40,830 bases of DNA from a virus: positions 1 to 40,830 of the IMG/VR virus record IMGVR_UViG_3300047586_000038; one strand, 5' to 3'. Shown in pieces: positions 1 to 40,830 of this stretch. Both the position numbers and the translations under genes were made by a program. The notes under the pieces are model-generated. The model searched no databases. It was not told the DNA's origin and worked only from the letters and a program-made list of their open reading frames with translations. Positions within the stretch are counted from its first letter, which is position 1; each line of letters begins with the position of its first letter.

Positions 1-127
1 TTAAGTCCAAGTAGTTCGGCAAGTCCGTCTTCGTCGGAAAGCCGTTCAGCGTCCCCCAGTAGTTCCAATTCACCGAGCCAATCACCAAGCTCTTCGGAGT
101 CACCTTCACTTAGTCTTAGTGCATCGT
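1..127. repeat. Left copy of 127-bp terminal overlap
   Basis: These 127 bases are identical to the last 127 bases of the window (40704-40830). The reading frame of the Ser/Pro-rich fibre gene continues exactly across the join, so the sequence is a circle opened inside that gene. A length of 127 matches a common maximum assembler k-mer, which favours an assembly overlap over a true terminal repeat. The unique circle is 40,703 bp. Confidence 0.95.
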
Positions 128-411
128 TGTCACAAAGCAGTTCTGAAAGTCCTTCACTAAGCCCAAGTCAATCAGCTTCTCCAAGCAGTTCCGAATCACC
201 TTCTTTAAGTCCATCGTCTTCCTTGTCTCCAAGTTCTAGCCAAAGCCCAAGCTCTTCAAATAGCCCTTCCTTGAGTCCGTCCGCGTCGGCCAGCCCTTCT
301 TATACGGAATACACAGATAAATACACACCTAGAATTACTGTTTACAAAGCCAAACATTCCGCCAAAAGCACTACTTACAAAAATAAGTACACTGGTGGGC
401 ATAATAAGTAA
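1..411 (+). CDS. DUF2341/LamG Ser-Pro fibre protein, C-terminal part (begins at 39441)
   Basis: C-terminal continuation of the gene that starts at 39441. The frame entering at position 1 encodes Ser/Pro repeats up to about position 300. It then gives a 36-residue tail rich in Tyr, Lys and Thr (starting YTEYTDKYTP), ending at the TAA at 409-411. A TTG at 127 could be mistaken for a start, but the open frame extends upstream through the circle junction, so it is internal. The basic, aromatic tail may be an anchoring or assembly segment; this is inference. The next gene follows after 18 bp. Confidence 0.85.
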   Translation, partial: LSPSSSASPSSSESRSASPSSSNSPSQSPSSSESPSLSLSASLSQSSSESPSLSPSQSASPSSSESPSLSPSSSLSPSSSQSPSSSNSPSLSPSASASPSYTEYTDKYTPRITVYKAKHSAKSTTYKNKYTGGHNK

Positions 412-429
412 AAGTGCTAGAATAAATAT

Positions 430-1908
430 ATGTCAGGATTTATTTTAAAAACATTCAGAGGTGCAATTTCAGAATATGAAAATAAAGGTCTTGCTGGATC
501 CGCTAAATTTGTCTCAAACATGGATCTTAGGCGTAAAAGAGACAGTTTAAAGGCCCAACAAGGGCTTGCGAATGATCTAGCGGCAGGCGGACTAATGAAC
601 GCTCGCTGTAAATTTACAGTCCCGGCAGACGATACAAACACTTATTTTTTCCTAGAAAATGGAAGAATTTTAAAAAGAACTTCGGCAGGGGTTTATTCCT
701 TGCCTTTTACAGAAACGGAAGGTATTATTACCGGAGCTGAACAAGCCTACGATGAACTTGGAAACGTAATTTTATATTGGGCAACTCTTACAAAACTTCA
801 CTGTAAAGTAATTTTAGATTCAGCAGGCGCCGCAGTTAATACCAATTGGAGTGATGTGGACGCCACAATTAATGGTCAAACATGTCCTAAAACAAACCTT
901 ACTTCTTCTACAGACCACGCTATGAAGTGGGTAAACGGCTCACTTTTAGGTGTAAATGTAAGCTCTCTTTATTTGGTTGGTTATGATAGTTCCTACACCA
1001 ATAACGCACTTCAAATTCAACCCGGTATTTCCGGTAAAACCTTGTTTGATTTAGGGCTTTCCGCTTTGATTGCCGCAAACAGACTTGATGATAAAGAGCA
1101 GTCATGGCTTTTAGAATGGGATACCTCTTCCCTTGATTACAACGATAAAACACCTCTTTCATTTGCAAATATTAACGCGATTGTAAAAGCAGGCGGTATC
1201 ACAATGATTCAATACGGCACAGAAGGACAACTTCACTTTGTTGGTGATTCCACAGATCTTCCAATTGTTTCTTTCCCCGGAGGCGGGCAAGTAGATATTG
1301 ATGGCGTAGAAGTTGACCGGGGCCTTGCAATGTTTGGCGTTTACGGAAATGGCGCCGGTAAGACAGGAATTTACAGTTACGGTAGACGTACCAAAAACGC
1401 TGATTTTACACTAAATTTAGAATACCAGTTTGATTGTGATGAAATAAATTCCGTTAAGAAGATAGGAACCGTTCTTACTTTTTGCTACAAACTTGGTTCT
1501 ACTTATGGGGTTAAAAAGGTAGATACCGCAAATAAAGCAACAAGAGCAATATACGAATCATTGGATTGTGTGGTTCCTCCTACGTTTATTGATGCTCCTA
1601 TGCACAATTCCGCAACTTTAACACTGGCCCCACTACCGGCAGGATGCTCGATAGAGCTTTGGAGACGATTAGATAAGATTGAAACCGGTGGAACCGACTA
1701 TGAAGGCAATTTTACCGCCGCAAACAACGGCTGGTTCCAGTGCGAGACTCCGGATGGTAAAGGTGTTTATGAAGAAGAGGGTGGTATTGAGGCTGTATTT
1801 AATATGGAGGATACGGCGCGAATTGTGGAATTCGGGATTGTGCTTAATTGCTCCGGCAACAATAGCCCCGAAGTCTTAACTCTTCAGTCGTCGTTTGGCG
1901 AACAATGA
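430..1908 (+). CDS. Virion structural protein, tail nozzle-like (putative)
   Basis: A 492-residue soluble protein with no membrane segment, rich in short beta-strand motifs (YFFLENGRILKRT, GNVILYWAT, GIYSYGRR) that suggest a beta-propeller-like repeat. The N-terminal pattern (FRGAISEYENKG, then SNMDLRRKRDSL) resembles, from memory, a protein family common in uncultured tailed phages beside tail genes. It lies between the LamG fibre and the tail-tip genes, so a tail nozzle or hub role is plausible but inferred. No clear ribosome-binding site precedes the ATG; a TAGAAT hexamer ends 6 nt upstream. It overlaps the next gene by 4 bp (ATGA). Confidence 0.5.
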   Translation: MSGFILKTFRGAISEYENKGLAGSAKFVSNMDLRRKRDSLKAQQGLANDLAAGGLMNARCKFTVPADDTNTYFFLENGRILKRTSAGVYSLPFTETEGIITGAEQAYDELGNVILYWATLTKLHCKVILDSAGAAVNTNWSDVDATINGQTCPKTNLTSSTDHAMKWVNGSLLGVNVSSLYLVGYDSSYTNNALQIQPGISGKTLFDLGLSALIAANRLDDKEQSWLLEWDTSSLDYNDKTPLSFANINAIVKAGGITMIQYGTEGQLHFVGDSTDLPIVSFPGGGQVDIDGVEVDRGLAMFGVYGNGAGKTGIYSYGRRTKNADFTLNLEYQFDCDEINSVKKIGTVLTFCYKLGSTYGVKKVDTANKATRAIYESLDCVVPPTFIDAPMHNSATLTLAPLPAGCSIELWRRLDKIETGGTDYEGNFTAANNGWFQCETPDGKGVYEEEGGIEAVFNMEDTARIVEFGIVLNCSGNNSPEVLTLQSSFGEQ

Positions 1909-2390
1909 CAAATGAATTCTACTCACCAGAGGTAATATCAGCCATACCCCTCCCAGACACCACAGAATCGACCCAGCAAGCTTCGGATTCTACTTCCGAT
2001 AAGAGTGTCGTCCCGGCAGAAAAGATCCCGTACGCTGTCAAATTTCCCCAAAAAGCGGTAGCCGTAGAGCTACTCTCGACTGCTTTGAATACAAAGAGCA
2101 AGAAAATACTGGGAAGTTTCACTTTTGGAGTAATTGGCTCTATTTCTATTGGAAGTTATGTAAACGGGGAGTCCGGGGAAGTGAAAATTAGCCCGGACGG
2201 AATTGTTGCCAAAAATGTCAATGGGGATACTACTTTTGCGCTAGATGGAACCACAGGGGATGCTGTTTTTGCAGGAACTATTCAAGCGGGAGCTGTAGTT
2301 ACCGGACAAGTAACCGTTACAGGAGCCTTTGTTGTAAACGATGGAACTTACAATGTTATATGGCTTGGTTATTTGGCCGGAGGTTTTTAA
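1905..2390 (+). CDS. Tail fibre-like structural protein
   Basis: 161 residues. The N-terminal third is polar and probably flexible, with a Ser/Thr/Gln/Asp-rich stretch. Residues about 75-150 contain strand repeats of the type seen in trimeric phage fibres and tail-tip proteins (GEVKISPDGIVAKNVNG, then FAGTIQAGAVVTGQVTVTG). It starts in a 4-bp ATGA overlap with the preceding gene, and its TAA shares one base with the next ATG, so the three genes are translationally coupled. A fibre or baseplate-hub extension is the likely role; no enzyme motif is visible. Confidence 0.5.
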   Translation: MTNEFYSPEVISAIPLPDTTESTQQASDSTSDKSVVPAEKIPYAVKFPQKAVAVELLSTALNTKSKKILGSFTFGVIGSISIGSYVNGESGEVKISPDGIVAKNVNGDTTFALDGTTGDAVFAGTIQAGAVVTGQVTVTGAFVVNDGTYNVIWLGYLAGGF

Positions 2391-2716
2391 TGGCAGATTA
2401 CGGTTTAAAGATTAAAAGACAAGATATTGCCAAGAATGTTGAGGATTGCACGCCCAAGGAATTAGCTTTCAGTTCTCAATTTCCTTGTGCAAAGGTTTTA
2501 CAAACTGCTAAAGTTTCTGCTTCGGAGTTTACAGAACAGGAGGTTAACTTTTCGAATTTTATTGCTCTTCCAGTATTGGTTTTAGGTTTTGTTTACGACT
2601 CCGCGACAGAAGATTACGCCCCGTTAGAAATAACTTATGACACTACTAAAATATATTTACCGGGTATTGGAAAGGATAGCGGAAGCTTTTTTTACTTATT
2701 TGTATGCTACGCGTAG
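2390..2716 (+). CDS. Small tail-tip protein, 'DYGLKI' family copy 1
   Basis: 108 residues. The start at 2390 is chosen over an in-frame upstream ATG because it follows a GGAGG site and overlaps the previous stop (TAATG). It begins MADYGLKIKRQ, followed by a VEDCTPKELAFSSQFP segment. This opening recurs in the next gene (MSDYGLKVSK) and at residue 281 of the Ser/Pro protein at 3155-4441 (YGIKIKKPG, then a matching VEDITDPKNLVFTS segment). These are three paralogous beta-rich modules in a row. Their placement among fibre genes suggests tail-tip or receptor-contact modules. Function is otherwise unknown. Confidence 0.5.
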   Translation: MADYGLKIKRQDIAKNVEDCTPKELAFSSQFPCAKVLQTAKVSASEFTEQEVNFSNFIALPVLVLGFVYDSATEDYAPLEITYDTTKIYLPGIGKDSGSFFYLFVCYA

Positions 2717-2733
2717 AAAAAAGGAATTAGAAA

Positions 2734-3153
2734 ATGAGCGATTACGGATTAAAAGTCTCAAAGCACAACCACGACATAGGGGATGGGGACAGGTATCAGA
2801 TTATGAATACCAAGTATCCCGTGCTAAAACTGAAACTAAGTGGCCAAGGTACTTTAAGTTATGTGGCCGGCCAATCAAACAAGATCGTGGAAATAACGCA
2901 TGATCTAGGTTATGTGCCTATTTGCTTTGTTTCCGGACAATATTTTGATGTAGATACCGCTTCTGTACCAACAAAAAGAGCGAACTGGAACAGGTGGTTC
3001 TATCGCGGATTGCAGGTTTCGGACTATTATTATTATTATGCAGACACTACGAAACTATACATTGTCTTTGTTCCGGCTGAAGGTATTACCGACGCTTATT
3101 CTTTTAACCTTGCTTACATGTACCATATTTTTTACGACGAGGACACCTTATAA
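2734..3153 (+). CDS. Small tail-tip protein, 'DYGLKI' family copy 2
   Basis: 139 residues with an AAAGGA ribosome-binding site upstream. It starts MSDYGLKVSKHNHDIGDGDR and continues with the strand pattern YPVLKLKLSGQGTLSY, typical of this family. A tyrosine-rich run (SDYYYYYAD) lies near residue 95, and aromatic patches like this are common in carbohydrate-contacting loops. It is homologous in layout to the genes on both sides, so it is probably a duplicated tail-tip module. There is one base between its stop and the next ATG. Confidence 0.5.
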   Translation: MSDYGLKVSKHNHDIGDGDRYQIMNTKYPVLKLKLSGQGTLSYVAGQSNKIVEITHDLGYVPICFVSGQYFDVDTASVPTKRANWNRWFYRGLQVSDYYYYYADTTKLYIVFVPAEGITDAYSFNLAYMYHIFYDEDTL

Positions 3154-3154
3154 A

Positions 3155-4441
3155 ATGGCTAATTTTACTAAACAAATAGACGCTGATATAAGAGACATGG
3201 ACCATCAATATGATGGTACTTGGTATGCAGATCCGGTTGAGGCATGGAACCTTGGGAATCCGGGAATGGTTACTAGAAATATTGGTTTGAGATTTACTGG
3301 TGTTACAATCCCTAAAAACTCCACTATAAATTCCGCTAAGATAACTTTCAGAGCAATGGCGGATCTTGGTCAAACATATCCACAAGCCATAAAGGTGAAA
3401 ATTATTGGTGTAGCAGAAGATAATACTGCCGAATTTGTAGCAAGTCCGGAAAATTCCGCTAGAACAAGAACACATACAACGGCTGTAGTTACTTGGAATG
3501 CCTCCGTTAGCGAGACAGCCGGGCAACCTTTCGACACTACAGATATAAAAACAATTATTCAGGAAATAGTAAACAGGTCCGGGTGGTCTTCTGGAAATGC
3601 ACTTGCCTTGTTTTTATATGATAATGGAAGCACTTCTGGAAATTATTTGGAAATGGATGGGTATTCGGATGACCCCACACACGCCGCAATTTTAGTTATT
3701 GACTACACACCTTCCGGATCCCCAAGTAGTTCAAATAGCCCGTCATTATCACCTTCTGCATCATTAAGTCCATCCCATTCTGCAAGCCCGTCATCGTCGG
3801 GAAGTCCTTCATCAAGTAACAGCCCATCAAATACACCGTCTTCATCGCTAAGCCCCTCACATTCGGCGTCGCCTTCCGGTTCAATGTCACCATCAAATAG
3901 CCCGTCTTTTTCACCTTCTTCGTCAGTATCGCCCTCAACTTCGCCATCACATTCATTAAGTCCTAGCGCAAGCGCGTCACCATCACTAGAACAGTACGGA
4001 ATAAAGATTAAAAAACCCGGTGTAAATCAGGATGTAGAAGATATTACAGATCCCAAGAATTTAGTTTTTACATCAGCTTATGGAGTTTTAGGTCTTCGCT
4101 TATTGGATACTATAACGGCTACTACCGACGCTAGTGGAAATATTGATACAACCGATAACCACAATATTGGCTACCCGCCTATAACTATTCTAACAACAAC
4201 AGATTATAACGGAATTAGGATAATGGCCCCAATAACATGGCACTCTTTTCATTTTAACGGAAGCAGGGAAACTATAGAGGTTACAGAAACTATTGATTTT
4301 CGTATAACCGATAATGCTATTAGACTTATTGTGCATGCTGAAGAGTACAACTGGGATTTAGACACAACAACAAACCTAGCGGGGCATCAATATACGTTCA
4401 AGGCGTATTATTACTTTAACGAGCTTGTAGAGACATTTTAA
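3155..4441 (+). CDS. Modular fibre: adhesin-like domain, Ser-Pro stalk, 'YGIKI' module
   Basis: 428 residues from the ATG at 3155, just after the previous stop; an earlier in-frame start would lie deep inside the upstream gene. Residues 1-185 form a beta-rich domain (INSAKITFRAM, then IIQEIVNRSGW and SGNALALFLY), resembling DNRLRE-like extracellular adhesion domains. Residues 187-278 are S-P-S-x-S-x repeats. Residues 279-428 are a module related to the two preceding small genes. The architecture is a sticky domain, a flexible stalk and a virion-type module, so a tail or side fibre is likely. All six Ser codons are used in the repeat. Confidence 0.6.
   Translation: MANFTKQIDADIRDMDHQYDGTWYADPVEAWNLGNPGMVTRNIGLRFTGVTIPKNSTINSAKITFRAMADLGQTYPQAIKVKIIGVAEDNTAEFVASPENSARTRTHTTAVVTWNASVSETAGQPFDTTDIKTIIQEIVNRSGWSSGNALALFLYDNGSTSGNYLEMDGYSDDPTHAAILVIDYTPSGSPSSSNSPSLSPSASLSPSHSASPSSSGSPSSSNSPSNTPSSSLSPSHSASPSGSMSPSNSPSFSPSSSVSPSTSPSHSLSPSASASPSLEQYGIKIKKPGVNQDVEDITDPKNLVFTSAYGVLGLRLLDTITATTDASGNIDTTDNHNIGYPPITILTTTDYNGIRIMAPITWHSFHFNGSRETIEVTETIDFRITDNAIRLIVHAEEYNWDLDTTTNLAGHQYTFKAYYYFNELVETF
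3713..3988 (+). repeat. Ser-Pro repeat tract 1
   Basis: Codes residues 187-278 of the protein at 3155, built on the unit S-P-S-x-S-x. The same amino-acid unit is written with all six Ser codons, so the DNA repeats are weak while the protein repeat is strong. Confidence 0.85.
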
Positions 4442-4469
4442 ATGAAGTAATATTTATACAGGGAAATAT

Positions 4470-4670
4470 ATGGACAAAGAACAAACTATCAAAGAAAAAA
4501 TAACAGGTTTCGAACAAGAACTTGAAGATTTAAAGAAAAAATATGGTTTGAACCCCGTCGCAACACTAGAATTCCCTCAATTTAAGATTTTGCCAATAGA
4601 GGTAGAATTGGCCTTAAAGGTTTTGGAAAAGAACGAGTATAAAATTATGTTGACCTACAAGGAGGAATAA
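4470..4670 (+). CDS. Short coiled-coil protein, unknown
   Basis: 66 residues. Residues 1-27 are charged and heptad-like (KEQTIKEKITGFEQELEDLK), followed by a short proline-containing hydrophobic segment. A GGGA motif lies just upstream of the ATG. It sits between the fibre group and the tail adaptor in the same operon, with a single base before the next gene. It may be an assembly or connector peptide. I do not recognise the family. Confidence 0.5.
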   Translation: MDKEQTIKEKITGFEQELEDLKKKYGLNPVATLEFPQFKILPIEVELALKVLEKNEYKIMLTYKEE

Positions 4671-4671
4671 T

Positions 4672-5391
4672 ATGGATCGTGAAGACTTAGAAAATGAACT
4701 AAAAGCTCAACTACAATCAGCCACAAACTCGAACCAGTTTCCTTCTGCGAGGATCACAACCCTTATTCAAAATGCTTACAGACGGGCCACATCTCTTTTT
4801 ATTTGGAGAGCTTTAACAAAGGCCGTCACCACAAGTACAAAAGCCAAAACCGAGGGAGATGATGAAAGCTACTACGATTACCCGGAAGAATTTAGAACAG
4901 GAACAATTTACCTCATAAAAATAGACGGAAGATACTACGACAGAAAGAGTTACCAGTCCTTTATAAAATATAGAGAAGATAATTCAAACTCCTCCGACAG
5001 GATTTTTGCAATAGATCAAAGATTTATCTTTGTTTCTCCGGATACTGGAAATGGCGTAGATAACATGGACATTTGGGGAGCTTTTGAGGCTCCGGAACTA
5101 TCCCTTGCTACTTCAGAAACAATCTTTTCACATAATATGGAAGAAGCAAACCTAGCGCTAGTGCGACTTGGTTTATCTGCCGCAGTTAAAAAGAGCAACC
5201 CCAGACTTTCTCAAAGTGAGGAAAGTGGCGCAATTGTAACTCTTGGTAAAATAAACAATGATGAATGGGATCAGTACAGCAAAGATCAGCCTCTTGATAC
5301 ACCTTTACTCAATGTACCGGATTTCTTTAGTAACGGGTTAAATGGAAGTTCCCTTATAGGTAGATTTAATTGGCCCGGAGGAGTTTTATAA
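4672..5391 (+). CDS. Tail adaptor / head-tail connector (putative)
   Basis: 239 residues with a strong AAGGAGG site upstream. The N-terminal helix pair (ITTLIQNAYRRATSLFIWRA) followed by short strands (YYDYPEEFRTGTIYLIKIDG) matches the pattern of podovirus adaptor proteins of the T7 gp11 type, which dock the tail on the portal ring. The gene lies between fibre genes and internal virion proteins, roughly where podoviruses keep this function. Its stop overlaps the next ATG by one base. The assignment rests on pattern and context, so a generic structural protein remains possible. Confidence 0.5.
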   Translation: MDREDLENELKAQLQSATNSNQFPSARITTLIQNAYRRATSLFIWRALTKAVTTSTKAKTEGDDESYYDYPEEFRTGTIYLIKIDGRYYDRKSYQSFIKYREDNSNSSDRIFAIDQRFIFVSPDTGNGVDNMDIWGAFEAPELSLATSETIFSHNMEEANLALVRLGLSAAVKKSNPRLSQSEESGAIVTLGKINNDEWDQYSKDQPLDTPLLNVPDFFSNGLNGSSLIGRFNWPGGVL

Positions 5392-6476
5392 TGCCAACAA
5401 CTACCGGCCTTTCGGCCTCACAATTAAGAGCTAAAATAAACGAGTTAAAAGCACAAGGTAAGGAATACTCAACCTCTAAGTCTTTGGCTAAGTATGCAGA
5501 TGCTTTAAAAGTTCTAGAACCACAAAACTACGATAAGAATACAGTCTCAGCCGCACAAACAAAACTTAAACTTACAAACGAACCTACGGTAAATGGTGGT
5601 GGTAGTGCGCCTGTTAGCACTCTTTCAAGCGGTAGTGGTGGTATGGGACTTTCCGGCGGCGGTAGTTCAAACACCAACTTAATGGATATATACAATACAG
5701 CTTTATCCGGTGTTTCTGATTTACAAACACAATTAGATGCCAAGAAAACCGCAAGGGATACAGCACTGGCTACCGTAAACGACAATCCTTTTTACACAGA
5801 AGCAACTAGAGTTGGAAAACAAGGTAAAGTAAATGAAGCCGCAACCAACGATATAAATACCCTACAAGGTCAAATTGATTCTGCAAAAGCAGACGCTCAG
5901 GTAAGAGTTAATATAGCAACCCAACAATATAATATTGACGATAAAAATTATCAAAACCAAATTCAAAAACTAAACATACTTATCTCTTCTGGGGCTATTG
6001 CAAATGCTTCCAGCTCCGATATTGCACAAATAGCACAAGCGACAGGAATGACTACCAGCATGGTTAAAGGAATCGTTAGCGGTGTTCAAGCAGGACAGGT
6101 ACAAACGAGTGTTGTTTCTAATACAGATGATAATGGAAACGTCACAGTATCCGTTATCAATACAAAGACCGGGGAAATTATTGCTAATAATTCTCTAGGG
6201 AGTGTTAGTGGTACAAAAACAGTATCGCAGGGAAGTACAACAGTGTCACAACAAGAAGCCTCTAAAGCAATGTCAGCCGCTCTTAATGCAGAGGGAGTTA
6301 AAGGCCCCGACGGCCACGTTTCAGAATCCAGTTATATGAATGTCAGAAACGTGTGGGCGTCTTATGGTTTTGCTCCTGCTGATTTTGATGCCTTATTCTT
6401 TAGTTACATAAATCCAAAATATGCTAAAAGCTATAATATTGTAAATACGGATGTTAAAGCACAGTTGAAAGGATAA
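5391..6476 (+). CDS. Internal virion protein with coiled coil (putative)
   Basis: 361 residues from the ATG at 5391, which follows a GGAGG site; the upstream in-frame start lies inside the preceding gene. Residues 1-65 are helical. Residues 70-100 are a Gly/Ser linker. Residues about 105-190 form a long Ala/Gln/Lys coiled coil (SGVSDLQTQLDAKKTARDTA). The remainder is Ser/Thr-rich and polar. The composition, lack of enzyme motifs and position directly before two large proteins resemble the set of internal or ejection proteins in podoviruses. The next ATG is 2 bp downstream. Confidence 0.45.
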   Translation: MPTTTGLSASQLRAKINELKAQGKEYSTSKSLAKYADALKVLEPQNYDKNTVSAAQTKLKLTNEPTVNGGGSAPVSTLSSGSGGMGLSGGGSSNTNLMDIYNTALSGVSDLQTQLDAKKTARDTALATVNDNPFYTEATRVGKQGKVNEAATNDINTLQGQIDSAKADAQVRVNIATQQYNIDDKNYQNQIQKLNILISSGAIANASSSDIAQIAQATGMTTSMVKGIVSGVQAGQVQTSVVSNTDDNGNVTVSVINTKTGEIIANNSLGSVSGTKTVSQGSTTVSQQEASKAMSAALNAEGVKGPDGHVSESSYMNVRNVWASYGFAPADFDALFFSYINPKYAKSYNIVNTDVKAQLKG

Positions 6477-6478
6477 CC

Positions 6479-9325
6479 ATGAGTAACATACTAAACGACG
6501 CCATGGCCGCAGTAGGTAAAGGGTCGTCTACGACGCCCAACACCCCAACTACCGCCAGATACAATGGAATATTGAATGATGCAATGTCGGCGGCAAAACA
6601 ACCCGAATATGCAAAAGCTCCCGCACCAGAATCTCTTGGAACAAGGGTAGTAAATTTTGTAAACAATATTTTAAAGCCTAAAGAAACTCCTAAAACAATT
6701 ACAGTAGCACCTTCTCAATTATCGGCTCCCGGAAGTTCTTTAAATAACATACAAAAATCGGGTATCCAACTAGCGCCCCTTGGACCTATTCCAGAAAAAA
6801 GTTCCTTAAATGTAACCCCTATAAAGGTAGGGAATGTTCCACAAGATGTTACGGGGACTTTATCTGAAAATATAAAAAAGAATAATGTGCCTGTAAAAAT
6901 TGAAAAAGCACCAATTGGTCCACCTGTTCCTCCAAACTTAAAGGCCAAGGAGTTATCAAAGATGCAATGGGACGTTCTCGATAGCTATGCGGCGGCCGGG
7001 GCGGCCTATGCAGACATTCAGAACAAAGCTGTTGCGGCTACTCTAACCAAGGCAGGTGTTCCGGGAACACATAAAGCACCGACACCCAGCGCACAAGATA
7101 TTGCTCTTATGAAATCTCAAGGTCTTATGAATAGTGAGGGTAAACTTCAGCCTTTTAGGATAATCTCTGTAACCGCTAATCACATGGCTCAATTAGCTCC
7201 TTTACTTGTTGGAGGACCATTAAGTTCGGTAGAGACTTCGGTAGGTACTTCGATAGCTGGAAAGACTTTGTTAAGTGCTGGGAGTAAGTTATATCCTTTA
7301 GCTCCTATCGCGGGAAGAGCCGTAGTGTGGTCAATTCTTGGTCTTATGTCTACTCCTAAATTGGATCAAATAATAAAGGATCCGGAGGTTCGTAAAGAGG
7401 CGGTTATCAATATACTAGGGGGTATGTCCCTTGGCGTTGTTATGGGAATTCCCGTTTCCTTCTTTGCCGGAAAGGTTAACCCAGAGGAGCTTTCCAGCGT
7501 CTACAAACAACTGGCTAGGAAGCTTCATCCAGACATGGGAGGAGACGCTCAAGCTTTCGATAGTATGAATAAACTGATGATGGAAGTTAAAAATGGCACA
7601 AGACCTTTATCTGATATGGAAGACTTATTAAAGATGGTTGAATCCGATAGTAAAATACCAACGGTTAATAAAACATCCGAATTTGGTGGACTCCTTGGAA
7701 ACGGAGAAAAACCTGTGGTCGAAGCAATTAAGTCAACAGCGCCCGTAAATACCCCCACGACGGCTCAACCAATACAGCCAGCAAGCACTGTAGCACCTAA
7801 AGTGCCAGAAGCAGTGGCTATAAGTCAACCAGAACCTATTACAGTTGTAAAAGCTAGTACGTTAGATAGATCACTTGGAAGAGCCAAACCCACACCACAG
7901 GGGTTAGATAATACTTTGTACCACGAGACTTCTCCTGAAGAGTCTATTGGAAGGATAGACCCTGGAGTAAAAAACAACGTAAATCTAAATGGAAAGTATG
8001 TATCAAAGGATTCGTCTTTAGCATTAGGTCAGGGTGGAAAAGGAATAGTATTAGAAATTGACCCCAAAGCTGTCATCACTAAAAAATATGTTGGGAAACC
8101 AGGACTAAGTGTTTTAGAGGCTACAGGGCAATCGGGGGAAGAAATCATAACGGGAACATCTAAAGGAGGTCTTGGAGCTGGAAACGTTGGCAGTGATTCT
8201 ATTAAAAGTATTATTGTTAAACCAGACGCTACATTAAGTGCAGTTGAGAGGGCTAAACTAAATAGTAAATGGACAAAGGGAGAAACCCTACCTGACGGTT
8301 CCATTAGATACTACAATCCTTCCTACAAAGTTACACCACAGGGGTTGGTGAAGACAAAAGAAGCACAGGATTTGATAGCAGAAGAAGTAAAAAGATTAAA
8401 AGAGCAAGTTGGCGGTGTTACTAAATATCAAACAGGAGAAGGAAAAACCCTCCGGGCCTCTCAAAACCCGCCTTGGTATCAAAAATTTTACAAGGCTAAC
8501 GGACAAGCACCAACTAAACAGGAATACATGGATTTGGCGGAAGAAAACCTAAGAACCGGTAAGGTAGATGGTTTTTATACAGATCCCGGAGAATTGAAGT
8601 TCAACAACGACTTGTTAGACTTAACCAATGAAAAAATTAATAATCCTCCTCTCAACGGAGGGAAAGTCCAAGGAACAGATAAAGCAGGAGGCGAAGTCAG
8701 CCTTCCAAAAGTTCAACCAGTCAGTACCCCAGAAGTAAAACCCAAAGAAAAGATTGTAGAAGTACCCCGTACACAACTTCCTGTAGGTACAGGTAAAGAA
8801 AAAGTTTCTTGGCTAGAAGCACGAATGAGTGGTGCTTTAAAAAGCATGACTGATGAGCAGGTAAAAGCTTTTGGAACGGCTACCTACAATCAAATGAATG
8901 ATAAAGAAATCCTAAAAGCATCCGCAGAGTACGCGCTAAGCGACCCCGAAAGAGCAGTAAAAGCTATCACAGGGGAAATACCAACACCTAAAGGTCTAAC
9001 CCCGGAATCCATTTTTGTAGCCATGATAAATAACAAAATAGGAGATCCTAAACTGATAACCAAAGTGGCTACTTATATGGCAACAGCAGGAGGCCAGAGA
9101 ATGCAAATACTGTCTCAAATAAATCCATATTCCCCTATAAAGATAGCTTCTGATAATATACAAGAATATATAAAAGTCAGAGAAAAAATAGCCAAATCAA
9201 AGTCCGGTGGAAAAACCCCAGAAAAAGCGAAGGAAGCCGATAAAAAAGAACTAAAGAAGGTATTTGAAGTCAACAAACCGACCAAGAAGTCTTTTCAGAA
9301 ATTTTTAGAGGAGATAAGGTGCTGA
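6479..9325 (+). CDS. Large internal protein with J-domain-like motif and ART-like region (polyvalent-like)
   Basis: 948 residues. A small internal duplication (ILNDAMAA, ILNDAMSA) opens the chain. A hydrophobic stretch (INILGGMSLGVVMGIPVSFF) precedes a J-domain-like core with YKQLARKLHPDMGGDAQAF, HPD at residues 350-352. In J proteins the HPD stimulates Hsp70 ATPase. Residues 480-575 (LYHETS, then GKYVSKDSSLALGQGG, VLEIDPKA and GEEIITG with Glu 554-555) resemble ADP-ribosyltransferase-like folds; this is tentative. Around residue 663 is NPPWYQKFYKANGQAPT, a motif I associate with large polyvalent phage proteins. The Lys-rich C-terminus abuts the next gene, 1 base away. Likely carried in the virion and delivered with DNA. 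Confidence 0.55.
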   Translation: MSNILNDAMAAVGKGSSTTPNTPTTARYNGILNDAMSAAKQPEYAKAPAPESLGTRVVNFVNNILKPKETPKTITVAPSQLSAPGSSLNNIQKSGIQLAPLGPIPEKSSLNVTPIKVGNVPQDVTGTLSENIKKNNVPVKIEKAPIGPPVPPNLKAKELSKMQWDVLDSYAAAGAAYADIQNKAVAATLTKAGVPGTHKAPTPSAQDIALMKSQGLMNSEGKLQPFRIISVTANHMAQLAPLLVGGPLSSVETSVGTSIAGKTLLSAGSKLYPLAPIAGRAVVWSILGLMSTPKLDQIIKDPEVRKEAVINILGGMSLGVVMGIPVSFFAGKVNPEELSSVYKQLARKLHPDMGGDAQAFDSMNKLMMEVKNGTRPLSDMEDLLKMVESDSKIPTVNKTSEFGGLLGNGEKPVVEAIKSTAPVNTPTTAQPIQPASTVAPKVPEAVAISQPEPITVVKASTLDRSLGRAKPTPQGLDNTLYHETSPEESIGRIDPGVKNNVNLNGKYVSKDSSLALGQGGKGIVLEIDPKAVITKKYVGKPGLSVLEATGQSGEEIITGTSKGGLGAGNVGSDSIKSIIVKPDATLSAVERAKLNSKWTKGETLPDGSIRYYNPSYKVTPQGLVKTKEAQDLIAEEVKRLKEQVGGVTKYQTGEGKTLRASQNPPWYQKFYKANGQAPTKQEYMDLAEENLRTGKVDGFYTDPGELKFNNDLLDLTNEKINNPPLNGGKVQGTDKAGGEVSLPKVQPVSTPEVKPKEKIVEVPRTQLPVGTGKEKVSWLEARMSGALKSMTDEQVKAFGTATYNQMNDKEILKASAEYALSDPERAVKAITGEIPTPKGLTPESIFVAMINNKIGDPKLITKVATYMATAGGQRMQILSQINPYSPIKIASDNIQEYIKVREKIAKSKSGGKTPEKAKEADKKELKKVFEVNKPTKKSFQKFLEEIRC

Positions 9326-9326
9326 T

Positions 9327-11153
9327 ATGAAATTTTGTCTAACCAAAGAAGCAGAGAATAAACTGATGGAAGAAATAAGAAGCGGAAGGTTAACCCCGGA
9401 TAAATTGATAGCCATGTCGTCCCTTGAAGCTAGAAAATACTTTTCTGATGTTATTGGAGATGAGGCAGGAAAAGAACTAAACATATTATTTGAAAAGAAA
9501 TTACTTTTAAAAAATCAAGATAAAGCCATGTATGATTTTTTCAAGAATGCAACAGGTCTTTCCAAGGAGGAAAAATTAGCTTTAACTGAAAAGGCCAAGA
9601 CAAGACTAGCAGAGATTAACGGTAGAATATTTTCTCCAAAGGAGGGAGAGCGGGTTCTAAGTGAACTAGCGTCAGATATATATGCCAAGAAATACAAAAT
9701 ACTACCAACGCAGGAAGAAATGGACACTATTACCAACCTTTCAACTGATGTAGCCAACGCTATGGAAAAAGCCGATATGGAGAAAATGACTTGGGGTAGC
9801 AAGGAAAATGGTCTTAAATTTGGTGCGGCACAGGTAGCACTAGAAAACTATACTGCGTCACTAAAAGCAACTGCGGGTAAAAGAAGTCTAATGAATCCTC
9901 TTACAACCAACGCTGTTAAAGCCACGGTGAACAATGCCTCGGTAGCCGCAAACTTTATTTTAACTAACTCCAGAGTCTTAATGACCACGTTTGATAACTC
10001 TTTATGGGGAAACCAAGGCGTAAGAGCAATGCTTGACAGCAGATATGAAAAAATATGGGCTAAGGATTTTGCTAAGTCTTTTGCCGATATTGCTCAAACA
10101 ATAAAAGGTGGTACTAAAAGAGGAGAAGCAATAATGGATGCTACAAGAGCGTGGGTATACTCCCAAGACGAATACCTTAAAGGGTACTACACCAATAAAG
10201 GTGGTATAGGATTGGATATTAAAGTTAGTGAAGAAAACTTTCCACAAAACGATGTAAACAAAATACCGGTGATAGGTAGATTTTTTAAAGCATCCGACGT
10301 AGTCTACAGTGCAGGAGCACTAAGGTTAAGGGTTGATATTGCAAATTTAGAATATAAACTAGCAGAAAAAGACGGCGAGGATTTAACAGATGTAGCCGTA
10401 CTTTCCAGCAAAAACTTGCTAATAAACTCCTTGACCGGTAGAGGAAACATAGGCGTGTTTGAACCGGCATCCAAGGTCATCAATATAGGGTTATTTGCCG
10501 TCAAGCTTGCAAAGTCCCAAATTGACTTTTTAACGGCGCATGTATTTGACCCAAGAGTGTCGTGGAAAGACAAGTACAATTCAGTAAAGAGACTATTAAA
10601 TGTTTGGGCGCATTTGGCAATAATTGTAGGTATTGGAGCCGCGCTATGGCCAGATGACAACAAGGGAGCCTTTGATCCCACATCTACCAACTTCATGTCA
10701 GTTAATGTTAAAAAAGTTAGACTGATAAAACCGGGGTTCGTGTCATATTTAACTGTAATAGCAAGAATCGTGTCCCAAAAAACAACCAACGCCGAGGGAA
10801 AGGTAACAGAACTAGGATCCGGATACGGCGTACCCACAGGGATGGATGTATTTTGGAGTTTCACGGAAGGAAAGTTTTCTCCTCTTTTAGGAGTTCTAAG
10901 AGATATAGTTAGACAACAAAACTTCAACGGCGACAAACCAACCCTTCAAAATATACTAGCTAATGTGGGTACTCCAATTGGTGTGCAAAACGCTATTCAG
11001 ATGGGAAAAAACTATGATGGAAATTTACTATTAGCCATAATAGCCAACATTCTTAATTTTAACGGCTTTAATGTGTCCTCATTAGTCTATACATCCAATA
11101 CCGCCCCTAAATCCCCCACAATTGGAGGTAAAAAATCAATTAGAAGCAAATAA
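9327..11153 (+). CDS. Internal virion protein, LPD38-like polyvalent C-terminus (putative)
   Basis: 608 residues, mostly helical. Residues 1-170 carry charged helices. The C-terminal 250 residues show the pattern seen at the end of large polyvalent phage proteins: a hydrophobic helix (LAIIVGIGAALW), then TNFMSVNVKKVRLIKPG, LTVIARIVSQKT and VFWSFTEGKFSPLLGVLRDI. It begins 1 base after the 948-residue gene, so the two may represent one ancestral polyvalent polypeptide split in two. A virion-packaged, DNA-ejection-associated role is inferred from position and size. No catalytic motif is visible. Confidence 0.5.
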   Translation: MKFCLTKEAENKLMEEIRSGRLTPDKLIAMSSLEARKYFSDVIGDEAGKELNILFEKKLLLKNQDKAMYDFFKNATGLSKEEKLALTEKAKTRLAEINGRIFSPKEGERVLSELASDIYAKKYKILPTQEEMDTITNLSTDVANAMEKADMEKMTWGSKENGLKFGAAQVALENYTASLKATAGKRSLMNPLTTNAVKATVNNASVAANFILTNSRVLMTTFDNSLWGNQGVRAMLDSRYEKIWAKDFAKSFADIAQTIKGGTKRGEAIMDATRAWVYSQDEYLKGYYTNKGGIGLDIKVSEENFPQNDVNKIPVIGRFFKASDVVYSAGALRLRVDIANLEYKLAEKDGEDLTDVAVLSSKNLLINSLTGRGNIGVFEPASKVINIGLFAVKLAKSQIDFLTAHVFDPRVSWKDKYNSVKRLLNVWAHLAIIVGIGAALWPDDNKGAFDPTSTNFMSVNVKKVRLIKPGFVSYLTVIARIVSQKTTNAEGKVTELGSGYGVPTGMDVFWSFTEGKFSPLLGVLRDIVRQQNFNGDKPTLQNILANVGTPIGVQNAIQMGKNYDGNLLLAIIANILNFNGFNVSSLVYTSNTAPKSPTIGGKKSIRSK

Positions 11154-11182
11154 TGTAACTATTTAGGGAGTATTATTAGAAT

Positions 11183-11446
11183 ATGGAAACTATAGATATA
11201 GTAAAAGCATTATTAGACTTAGGCCTTTCGGCAATACTATTGTATTTCCTATTGGTTGTTTGGAATGATCGAAAAGAGGTTATAAAGGAAAAAGATGCCC
11301 GAATAAAAGAATTAAGCGATAGAGCGATACAAATAGTTGGGGAAAATACAAAAACTCAAGTAGAACTTAGGGCCTCTATACAAGAGAACACCAAAGCTAC
11401 AGAAACACTAACCGCACGGGTATACGAGGCACTAAATAAAAGGTAA
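11183..11446 (+). CDS. Single-span membrane protein, holin/spanin-like
   Basis: 87 residues: one membrane helix (ALLDLGLSAILLYFLLVVW, residues about 9-27) followed by a charged coiled coil (DRKEVIKEKDARIKELSDRA) to the end. This layout is common for phage lysis accessory proteins or holin-like peptides. It is the first of a lysis-like cluster ending with the CHAP endolysin. A TATTAT hexamer ends 6 nt before the ATG and the nearest GGGAG is too far away, so a leaderless start is possible. Confidence 0.5.
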   Translation: METIDIVKALLDLGLSAILLYFLLVVWNDRKEVIKEKDARIKELSDRAIQIVGENTKTQVELRASIQENTKATETLTARVYEALNKR

Positions 11447-11455
11447 TATTGTATT

Positions 11456-11794
11456 ATGGATTTAAGGGATATGATTGAAATAACTAACGTACTGATAGCA
11501 ACAATAGCCATACCTCCCGCCATATCACTTTTACTGGTGGTAACTAGGGAGGAAAAAGTCGTCTCCCCGGAACAAAGAAGAATAAATAAAGCCCTAACAA
11601 TACTGTTTTCAGGTATTAGTCTCGCGGCCTTAATAAATGCGGCGCTGGCCCTTTCTTCTATTTTAGGCGGGGGCTTGTACGCGCACAACCTGTCCCCTTA
11701 TAGAAGCTTAGGTATAAACATATTCTTTTCGCTGGTTTCTTGGTTTATTTATTTTTCCCACATCGGGATAAGAAAATTTAAGAAAGGACAATAA
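11456..11794 (+). CDS. Three-span membrane protein, holin candidate
   Basis: 112 residues with three predicted membrane helices (around residues 10-27, 45-67 and 85-102) and a basic C-terminus (IRKFKKGQ). It lies between a single-span membrane protein and the CHAP endolysin, so a role in membrane permeabilisation at lysis is likely but inferred. A TAATAT hexamer ends exactly 6 nt upstream of the ATG, with no close ribosome-binding site. Confidence 0.5.
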   Translation: MDLRDMIEITNVLIATIAIPPAISLLLVVTREEKVVSPEQRRINKALTILFSGISLAALINAALALSSILGGGLYAHNLSPYRSLGINIFFSLVSWFIYFSHIGIRKFKKGQ

Positions 11795-11797
11795 TAT

Positions 11798-12208
11798 ATG
11801 ATGCCATTTAAAAACTTTATAGATTTATTTTCAGGTATTTATACAGATTTTGATAAAATTTATCCAAATCAATGCATGGATCTTGCACACTTTTATGTTT
11901 TTATTTGCCTTGGTATTTACGATAAATCGGTGTTAGCGGCAGATGTGGCAAAGAATGTTTGGCTTAAATTCAACCCCGCGTGGGGTAAGTATTTCAAAAA
12001 GATAGCAAATGTTTACTGGGATACTACTCAATTTCCTGTTAATGGAGATATTATAATTTGGAATGGAACCGATGGCCATATAGCTATTGTTGTAGACGCC
12101 AACGGGATGAATTTTCATTCCTTCGATGCAAATTACCCGGTAGGAACAAGGCCACACATTCAGTATCACAACTATGATAATGTTTTGGGTTGGTTAAGAA
12201 AGATTTGA
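11798..12208 (+). CDS. CHAP-domain endolysin
   Basis: 136 residues, essentially one CHAP (cysteine/histidine amidohydrolase/peptidase) domain. The catalytic Cys is in the NQCMDLAHFY motif (Cys26) and the His in GDIIIWNGTDGHIAIVV (His94), the standard CHAP order. No separate wall-binding domain or signal peptide is seen, so release should depend on a holin. It would cleave peptidoglycan peptides or amide links at the end of infection. An AAAGGA site lies upstream of tandem ATG codons (11798 and 11801). Membrane-protein genes flank it on both sides. Confidence 0.85.
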   Translation: MMPFKNFIDLFSGIYTDFDKIYPNQCMDLAHFYVFICLGIYDKSVLAADVAKNVWLKFNPAWGKYFKKIANVYWDTTQFPVNGDIIIWNGTDGHIAIVVDANGMNFHSFDANYPVGTRPHIQYHNYDNVLGWLRKI

Positions 12209-12255
12209 AGTGCTTATAATTTATAGGTTGCTTAACAAATAAGGCGGTGATTTTT

Positions 12256-12510
12256 ATGCCAAGTAAAGAAATTATTATTGAGTCAATAAAAGAATTTTTT
12301 AGAGTTATTGTTATAGCTATCATCCCTATTATTATTTCAAACCTTTCAGACAACGTATTCAACTGGAAAGTAGTTGCTATTGCTGGTGCTATTGCTGGTC
12401 TAAAGTTTATAGACAAGCTTATGCACTTAACAGGTGCGGCAAGAGAAGAAGAGGGGACAGTAAAGAAACCGGTAGAATCAGCTTTAACTACAGGATTGAC
12501 TAGGTTCTAA
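12256..12510 (+). CDS. Holin-like two-span membrane protein
   Basis: 84 residues from the ATG at 12256. An upstream GTG at 12247 is rejected because it lies inside the ribosome-binding site AAGGCGGTGA. Two hydrophobic segments (VIVIAIIPIIISNL, and VVAIAGAIAGLKFIDKL) are followed by a charged C-terminal tail, a layout typical of small phage holins. It follows the CHAP endolysin, so it is the best holin candidate of the three membrane proteins here. The 47 bp before it contain a TATAAT box (12216-12221). Confidence 0.6.
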   Translation: MPSKEIIIESIKEFFRVIVIAIIPIIISNLSDNVFNWKVVAIAGAIAGLKFIDKLMHLTGAAREEEGTVKKPVESALTTGLTRF

Positions 12511-12528
12511 AATCTACAGGAGGTAGAA

Positions 12529-12702
12529 ATGATAGTAAGAATGGTTCACTTCACTTGTGTGGATGCTGTCAAATTAAAGCATCAAGTCAACCAAAAATTC
12601 GTTGGAAAGACCGATGAGGAGGTGAAGAAAAAGATTCAAGAGTTTTCGGATCAATTAGACGCCGGTGGTTGGAAAGTCATTAGACCTAAAGTTATCGCTT
12701 GA
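12529..12702 (+). CDS. Small 57-residue protein, last gene of late operon
   Basis: A 57-residue frame (MIVRMVHFTC at the start, WKVIRPKVIA at the end) preceded by an excellent AGGAGGT site 5 nt from the ATG, which is the main reason to accept it. The middle is charged and probably helical (GKTDEEVKKKIQEFSDQLD). It is the last rightward gene before the convergent leftward block. I do not recognise the family. Confidence 0.6.
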   Translation: MIVRMVHFTCVDAVKLKHQVNQKFVGKTDEEVKKKIQEFSDQLDAGGWKVIRPKVIA

Positions 12703-12721
12703 ACCGGGTTCCCATGTTTTA

Positions 12722-12751
12722 CTCCCCGATGCGTGAAAACACAAAGGGGAG
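12722..12751. terminator. Two-tier hairpin between convergent operons
   Basis: CTCCCC at 12722-12727 pairs with GGGGAG at 12746-12751, and inside it GTG (12733-12735) pairs with CAC (12740-12742) around AAAA. It lies 19 bp after the last late gene and just before the end of the leftward block, where a bidirectional terminator is expected. No clear T-run follows on either strand, so it is not a textbook intrinsic terminator. Confidence 0.4.
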
Positions 12752-12755
12752 GTTC

Positions 12756-13106
12756 TTACGCTATAAAATGTTCTAAAGTAACTTCTACCACGTTTACGGC
12801 CCACAATTTTCGTTTGTCCTTGGCTCCTTTTTTAGACCAGCCATGCACGATTATCTTTCCACCGGATTCAAGCCATGCTTTAGCAGAAAGGAGAGCCAAT
12901 ATCTTTTTTACCCGTGCGGAACTATTAACTGCGCTTGTTGTCTGTACAGCTAGTATCTCGTTTTCTTTAATTGCCAAAACATCTATAAAATTAAATAAAT
13001 CCTGTCGAGTATGAGAAAAAGGATTGTAGTGTTCGGTTATATTACATAAATACCCTTCCTTTCTTAAAAAGGCTAGGCTTCTTTGTGTGGGGCTTGTTTT
13101 AGACAT
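12756..13106 (-). CDS. Resolvase-like restriction-fold nuclease (putative)
   Basis: 116 residues. It shows a pattern widespread in phage genomes: SPTQRSLAFLRKEGY, then RQDLFNFIDVLAI, ILAVQTTS, ARVKKILAL and GKIIVHGWSKKG with KRKLW. The Asp in FIDVLA and the Gln in AVQTTS fit positions of a degenerate PD-(D/E)XK fold, related to VRR-NUC or Holliday-resolvase-like nucleases. It is the last gene of the leftward block and overlaps the upstream HNH gene by 8 bp. A role in resolving or trimming replication intermediates is inferred. Confidence 0.6.
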   Translation of the reverse strand: MSKTSPTQRSLAFLRKEGYLCNITEHYNPFSHTRQDLFNFIDVLAIKENEILAVQTTSAVNSSARVKKILALLSAKAWLESGGKIIVHGWSKKGAKDKRKLWAVNVVEVTLEHFIA

Positions 13107-13608
13107 ATTTCCTCAAGTAATTTATTACGTTCTCCAGCAATTTTATATTGTCATTAAAAAGACCCAAAGAAACATTACATCTTCTACAAAGCAGTCCGCG
13201 AATAGCATTATTCTTGTGAGAATGATCCACAGCAAGTCTTTGAGTGCCTTTGGATCCTGTCATTTTTTCACTCTCTCCACAAATAGCACAAACACCGTTT
13301 TGTGAATTGAATAACTTAACATACTCTTCCTTACTAATCCCATACCTCCTTTTCAAATAATCGCTAGCACATTCTTTTTTGGAGGCTCTTTTTTCTCTAA
13401 TTTTACGATTAAACTCTTCTCTATGGTTCCTTCTCCATATTCTTTTGTATTCAAGTATCTTTTCCCTGTTTTCTAAATAATTTATTCTGTTTTTCTCTAT
13501 ATTTTTTTCATGGTTTTTAAAGTAACGCTCTGAAGTCCTTTTACTAATCTTTTCCCTGTTTCTATAATAATATTTTAAGTCTTTGGATCTTTTCTCTATG
13601 GGTATCAT
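13099..13608 (-). CDS. HNH / recombination endonuclease VII-like protein
   Basis: 169 residues. The N-terminal 80 residues are very basic with repeated Asn-Arg-Glu-Lys motifs (YYRNREKISK, YLENREKILEYK), suiting DNA contact. The C-terminal half is an endonuclease VII-type HNH: CAICGESE, then LAVDHSHKNNAIRGLLCRRC, with paired CxxC zinc ligands and the D-H catalytic pair. It could resolve branched DNA or act as a free-standing homing endonuclease. It appears to carry its own promoter (TTGAAA, 16 bp, TAATAT ending 6 nt before the ATG) inside the leftward block, which favours a mobile gene. Confidence 0.8.
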   Translation of the reverse strand: MIPIEKRSKDLKYYYRNREKISKRTSERYFKNHEKNIEKNRINYLENREKILEYKRIWRRNHREEFNRKIREKRASKKECASDYLKRRYGISKEEYVKLFNSQNGVCAICGESEKMTGSKGTQRLAVDHSHKNNAIRGLLCRRCNVSLGLFNDNIKLLENVINYLRKYV

Positions 13609-13614
13609 ATTATA

Positions 13615-13642
13615 ATATTAACATATAAATTCCATCTTTCAA
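13615..13642 (-). promoter_or_regulatory. Predicted leaderless promoter for the HNH gene
   Basis: On the minus strand TTGAAA (13637-13642) and TAATAT (13615-13620) are 16 bp apart. The -10 box ends 6 nt before the HNH ATG, and no ribosome-binding site lies between. The 39-bp gap to the helicase gene holds nothing else. Confidence 0.4.
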
Positions 13643-13647
13643 TGGTT

Positions 13648-14838
13648 CTATCTTTTATCTACCTTATAACTATACAAGGTACGGTTGTGCCAGTTAGAAC
13701 AGGTTTCGGATTCTAATTCCCACATCTCCCTTTTGACCATTTTTATAGTTTCTATACGTCCTAATCTTTTAACAGTTCCGGACAAGTCTATTATTTTACA
13801 ACTTTTCTTACCTTCCACTTTTCTAACTCCCCTGCCAGCCATCTGGTAATATAAACCAATACTTTTGGTTGGTCTGATAAGCACAATGCCGTCTAACTCC
13901 GGAAAATCAAAGCCTGTTGTAAGTACCCCAACATTAAACACAGTTTGTACCCTACCCTCCCTAAAGGCCAAAATTAGCCCTTCACGGGCTTTTCTACTCG
14001 TTTCCGATGTAACTATCGCCGAACCATCGAACTCTTGCTGTAGCATGGTAGCCTGTTCGATAGACGAGCAGAAAACTAGTACATGTTTGGAGATTTCTTG
14101 TGCAAAGTAAATTGCTTCCACAATTTTATCCCACTTTGTAGAAATTGCTCGCTCAAACCCCGGCATACTAAAGTCCGATAAAGAGATATTAGTGGGAATG
14201 TCTTCGTGTTCAATTATAGATTTGTCGATATACTTTAACGGTAGTAGGTATCCGGCATCAACAAGGTCACCTAAATTCACACAACAGACTATGCGATGCC
14301 AAAACCGTCCCTTTGTGCGGTTTATAAGTTTAGTGCAAGTATGCGCGATAAAGTACCCATTCAACTGCTCGTAAACCACATCCATGCGATAGGGAGTCGC
14401 GGTCAAGCCGACGACTTTAGGGTTTCCTATAGCCGCTAAAAAGGTAGTAAACATTCCATCCAAGTTTTTGGGGTTAACAAGATGGCACTCGTCAATAATT
14501 ATGTATTTAAAATGAGAAAAATATTCCGGCTTTTTGTAAATTGATTGGATTGTAGCAAAGGTGTAAGTGGAGATATCCTTGCGGCCCATAGAAGCGGAGT
14601 AAATGCCGATATCCGCATCGTCCACATACGCCCGCATTTTCTCCACATTTTGCTCTAAAATTTCCTTTGTTGGCTGAATAATAAGGATGGGTTGCGCTAG
14701 TTTATGCGCTAGATCAGCTATCACGAGGGATTTACCAGCTCCGGTAGGTAAGACGCAAATATCCGCGCCCTCCATCTCCCGGCTCCATAGCAATTTTTCA
14801 ACGGCAAGCTTTTGATACGGGCGTAATTCAAAGGTCAT
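13648..14838 (-). CDS. SF2 DEAD/DEAH-box helicase
   Basis: 396 residues with complete superfamily 2 motifs: Q-like RPYQKLAV (6-13), Walker A PTGAGKS (31-37), DECH (116-119), motif III TATPYR, and in the second RecA domain an ATTGFDFPELDG-like segment (GVLTTGFDFPELDG) and motif VI YQMAGRGVR. It probably unwinds or remodels DNA during replication and recombination, since an exonuclease, an OB-fold protein and a resolvase lie in the same block. No extra domain is fused. Its ATG lies one base after the preceding small gene's stop. Confidence 0.9.
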   Translation of the reverse strand: MTFELRPYQKLAVEKLLWSREMEGADICVLPTGAGKSLVIADLAHKLAQPILIIQPTKEILEQNVEKMRAYVDDADIGIYSASMGRKDISTYTFATIQSIYKKPEYFSHFKYIIIDECHLVNPKNLDGMFTTFLAAIGNPKVVGLTATPYRMDVVYEQLNGYFIAHTCTKLINRTKGRFWHRIVCCVNLGDLVDAGYLLPLKYIDKSIIEHEDIPTNISLSDFSMPGFERAISTKWDKIVEAIYFAQEISKHVLVFCSSIEQATMLQQEFDGSAIVTSETSRKAREGLILAFREGRVQTVFNVGVLTTGFDFPELDGIVLIRPTKSIGLYYQMAGRGVRKVEGKKSCKIIDLSGTVKRLGRIETIKMVKREMWELESETCSNWHNRTLYSYKVDKR

Positions 14839-14839
14839 G

Positions 14840-14968
14840 TTATCTTTTCATGAAATCAACATAGGCAAGGAATGCTACCAAGGCAATCGTAAACCCGCCA
14901 ACAATCGGCTCTTTGTTTTCAACTATCCACCACCACAACTCCTTGTACCAGACGTTATATAATCTCAT
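14840..14968 (-). CDS. 42-residue single-span membrane peptide
   Basis: A 42-residue frame beginning MRLYNVWYKELWWWIVENKE and continuing with a hydrophobic helix (IVGGFTIALVAFLAYV), ending FMKR. It starts in a 4-bp ATGA overlap with the upstream gene and stops one base before the helicase start, so it fills the only gap in a tightly packed operon; that is strong support. Role unknown; a small inner-membrane peptide. Confidence 0.6.
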   Translation of the reverse strand: MRLYNVWYKELWWWIVENKEPIVGGFTIALVAFLAYVDFMKR

Positions 14969-15171
14969 CCCGCCCTCGGTTCTTTTTCTGACTTGGTTGG
15001 TTTGTGTAAAAATGCCCTAAACCAAATGAAATTTCCGCCGCTTTTCCTTTTCGTTAACCTAAAGTCTACAAAATGCACCAGTCCACATTTACAACACTTT
15101 AATCTGTAGCCTTTCCTTATTGGTTTTACCCATTCCCCTGCTTCGGGTTCGTCATATTTTATATAGCTCAC
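14965..15171 (-). CDS. Small zinc-binding protein, unknown
   Basis: 68 residues. The core LKCCKCGLVHFVDFRL supplies a Cys-x2-Cys and a nearby His, a motif shared by many small phage proteins of unknown function. The C-terminus is basic. It starts in a 4-bp overlap with the gene upstream and ends in one with the gene downstream, so it is co-translated within the leftward early operon. Confidence 0.6.
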   Translation of the reverse strand: MSYIKYDEPEAGEWVKPIRKGYRLKCCKCGLVHFVDFRLTKRKSGGNFIWFRAFLHKPTKSEKEPRAG

Positions 15172-15479
15172 TTACCCCCCTTGTCTAACTCCGTACCTTG
15201 CTTCCCTCCATTAGTAGATTGTGAGGAGAGTTTGTATTCTTTTAAGAACTCATCTCTAACATTATTGTCTGCTACTGCTTTATTATCTTTAGTCCACTGC
15301 CATTGAAACTCATCAAAAGCTATTACAGCTTCCCTCTCCCTAGTTGATATGAGTTGAGATAGGGCTTTAACTGCTTCTGCTTGTTTGTCGGTGTCATTTT
15401 CTAAACGTGCGCGATAGTACTCCAACATTATTATTTCCATTTCTTCTCTATTTAGTTCTTTGTTCTGTTCTGTATTCAT
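15168..15479 (-). CDS. Hypothetical early protein
   Basis: 103 residues, charged and mainly helical. Its opening (MNTEQNKELNREEME) and mid-segment (STREREAVIAFDEF) resemble those of the neighbouring gene at 15476-15739 (MNNTEQKIIEIV, ESKREAVEDFWKYI), so the two may be diverged tandem duplicates. It overlaps both neighbours by 4 bp. No domain recognised. Confidence 0.55.
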   Translation of the reverse strand: MNTEQNKELNREEMEIIMLEYYRARLENDTDKQAEAVKALSQLISTREREAVIAFDEFQWQWTKDNKAVADNNVRDEFLKEYKLSSQSTNGGKQGTELDKGGK

Positions 15480-15739
15480 AAGTTCTCCTTTAGGTATACT
15501 TCAAGTGTAAACTTAGAAACATTAACTTCCTCTTTGTTTATATACTTCCAAAAATCTTCAACAGCCTCTCTCTTAGACTCTTGTATAAGGGTTAGGAGTT
15601 CTTCTACAATTTTAGAGTTATATTTATATGTAGAACTTACTCCCTTCGCAGTTCCTTCTTTATCTATTCCAAAGAACTCTTGGGTGAAACATTCGTTTCT
15701 TCTTACTATTTCTATTATTTTCTGTTCTGTATTATTCAT
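15476..15739 (-). CDS. Hypothetical early protein, possible paralogue of its neighbour
   Basis: 87 residues from the ATG at 15739, which forms an ATGA overlap with the upstream exonuclease stop. A start 18 bp earlier is open but would lie inside that gene. Helical and charged, with the segment ESKREAVEDFWKYINKEEV matching the REREAVIAFDEF segment of the next gene. Function unknown. Confidence 0.55.
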   Translation of the reverse strand: MNNTEQKIIEIVRRNECFTQEFFGIDKEGTAKGVSSTYKYNSKIVEELLTLIQESKREAVEDFWKYINKEEVNVSKFTLEVYLKENL

Positions 15740-16494
15740 TCCTTGTCCGCCTTCCATTCCTTCAAATAATCCAGAGTTTGTGACAGATTTTGTGCGGATA
15801 AAAAGGCCCTAAACATATCTTGGTAAGTTTTAGTGTCCCGCACAACCGCAAACTCAAATTCCCCATCTTTGCCAATTCTGATAATCAGTTGCCCAGCGTA
15901 CTTTTCTTCCGGGAACTCTTCATGGCGAGCATAGCGATAAGCCGCAGTTTGTAGGAAGTATTCGTTGTATATCCCGCTAGACGTTTTTGTATCTCCTATA
16001 TACATTTTCCCCTCGATAGTGCAGATAAAATCAAGCATACCTGCAAATTTATAACGCTTGGAGTATACAACCTGTTCCGCTAAGAGAAACTTCACGTCGT
16101 ACTTTACAACCCACTTCATAAAGTGGTCGATGGATTCTCGCAACCCTTCATTTATAGGAGTAGCGGGGTTTTCGTTTTTTATATACTGCTCAATCCATTT
16201 ATGCACAAGGGATCCAATATTTCCAGCATCGACTTTCTTTTGAAAATGGGCCTTACGACCTGCTTCAAAAATTGTGTGAAGCTGAATTTCGTCATAAGAA
16301 ACTCCGGGATTTATAGAGCCTTGAATACATTCCACGGCTGTATTTGCCGCCCAGTTAACAAGTGCTGGCTTATTGATAATACTCAAAAGTGAAGTAACCG
16401 AAGGAACCACTTCCCCGTTGTAGGTATATCTATGCCTGTTGGCATCGAATTCCAAATTTATTTCACCCTTATAAAGTTTATTACGATAGTTCAT
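15736..16494 (-). CDS. RecB/Cas4-like PD-(D/E)XK exonuclease
   Basis: 252 residues carrying the RecB-type nuclease motifs in order: GSLVH (94-98), Glu140 in LLAEQVVYS, GMLDF (152-156), GDTKTS (167-172) and QTAAYRYA (182-189). The metal-binding Asp155, Asp168 and Lys170 are all present, so it should be active. It probably acts as a DNA exonuclease in phage recombination together with the OB-fold protein two genes upstream. The opening (FDANRHRYTYNGEVVPSVT) is typical of phage members of the family. It overlaps the next gene by 4 bp. Confidence 0.85.
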   Translation of the reverse strand: MNYRNKLYKGEINLEFDANRHRYTYNGEVVPSVTSLLSIINKPALVNWAANTAVECIQGSINPGVSYDEIQLHTIFEAGRKAHFQKKVDAGNIGSLVHKWIEQYIKNENPATPINEGLRESIDHFMKWVVKYDVKFLLAEQVVYSKRYKFAGMLDFICTIEGKMYIGDTKTSSGIYNEYFLQTAAYRYARHEEFPEEKYAGQLIIRIGKDGEFEFAVVRDTKTYQDMFRAFLSAQNLSQTLDYLKEWKADKE

Positions 16495-16495
16495 A

Positions 16496-16735
16496 TTATT
16501 TTATAGATAGCTGAAGTGCTAAATTGCCCCCCTCTTTAAATACAGTTACATTGTATTTTTCAAATATTTCATCCATTTTAATAACAGGGAACGAAACAGT
16601 GTCCGTCCTTCTATTCTTTAGATACAGAAAAAGTAATAGTGTTATTATTTTTATGTTTTCTTTAAATATATGGGTATCCGGTAATGCTAAAAACTCCTCT
16701 TTAGTCATACCCCCACTGGTTGCTTTTCTTATCAT
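16496..16735 (-). CDS. Hypothetical early protein
   Basis: 79 residues from the ATG at 16735, chosen because GGAGG lies 6 nt upstream. A longer version starting at 16768 lacks such a site. It contains a hydrophobic stretch (IKIITLLLFLYLK) in an otherwise soluble chain. It sits one base before the exonuclease start in the early operon. No family recognised. Confidence 0.5.
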   Translation of the reverse strand: MIRKATSGGMTKEEFLALPDTHIFKENIKIITLLLFLYLKNRRTDTVSFPVIKMDEIFEKYNVTVFKEGGNLALQLSIK

Positions 16736-16770
16736 TTTAATCCTCCAATTAAATAAATAATTCTCCATAA

Positions 16771-16793
16771 GTGGGCCTACCGAGTAAGCCCAC
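16771..16793 (-). terminator. 10-bp hairpin after the SSB-like gene
   Basis: GTGGGCCTAC (16771-16780) and GTAAGCCCAC (16784-16793) form a 10-bp stem with a 3-nt loop. The one non-Watson-Crick position is a G-U wobble in leftward RNA but an A-C mismatch in rightward RNA, so the structure is suited to the leftward transcript. It lies between the OB-fold gene and the next small gene. A partial terminator or mRNA-stabilising hairpin is likely; no U-run follows directly. Confidence 0.5.
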
Positions 16794-16804
16794 CTACTAG
16801 CAGA

Positions 16805-17509
16805 CTACTTGCCTGCTTTTTTCTTAGCGGCCTTGGCTCTTGCGAGCTTCAATTTTGCCTCTAATACTTCTGGATCGTCCTCGTCTTCTTCGACGGCGAC
16901 TTCCTCCTTTGCGACTTCCTTGGCGGGTTTTTCAACTTCTTCTTTGCCCTCAAGTTCATCCAAAAAAGGATCATCCAATGTTGCAACTCCAGTATTCTTC
17001 ACTTCTACTGGTGCGATTGCGGGCGCGGTTGATTTCTCAACTACAGTTTGATCCTGTCTTTTAACCTCAACGGTTGGAAGTGGTTTAGTGTTTTTGGTGT
17101 AGGAGATGATATTGCTGTATACAATACCTTCTTTCTCCGTCTGTTCCACCATGATGTCCACTTGTTTACCAATAAGTAACTCCGGATTGTCGGCTAACTG
17201 TCTTTGCTCTTCCGTCGTTAGGTCACGTCCGTAAGCTGATTTGGCTAGTTTATAGAAATTCGATTTGTTGTTAAGTATCTGTCGCACATGACTCCACATC
17301 AACCTCCCCCTTGTTGACTCGCCTTTCTCGTTTAAGGGTTTATCATCAAGAATAGCGAACGTGTATTTTAGCTGTTCTTCTTGCTCCGTGCTTTGGTACT
17401 TTGTGTACATCTTATAATTCACATCGGAAATTTGGACTGTATATTTATCCATAGGAATTGGATCAAAGTCACCTCCGATTTTTACATTAGCTTTTCTTTC
17501 ACCTAGCAT
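16805..17509 (-). CDS. OB-fold / single-strand DNA-binding-like protein (putative)
   Basis: 234 residues from the ATG at 17509, which follows AAGGTGAT; a TTG 21 bp earlier is less likely. Residues about 8-130 are strand-rich (YTVQISDVNYKMY, then LKYTFAILDD and GRLMWSHVR), with a segment on binding versus length of a kind seen in phage DUF669-like or SSB proteins. The tail from residue 150 is low-complexity and strongly acidic (VAVEEDEDDPEVLEAKL) and ends in a Lys/Ala helix. The acidic tail and its place beside the exonuclease fit an ssDNA-binding protein. Sequence evidence alone is moderate. Confidence 0.5.
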   Translation of the reverse strand: MLGERKANVKIGGDFDPIPMDKYTVQISDVNYKMYTKYQSTEQEEQLKYTFAILDDKPLNEKGESTRGRLMWSHVRQILNNKSNFYKLAKSAYGRDLTTEEQRQLADNPELLIGKQVDIMVEQTEKEGIVYSNIISYTKNTKPLPTVEVKRQDQTVVEKSTAPAIAPVEVKNTGVATLDDPFLDELEGKEEVEKPAKEVAKEEVAVEEDEDDPEVLEAKLKLARAKAAKKKAGK

Positions 17510-17533
17510 AACTAAATCACCTTCTTTCAATGC

Positions 17534-17625
17534 AAATTAAATACTCAAAGGATATGTCGCGTAAATCTAAAAAATAAACCCAACGTATCCTCCAAACATT
17601 CAATTATCAAAAATTAAATACTCAA
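17534..17625. repeat. 15-bp direct repeats flanking an imperfect hairpin
   Basis: AAATTAAATACTCAA occurs at 17534-17548 and again at 17611-17625. Between them AGGATATGTCG (17549-17559) and CAACGTATCCT (17581-17591) form an 11-bp imperfect stem. On the leftward transcript the stem buries a GGAGG that precedes a 12-codon TTG frame. This is the leader of the SSB-like gene; a regulator site or attenuator is possible. Confidence 0.5.
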
Positions 17626-17682
17626 GCGCCGGGGCCGTGACCCCACTAGCACTGCCCGGACTAATAGGCAACCCCGGCACTT
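17624..17682 (-). ncRNA. Compact GC-rich structured RNA element, unknown class
   Basis: On the minus strand the 5' arm AAGUGCCGGGG and the 3' arm CCCCGGCGCUU close an 11-bp stem with one U-G wobble; in the opposite RNA that position is an A-C mismatch, so the leftward RNA is the folded one. Inside are two smaller hairpins: UUGCC with GGCAG around a 10-nt loop, and GUG with CAC around GGGU, giving a three-way junction. It lies between the epimerase stop and the SSB-like start in otherwise AT-rich DNA. It does not match a ribozyme or riboswitch I can recall. Confidence 0.5.
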
Positions 17683-17688
17683 CAATAC

Positions 17689-18810
17689 TCAATCTTGAGT
17701 AAACTTTCTCCAACTTTCTGGCATGTTCTTCCAAACCTCAATACCCTTAAACTTTTGTGGCTCCATCACACCTTTTGTACCTACCCATGCAATCATTCTT
17801 GATATTCCATACTCAAGTGTTGTCGTTGCATGCTCCCCAAAAATCCTTGTGGCTTTTGAATGATCACAAAATGCATCTCTAACTTCTTCCCTTGCGGGTA
17901 AGTGTTGTACTCCGGCCCAAGGATTAAGCCACTTTGTTAATTCTTTTGCAATTTCAAGAATTGTATAAGGCTTGTCCGCGCCGATGTTTATTATCTGGCC
18001 CTCACACTCCGGCATTACACAGCTTTTAGCAATGTACGGGGCCACGTCGTCTATGTAGGAAAAGGCCCTAGTTTGCAACCCGTCACCAAATATAGTTATT
18101 GGCTTTTCTTGTAAAAGTTCATTTATAAATATCCCTATAACATTGCGATACTTGTCCCCGTAGTTTTGGTTTTCCCCATAAACATTGTGTGGTCTAAATA
18201 TTGTGTAGTTAAGTCCCCACATCTTATGAGCAACTGCTAAATCCATCTCTACCGCATACTTGCTAATTCCGTATGGATCTTCCGGAGCAGGTATCATGTC
18301 TTCCCTCATTGGCGTTTGATTTGCTCCGTAAACCGCCATACTGGATGTAAAAATAAACCTACGAACACTAAATATAACCGAAAGGTTTATCAAGTTTACT
18401 GATCCTATAAGGTTGTTTGTGTAGTTAAACCTTCTAATAAAATGCGATAGCCCTTCTGCCGCATAGGCCGCTAGATGAAAAACATAGTCTGGGCGGTAGT
18501 CAATAAATATCTGCTTTAGCAATTCATAATTGGTTACATCAACCTTGTGAAATATTGCACCTGTTGGCACGTTTTCTTTAAATCCTCCGGACAAGTTGTC
18601 AATAACAATTACCTTATGCCCCATCTTTAAAAGATGCTCCGCCACATGGCTACCTAAAAATCCAGCCCCGCCTGTAACGAGGGATACTGGCTTTTTTTGA
18701 ATCCCAAAGGCTTCTCTATAAACAGTTTCTTGACTATCCAAGGCAATACTATCAATACTCTGTTGATCGTCCGGCAAATATCCATTTGTTATTGGCAACT
18801 CGTTTTCCAT
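17689..18810 (-). CDS. NAD-dependent sugar-nucleotide epimerase/dehydratase (extended SDR)
   Basis: 373 residues from the ATG at 18810; an upstream TTG lies inside the previous gene. The Rossmann motif GGAGFLG is at 47-53, the catalytic Ser in TSSMAVYG (156-157), and Tyr180/Lys184 in YGISK, so the extended SDR active site is complete. Later segments ([19 protein letters not shown], then [10 protein letters not shown]) match UDP-glucose 4-epimerase/dTDP-glucose dehydratase-like enzymes. It would interconvert nucleotide sugars, perhaps supplying the phage glycosyltransferases at 34.6-39.5 kb or altering host surface glycans. About 40 N-terminal residues precede the Rossmann fold, longer than usual. 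Confidence 0.85.
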
Positions 18811-18812
18811 AT

Positions 18813-19091
18813 TTATCCCAAAACAACCCAATCGTCCGCAACCATGTCACCAAGGTTTACGATCCAATTGTGTATATTCCCGTCTTCTTTATGAAGACTT
18901 AAATTTTCATTCACTAAAAAACCAAACACTTCTGGGGCGTTCCAGCTAAGTCGCTGTATCATTTTCCCCCCGGCTACTTGCTTGAGCGCGTTGTAGAAGT
19001 CAAATGTGACTCTATCTTGGTAGTCCAACTTCTCTAACTTTTCCACTGCTACTGCTATTTTCTTTTTAGTTATTTTTACTTTTTTAGCCAT
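18813..19091 (-). CDS. tad2: Tad2-like (DUF2829) anti-Thoeris protein
   Basis: 92 residues. Residues 30-92 show the DUF2829 pattern: FYNALKQVAGGKMIQRLSWN, then VFGFLVNENL, and the signature ending WIVNLGDMVADDWVVLG. DUF2829 proteins include Tad2, which neutralises Thoeris defence by sequestering its cyclic ADP-ribose-type signal. The 28-residue basic N-terminal extension (MAKKVKITKKKIAVAVEKLE) is unusual for the family. GGAG lies 6 nt before the ATG, and the start abuts the RlpA-like gene's stop. Early-operon placement suits an anti-defence gene. The specific signal bound cannot be told from sequence. Confidence 0.75.
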   Translation of the reverse strand: MAKKVKITKKKIAVAVEKLEKLDYQDRVTFDFYNALKQVAGGKMIQRLSWNAPEVFGFLVNENLSLHKEDGNIHNWIVNLGDMVADDWVVLG

Positions 19092-19556
19092 TTAAAGCTC
19101 CTTTACTTTGACCTCACATAGGTCAGAACAATTTAATACTTCTTTTACTCCTTTAGACAAATCAATAATTCTTCCAAGTGACTCAAAACCTCCCCGGTCT
19201 GTAACTTCGACAGTTACCGCCTTTTTGTTAGCGGCGTTTGTGACCTCCACAAATGTCCCCAGTGGCAACCTATTAAAAGCTACAGTCATTCCTTCGTCGG
19301 TAAACCTTTTACCGTTTGCCATTGTAAGGCTTTCACTACACCCAACACATCCGGCTTCTGAATAATAAGAAGCTTTCCCGGCCCATTCTCTTTTTTCCGG
19401 CTGGACATTTGTAGGCTCTTTATATGTCCCCTTAATTACAGTCGGCTGAGCGTGTGCAATATAAAAACTTGCTTGCATTAAAACATCTCCAATAAGGGCT
19501 ACCCCGAATATGAAAAGTAAAAATTCTATTGACAGTAATACGGCAGTTTTGTTCAT
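19092..19556 (-). CDS. RlpA-like double-psi beta-barrel protein, membrane-anchored
   Basis: 154 residues: an N-terminal membrane helix or signal (LLSIEFLLFIFGVALIGDVL), a 25-residue linker, then an RlpA/double-psi barrel domain (GKASYYSEAG, SLTMANGKRF, MTVAFNRLPLGTFVEV, then VTDRGGF and GRIIDLS). The Asp in TDRGGF, conserved in lytic transglycosylase members, is present. Four cysteines around the domain (CVGC, NCSDLC) may form disulfides outside the membrane. It probably acts on peptidoglycan or glycan strands. Finding it among early genes, far from the lysis cluster, is odd. The start abuts the previous stop. Confidence 0.8.
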   Translation of the reverse strand: MNKTAVLLSIEFLLFIFGVALIGDVLMQASFYIAHAQPTVIKGTYKEPTNVQPEKREWAGKASYYSEAGCVGCSESLTMANGKRFTDEGMTVAFNRLPLGTFVEVTNAANKKAVTVEVTDRGGFESLGRIIDLSKGVKEVLNCSDLCEVKVKEL

Positions 19557-19769
19557 TTAATTTTTTTCCTCTAAATTCTTTACACGAAACTTTAAAACCC
19601 AACCTTCTAACTCTTGTTTGTTAACTCTTAAAACTCCCTTTGAGATTTTTATAGAAGGAAGTGGGTTTTCTTTTGAATGAATATATCTATAAACTGTAGA
19701 AATGGAGACCCCCAAATACTTGGAAACGGCCTCTAAATCTATAAATTCCTGTTGTTTTTGTTCGTCCAT
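19557..19769 (-). CDS. Helix-turn-helix (excisionase/MerR-like) DNA-binding protein
   Basis: 70 residues. FIDLEAVSKYLGVSISTVYRYI is a winged helix-turn-helix of the excisionase/AlpA type, followed by the wing (PSIKISKGVLRVNKQELEGWV). It is the first gene of the leftward early operon and lies 87 bp from the divergent replication operon, so it is a candidate regulator of both. It has a consensus-like promoter (TTGACA, 17 bp, TATATT) ending 7 nt from the ATG. No integrase is present, so a classical excisionase role is unlikely. Confidence 0.75.
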   Translation of the reverse strand: MDEQKQQEFIDLEAVSKYLGVSISTVYRYIHSKENPLPSIKISKGVLRVNKQELEGWVLKFRVKNLEEKN

Positions 19770-19776
19770 ATTTCTT

Positions 19777-19805
19777 AATATACGCTAGTCGTTGATAGAT
19801 GTCAA
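19777..19805 (-). promoter_or_regulatory. Early leftward promoter, leaderless
   Basis: Minus-strand TTGACA (19800-19805) and TATATT (19777-19782) are separated by 17 bp. The -10 box ends 7 nt before the ATG of the HTH gene, placing the expected transcript start within 1 nt of the start codon. No ribosome-binding site fits. The -35 lies 16 bp from the -35 of the divergent promoter, so a regulator could cover both. Confidence 0.7.
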
Positions 19806-19821
19806 TAGTTGTTAGAGGCTG

Positions 19822-19850
19822 TTGACTTTTATTATTGCAAGGTTTATATT
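19822..19850 (+). promoter_or_regulatory. Early rightward promoter, leaderless
   Basis: TTGACT (19822-19827) and TATATT (19845-19850) are separated by 17 bp, and the ATG at 19857 is where transcription should begin. No ribosome-binding site lies before it. It is divergent from the leftward early promoter, with 16 bp between the two -35 boxes. Confidence 0.7.
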
Positions 19851-19856
19851 GTTTCC

Positions 19857-20369
19857 ATGTACCAGATACTACCCACAAAATACAATGGTTATAATTTTAG
19901 ATCGAGAACAGAGGCAAGATGGGCGGTCTTTTTTGAGCAACTAAATATTCCATTTGAATACGAAAAAGAGGGTTACAATTTAGACGGTGTTTGTTATCTG
20001 CCGGACTTTTGGATGCCTTCTCTTAATTGCTTCATAGAAATAAAAGGAGAAACCCCAACAAACGAAGAGAATGAAAAAGCACGGAGACTGGCAGAAGCTA
20101 CTCATAAAAATGTATTCATCTTTTTTGAAAACTTTTTGGACGAAAAGAGTTGGGGCAGGACAACCGATTCCGCTACCGTTTGGTTTGCGGAAGGTGGCTG
20201 GGATAATTTTCACTGGTTTGTAAGATGTAACCATTGCCGTAAAATAGGTTTGGTCTTCAACGGAAACATGGACAGACTTCATTGTTGTTCTGACAACCAA
20301 AAACTATCTGTAAATCGTGAATGCGATATTACATACGCTTTAAGAGTAGCGCGCGGTTGGAGATTTTAA
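19857..20369 (+). CDS. PD-(D/E)XK endonuclease with zinc-finger tail
   Basis: 170 residues from the ATG at 19857; a longer frame from 19809 would start upstream of the promoter. Motifs: FRSRTEARWAVFF (Glu), LPDFWMP (Asp) and CFIEIKGE (Glu-x-Lys), the PD-(D/E)XK core of a phage endonuclease family. A C-terminal CNHC...HCC cluster (residues about 127-146) could bind zinc. It is the first gene of the replication operon, followed directly by the primase zinc-finger gene, so a role in replication or in degrading host DNA is inferred. Confidence 0.75.
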   Translation: MYQILPTKYNGYNFRSRTEARWAVFFEQLNIPFEYEKEGYNLDGVCYLPDFWMPSLNCFIEIKGETPTNEENEKARRLAEATHKNVFIFFENFLDEKSWGRTTDSATVWFAEGGWDNFHWFVRCNHCRKIGLVFNGNMDRLHCCSDNQKLSVNRECDITYALRVARGWRF

Positions 20370-20681
20370 ATGCTAAATCCCTATACAAAAAAACCACTAA
20401 AAATAATCGTCCCTACCTATAATGAAAAGCCTCCTGTAGCCAATATAGAAAAGATATACCAAGAATATACAGGCAACTCCATAAGAAAAACGGGCAGGAA
20501 TTTACTTGCTCTTTGCGCTTTCCACAACGAATCCCGTCCTTCCATGGCCCTGTATCCGGAAACCGGAACCTATTATTGTTTTTCCTGTGGGGCTACTGGA
20601 GATGGCTACCACTTTATCATGCAAAAAGAAAACTGTTCGTTTATTAAATCTTTAGAAATTGTAAAGGAGAAGTTTTTATGA
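20370..20681 (+). CDS. CHC2 zinc-finger domain of a split primase
   Basis: 103 residues. LCAFHNESRPSMALYPETGT followed by YYCFSCGATGDGYHFIM is a DnaG-type CHC2 zinc-binding domain (ligands C, H, C, C) that recognises primer start sites. It overlaps the next gene by 4 bp (ATGA), and that gene supplies the Toprim and helicase domains, so primase-helicase function is divided between two polypeptides. The N-terminal 30 residues are basic with no known motif. Confidence 0.85.
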   Translation: MLNPYTKKPLKIIVPTYNEKPPVANIEKIYQEYTGNSIRKTGRNLLALCAFHNESRPSMALYPETGTYYCFSCGATGDGYHFIMQKENCSFIKSLEIVKEKFL

Positions 20682-22318
20682 CTGGCCCAGAATACCTTGC
20701 CCAGCACGGCATAACAGAAGAGTTTGCAAAGTCTATAGGAATTACTTGGGACGATAAATTCCTAAATATACCAGTAAATGAAGACGGGGTCTTGTGGTAC
20801 AAACGTAGAAACCTAAACTTCGACCCAGACGATGCCGAATCAGCAAAATATATAAACGATCCCGGATCCAAGGCTACTATTTTTAATCTCTCCAAATACG
20901 CAAACACAAAAACGCTAGTCCTTACAGAAGGTGAGATGGATGCAATAAAGCTCAATCAAGAAGGTATTGCCGCCATTTCTGTTACCTCCGGCGCAGAAAA
21001 GTTTGACAAGAAGTTTGCAAAAAAGCTCAAGGATAAAAACCTTTATATTTGCTATGACAACGATGATGCCGGGTTAAAAGGAATCACCAAAGTCTTGGAA
21101 TTTCTACCCTATACAAAGGTAATAACCCTCCCGCCCTTTGCTAAAGACATTTGCGAATTTTTCTCCGCCGGTCATGTTAAAAAGGAATTCACTTCCTTAA
21201 AGCCCCAAACCTACGAAGAATGGCTAATCGCCAACGAGCCAGAGCAATTTGCATTTGTTGAAGGTTGTGATCTTGTTAAACGCGATATCCCTAAAGAAGA
21301 ATGGTTAATTGATCGTGTTCTTCCCGTCGAGGGTTTCACGTTCTTTGTAGGGGCAGAAGCCACGGGTAAATCCTTCCTTACACTAACGCTAGCTGAAGCT
21401 GTTACAACCGGTAGACCTTGGCTTGGCAAGTTTGACGTAAAAAAACAAACTAACGTCCTATTCATTGATAAAGAAAATACAAAGCGCCGCACGCAGTCTC
21501 GTATGAAGGGCCTTGGAATGTCCGGGGAACACATGTTTTGGATTGAGTACCCACAGTTTTTTGAAGTAAGCGACGAAAAAGAAACGGACGGATTTTCACA
21601 GTTTGTTAAATCGGTAGCCAGAAAAGTTAAGAAGTACGACATCGGTTTAATCATTATTGACTCATTCACGGATGTGATGGTTGGTAATGAAAATGCCGCC
21701 GGGGATACCCAGCGCTTCTTTGACGGCTTTCGTCAACTCTTCCCCGGTATATCAATCCTTGTTCTACATCATGAAAATAAACCCCAACAAGGCACTCCAC
21801 GCACCGCTAGCCAAAGAGTTCGCGGTTCTACCAATATAACAGCCCAAATCATCGTGGGGTTTCGTACAGAGGCCCTTTTCAAGTCTAAAGGGGAATTCAC
21901 GATAGAACAAACAAAAGTGGGAGATGCGGAAAAACTCCCAAAATTCAAGTTAAAGATGGAAACAACCTATGACGTGGCCGATCACAATAAAACGATAGTC
22001 ACAGCCCTTAAATACTTAGGGGAAGCAACGGATGAAGTAGCGGCGGTAGATAAGGCGGCCGATTTTGTTTTGCTCTTCTTAAAGGAAAATGAACCAGCCT
22101 CCCGCCAAGATATTATAGAGAATGGTTTAGCCTCCGGAGAAACAAAAGCATCAATCGTTCGCGCGCTCGACATGCTAAAGGAGAAAAAAATCATTTCCGG
22201 AAGACCGGATCCTAAAAATAAAAGCCGAAAATTGTTCTCAACAATTAAAGGATATGAGGAAAGTTTGGAAGAAATTTCCCAAGATCCAAACTCAATTTTT
22301 AACGGGGAAGTACTTTAA
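20678..22318 (+). CDS. Toprim primase fused to RepA-like AAA helicase
   Basis: 546 residues. Residues 1-135 carry a primase Toprim fold, with LTEGEMDAI (82-90) and YDNDDAG (126-132), the acidic metal sites. From residue 200 there is a RepA/AAA_25-type ATPase: Walker A GAEATGKS (225-232), LIIIDSFTD Walker B, and ILVLHHENKP. The last 75 residues resemble a winged helix (ENEPASRQDIIENGL). It should prime and unwind DNA with the adjacent CHC2 protein. The iteron array directly downstream would be its logical binding region. No phage DNA polymerase was found. Confidence 0.85.
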   Translation: MTGPEYLAQHGITEEFAKSIGITWDDKFLNIPVNEDGVLWYKRRNLNFDPDDAESAKYINDPGSKATIFNLSKYANTKTLVLTEGEMDAIKLNQEGIAAISVTSGAEKFDKKFAKKLKDKNLYICYDNDDAGLKGITKVLEFLPYTKVITLPPFAKDICEFFSAGHVKKEFTSLKPQTYEEWLIANEPEQFAFVEGCDLVKRDIPKEEWLIDRVLPVEGFTFFVGAEATGKSFLTLTLAEAVTTGRPWLGKFDVKKQTNVLFIDKENTKRRTQSRMKGLGMSGEHMFWIEYPQFFEVSDEKETDGFSQFVKSVARKVKKYDIGLIIIDSFTDVMVGNENAAGDTQRFFDGFRQLFPGISILVLHHENKPQQGTPRTASQRVRGSTNITAQIIVGFRTEALFKSKGEFTIEQTKVGDAEKLPKFKLKMETTYDVADHNKTIVTALKYLGEATDEVAAVDKAADFVLLFLKENEPASRQDIIENGLASGETKASIVRALDMLKEKKIISGRPDPKNKSRKLFSTIKGYEESLEEISQDPNSIFNGEVL

Positions 22319-22324
22319 AAACAC

Positions 22325-22672
22325 CCTATAGTCGGTAAAAAGAGGCGAAAAAACGTGTCTCAAGCGTCGCAGGGCTTGGTTGTCACGTTTTGCCAAAAAA
22401 TGTGAACTATAGGATAAAAACGTGTCGCAACGAAATTTGATTGAGACACGTTTGAGACAACTAGTGTTTTATGTTGTTGTGGCGCCCTAAAGTCAAAAAG
22501 CTGTCGCAAACGTGTCGCAACAAAAGATGTCAACAAGAAATAAACGTGTCTCATGTCTCAACACGTAAGTGAGACACGTTTTTTGAGACACGTTTGGGAG
22601 GTGTCCTATAGTAATAGGACTTCAATTCTTGTTTTATTGGAAAAATAAAAAAAATAATTATTTATTTATGAA
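22325..22672. other. Putative replication origin: iterons plus AT-rich tract
   Basis: Seven near-identical 12-13-bp elements of consensus AAACGTGTCTCAA or AAACGTGTCGCAA lie at 22351-22363(+), 22418-22430(+), 22441-22453(-), 22508-22520(+), 22542-22553(+), 22570-22581(-) and 22583-22595(-). Partial copies lie between them. CCTATAGT occurs at 22325-22332 and 22605-22612 and inverted at 22406-22413. From 22635 a pure A/T tract suits strand opening. It immediately follows the primase-helicase gene, and no gene fits the 362-bp gap. Iterons plus an AT-rich tract is the usual layout of initiator-dependent origins. Confidence 0.7.
22603..22620. repeat. 7-bp inverted repeat at the origin edge
   Basis: GTCCTAT and ATAGGAC are separated by AGTA, right after the last iteron and before the AT-rich tract. 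It could be a terminator or a protein site at the origin boundary. It contains one of three CCTATAGT octamers. Confidence 0.5.
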
Positions 22673-22680
22673 AGGATTTT

Positions 22681-22980
22681 ATGTTTGACGAACTTATTGG
22701 AAATATTAAAAAATTAGAAAAGGCCCATAACTTTTATGTTGGAGCAAATGAAGCAGACCGGGAAAGAATTTATCAAGCTTGCGATAGGGAGGGGGGACTG
22801 TTTGATAAATTAGAACAACCTGCCGTTTGGGGAGACGGTAGATATAGCGGTAGTGGTTTCGATAGAAGTTTCGGGACGTTGTTTCTCTTATATGGCATCG
22901 AATTCTTAAAATCAGAGTATAAAGTTGATATTTTGGAGGAATTTATAGCATTATTGCTTGACGGCAAGGTGTTATACTAG
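22681..22980 (+). CDS. Hypothetical protein downstream of origin
   Basis: 99 residues with an AAAGGA site 5 nt before the ATG. Acidic and helical, with a glycine-rich centre (GDGRYSGSGFDRSFG) and no membrane segment. First of three small rightward genes after the origin; the next starts 4 bp after its stop. No family recognised. Confidence 0.6.
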   Translation: MFDELIGNIKKLEKAHNFYVGANEADRERIYQACDREGGLFDKLEQPAVWGDGRYSGSGFDRSFGTLFLLYGIEFLKSEYKVDILEEFIALLLDGKVLY

Positions 22981-22984
22981 CAAT

Positions 22985-23287
22985 ATGCTCACGAATATAG
23001 AACCTGCACTTTTGTATTTTCTTAAACCCATTGATGCATTCAACCCTAAATTTATAGAAGAACATCCGGAAATCCTTGAAGAGGATTTAATCAAAGTCGG
23101 AACAGTTTATATTATGAACGAAGTGGCCCTCTACATGGCCGACGATGACGTTATAGCCACGGTTGGCACTTATCCGGATAGTTGTATTATTATCACCGAC
23201 TTGAGCCGTGAGCGATGCCTAGAGATAGCAAAAAAGGGGCAGGAAGTTTATGATGCGAAACTTAAAAAAGTTTTAGCACTAGAATGA
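22985..23287 (+). CDS. Hypothetical acidic protein
   Basis: 100 residues from the ATG at 22985. An upstream TTG-type start would overlap the previous gene. TATACT ends exactly 6 nt before the ATG with no ribosome-binding site, suggesting a leaderless start. Acidic (EEHPEILEEDLIKVG), with hydrophobic strands in the middle. It overlaps the next gene by 4 bp. Confidence 0.55.
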   Translation: MLTNIEPALLYFLKPIDAFNPKFIEEHPEILEEDLIKVGTVYIMNEVALYMADDDVIATVGTYPDSCIIITDLSRERCLEIAKKGQEVYDAKLKKVLALE

Positions 23288-23556
23288 GTTTAAACGTAAA
23301 AATTCGCAAAAGAATAAAAAAGTTTGGAGCTGTTAGATTTTTCGGCAACCCTATTTATTCGGAGAAAGCATTGATGCGCGCTTATGAAAAAGCAGATAGA
23401 AACAAAAGGCATTCAATGGAGCATGAAATGAATATATACATGCAGGCTATAAAAGATAAAAGGATTAAGTCCGGAGAATCAATACTACGCCTTGCTATGA
23501 GTGATGAACCGGTAAAAGTGGAAGTGGTTCAAAATAAAGATCCGGAGACAATTTAG
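23284..23556 (+). CDS. Hypothetical basic protein
   Basis: 90 residues, strongly basic (SLNVKIRKRIKKFGAVRFF at the start, YEKADRNKRHSMEHEM in the middle), with a 4-bp overlap with the previous gene. It may bind nucleic acid. The 3' end encodes one arm of a 14-bp inverted repeat whose partner lies beyond the stop. Family unknown. Confidence 0.55.
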   Translation: MSLNVKIRKRIKKFGAVRFFGNPIYSEKALMRAYEKADRNKRHSMEHEMNIYMQAIKDKRIKSGESILRLAMSDEPVKVEVVQNKDPETI

Positions 23557-23631
23557 CCATAGTATCCCGTTTCTCCCTCTTTAGTAGGATTAACTTGATA
23601 CACTACGAGGTTTGGCCATTGTCTCCGGATC
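23539..23631. repeat. 14-bp perfect inverted repeat between convergent genes
   Basis: GATCCGGAGACAAT (23539-23552) is repeated inverted at 23618-23631 (ATTGTCTCCGGATC), with a 65-bp spacer containing a smaller GTATC/GATAC pair. It spans the 3' end of the rightward gene and the gap before the leftward one. A transcript in either direction could form it, so a bidirectional terminator or processing stem is plausible. Alternatively it is a protein-binding or mobile-element end. Confidence 0.55.
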
Positions 23632-23642
23632 CTTATATTATT

Positions 23643-23789
23643 TTACCTGTCTTTGAGTTTGTTTTCCTCTCTTTTTTCAACCATGGCTATCGCTTGGTTT
23701 GGTGTTAGTTTTCTTTTAGATTTTTTACCACCTAAGCTTCCGATTTTTTTCATATAATCGGAAACAGATTTTTTAATTTTATCTACCAC
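23643..23789 (-). CDS. Small basic protein, 48 residues
   Basis: Below the usual length cut-off. It uses a GTG start, preceded by GGAGGTGA at good spacing, which supports translation. It is Lys-rich (VDKIKKSVSDYMKKIGSLGG, then KKSKRKLTPNQ), ending EENKLKDR. Last gene of the short leftward block; the preceding gene ends 17 bp upstream. Function unknown, possibly nucleic-acid binding. Confidence 0.5.
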   Translation of the reverse strand: MVDKIKKSVSDYMKKIGSLGGKKSKRKLTPNQAIAMVEKREENKLKDR

Positions 23790-23806
23790 AAAATCACCTC
23801 CCTTAA

Positions 23807-24058
23807 TTATGAAAAATCAGTACCTTTGCCACAAATATTGCAGTAACCACCGGGATTTAGGTTTTCTGATCCATGATTACAATGCTGTGATTCTAAATGT
23901 GCGTGCCATATCTTTTCGTCTCGCTCTTTATTGGCGAAATACTGCTTTTGCCAGCCATCTCTAGGTTTGGCCCCTGCTATCAATTCCTTGCACCTTGGGC
24001 AAGAACTATCATATTTTTTGAAAACTCTAGTGCAACTTAAACTGTGTTGTGTTTGCAT
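23807..24058 (-). CDS. Zinc-binding protein with paired Cys motifs
   Basis: 83 residues. Cys/His motifs: SCTRVFKKYDSSCPRCKEL near the N-terminus, and CNHGSENLNPGGYCNICGKG at the C-terminus, forming probable zinc ribbons. The sequence QTQHSLSCTRVFKKYD resembles a small protein family widespread in phages whose function I do not know. Upstream are a GGAG site and a 26-bp palindrome at 24091-24116. Confidence 0.6.
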   Translation of the reverse strand: MQTQHSLSCTRVFKKYDSSCPRCKELIAGAKPRDGWQKQYFANKERDEKIWHAHLESQHCNHGSENLNPGGYCNICGKGTDFS

Positions 24059-24090
24059 TTTTTCTCCTAAATAAATTTATAAACTAACCG

Positions 24091-24116
24091 GGACATATAA
24101 ATTACTTTATATGTCC
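24091..24116. promoter_or_regulatory. 11-bp perfect palindrome upstream of zinc protein
   Basis: GGACATATAAA (24091-24101) and TTTATATGTCC (24106-24116) flank a TTAC loop. It lies 33 bp upstream of the leftward gene, next to a possible TTGACC -35, so it may be an operator or a leader hairpin. Confidence 0.5.
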
Positions 24117-24129
24117 AAGGTCAATCAAC

Positions 24130-24157
24130 AAAAACGAAAACACGGCGAATCGTTTTT
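24130..24157. terminator. Hairpin AAAAACGA/TCGTTTTT
   Basis: Eight complementary bases (24130-24137 and 24150-24157) surround a 12-nt loop just 4 bp after the LPD29-like gene's stop codon. Rightward RNA would end in a U-run. Leftward RNA, the sense of the gene that just ended, has the A-rich arm at its 3' side, so it is at best a weak terminator for that gene. Confidence 0.4.
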
Positions 24158-24160
24158 ATT

Positions 24161-24574
24161 TTATAGAGATTTACTTCTTAACTCTTTATAGACTGCTTGT
24201 TGTTTCCAATCGCCTAATGTGTGTATCCATGCATGTTCGTCATTTCCGTCAAATCCAAATCTTTTAGCTATTTCTTTGGCTGTATTTTCCAGTATTTCCG
24301 GGGAAATGCTTCTGCTGGTCATTACATATTTAACTTGTGGAATATCTTCTCGGCGATTGTCATACTCGTAAATATCTTCCATTCCGTTAAAATTACCCTC
24401 TTGGTATTTATCTGTTATCTTTTCTACCGCTTCTGTTGTTGGGCCATTTAACCATCCAATGCTTACATCGTCACCCATTGAAAACGATCTGCTTGTGACT
24501 TGGAATTTAGTTCCCGGAAAGTATCTTTTCAATTCTTCTCTAATTGCTTTTGCTGTTAATGCGTGAGTTGTCAT
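24161..24574 (-). CDS. LPD29-like standalone domain protein
   Basis: 137 residues. The pattern (ALTAKAIREELKRYFPGTKF, then SRSFSMGDDVSIGWLNGPTT and GNFNGMEDIYEYDNR) matches Large Polyvalent protein-associated Domain 29, usually part of long phage or plasmid polyvalent proteins. Here it stands alone. It is the first gene of the short leftward block under a palindromic-operator promoter. The function of the domain is not established; a role in early take-over or counter-defence is inferred from how polyvalent proteins are used. Confidence 0.6.
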   Translation of the reverse strand: MTTHALTAKAIREELKRYFPGTKFQVTSRSFSMGDDVSIGWLNGPTTEAVEKITDKYQEGNFNGMEDIYEYDNRREDIPQVKYVMTSRSISPEILENTAKEIAKRFGFDGNDEHAWIHTLGDWKQQAVYKELRSKSL

Positions 24575-24632
24575 TTTAATTTCTTTCTGCCGTGTTTAAT
24601 TTTTAATGTGCGATAAATAAGTAACTAAAGAC

Positions 24633-24661
24633 AGTTTAACGTAACCCGCTTACGTTGTCAA
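24633..24661 (-). promoter_or_regulatory. Leftward promoter with palindromic operator
   Basis: Minus-strand TTGACA (24656-24661) and TAAACT (24633-24638) are 17 bp apart. The spacer is filled by a perfect 7-5-7 palindrome AACGTAAGCGGGTTACGTT (24638-24656), which shares one base with each promoter box. A dimeric repressor bound there would exclude polymerase. The LPD29-like gene is the first downstream, after a leader of about 50 nt. Confidence 0.65.
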
Positions 24662-24703
24662 TAGGGTCTTTTCATTGCTAAATCAATGCTTTTTGTGTTG
24701 AGT

Positions 24704-24730
24704 TTGATTTTCTGCTCAAAAATGTATAAT
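24704..24730 (+). promoter_or_regulatory. Promoter of the late operon, likely leaderless
   Basis: A perfect TATAAT (24725-24730) ends 6 nt before the terminase small-subunit ATG, with a weaker TTGATT (24704-24709) 15 bp upstream. No ribosome-binding site precedes the ATG, so the transcript probably starts at the start codon. Confidence 0.5.
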
Positions 24731-24736
24731 AAATAC

Positions 24737-25129
24737 ATGAGTGCAGGACGACCCACTAAATATTCATCAGATAAAGTTAAATTTGTTGAGGATTATATTC
24801 TAAGAATGCAGAAAACAAACACACTTCCTGTTATACAAGAAATAGCGTACCTACTGGATGTTGATGAAGATACATTGGGTAATTGGGGCAAGAAACATGT
24901 AAAATTTCTCGGTGCTATAAAAAAACTAATGGCGGCACAAGCAACAATGCTTCAGCAAGGAATATATGCAGATACAAAGCAACACGGTGCGGGCGGTATT
25001 TTCTTATTGAAGAACAATCACCACTTTACAGACCAGCAAAACATAGATGTAACGTCCGGCGGGAAACCAGTATCCCTGCTTGGAGGTATGTCAAAGAAGA
25101 ACGACCTATCAGAAAAAGATGATGACTAG
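24737..25129 (+). CDS. terS: Terminase small subunit
   Basis: 130 residues from the ATG at 24737; a longer frame would begin upstream of the promoter. It has the terminase small-subunit pattern: GRPTKYS, a helix-turn-helix (VIQEIAYLLDVDEDTLGNWG), then KFLGAIKKLMAAQATML, GAGGIFLLKNNHHFTDQQN and a GGKPVSLLGG tail. It recognises phage DNA and hands it to the large subunit, encoded 9 bp downstream. It opens the late rightward operon. Confidence 0.8.
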   Translation: MSAGRPTKYSSDKVKFVEDYILRMQKTNTLPVIQEIAYLLDVDEDTLGNWGKKHVKFLGAIKKLMAAQATMLQQGIYADTKQHGAGGIFLLKNNHHFTDQQNIDVTSGGKPVSLLGGMSKKNDLSEKDDD

Positions 25130-25138
25130 GGTTTAACC

Positions 25139-26401
25139 ATGATATTTACAACCACTACCGCATTAAAAAAGATTGCCAAAATGCAAAAGCGTATCCGGGC
25201 TGTTTCCGGTGGTTCTTCCGCCTCCAAAACTATATCCATCCTTATGTGGCTAATTGATTATGCTCAAAATCACAAGAATGAGGTTGTATCCGTAGTATCC
25301 GAATCAATGCCACACCTTCGCCGGGGTGCTATGCGTGACTTTCTAGCGATACTCAAAGCTCAAAATATGTTTGTAGAAAAACAGTGGAACGCCACAAACT
25401 GCATATACATGTTTAAAGAGACCGGCACCATTATGGAATTCTTTGGAGTAGAAGAGTCGGATAAGGTACACGGGCCTCGTCGGGATGTTTTGTTTGTTAA
25501 TGAGGCAAACAATATACCCCTTGAAACATATACCCAGCTAGAAATTCGTACCCGCAGGATTGTGTGGCTTGACTGGAACCCGGTTGCTGAGTTTTGGTGG
25601 TATACAGATGTCGCCGCTTATACGGATCATGACTTTTTAACTTTAACGTATAAAGATAACGAAGCACTATCGCTAGGGGAAATAGAGGCATTTGAACAAC
25701 ACTCGAAAAACCCAAGTAAGGCGAATTGGTGGAAAGTATATGGTTTAGGCATGCTAGGCGAGGCTACAGGACTTATTTTCAAAGGATGGGAGATTATCCC
25801 GGACTTACCTAGCGAAGCACGCCTAGAAGATTCTGGGCTTGATTTTGGCTATACAAACGACCCTAGCGCCGCCGTGTATATCTACTACTACAATGGCGGG
25901 TACATCCTTGACGAACTGTTTTATCAAAAGGGCATGAGTAACCGGGTTATTGCTGACAATTATCTTGCGTCGCATCCAACGCTTGTTATTGCCGATAGTG
26001 CCGAGCCTAAAAGTATCGATGAAATCAATGGCTACTTTCAAAATACCGGGTTTACGATCCTTGGCACTCTTAAAGGTCCCGGCAGTGTCGCCCAAGGTAT
26101 TCAGTTTGTGCAAGATCAACACATATCAGTAACCGCACGCTCATTGAATATCATCAAAGAGTATAGAAACTATCTATGGGCGGTAGACCCAAGGACCGGA
26201 AAGTCGCTCAATGACCCGGTAGGAATAAACGATCACGCAATGTCGGCCGTAAGGTATGGACTATCGCGCAAGTTTATAGACATGGACCCACAGCCGGAGT
26301 ACAACGTCCCGGATTCAGAGAAGTTGCAAGAAATGGGCATAAATAATCAGTGGGGAGGAATAGAAGGTTATGCGGGTATCCCTTTTGGATTGCAAAGATA
26401 G
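25139..26401 (+). CDS. terL: Terminase large subunit
   Basis: 420 residues. Walker A is the SGGSSASKT form (23-31), typical of P22/PBSX-type TerL. Walker B lies at VLFVNEAN. The RNase H-like nuclease half shows LDFGYTNDPSA, LVIADSAEPKSIDEI and INDHAMSAVRYG, giving the three acidic metal ligands. It powers DNA translocation into the prohead and cuts concatemers. It follows TerS and precedes the portal. Because this is a complete TerL, the packaging mode could be judged by placing it in a TerL tree; I cannot do that here. Confidence 0.9.
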   Translation: MIFTTTTALKKIAKMQKRIRAVSGGSSASKTISILMWLIDYAQNHKNEVVSVVSESMPHLRRGAMRDFLAILKAQNMFVEKQWNATNCIYMFKETGTIMEFFGVEESDKVHGPRRDVLFVNEANNIPLETYTQLEIRTRRIVWLDWNPVAEFWWYTDVAAYTDHDFLTLTYKDNEALSLGEIEAFEQHSKNPSKANWWKVYGLGMLGEATGLIFKGWEIIPDLPSEARLEDSGLDFGYTNDPSAAVYIYYYNGGYILDELFYQKGMSNRVIADNYLASHPTLVIADSAEPKSIDEINGYFQNTGFTILGTLKGPGSVAQGIQFVQDQHISVTARSLNIIKEYRNYLWAVDPRTGKSLNDPVGINDHAMSAVRYGLSRKFIDMDPQPEYNVPDSEKLQEMGINNQWGGIEGYAGIPFGLQR

Positions 26402-26418
26402 TTAAACAAGGTTAATAT
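26390..26418 (+). promoter_or_regulatory. Possible promoter before the portal gene
   Basis: TTGCAA (26390-26395), 17 bp, TAATAT (26413-26418), then 8 nt to the ATG at 26427. The -35 lies in the end of the TerL gene. The nearest purine-rich motif (CAAGG) is too far from the ATG to be a good ribosome site. Weaker than the other promoters. Confidence 0.35.
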
Positions 26419-26426
26419 TTTAATAT

Positions 26427-28253
26427 ATGGACGAAAACATCACACTAGCACTAGCGATATCAGATCCAGAACTAAGGGTACTAGAAAACGTCGAAAGCGA
26501 CGCTATCGACTATCGCAAACCCAGACATGGGGATTGGTTAGAAAATTATGCACTATCGCGAGATAAGGTAATTATTAACCGTCTAACGCAACGCCAAACA
26601 GTCAACATTCCACTAGTCAAATATGTTTTAAATAGTTTGCTTAAAGAAATGACGGACCCGCCACAACTTCATTTTGCAAACCTTGACAACGATACTCAAA
26701 AAGAACTTTTCTATAACGAACATTGGAAAGAAGTATTCCGACGCAATAAACTTGTTGTAAAGGACTTTGTAGACAAGAAGCAAAACGCCATGTACGGCCG
26801 TGCCTTTAAGAAGTTAAACATTGAAAAAGGACGCGTTGTGGTATCCCTTGCGGATCCTCAAGACATGCTAGTATCCCGCCTAGTAGACCCCACAGACATT
26901 GACAGCGCCCCGGACTTGGTAGAGTGCGGTATATGGACGCCTTTAGAAGAGATTATCCGCACAAAAGAGTATGACGAAAAAGAAGTCAAACGATTGAAGG
27001 TAAGTTTTGATGAAGATTCCCCAGAAGGTAAAATGGAAGCGGACAATAACTTTCAAAAAGCATCCCAGAAATCAGAAAGACTTAAACTAATGGGAGTAGA
27101 AAATGTACTTGACCCGGTTTTAGGTAAGACGTACATAGAATTACATCAAGCCTTTAGATTTGAATACGACGAAACATTAAAAGATTCTATTTTATTCAGA
27201 TACGTCATTGCAGTAACCAATGCAGGAATGTTCAAACTCCACAAAATATCCTTAGAGGATCTAATAGGAAAAACAGAGGATAACTTTTGGAGAAGCCATT
27301 ATCCTTATACCTCATGGGCTAGCGATCCCGAAGCTACAGACTTTTGGAGTGACGGCGTAGTAGACATTGTTAGACCTATCAACAATGTGCTTAACGTGTG
27401 GATAAGTCAGCTCGTAGAAAACAGAACTTTGCAAAACTTCTCAATGAAATACTACGATTCTACGAATAAATCCTTTGTACCACAGACTTTCCAGCCACAG
27501 CCTTGGGCGCACTTTCCAGTACCCGGAGATCCAAACAAGATCATCAAGGATGTGGAAACAGGCAATTTAAGTGGAACCCTAGAAGAGATGACTTTCTTAA
27601 TTGAGATGGCACAAAAGGCTACCGCCGCAACAAATACGGCAGGCGGAGAAACAACCACTAACGTAACACTTGGAGACATTCAAATGGCACTAGATAACGC
27701 ACAAAAAAGAATAATGATGCAAAAAGTGTTTTACATCGAAGACTGGAAGGACTTGGGACTTAAATACACAAAGATGCTGGAAGCCGCCGGAGATTTAATC
27801 ACACCAATGAAGATCACAAGAAAAGGCCGTTTAGGACTCAAGTACTACCAAAGAATTGTTGGGCCAAATGACTGGAGATCAAAAGAGGGGTATGTAACCG
27901 AAATACAAATGGTGGTGGATCAACAAGCGGAGGACGTGGAGACAATTCAACCTTTACAGGTTTTAAAAACAGAAATGCCTAACAATGTTCCTTTACTGGA
28001 CATTTACCATAAAAAACTAATGAGACTTTCAAAGATGACTCCGGATGAAATAGCGCAGGTGGAAGAGTTTGATAAGCAAAACAAAGCAACAATGCCAACT
28101 ATCGACCCGACTACCGGGCTTCCAGTAGCCCAACCCGGACAGCCTAGCGCTAATGGGCAACCGGCCCCAACAGACATGAATGCAAATGTTCCGGCAAATG
28201 CAGGCGCTAGTGCAATTCCACAAGTTCCGGATATAGGAGGCATGAATGGTTAA
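26427..28253 (+). CDS. Portal protein (P22-like)
   Basis: 608 residues, located directly after TerL. The N-terminal half has portal-like signatures (ALSRDKVIINRLTQRQTVNI, VKYVLNSLLKEMTD). The middle has the helical stem region (FWSDGVVDIVRPINNVLNVW), and the last 60 residues are Pro/Gln/Ala-rich (PTTGLPVAQPGQPSANG). It forms the dodecameric ring through which DNA enters and leaves the head. Length and order (TerL, portal, scaffold, coat) fit P22-type podoviruses. It overlaps the next gene by 8 bp. Confidence 0.8.
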   Translation: MDENITLALAISDPELRVLENVESDAIDYRKPRHGDWLENYALSRDKVIINRLTQRQTVNIPLVKYVLNSLLKEMTDPPQLHFANLDNDTQKELFYNEHWKEVFRRNKLVVKDFVDKKQNAMYGRAFKKLNIEKGRVVVSLADPQDMLVSRLVDPTDIDSAPDLVECGIWTPLEEIIRTKEYDEKEVKRLKVSFDEDSPEGKMEADNNFQKASQKSERLKLMGVENVLDPVLGKTYIELHQAFRFEYDETLKDSILFRYVIAVTNAGMFKLHKISLEDLIGKTEDNFWRSHYPYTSWASDPEATDFWSDGVVDIVRPINNVLNVWISQLVENRTLQNFSMKYYDSTNKSFVPQTFQPQPWAHFPVPGDPNKIIKDVETGNLSGTLEEMTFLIEMAQKATAATNTAGGETTTNVTLGDIQMALDNAQKRIMMQKVFYIEDWKDLGLKYTKMLEAAGDLITPMKITRKGRLGLKYYQRIVGPNDWRSKEGYVTEIQMVVDQQAEDVETIQPLQVLKTEMPNNVPLLDIYHKKLMRLSKMTPDEIAQVEEFDKQNKATMPTIDPTTGLPVAQPGQPSANGQPAPTDMNANVPANAGASAIPQVPDIGGMNG

Positions 28254-28587
28254 TCCTTTTGATGCAGTATTAGAGAGAGAAAATTTAAAATATGAGGATT
28301 TAAGACCCGAAGAAAAACGGGCCTATGATAAAGCAGGCAGTTCCAGTAACCCAATATCGCCGGAAGAGTTTTTAGAACATGTAAAAGAAATGATTGTCAG
28401 TGTTACCTTGGAGCTTTGTGATACCCCGGATACCCCGGATTCACAAGATAAGAACTCCAAACTAAAAGCAAGACTTAAAAACTACACCGTTTGGCAAGCA
28501 TTCTTAGAAACACCTATAAAAGCTAGAAAGGCTTTTGAGAAATCCATCGCGGAAGGTGGGGTAAAAAATAATGCCGTACGATATTAG
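28246..28587 (+). CDS. Hypothetical head-module protein
   Basis: 113 residues with a good GGAGG site inside the end of the portal gene. Mainly helical and charged (DLRPEEKRAYDKAG, then EFLEHVKEMIVSV), with a short ELCDTPDTPDSQDK linker. Gene order suggests a head-assembly or portal-associated protein. No recognised domain. It overlaps the next gene by 17 bp. Confidence 0.55.
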   Translation: MVNPFDAVLERENLKYEDLRPEEKRAYDKAGSSSNPISPEEFLEHVKEMIVSVTLELCDTPDTPDSQDKNSKLKARLKNYTVWQAFLETPIKARKAFEKSIAEGGVKNNAVRY

Positions 28588-28771
28588 GAAATCAAAGAAA
28601 AAGGGTGATAAAAGACCTTGGAAAATTGTCAATACTGCAACAAAACAGGTAGTGGGTACGTCTGTAAGTCGCAAGAATGCGATAGGTAGCATGGCTCACA
28701 GGGAAGATGCGATGAAAAAGAAGGGTGAAATGACAAAAATGGTTAAAAAAGCGTCAAAAAAGGTTAAATAA
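28571..28771 (+). CDS. Small very basic protein
   Basis: 66 residues, highly Lys/Arg-rich (DIRKSKKKGDKRPWKIV at the start, KKASKKVK at the end). The middle (TATKQVVGTSVSRKNAIGSM) resembles small phage proteins of unknown function. Likely a DNA- or scaffold-interacting head protein. It lies entirely between the preceding gene and the promoter at 28772. Confidence 0.5.
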   Translation: MPYDIRKSKKKGDKRPWKIVNTATKQVVGTSVSRKNAIGSMAHREDAMKKKGEMTKMVKKASKKVK

Positions 28772-28800
28772 TTGACAAAGTATCAAATTGTTATCATAAT
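28772..28800 (+). promoter_or_regulatory. Strong late promoter before scaffold genes
   Basis: Perfect TTGACA (28772-28777), 17 bp, CATAAT (28795-28800). The ATG at 28811 is 10 nt downstream, so a leader of about 4 nt is expected and no ribosome-binding site is present. Confidence 0.6.
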
Positions 28801-28810
28801 TTAAATATAT

Positions 28811-29158
28811 ATGTTAAGTTTTACTAAATTACCACAAATAACACAAGATCATTTGACAGAGGTTTTGGGAAAAGAAGCGAAAGACCTCACAGAAATAGAA
28901 GTTAGATATTTAAAAGCCTTACAGGGGTACTTAACTAAGGACCAAAAGGATTCTTTCTCTGAAGTTTTATCGGGTAAGATAGCAGGACAACCCGAACCTA
29001 AAGTTGAAGTAGGAGAGGTAGTTACTGACGAAAAAAAGATAATAAACCCAAACGATTATAAATTAGATGTATTAAGGCAAATGGCCAAGGATGTAAATTT
29101 AGAATTTACAGAAGAAATGACTAAAAGAGAAATAGCTGATATGCTAAACGCTAGATAG
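28811..29158 (+). CDS. Hypothetical head-module protein
   Basis: 115 residues, acidic. The N-terminal half is helical (DHLTEVLGKEAKDLTEIEVR), and the C-terminal end (VLRQMAKDVNLEFTEEMTKR) looks like a small SAP/HeH-like helical pair. First gene under the promoter at 28772. It precedes the scaffold gene, so a head-assembly function is inferred. No ribosome site, consistent with leaderless translation. Confidence 0.5.
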   Translation: MLSFTKLPQITQDHLTEVLGKEAKDLTEIEVRYLKALQGYLTKDQKDSFSEVLSGKIAGQPEPKVEVGEVVTDEKKIINPNDYKLDVLRQMAKDVNLEFTEEMTKREIADMLNAR

Positions 29159-29166
29159 CTACTAAC

Positions 29167-29181
29167 CCCGGATTTGCCGGG
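29167..29181 (+). other. Small hairpin in the leader of the scaffold gene
   Basis: CCCGG (29167-29171) pairs with CCGGG (29177-29181) around ATTTG. It lies 17 nt before the scaffold ATG, just upstream of its AAGG site, and could modulate translation. A similar GCTAACCCC start is seen in the coat-gene leader. Confidence 0.35.
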
Positions 29182-29198
29182 ACTGTTTAAGGCAAATT

Positions 29199-30083
29199 AT
29201 GGCAAAAAAAGAAGGAACTAAAATTACAAATCAAGTTACTCCCAATGAAGTTAAGGATAAGGTGGCCGCAATTGACGCGGAACTTCCAGAAAATCTCCAA
29301 GAAGAGATTGATAAGGAAAAAGAAAAAGAAGCTGGTGAGGCGGTAGAAGAAGAACATGCGGAAGGTTTTGAAGATGCCGGAACTTTAGAAGTAACCGACG
29401 AGGAAACACCTGTCGTAGTACCAGAAGAAGAAGATGAAACTCCCACAAAACCAGAAATTAAAAAACCTGTTAAACAAGAATTACCTTCACCGGAAGTTAG
29501 AGCTAGAGAATCCGGGCAAGAGGCAATGGTTTTAAATTCCAAGAATAAAAAGATCCTAGAAACAATTGAAGAGGCTAATAATATCCCGGAACCCACTATA
29601 GAGGAACTGAAGGAATACGCCACAAAAATGGGTGCTGAATATGACGAACTTGATACATTCTCTCAAAACATGCTTAAAAAGACTTTTAAAAGCGAGAAAA
29701 AAGACGCACTGCTTACAAACCTAGTAGCTGATGAAAAAAATATGAAGATATGGCAAGACAAAGTAGAAGAATTTGCCGCAGATGAAACTACTTTACAGGA
29801 CTACCCATCCTTAGCGGGACACGAAGAAGATTTTGTAAAATATTGCTCAAAGAAAACCCACATAAATGCAGACTTTAACTTATTGGTTGCAGGGTTTTTA
29901 TTCAAACTTCCGGAAGAAAATAAAAATAGAAACCTTTTACTACCGCGTGGCGGAGGATCAAAAAACGGGCCTGCAAAACCTGTTGAATTAAATCAAGATG
30001 ATGCCCGTGTTATGAGACAAAAGAACCCTAAGAAATACCTAGAAATGGTACAAGCCGGAAAGTTTAAAGTCGTTATTGACTAG
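29199..30083 (+). CDS. Scaffolding protein (putative)
   Basis: 294 residues, very acidic and low-complexity in the first 110 (EEIDKEKEKEAGEAVEEEHA and long Glu/Pro runs), then helices and a basic tail (DDARVMRQKNPKKYLEMVQ). This is the usual composition and position of capsid scaffolds: directly upstream of the coat gene. It should fill the prohead and be lost on packaging. No protease was found, so exit rather than cleavage is expected. Confidence 0.65.
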   Translation: MAKKEGTKITNQVTPNEVKDKVAAIDAELPENLQEEIDKEKEKEAGEAVEEEHAEGFEDAGTLEVTDEETPVVVPEEEDETPTKPEIKKPVKQELPSPEVRARESGQEAMVLNSKNKKILETIEEANNIPEPTIEELKEYATKMGAEYDELDTFSQNMLKKTFKSEKKDALLTNLVADEKNMKIWQDKVEEFAADETTLQDYPSLAGHEEDFVKYCSKKTHINADFNLLVAGFLFKLPEENKNRNLLLPRGGGSKNGPAKPVELNQDDARVMRQKNPKKYLEMVQAGKFKVVID

Positions 30084-30088
30084 ACCCC

Positions 30089-30117
30089 TTGACATTCCCA
30101 TAAAAAATATTCATCAT
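30089..30117 (+). promoter_or_regulatory. Promoter of the coat protein gene
   Basis: Perfect TTGACA (30089-30094), 17 bp, CATCAT (30112-30117). Transcription would begin near 30124, giving a leader of about 87 nt, unlike the leaderless genes elsewhere. The leader carries a ribosome site (AAAGGA) and an inverted repeat that reaches the start codon. Confidence 0.5.
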
Positions 30118-30146
30118 ATATACAGAGTTTAAAAACGCTAACCCCA

Positions 30147-30216
30147 GTTCATATCGGGATCGCTCACTCAAGCAAGTAATTTATTTATTTAGTTTGAAAG
30201 GAAAACCGATATGAAC
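30147..30216 (+). promoter_or_regulatory. Inverted repeat pairing with the coat-gene start codon
   Basis: GTTCATATCGG (30147-30157) is perfectly complementary to CCGATATGAAC (30206-30216), an 11-bp stem. The right arm contains the ATG of the coat gene at 30211, and the 48-nt loop holds the AAAGGA ribosome site. Folding would hide the start codon. This looks like translational control of the most abundant phage protein, for example by temperature, a bound protein or translation itself. Confidence 0.55.
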
Positions 30217-31302
30217 ACATATCCTATAAAACTAGCCGAGGCTTTCGCTTTAGAAGCATTGCCTATTTTCTACCGTACTGCTGTAGCTCCTAGCATTACG
30301 AATACGGATTATGAAGGACAGATAGAGAATAAAACCTCTATTTTGAACATCATGACCCTTGGAGCAATAGAGACCCATAATTACACCGGTGCAGACATGA
30401 CCGCCGACGACATCACTGAGAGCAATGCTCAACTGAAGACCGACCAAGCAAAGTATGTCTACTTCACTGTTAAGTCATGGGATAAATTTAGATCCTACAT
30501 CAAGAATCCAGAGAACCCAATTGCTAAACAAGTTGCCGCAGAGGTAAAGAAAGTGATTGATATCTATGTTCTTGGTTTATATGTTGATGCTGGTGCTGGT
30601 AACTGGATTGGTACTTCTTACACAACTGGAACCGTTGCAATTAGTGCAGAAGGTGTTGTAACAGGTTCAAATACCGTCTTTACAAAAGCTATGGAAGGTA
30701 AACCCTTCAAGGCCGATGGACACGATGTTTGGTACAGAGTTAAGACTTATACTTCCGGTACTGAAATTGTGATTGAAGATGACAGCGATGACTTAACTTC
30801 CGACTACACTGGTGCTGTTATTGCCGCAACCGCTACATTTGAGATTCAAGCCAATACTGCTATCACAGTAACTAAGTCCACAATATTCTCTTACTTCATG
30901 GAAATGCAGACAAGACTAACAAATGCAGAAGTTCCAGAAGAGGATAGATGGGTCGTGCTTCCTGCAAAGTTAGCCGCATTACTTAGACAAGCTCCCGAAT
31001 ACGTTGGTGTTGGTTCCGAAGGTGGAAGAACAGACGTACAAAACGGAAGATTACCCGCAAAGTTTGCTGGATTTAATATCTTCGAAGTATCCAACGCAAG
31101 AATCAGTGGTGATAATGATGACGGTTACTATGTAATGTATGGCCATATTTCAGCCATTACGTTTGCAATGGGTTTGACTGAAAATGGAGTGGAAGATGCT
31201 ATCAAGAACTTTGGTCAAAGAATAAAGCAACTTTACGTCTATGGTGCTAAAGTACCAGATGAGAGACGAAAAGCTTTAGGTGTTGCTCTCTTGAAAGCTT
31301 AG
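30211..31302 (+). CDS. Major capsid (coat) protein, P22-like
   Basis: 363 residues. N-arm and P-domain pattern: NTDYEGQIENKTSILNIMTL, then LKTDQAKYVYFTVKSWDKF, typical of P22/T7-like coat proteins. A beta-rich segment at about 140-210 (GTVAISAEGVVTGSNTVFTK and VWYRVKTYTSGTEIVI) resembles an inserted domain. The rest (DRWVVLPAKLAALLRQ, then FGQRIKQLYVYGAKV and DERRKALGV) fits the HK97-fold A- and P-domains. It follows the scaffold gene and has its own promoter and structured leader. Confidence 0.8.
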   Translation: MNTYPIKLAEAFALEALPIFYRTAVAPSITNTDYEGQIENKTSILNIMTLGAIETHNYTGADMTADDITESNAQLKTDQAKYVYFTVKSWDKFRSYIKNPENPIAKQVAAEVKKVIDIYVLGLYVDAGAGNWIGTSYTTGTVAISAEGVVTGSNTVFTKAMEGKPFKADGHDVWYRVKTYTSGTEIVIEDDSDDLTSDYTGAVIAATATFEIQANTAITVTKSTIFSYFMEMQTRLTNAEVPEEDRWVVLPAKLAALLRQAPEYVGVGSEGGRTDVQNGRLPAKFAGFNIFEVSNARISGDNDDGYYVMYGHISAITFAMGLTENGVEDAIKNFGQRIKQLYVYGAKVPDERRKALGVALLKA

Positions 31303-31316
31303 TAAAGAAATTTAGG

Positions 31317-31342
31317 CCCGGATCCCTTAAAAAGGATCCGGG
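31317..31342 (+). terminator. 9-bp hairpin after the coat gene
   Basis: CCCGGATCC (31317-31325) and GGATCCGGG (31334-31342) form a perfect 9-bp stem with an 8-nt loop, 14 bp after the coat gene's stop. The downstream sequence is not U-rich. It may be a partial terminator or an mRNA-stabilising hairpin that raises coat yield. Confidence 0.55.
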
Positions 31343-31366
31343 TTATCCGAAGGAATATATAAAATT

Positions 31367-32272
31367 ATGTCTACTTTTAAAACAAAAACAGATTTGAGGC
31401 CAGCAGTACAAAACGAAATGGATAGAATTTTGGCTATTCCTTCTGGAAAGAGAACTACGAGAGAAGCTAACTTCTTAACGGCTCTTGCTCCTTATATTAC
31501 CAATGAAATTATAGTAAAAGACTCTTTAGGAAGAATTGTTATGGCCGCAGGTCTAACAGTTCCGGTAGGATTTTCCGGATTTAAAAAAGGTGCAATATTT
31601 ACTAAAAAAGACGCGTCAAATGAAGGACGTTATATAAACCGTGGTACAGAAACCAAGGCTTCATGGAACGATGTTTCTTCGGCTAATAGCCCAAGTCCTT
31701 CTTCAAGTCCTTCATCTTCAAATAGCTCTTCAAGTTCTCCTTCCGGCTCGCCCTCGCTTAGTCCTTCGGCATCGTTGAGTCCAAGCACATCAGTGTCACC
31801 TTCTAGCTCACCAAGCCATTCTAACTCTCCTTCTTTAAGTCCAAGCAATTCAACAAGCCCTAGTACTTCCAGCAGCCCCAGCTTGAGTCCGTCACGTTCG
31901 GTAAGTCCGAGTAGTTCTAACTCTCCGTCTAGTAGCCCTAGCTATTCAAATAGCCCCTCTAACAGCCCTTCGCTATCACCTAGTACTTCCGTTAGTCCGA
32001 GCAGTTCTGGTAGTACCAGTAACTCTCCTTCGGCGAGTCCGAGTAGTTCGAACAGTCCTTCAAATAGTCCTTCAGCAAGCCCAAGTCATTCTGCAAGTCC
32101 TAGTAGTTCAAACTCGCCTTCTTTAAGTCCAAGTAGTTCGAGAAGCCCAAGTAACTCACCAAGTTATAGTCCTTCAGACAGCGCAAGTCCTTCAAGTTCG
32201 AATAGTCCAAGTAATTCTCCATCGGGTAGCCCGTCTTCTAGCCCATCGGCTTCGGCTTCCCCTAGTATTTAG
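31367..32272 (+). CDS. Ser-Pro-rich fibre/decoration protein, virion
   Basis: 301 residues. Residues 1-104 form a compact domain (GFSGFKKGAIFTKKDAS, then RYINRGTETKASW) of a kind common in phage head-fibre or tail-tip proteins. Residues 105-301 are S-P-S-x-S-x repeats to the very end, with no further folded domain. Directly follows the coat gene, so it may be a head fibre. Its repeats share an 18-bp stretch (TTAAGTCCAAGTAGTTCG at 32123-32140) with the LamG fibre gene. Confidence 0.6.
   Translation: MSTFKTKTDLRPAVQNEMDRILAIPSGKRTTREANFLTALAPYITNEIIVKDSLGRIVMAAGLTVPVGFSGFKKGAIFTKKDASNEGRYINRGTETKASWNDVSSANSPSPSSSPSSSNSSSSSPSGSPSLSPSASLSPSTSVSPSSSPSHSNSPSLSPSNSTSPSTSSSPSLSPSRSVSPSSSNSPSSSPSYSNSPSNSPSLSPSTSVSPSSSGSTSNSPSASPSSSNSPSNSPSASPSHSASPSSSNSPSLSPSSSRSPSNSPSYSPSDSASPSSSNSPSNSPSGSPSSSPSASASPSI
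31679..32269 (+). repeat. Ser-Pro repeat tract 2
   Basis: Codes residues 105-301 of the protein at 31367, the longest tract wholly inside the window, with no folded domain after it. Shares the 18-mer at 32123-32140 with tract 3. Confidence 0.85.
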
Positions 32273-32289
32273 TTTTGAAAGGTTTTTAA

Positions 32290-32916
32290 ATGGAAACAGC
32301 AAGAGCAATAAATAGCATACCGGTTTTATATGAACACACCGACCACGAAGTAGTGCCTGTAGAGATAAGTTCTTCTTCGCAGATTACAAGTGTTCCAGCA
32401 TCTAGTGAATTACATATAGGGGAAGTAGGCGGTATAACTGCTAAGGTTTCCGTTGAATTTTCTCGTACTGCCGGCATATTGGCGTATGATGCCAACGACG
32501 CAGTGCTTCCTTCTGCCGGAGGTGTGGTTGAGATGGCAGGAGTTTCCAGAATAGCCGGAGGTTCCGGGTATATCACAGGTATTAGAATCATTACCAATAA
32601 AAAGAGTATTACACCTCGTTTCAGGATACATTTATTCAGTTCTTCTGACCCCACGTTATCCGCTGATGGTGCTAACTGGAAAGACAAGTACAGCGATTCT
32701 TCAAAAAGAGTGGGTTTCATAGATTTAGATGCTATGAGTACCGCCGCCGATACAACCAATTCTGATATGAGCAGAACTGTTAACGAAACTCTTAGAAAAC
32801 CCTTTGTTTGCGCTTCTTCTACGACATCTCTATACTTTGTTTTAGAGACTTTAGACGCATTCACTTCTGCCGATGGGCAGAAATTCACCGTTGTAATGTA
32901 TATTGAAAGGAATTAA
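32290..32916 (+). CDS. Structural protein upstream of the DGR-like target (putative)
   Basis: 208 residues, beta-rich and without membrane segment or catalytic motif. Typical strands: ISSSSQITSVP, GGITAKVSVEFSRTAG, GSGYITGIRIITNKKSITPR and TSLYFVLETLDAF. An AAAGG site lies upstream. It lies between a Ser/Pro fibre and the variable protein, so a fibre-attached or virion role is inferred. Confidence 0.5.
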   Translation: METARAINSIPVLYEHTDHEVVPVEISSSSQITSVPASSELHIGEVGGITAKVSVEFSRTAGILAYDANDAVLPSAGGVVEMAGVSRIAGGSGYITGIRIITNKKSITPRFRIHLFSSSDPTLSADGANWKDKYSDSSKRVGFIDLDAMSTAADTTNSDMSRTVNETLRKPFVCASSTTSLYFVLETLDAFTSADGQKFTVVMYIERN

Positions 32917-32921
32917 AGCAC

Positions 32922-34256
32922 ATGATTCCATCACGAAGAAAACTTCTTCTATTCGACAATCAGTCGGCCAAAGTCTACGGTGTTTCTTGGAATAAAGGGT
33001 CATCTCCTACTTTAACTCGTACCGACAGTGCTGTTGGTATGGTGGCTAACGCTGGGGTAGATACAACTGTTGTTAGAAACGACTTTGATAACGCTGAAAT
33101 ATACAAAGATATTACCCAAGTAACCGATAGCCTAGGTAATGTTTTTATGCGTATCCCCAAGTTTTATATTAAAAAGACCGATGGAACTGGCTTTAAGACT
33201 TGGCAAGTATCCAAAGATATGTTTACGGGGGCTTATCTTCCTCAGTGTTTCTGGGATTTTACCACTAGCACAGAACTTTCCTACATCGACATTGGCAAGT
33301 ATAACGCCTCACTTAGTGGTGCAAATAAATTGGAATCTCTTTCGGGTACTTATCCTTTAATAAATAAAACTATTGTTAACTTCAGAACTTACGCCCAAGC
33401 CAATGGAAATGCTTACCAACAGTTAGACATTCATGCGGTAGATATTCTACAAACCTTATTTATAATAGAATTTGCTACATTAAATCCACAGAGTATTTTT
33501 GCAGGCTATACAGGAGGGGAATATGTGGCTACAGATACCGCTACAGTTGCCGAGACCGCAGTAAATAGAATAATTGTTACTAATGCCGTCGCCGCTACCT
33601 TCGTAGTCGGACAGGCAATTTCAGTAGGTACGTCTTTAGGTGGTATTCAGGTATTTTACGGAAGAACAATTACCAGTATTGATGTTTACGATGCCTCTAA
33701 TAAAGCTATCTCGTTTGACGGTGCAGCAGTTAATATCGCAATTGGAAACATTGTTTGGTCATCTGGATGGAAATCTGGGTTTAGTTCATCTATTACAGCA
33801 AAATCAGGTTCACCTGTTTCTAATAGTGATTCCAAACATCCCGCAATGTATCGTGGAATTGAAAATCCTTTCGGTTCAGTTTGGCAGTTTGTTGACGGGC
33901 TAAATATAACAGATAGACAAGCGTGGGTATGTGCAAACGCCGCGAACTACGCTTCTAATTTATTTGCTTCCCCTTATGTGCAACTAGGTTATGTAGACGG
34001 AAATACCAACGGATACCCAATTGAATTAGGCTGGGATGCTAACAATCCCTATGCTAACCTACCTATTACAGTTGGCGGGGGTACTACGACATATTACAGT
34101 GATTATTATTATCAGGATGTAGGGCAAAGAATTGCCTTTTTCGGCGGGACTTGGTACTACGGGGCGGGTGCGGGGTTGTTCTTCTGGGGTCTGGTTAACG
34201 CGTCGTCGAGCGCGAGCATCAGCATCTCGGGCCGCCTTCTTAGAAAAGCTCTTTAG
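32922..34256 (+). CDS. DGR-type variable protein, C-type-lectin/FGE-like fold
   Basis: 444 residues. The C-terminal part has formylglycine-generating-enzyme/C-type-lectin features: IENPFGSVWQFVDGLNI, then QRIAFFGGTWYYGAGAGLFF and NASSSASISISGRL. The last 37 residues match the classic DGR variable-region layout (GG-x-W-x-x-G-x-x-AG-x-F-x-W-x-L-x-x-ASS-x-A-x-x-x-I-x-GRL). In DGRs a reverse transcriptase copies a template repeat with adenine errors into this region to vary ligand binding. No such transcriptase is in the window. Probable tail or fibre receptor-binding protein. AAAGGA precedes the ATG. Confidence 0.75.
   Translation: MIPSRRKLLLFDNQSAKVYGVSWNKGSSPTLTRTDSAVGMVANAGVDTTVVRNDFDNAEIYKDITQVTDSLGNVFMRIPKFYIKKTDGTGFKTWQVSKDMFTGAYLPQCFWDFTTSTELSYIDIGKYNASLSGANKLESLSGTYPLINKTIVNFRTYAQANGNAYQQLDIHAVDILQTLFIIEFATLNPQSIFAGYTGGEYVATDTATVAETAVNRIIVTNAVAATFVVGQAISVGTSLGGIQVFYGRTITSIDVYDASNKAISFDGAAVNIAIGNIVWSSGWKSGFSSSITAKSGSPVSNSDSKHPAMYRGIENPFGSVWQFVDGLNITDRQAWVCANAANYASNLFASPYVQLGYVDGNTNGYPIELGWDANNPYANLPITVGGGTTTYYSDYYYQDVGQRIAFFGGTWYYGAGAGLFFWGLVNASSSASISISGRLLRKAL
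34143..34235 (+). other. Predicted DGR variable region
   Basis: Codons 408-438. The stretch is GC-rich in AT-rich surroundings. Twelve codons (residues 410, 412, 413, 416, 421, 423, 425, 426, 430, 432, 433, 434) all end in C or T. Eleven of them sit where a template would carry AAY, and residue 421 fits TAC to TTC. A-to-N copying of an AAY-rich template would give this NNY pattern. Fixed positions (GG, W, G, A, AG, W, L, ASS, A, GRL) match known variable proteins. Confidence 0.7.
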
Positions 34257-34286
34257 GGGGCGGGGGGGAATCCCCCCACAAAAGAG
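34249..34286 (+). other. GC-rich hairpin after the variable region, DGR-like
   Basis: GGGGGG (34263-34268) and CCCCCC (34272-34277) pair around AAT, within an outer CTCTTT (34249-34254) and AAAGAG (34281-34286) pair. DGR targets normally carry a GC-rich hairpin just downstream of the variable region, needed for efficient retrohoming. It may also terminate transcription, as it straddles the stop codon. Confidence 0.6.
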
Positions 34287-34315
34287 TTATTAAGATGCTA
34301 AACAAAGAGTATAAT
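34287..34315 (+). promoter_or_regulatory. Possible promoter for the gene at 34324
   Basis: TATAAT (34310-34315) ends 8 nt before the ATG at 34324. The -35 is poor (TTATTA at 34287-34292, 17 bp upstream). No ribosome-binding site, so a near-leaderless start is possible. Confidence 0.35.
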
Positions 34316-34323
34316 AAGTACAT

Positions 34324-34572
34324 ATGCCAAACAATCTCTACGCAGCCGTGGTTAACGGAGAGTTAAAAACAGATAGTGCTTTATTTACAAATTACAAACC
34401 TTTAGTCTATGCTAAAGTACCCGCATTTAACCAAGAAACGCAATACGTTGTTCAGAGTAAGTTTGTTGATGAAAAAGACAGGGTATTCTTGGGGGTTGAG
34501 GTTAAGACCGTTATAGCGGATATTAAACCGATGGACATGGTGGGTAACGCAGAGATAGTAGACAACAACTAA
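34324..34572 (+). CDS. Small protein, tail-assembly-like (putative)
   Basis: 82 residues, beta-rich (LYAAVVNGELKTDS, then VYAKVPAFNQETQYVV). The layout (YAVV-NG at the start, a proline-bracketed strand, then TQYV) resembles small phage proteins found beside fibre genes. It follows the variable protein, where DGR systems often keep accessory genes, but it does not look like Avd. Function unknown. Confidence 0.45.
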   Translation: MPNNLYAAVVNGELKTDSALFTNYKPLVYAKVPAFNQETQYVVQSKFVDEKDRVFLGVEVKTVIADIKPMDMVGNAEIVDNN

Positions 34573-34587
34573 CGAAATTGATACGAT
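34559..34587 (+). promoter_or_regulatory. Possible leaderless promoter of the sugar-transferase cluster
   Basis: TAGACA (34559-34564), 17 bp, TACGAT (34582-34587), then 6 nt to the ATG at 34594. No ribosome-binding site. The boxes overlap the end of the previous gene. Confidence 0.4.
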
Positions 34588-34593
34588 TTATGC

Positions 34594-35460
34594 ATGAATG
34601 GCAAACTTTCCATCGTAATTCCATCAAGAAATGAGATTTTTCTGCAAAAAACCATACAAGATGTGTTAAAAAACGCATCCGGGGATATAGAAGTATTTCC
34701 CATTTTAGATGGTTACGAACCTCCGGTAGAAGAAATTGTTATTGACCCAAGAGTTACCTATATAAGACTTCCAAAAGTAAAATCAGCGCAAAAAAGACAC
34801 GGTATAAATAAGGCCATTAGAGAGCTTTCTACCGGGGAATTTGTTATGTCTTTGGACGCTCATTGCATGGTAGCTCCGGGGTTTGACGAAGTTCTAAAAA
34901 AGGATTTGGAGGAGGATTGGGTGGCCGTTCCTAGAAGGCATCGTTTAGATGCCGAGAATTGGTGTTTACAGGATCAGAGCGACACGAGACCCCCCATTGA
35001 TTACGAATATCTCATGTACCCAAAACAATTTGATCCTAGGGCATTCCACGGGTTTAAATGGGATGAGAGAACACTGGCTAGGAAGGATGTTTTAATTGAT
35101 GACATAATTACCATGCAGGGAAGTATTTGGATAATGCATAGGAGTCACTACGACAAAATGGGTCTTATGCAAGTTGAGGGATACACAGGTTTCGGGCAAG
35201 AGGCTGAGGAAATTTCTTTTAAAACATGGCTTAATGGTGGAAGGGTTATTGTAAACAAGAATACTTGGTACGCACATTTGCATAAAGGTTCTAAGTACGG
35301 CAGGATGTATTTTATGGGAAAAGAAGAAAACCGTAGTTGTTATAGATACGCCTATAATTTCTGGGCCAATGAACACAAGGAATTTTTTGTAAATCTTGTT
35401 AAAAAGTATAGTCCGATGCCCGGATGGCCTATAAATTGGGAGGAAGATTTGTATGCTTGA
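34594..35460 (+). CDS. Family 2 glycosyltransferase (GT-A)
   Basis: 288 residues. Classic GT2 start KLSIVIPSRNE, an LDGYEPP segment, and DAH at 88-90 in place of the usual DXD, which binds the metal-nucleotide sugar. The second half (ITMQGSIWIMHRSHYDKMG, then GFGQEAEEISFKTWLNGG and TWYAHLHKG) resembles acceptor regions of GT2 enzymes. Its closest relative here is the N-terminal half of the protein at 37751. It could modify phage fibres, phage DNA or host glycans; the acceptor is unknown. It overlaps the methyltransferase gene by 8 bp. Confidence 0.8.
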   Translation: MNGKLSIVIPSRNEIFLQKTIQDVLKNASGDIEVFPILDGYEPPVEEIVIDPRVTYIRLPKVKSAQKRHGINKAIRELSTGEFVMSLDAHCMVAPGFDEVLKKDLEEDWVAVPRRHRLDAENWCLQDQSDTRPPIDYEYLMYPKQFDPRAFHGFKWDERTLARKDVLIDDIITMQGSIWIMHRSHYDKMGLMQVEGYTGFGQEAEEISFKTWLNGGRVIVNKNTWYAHLHKGSKYGRMYFMGKEENRSCYRYAYNFWANEHKEFFVNLVKKYSPMPGWPINWEEDLYA

Positions 35461-36079
35461 TACTCTAAATTACATTATTGAAAAATACAAAATTGACCTA
35501 ACCAAAAAGTCCCCATTTCACATTAACTGCGATAGGTTGGTAGACCTTCCTAAACTCTTTGGAGAACTCGGTTTCACCAAAGGCGCAGAAATTGGGGTAC
35601 TTGAGGGTAAATACAGCGAAATTTTGTGCAGATCCCTCCCAAACGCTAAGATTTATTCAATTGATAAGTGGGGATACTACCCAATAAGAAAAAACTTCAG
35701 AAGACAAAAACAATACGATGCATTTTTTATAGAGGCTAGGGATAGGCTGGCTAAATATCCCAACAATGAAATAATCCGGGAATGGAGTATGGATGCCATA
35801 AACAAGTTTGAAGATGAGTCCTTGGATTTTGTTTTTATTGATGCCAACCACGAGTTTCAATATGTAGCCAATGATATAGCCGCTTGGCGTCACAAGGTAA
35901 GGAAGGGTGGAATTATATCCGGCCATGACTTTGGAAAACCTACTAACTTAAAGGATACTTTTTGCCATGTTTATTGGGTAGTTATAGCTTGGGCGCAGTC
36001 ACACGGTATCCATCCTTGGTTTGTACTGGAAAGCACCACAAACCCTAAAGAAAGGTCATGGCTGTGGGTCAAATCATAG
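35453..36079 (+). CDS. Class I SAM-dependent methyltransferase
   Basis: 208 residues. Motif I GAEIGVLEGKYSEIL binds SAM, SIDKWG is the acidic motif II, and LDFVFIDANHEFQYVANDIA is a Methyltransferase_24-type motif, followed by KVRKGGIISGHDFG. Related enzymes methylate sugars or small molecules. Placed between glycosyltransferases, it probably methylates a glycan or sugar donor. It overlaps the following HNH gene by 22 bp. Confidence 0.8.
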   Translation: MLDTLNYIIEKYKIDLTKKSPFHINCDRLVDLPKLFGELGFTKGAEIGVLEGKYSEILCRSLPNAKIYSIDKWGYYPIRKNFRRQKQYDAFFIEARDRLAKYPNNEIIREWSMDAINKFEDESLDFVFIDANHEFQYVANDIAAWRHKVRKGGIISGHDFGKPTNLKDTFCHVYWVVIAWAQSHGIHPWFVLESTTNPKERSWLWVKS

Positions 36080-36552
36080 TTAGAAGATGTTACAAATGTG
36101 GGGAAAGAAAGCCTCTCAGTTCTTTTTTTAAAAACAGTGCTAATAAGTCTGGTGTGAGTTCTAGTTGTAAGGAATGTGACAAAAAGAATAATCATAATCA
36201 CTATATTGGGTGTAAGGGGGCTGTACAAAAGACTACAAGAAAATATTATCTAAACAACAGGGGGGTGGTTCTTAAAAAAAGCAGAAAATATAGAACAGAT
36301 TGGCGTATAAAAGTTATTGGGCATCTTGGGGGGAAGTGTGTTATTTGTGGATTTTCTGATATAAGAGCTTTACAAATAGATCATGTGAGCGGAGGGGGTA
36401 GGGTCGATAGGAAAGGTTTAACCACTGGTTTCTACAAAAAGGTTGTGGAAGATAAAAGTGGAAAATATCAGCTTTTGTGTGCTAATTGCAACGCAATAAA
36501 AAGAATAATAAACCACGAGTTTAAGAAAGGAACAATAAATTATGAGTCATAG
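36058..36552 (+). CDS. HNH endonuclease, inserted in the sugar cluster
   Basis: 164 residues. The N-terminal zinc pairs (CYKCGERKPLSSFF, then SSCKECDKK) and the HNH core (KCVICGFSDIRALQIDHVSG, then QLLCANCNAIKRI) are complete. It interrupts the glycosyltransferase/methyltransferase series and overlaps both neighbours (22 and 11 bp), as free-standing homing endonucleases often do. The start at 36058 is the first in-frame ATG; later starts would drop the first zinc motif. It differs from the early endonuclease VII-type HNH gene. Confidence 0.8.
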   Translation: MAVGQIIVRRCYKCGERKPLSSFFKNSANKSGVSSSCKECDKKNNHNHYIGCKGAVQKTTRKYYLNNRGVVLKKSRKYRTDWRIKVIGHLGGKCVICGFSDIRALQIDHVSGGGRVDRKGLTTGFYKKVVEDKSGKYQLLCANCNAIKRIINHEFKKGTINYES

Positions 36553-37255
36553 TATTAACCCAATAGGTCTCTTATCAATAGTATATTACACGGCTAACGT
36601 ACTAAGAGAACCGTTTTTCACTAATGCTTTAAACCAACTAAAAGAAGCGGCAGGAGACATTCCTGTTATTAGTGTTTCACAAAAGCCCATGGATTTTGGA
36701 AAAAATATATGCATAGGGGATATCGGAAAGTCCTATTTGAATATTTACAGACAGATGCTCATTGGAGCCAAAGAAGTAAAAACCCCATTCATTGCTTTTG
36801 CGGAGGATGATACTTTATACCCAGCAGAACATTTCAAAACCTTTTTACCAAAGGAGACCGAGTTTGCCTACGACATGGCCCGTTGGTCAATTTACTCTTG
36901 GACAAAACCTGCTCTTTATTCCATAAAATTTAGAAGAACCAATACCTGTTTAATAGCACCGCGAGACCTTTTTATTGAGGCAATTGAAGAAAGATTTGTT
37001 AAGTGGCCGGATGACTCAAAAGTAAATTTAGGTTTTTGGGGAGAACCTAGTAGGTATGAGAAACAACTGGGAGTAACCGTTAGAAAAGGTGTTCAGTTTT
37101 CCTCACAAGTCCCGGTTATATCATTTTCACACCCGGATGCAATTGGGTATGGAATTCAAGGTAAAAACAAAGCAGTTGGAGAAATTAAAGCGTATGAAAT
37201 TCCCTATTGGGGCAGGGCTGAACAAGTCCTAGAAAGGTTTTACAATGGAAAATAA
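36542..37255 (+). CDS. GT-A type glycosyltransferase-like protein
   Basis: 237 residues. AFAEDDTLYP supplies EDD at 88-90, a DXD-type metal site. The region SQKPMDFGKNICIGDIGKSY leading to it is clearly homologous to residues 349-400 of the protein at 37751 (LKPLSFGDNITLPLE, then CEDDVAY). The fold is GT-A, but family and acceptor are uncertain. It overlaps the next gene by 11 bp, within the sugar cluster. Confidence 0.65.
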   Translation: MSHSINPIGLLSIVYYTANVLREPFFTNALNQLKEAAGDIPVISVSQKPMDFGKNICIGDIGKSYLNIYRQMLIGAKEVKTPFIAFAEDDTLYPAEHFKTFLPKETEFAYDMARWSIYSWTKPALYSIKFRRTNTCLIAPRDLFIEAIEERFVKWPDDSKVNLGFWGEPSRYEKQLGVTVRKGVQFSSQVPVISFSHPDAIGYGIQGKNKAVGEIKAYEIPYWGRAEQVLERFYNGK

Positions 37256-37754
37256 AAAAAGACCAGATAGAACAATGATGTTTACTCATTTGCCAGTATT
37301 GCTTCGCGTAATAGACGTATCAGAGGGAGATATTTTAGAGATGGGAACCGGGTACTTCAGTACCCTTGTTTTGCATTGGTTTTCCGACCTTACCGGAAGA
37401 AGAGTAGTTTCCTACGAGACAAACCCTATGTGGTACAGGAAGGTTTCAAAATACAATAGTGGAAAACACGAGGTTATTTTAATTGATAACTGGGATGACG
37501 CTCCAATAGAAAAACAACACTGGGGAATGGCTTTTGTTGACCACGGTCCGAACGGTAGAAGGCATGTGGAAATTCAAAGACTGGCTAAGGCTAATAACGT
37601 AGATTATATAGTTATTCATGACACGGAAGAGCGCCATGACAATCAATACCACTATAGTAGAATTTGGTCTTTGTTCAAAAATAGATACGATCACACTAAA
37701 TATACAGCTCATACTAGCGTAGTTAGCAATTTGAAGGACCTATCAAATCTATGA
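37245..37754 (+). CDS. SAM-dependent methyltransferase-like protein
   Basis: 169 residues. Motif I GDILEMGTGYFSTLVLHWF, acidic motif VVSYETNPMWY, and WGMAFVDHGPNGRRHVEIQ followed by DYIVIHDTEE give a class I methyltransferase layout. The SAM-binding glycine motif is a variant form. It lies between two glycosyltransferases, so it may methylate the same glycan. It overlaps the next gene by 4 bp. Confidence 0.65.
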   Translation: MENKKRPDRTMMFTHLPVLLRVIDVSEGDILEMGTGYFSTLVLHWFSDLTGRRVVSYETNPMWYRKVSKYNSGKHEVILIDNWDDAPIEKQHWGMAFVDHGPNGRRHVEIQRLAKANNVDYIVIHDTEERHDNQYHYSRIWSLFKNRYDHTKYTAHTSVVSNLKDLSNL

Positions 37755-39469
37755 AAGATTTAAGCATTGTAATACCGGCAAGAAATGAAGAGTTTTTAGG
37801 TTTAACCATCCAAGATCTGTTAAACAATATAGAAGGCAATACAGAAATAATTGCCATTTTAGATGGCTATGATAAACCTATTCCAGAACTACCACAGGAT
37901 CCCCGAGTTAGATATTTGAAGTACGATGTTCCTATTGGTCAAAGAGCCGCCATAAACAGGGCGGTAGCCGCTTCTGATGCCAAATATATTGTAAAAGTGG
38001 ATGCCCATTGTACTTTTGGAAAAGGATTTGATCGCATTTTAATGGAAGACATGCAGGAGGATTGGACGTTGGTTCCAACAATGAGGAATCTACATGCCTT
38101 TGATTGGGTTTGTAAGAAGTGCGGAAACAGTTGGTATCAAGGCCCAACTCCTACTCATTGCATGAAGGATTACAAACATCCAGTAAATAATCCGGCTTGC
38201 GATAGTAAGGAATTTGAGAGAAAAATTGTTTGGGAGCCTAGAAGAGGCACACGCAACAACTTCTTTAGATTCGATAAAGACCTTCACTTCCAGTATTGGA
38301 GAGACTTGGAAGAAAGACTTGACCCTTCTTGGGAAATAGCAGAAACAATGTCTATTCAAGGATCTTTCTTCATGCTTACCCGCGCAAAGTATTTGGAACT
38401 AAACATTTGCGATGAGGCCCATGGTTCTTGGGGCCAGCAAGGGGTGGAGGTTGCCTGCAAAACATGGCTATCGGGCGGAAAGGTAATGACCAGTAAAAAG
38501 ACTTGGTACAGTCACCTTTTTAGGACTCAAGGCGGAGATTTTGGCTTTCCTTATGAGAACAACACAGTAACCCAAGCTAGGAAATTCTCGCAGGACTTGT
38601 GGAATAGCCCTTATGAAGAACTTGTGAAGAAGTTTCCGCAGGCAATCCACGACTTGAAATGGCTTTTAGATAAGTTTGCTCCGGTTCCAGATTGGGAATT
38701 TACCAAAGGAATTTTGTATTATTCAGACTGCAAAAAAGAGGATTGGCAAGTAAAACCTTTTCGCGACCTTTTAAAAAGAGCTAATCACGATAGGTACAGA
38801 ATTGTTAGTGTGACACTAAAGCCTTTATCTTTTGGCGACAACATAACTTTGCCGTTAGAACGAAGTTTCTTAACTATGGCAAAGCAGATCCTTACCGGGT
38901 TAAAGGAATTAAACACGGATTATGTTTTCTTTTGCGAAGACGATGTGGCCTACAGTTCTAGTCACTTTGATTTTGTGCCTCCAACAAGGGATACCTACTA
39001 CTACAACATGAATTGTTGGCAAGTAAGGGATACTGATGGCTACGCGGTTTACTTTGATGCAAAAAGACTTTCACAAATTTGTGCAGACCGAAAGTTTTTA
39101 ATTGACCATTACGAAAAAAGGATTAGAATAATAGAAGAGGCTGGCAAAGCCGGAGAAATTATTGGAAGTGGTTTTGCCGCTAAAATGGGTTACGAACCGG
39201 GAACTCATCACAGGCCCGAACGGGTAGATGATTTTACAGCCGAAGGCTGGAAAAGCGAAGTGCCAAATCTTGATGTAGCAACAAGTTCCGGAAAAAATGC
39301 AGGGCATGGATCCGGAGGAAAAACTTTAACAAATAGGAAATGGAAACCGGAAGACTTTCGTAGCCAACGTAATTGTAAAAATTGGTTAGTTGCTCCGGAC
39401 GGCGTAATACCCGGATGGGGAAAATGGAAGGATTTTATAAATGGCATTTCCGACGGGATGGCTTCATAA
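37751..39469 (+). CDS. Bifunctional glycosyltransferase: GT2 fused to second GT-A domain
   Basis: 572 residues. Residues 1-300 are a GT2 domain (LSIVIPARNEE, LDGYDKPIPE, DAH at 84-86), related to the protein at 34594, with a possible zinc insertion (Cys121, 124, 137, 150). Residues about 345-570 are a second domain with EDD at 396-398 and HYEKRIRIIEEAGKAGEI, homologous to the protein at 36542. So two enzymes that are separate genes nearby are joined here. The two domains may add successive sugars. It overlaps the LamG fibre gene by 29 bp. Confidence 0.75.
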   Translation: MKDLSIVIPARNEEFLGLTIQDLLNNIEGNTEIIAILDGYDKPIPELPQDPRVRYLKYDVPIGQRAAINRAVAASDAKYIVKVDAHCTFGKGFDRILMEDMQEDWTLVPTMRNLHAFDWVCKKCGNSWYQGPTPTHCMKDYKHPVNNPACDSKEFERKIVWEPRRGTRNNFFRFDKDLHFQYWRDLEERLDPSWEIAETMSIQGSFFMLTRAKYLELNICDEAHGSWGQQGVEVACKTWLSGGKVMTSKKTWYSHLFRTQGGDFGFPYENNTVTQARKFSQDLWNSPYEELVKKFPQAIHDLKWLLDKFAPVPDWEFTKGILYYSDCKKEDWQVKPFRDLLKRANHDRYRIVSVTLKPLSFGDNITLPLERSFLTMAKQILTGLKELNTDYVFFCEDDVAYSSSHFDFVPPTRDTYYYNMNCWQVRDTDGYAVYFDAKRLSQICADRKFLIDHYEKRIRIIEEAGKAGEIIGSGFAAKMGYEPGTHHRPERVDDFTAEGWKSEVPNLDVATSSGKNAGHGSGGKTLTNRKWKPEDFRSQRNCKNWLVAPDGVIPGWGKWKDFINGISDGMAS

Positions 39470-40830
39470 ACAGCTATTAACAATAGATTACACAAAAGTT
39501 AACGGTGGCGCTAACTTAACTGATTTCCCTGTTTTAATTACACAAGATTGTCTACAATCTGCAATTTTTAGCCAAGCCGATAATGGTGGTGGTGACATTC
39601 GTTTTTCTTCTGATGAAGCGGGAAATACCCAACTATCTTGTGAAATTGTTACCTTTAACACGGCTACAAGTAAGTGTGAAATATATGTAAAAATTCCCAC
39701 ACTCGATTTTGATGACAACACAGTCTTTTATGTTTGGTATGGAAATACAGGACAAACGCAACCAGCAGAAGATGCGGCATTTGGAAAGGAAAGTACTTGG
39801 GATTCTAGTTTCAAAGCTGTTCATCACATGAACGGCGCGGCTTACACCGCATTAGACGACTCAACTGCTAACGATAATGACATGGATTGGGAGTCTCCCA
39901 CAGCTCCTACTTATGCTGTTGCAGGTAAATGGAGTGCTGGCGGTGCTGTTGACTTTAACAAAAATTCTTGCGTCTTACAGTTGGCTTACAATCAAGCATC
40001 TGGAAACTGTACAGTTACTATGGTTTTCAAGCAGGATGCCGCCACCGACACACAAGGAGTTATGTCCGTGGGTAGAGGTGGAAGTGGTTTCTCAATGTAT
40101 CCGAATGGCTCAAATACTTGTTATTGGAGTGTTAACACTGTGTATGGGACAAACCTAACCGACTTGGTAGCGGCTACGAACTGGATTATCTTAACTGGTG
40201 CGCACGATGGCACAAACGCAAAGATATATCAGAACGGGGCTTACAAAGTACAAGGGGCAGGAAATGTACCTGGAAACAACGGCACGTGTTATTTCATAAT
40301 AGGAGCGAATAATTCTAATAATTACTACTTAGATGGACAAGTAGAAGAGGTTAGAATTTCAACAGTATTCAGAGGTGCGGATTGGATAACTACAGAATAC
40401 AACAACTTAAACGCTCCTAACACATTTACAACATCGGAGGTGTTTCCTTCTCAATCGTTTAGTCCGTCTTTATCGCCCTCATCGTCGGGAAGCCCGTCAT
40501 TGTCTCCAAGCCATTCGGCATCACCCAGCAGTTCAAATAGTCCTTCTCTACCGCCCTCTACCTCTAACAGTCCATCTCTAAGTCCGTCGTCTTCGGAAAG
40601 CCCGTCACTAAGCCCTTCCGCAAGTCGCTCACCGAGTTCCTCTAACTCACCTAGTTTGAGTCCGAGTCATTCTGCCTCTCCAAGCAGTTCAAATAGTCCT
40701 TCATTAAGTCCAAGTAGTTCGGCAAGTCCGTCTTCGTCGGAAAGCCGTTCAGCGTCCCCCAGTAGTTCCAATTCACCGAGCCAATCACCAAGCTCTTCGG
40801 AGTCACCTTCACTTAGTCTTAGTGCATCGT
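39441..40830 (+). CDS. DUF2341/LamG Ser-Pro fibre protein, N-terminal part (continues at 1-411)
   Basis: First 463 codons of a 557-residue protein that runs off the right end and finishes at position 411. Residues about 8-105 resemble DUF2341 (GWLHKQLLTI near the start, then a TDFPVLIT strand and FYVWYGN). Residues about 115-315 look like a concanavalin/LamG jelly-roll domain (AVHHMNG, then YYLDGQVEEVRIS), a fold that often binds glycans. From residue 337 the chain becomes S-P-S-x-S-x repeats. The start ATG overlaps the upstream glycosyltransferase gene by 29 bp. The domain order suggests a receptor-binding or side fibre displayed on a flexible Ser/Pro stalk. Family assignments are by eye, and the ligand is unknown. 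Confidence 0.8.
   Translation, partial: MAFPTGWLHKQLLTIDYTKVNGGANLTDFPVLITQDCLQSAIFSQADNGGGDIRFSSDEAGNTQLSCEIVTFNTATSKCEIYVKIPTLDFDDNTVFYVWYGNTGQTQPAEDAAFGKESTWDSSFKAVHHMNGAAYTALDDSTANDNDMDWESPTAPTYAVAGKWSAGGAVDFNKNSCVLQLAYNQASGNCTVTMVFKQDAATDTQGVMSVGRGGSGFSMYPNGSNTCYWSVNTVYGTNLTDLVAATNWIILTGAHDGTNAKIYQNGAYKVQGAGNVPGNNGTCYFIIGANNSNNYYLDGQVEEVRISTVFRGADWITTEYNNLNAPNTFTTSEVFPSQSFSPSLSPSSSGSPSLSPSHSASPSSSNSPSLPPSTSNSPSLSPSSSESPSLSPSASRSPSSSNSPSLSPSHSASPSSSNSPSLSPSSSASPSSSESRSASPSSSNSPSQSPSSSESPSLSLSAS
40449..40830 (+). repeat. Ser-Pro repeat tract 3, continuing at 1-300
   Basis: Codes residues 337-521 of the LamG fibre and is split by the circle opening. The repeated DNA here is where the assembly was broken. 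Ser codons are mixed as in the other two tracts. Confidence 0.85.
40704..40830. repeat. Right copy of 127-bp terminal overlap
   Basis: Exact duplicate of positions 1-127. When the ends are merged, the gene starting at 39441 continues without a frame change to the stop at 409-411. Count the overlap only once when measuring genome size or coverage. Confidence 0.95.

Follow-up and report, generated by a model that had tools for sequence, protein, structure and literature searches.

The window, the whole stretch of 40,830 bp of a virus record that was analysed here, carries on one strand a gene for a 444-aa tail protein, a G/C hairpin, the last codons of a reverse transcriptase (RT) gene and a small ORF, whose positions are given in Table 1. 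TR and VR denote the template repeat and the variable repeat of a DGR, respectively, and L-numbers denote related loci. The record has an exact terminal repeat of 127 bp and a 557-aa ORF that keeps its frame when the two ends are joined; consequently, the circle of 40,703 bp (about 40.7 kb) is probably real. The other genes include a terminase, a major head protein and a protein that weakly matches an SU10-type portal. The terminase, with a best match of 42% to Flavobacterium phages, does not indicate the host. Three proteins, encoded at 39441-40830 plus 1-411, 3038-4441 and 31367-32272, contain long SPSSS-type serine/proline repeats, and the record ends fall within one of them. Directly 3' of the target locus, at 34594-39469, glycosyltransferase-like and methyltransferase-like genes were recognized by eye, the first of which has a weak glycosyltransferase match only.

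Table 1. Features at the target locus of the window
Feature	Position	Strand	Basis
Upstream gene	32290..32916	+	Homology, seen by eye, with the C-terminal half of its L002 counterpart upstream of the target
Target gene, 444 aa, DGR variable protein (predicted C-type-lectin fold)	32922..34256	+	ORF, predicted fold, phrog_5302 match
VR, homologous to the TR of L001/L002	34138..34245	+	Changes at TR adenines versus non-adenines
G/C hairpin, DGR-kind target-site element	34257..34278	+	6-bp stem 34262-34267/34272-34277; homologous hairpins of relatives
23 bp between hairpin and RT scar, holding the putative deletion joint	34279..34301	+	Comparison with L001/L002
Scar, last ~17 RT codons and stop	34302..34355	+	Homology to the RT end of L001/L002
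Small ORF, 82 aa, overlapping the RT 3' end	34324..34572	+	Homologous to the 74-aa ORF that follows the L002 RT

Target protein, variable repeat and hairpin

The 444-aa protein matches phrog_5302 (tail protein) at 2e-49, and its C-terminal end reads FGGTWYYGAGAGLFFWGLVNASSSASISISGRLLRKAL, a layout that is also found in about 50 relatives. Its AlphaFold model (mean pLDDT 89.8) matches TvpA at Z 12.5 and Mtd at Z ~11, both of which are classic C-type-lectin DGR targets. The closest solved fold is TaqVP, a DGR variable protein of Thermus aquaticus (PDB 5vf4; Z 26.3), which aligns over 277 residues, most of the window protein, at 18% identity. With this predicted C-type-lectin fold, a 3' VR and a hairpin, the gene product is a DGR variable protein that has its variable residues at the C-terminus, and the tail protein is likely to be receptor-binding.

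The TR of the nearest relative, not one of the window itself, served as the reference for the adenine signature. Aligned to the L002 TR without gaps, window 34138-34232 is changed at 20 of 30 TR adenines and at 4 of 65 other bases (Fisher p = 1e-9), the differences thus lying almost only at TR adenines; in the gene outside the VR, 20% of sites differ between the window and L001. The window VR was therefore once diversified by adenine mutagenesis, before the loss described below. A prior reading of the window, made from the sequence only, had noticed the DGR variable-region layout, now supported by this signature and by the relatives, and had named a fold prediction as a check, which does give the C-type-lectin fold with TaqVP, TvpA and Mtd among the best matches. 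It had further counted 12 variable codons ending in C or T; the window counterparts of the ten AAY codons of the TR do all end in C or T, while the number 12 is approximate because further A-containing TR codons (AGG, ACG, TAT and AGT) vary too.

The GC-rich hairpin of the same reading was found as a 6-bp stem 3' of the stop codon, downstream of the VR as in a DGR target, and it has homologues in most relatives; by itself, it is only mildly better than shuffled sequence (z -1.3). In phage BPP-1 the hairpin is required for homing (PMC3240598). The phage DGR hairpins described in the same paper have GRNA loops and stems of 7-10 bp (PMC3240598), whereas the window has a GAAT loop and the shorter stem. 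Mtd of Bordetella phage BPP-1 (PMC3240598) and the window protein have in common a C-type-lectin fold (predicted for the window), a 3' VR and a downstream hairpin; the BPP-1 DGR is intact and active, whereas the cassette of the window appears to be deleted.

Cassette of the relatives and scar in the window

Relatives were gathered from an IMG/VR scan (53 loci), a profile scan that added more and a genome scan that gave mainly Bacillota; the phage collection held distant relatives of the target only (Lactobacillus phage LBR48). An RT is carried by 26 of 50 viral records, and in most of these 26 a TR follows the target at a distance of some tens of bases. The two closest relatives, L001 and L002 (86% protein identity), possess the target, hairpin, TR, RT and small ORF, the order in L002 being target (10001-11338), hairpin, TR (11394-11520), RT-18 RNA (11559-11634), RT (11637-12695) and small ORF (12664-12888). 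The upstream flank of the target is also conserved between the window and L002, as judged by eye from the ORF translations. These phage cassettes of IMG/VR and the Bacillota prophage cassettes of Salirhabdus (L082) and Alkalihalobacillus (L083) share the target, the hairpin and the small ORF (the latter checked in L001/L002) with the window, but they own a TR and an RT of ~350 aa, of which no more than the last ~17 codons remain in the window.

An RT was detected in the window neither by Pfam RVT_1 nor by tblastn with the RT of relatives, a search of both strands gave no TR, and the RT-18 RNA (RF03021), present in L002, was likewise not found. The window consequently lacks the DGR-type RT, the TR and the structured RNA of a complete autonomous DGR, in agreement with the sequence-only reading, which had seen an apparently complete circle with no RT and no template. 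The best non-self TR placement has 24 non-A mismatches in 100, versus 6-9 in most real TRs, and the best such placements are A-rich chance matches.

In L001/L002, the place of the 23 bp that follow the window hairpin is occupied by about 1.3 kb with TR, RT-18 RNA and RT. In the RT frame, the scar reads TKSIISTYAKQSLRSRG versus AKSIISKYAKESLRKNS of the L001/L002 RT, each followed by the stop, and tblastn with the RT C-terminus onto the scar gave 79% over 14 aa (E 6.5e-4). Upstream of the small-ORF ATG, 18 of 18 bases are identical between the window and the L002 RT 3' end before the first mismatch. The target stop is separated from the scar by 49 nt in the window and by 1,307 nt in L001/L002; because the RT end is kept between the same two genes over this much shorter distance, the TR, the RNA and the RT are read as deleted, on a scar that is short. 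The sequence of the scar joint occurs in no other IMG/VR contig.

RT status and repeat variation among the relatives

Scars of several kinds were found in other loci. In L005, L022 and L188 the TR is truncated and fused to the RT C-terminus, in L044, L207 and L215 an intact TR is joined to the RT 3' part, and in L030 and L201 the RT is deleted internally with the TR kept. The deletion begins within the hairpin in L181 and L023, where an RT C-terminal fragment is left, and TR and RT are wholly absent in L007, L010, L017 and others. L085, a prophage of the isolate Scopulibacillus darangshiensis, has an intact TR and an internally deleted RT, the same lesion as L030; the genome of this isolate has no second DGR-type RT, its only other RT being a group II intron maturase. 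In about ten lineages, the scars demonstrate loss directly.

With the VR left out, the tree of 61 lineages requires about 18 changes of RT status, at least 12 of these being forced by well-supported branches, although such counts alone cannot separate loss from gain, and RT status is no more clustered than shuffled labels. No RT was detectable in 25 of 66 sampled lineages, about a third and an upper estimate because incomplete RT-less records could hide an RT. These lineages are scattered over the tree, a pattern that suggests frequent loss of the mutator and RT-less lineages that rarely give rise to large clades. Among the relatives with RT, the distances of RT and target are moderately correlated (Spearman 0.44; for 15 of 35 the nearest neighbour is the same), and therefore some cassette exchange is likely.

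The RT-carrying pairs with 0-2 differences outside the VR have 5, 17, 18 and 19 VR differences, all at TR adenines, whereas the four RT-less near-identical groups (L023/24/25/26/28; L034/35/36/38/52; L043/44/45; L027/46) have 0 VR differences and up to 5 elsewhere in the gene. The contrast has a Fisher p of about 2e-10, or 2e-6 when the RT-carrying exception L013/L016 (14 differences outside the VR, 0 inside the compared stretch) is included, with contigs that inside one group may share a site and are not fully independent. Two further RT-carrying pairs, L001/L002 and L011/L012, are identical throughout and uninformative on VR change. After RT loss, the target protein seems to stay fixed; for the window this is inferred from its relatives, because there is no near-identical second genome of it.

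By fold energy, the hairpin is present in nearly all loci with RT. Judged by stem length, 11 of the 13 RT-less loci that keep donor traces have it, compared with 1 of the 20 that keep none. A perfect stem of at least 6 bp was counted in 35 of 46 loci with RT, a measure that undercounts their hairpins where stems contain mismatches, and the argument accordingly rests on the class in which all is gone (1 of 20) and on the fold energies. In one of these 20, L081, little sequence follows the target, and the fold energy indicates a good hairpin. The pattern is as expected if the hairpin serves the DGR. Kept in phages with RT and after recent-looking losses, and mostly lost where all donor traces are gone, the hairpin offers a natural test of a role in the DGR versus a role for the target gene.

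Origin of the orphan target

We regard it as very probable that the window locus represents what is left of a DGR, its recipient half, after deletion of the donor half, and not a trans-acting system. The ancestor would have had the order target, hairpin, TR, RT-18 RNA, RT and small ORF, and adenine-directed mutagenic retrohoming would have varied the lectin-like C-terminus of its receptor-binding tail protein. At least one deletion would have taken the TR, the RNA and the RT gene except its last ~17 codons, which were probably retained because the beginning of the next gene lies within them, and the final protein variant would now be inherited like an ordinary gene. The sequences show the homology of the target, its adenine signature, the lack of RT and TR, the RT scar and the intact cassettes of relatives; the receptor-binding role, the order of the deletions and the end of variation in this very phage are what we infer. 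The sequence-only reading had left the choice between supply in trans and a relic; the RT 3'-end scar, the intact close relatives and the fixed VRs of RT-less loci favour the relic, and nothing positive was found for supply in trans, with no compatible TR in IMG/VR and a scarred isolate without another DGR-type RT.

Provision of an RT and a TR from the host or from a co-infecting phage, with the VR still diversified, appears very unlikely. The window could in principle still be a target because its hairpin and VR reading frame are intact, and it also retains the adenine signature; targets distant from the RT cassette can be acted on (PMC4891356; PMC12629997), and the TR and RT of relatives are similar enough for cross-talk to be conceivable. 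However, exact VR-derived patterns with N at possible adenines matched nothing in IMG/VR, and a shorter 3' VR pattern led to 15 IMG/VR loci, none of which is compatible over the whole VR. Among 50 known TRs, the closest fit leaves 4 non-adenine mismatches, and the next one leaves 15 and does no better than shuffled queries. The fixed VRs of near-identical RT-less relatives and the Scopulibacillus isolate, without a DGR-type RT elsewhere, argue in the same direction. By a variant to which we give equally little credence, the RT-less phages, including the window, would be facultative recipients that are diversified in trans on co-infection with an RT-carrying relative, which, if true, would make the DGR a shared resource that single genomes can drop.

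An assembly joined across a minority deletion, or a mis-assembly, in a population that really has the TR and RT is less probable still: near-repeats such as VR and TR can confuse assemblers, but the joint here runs from the hairpin to the RT 3' end with 23 bp of its own and not from VR to TR, and comparable scars recur in independent samples as well as in a cultured isolate. Least probable is that an RT was never present, the target gene having been acquired alone or TR and RT having inserted beside it in relatives, since the moderate agreement of RT and target distances, which speaks for some exchange, stands against the adenine signature and hairpin of the window VR, a retained piece that aligns in frame with the RT C-terminus to the stop, and longer RT fragments of relatives that show deletion directly.

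As a DGR recipient with a deleted donor half, the window is a further example of an orphan target, in a phage and with a readable scar. Orphan targets are already known: isolates of Treponema denticola carry DGR targets without RT or TR, read as remnants with multiple gains and losses (PMC4891356). Both they and the window keep the target gene in a genome without RT and TR, but the former are chromosomal targets of one bacterial species, whereas here a phage tail protein, a visible RT scar and losses in many lineages are found. What is notable is the frequency of loss within one phage protein family, a pattern that allows the costs and benefits of hypermutation to be tested by comparison. DGR surveys usually start at the RT gene, so that orphan targets go unseen, and a search that starts at the target shows them; Roux et al. 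state that their own approach misses targets not adjacent to an RT (PMC8144416).

Several cassettes of the relatives have features of their own. The position of the RT-18 RNA in L002, between TR and RT, puts this Rfam family (RF03021) inside a DGR cassette, and a similar stretch was seen by eye in L030 and L201. In L087, L089 and L096, from gut Clostridia MAGs, the RT lies in two frames (profile 1-186 and 185/186-343), and the same split point in all three points to a shared insertion, frameshift or recoding. About 190-640 nt past the target stop of L201, RT profile 1-51 and 281-343 are joined in one open frame, from which a small RT-derived protein might be made. In L216, which is without RT, a TR-like copy with a VR-like 3' half lies 3' of the target, a possible product of TR/VR recombination.
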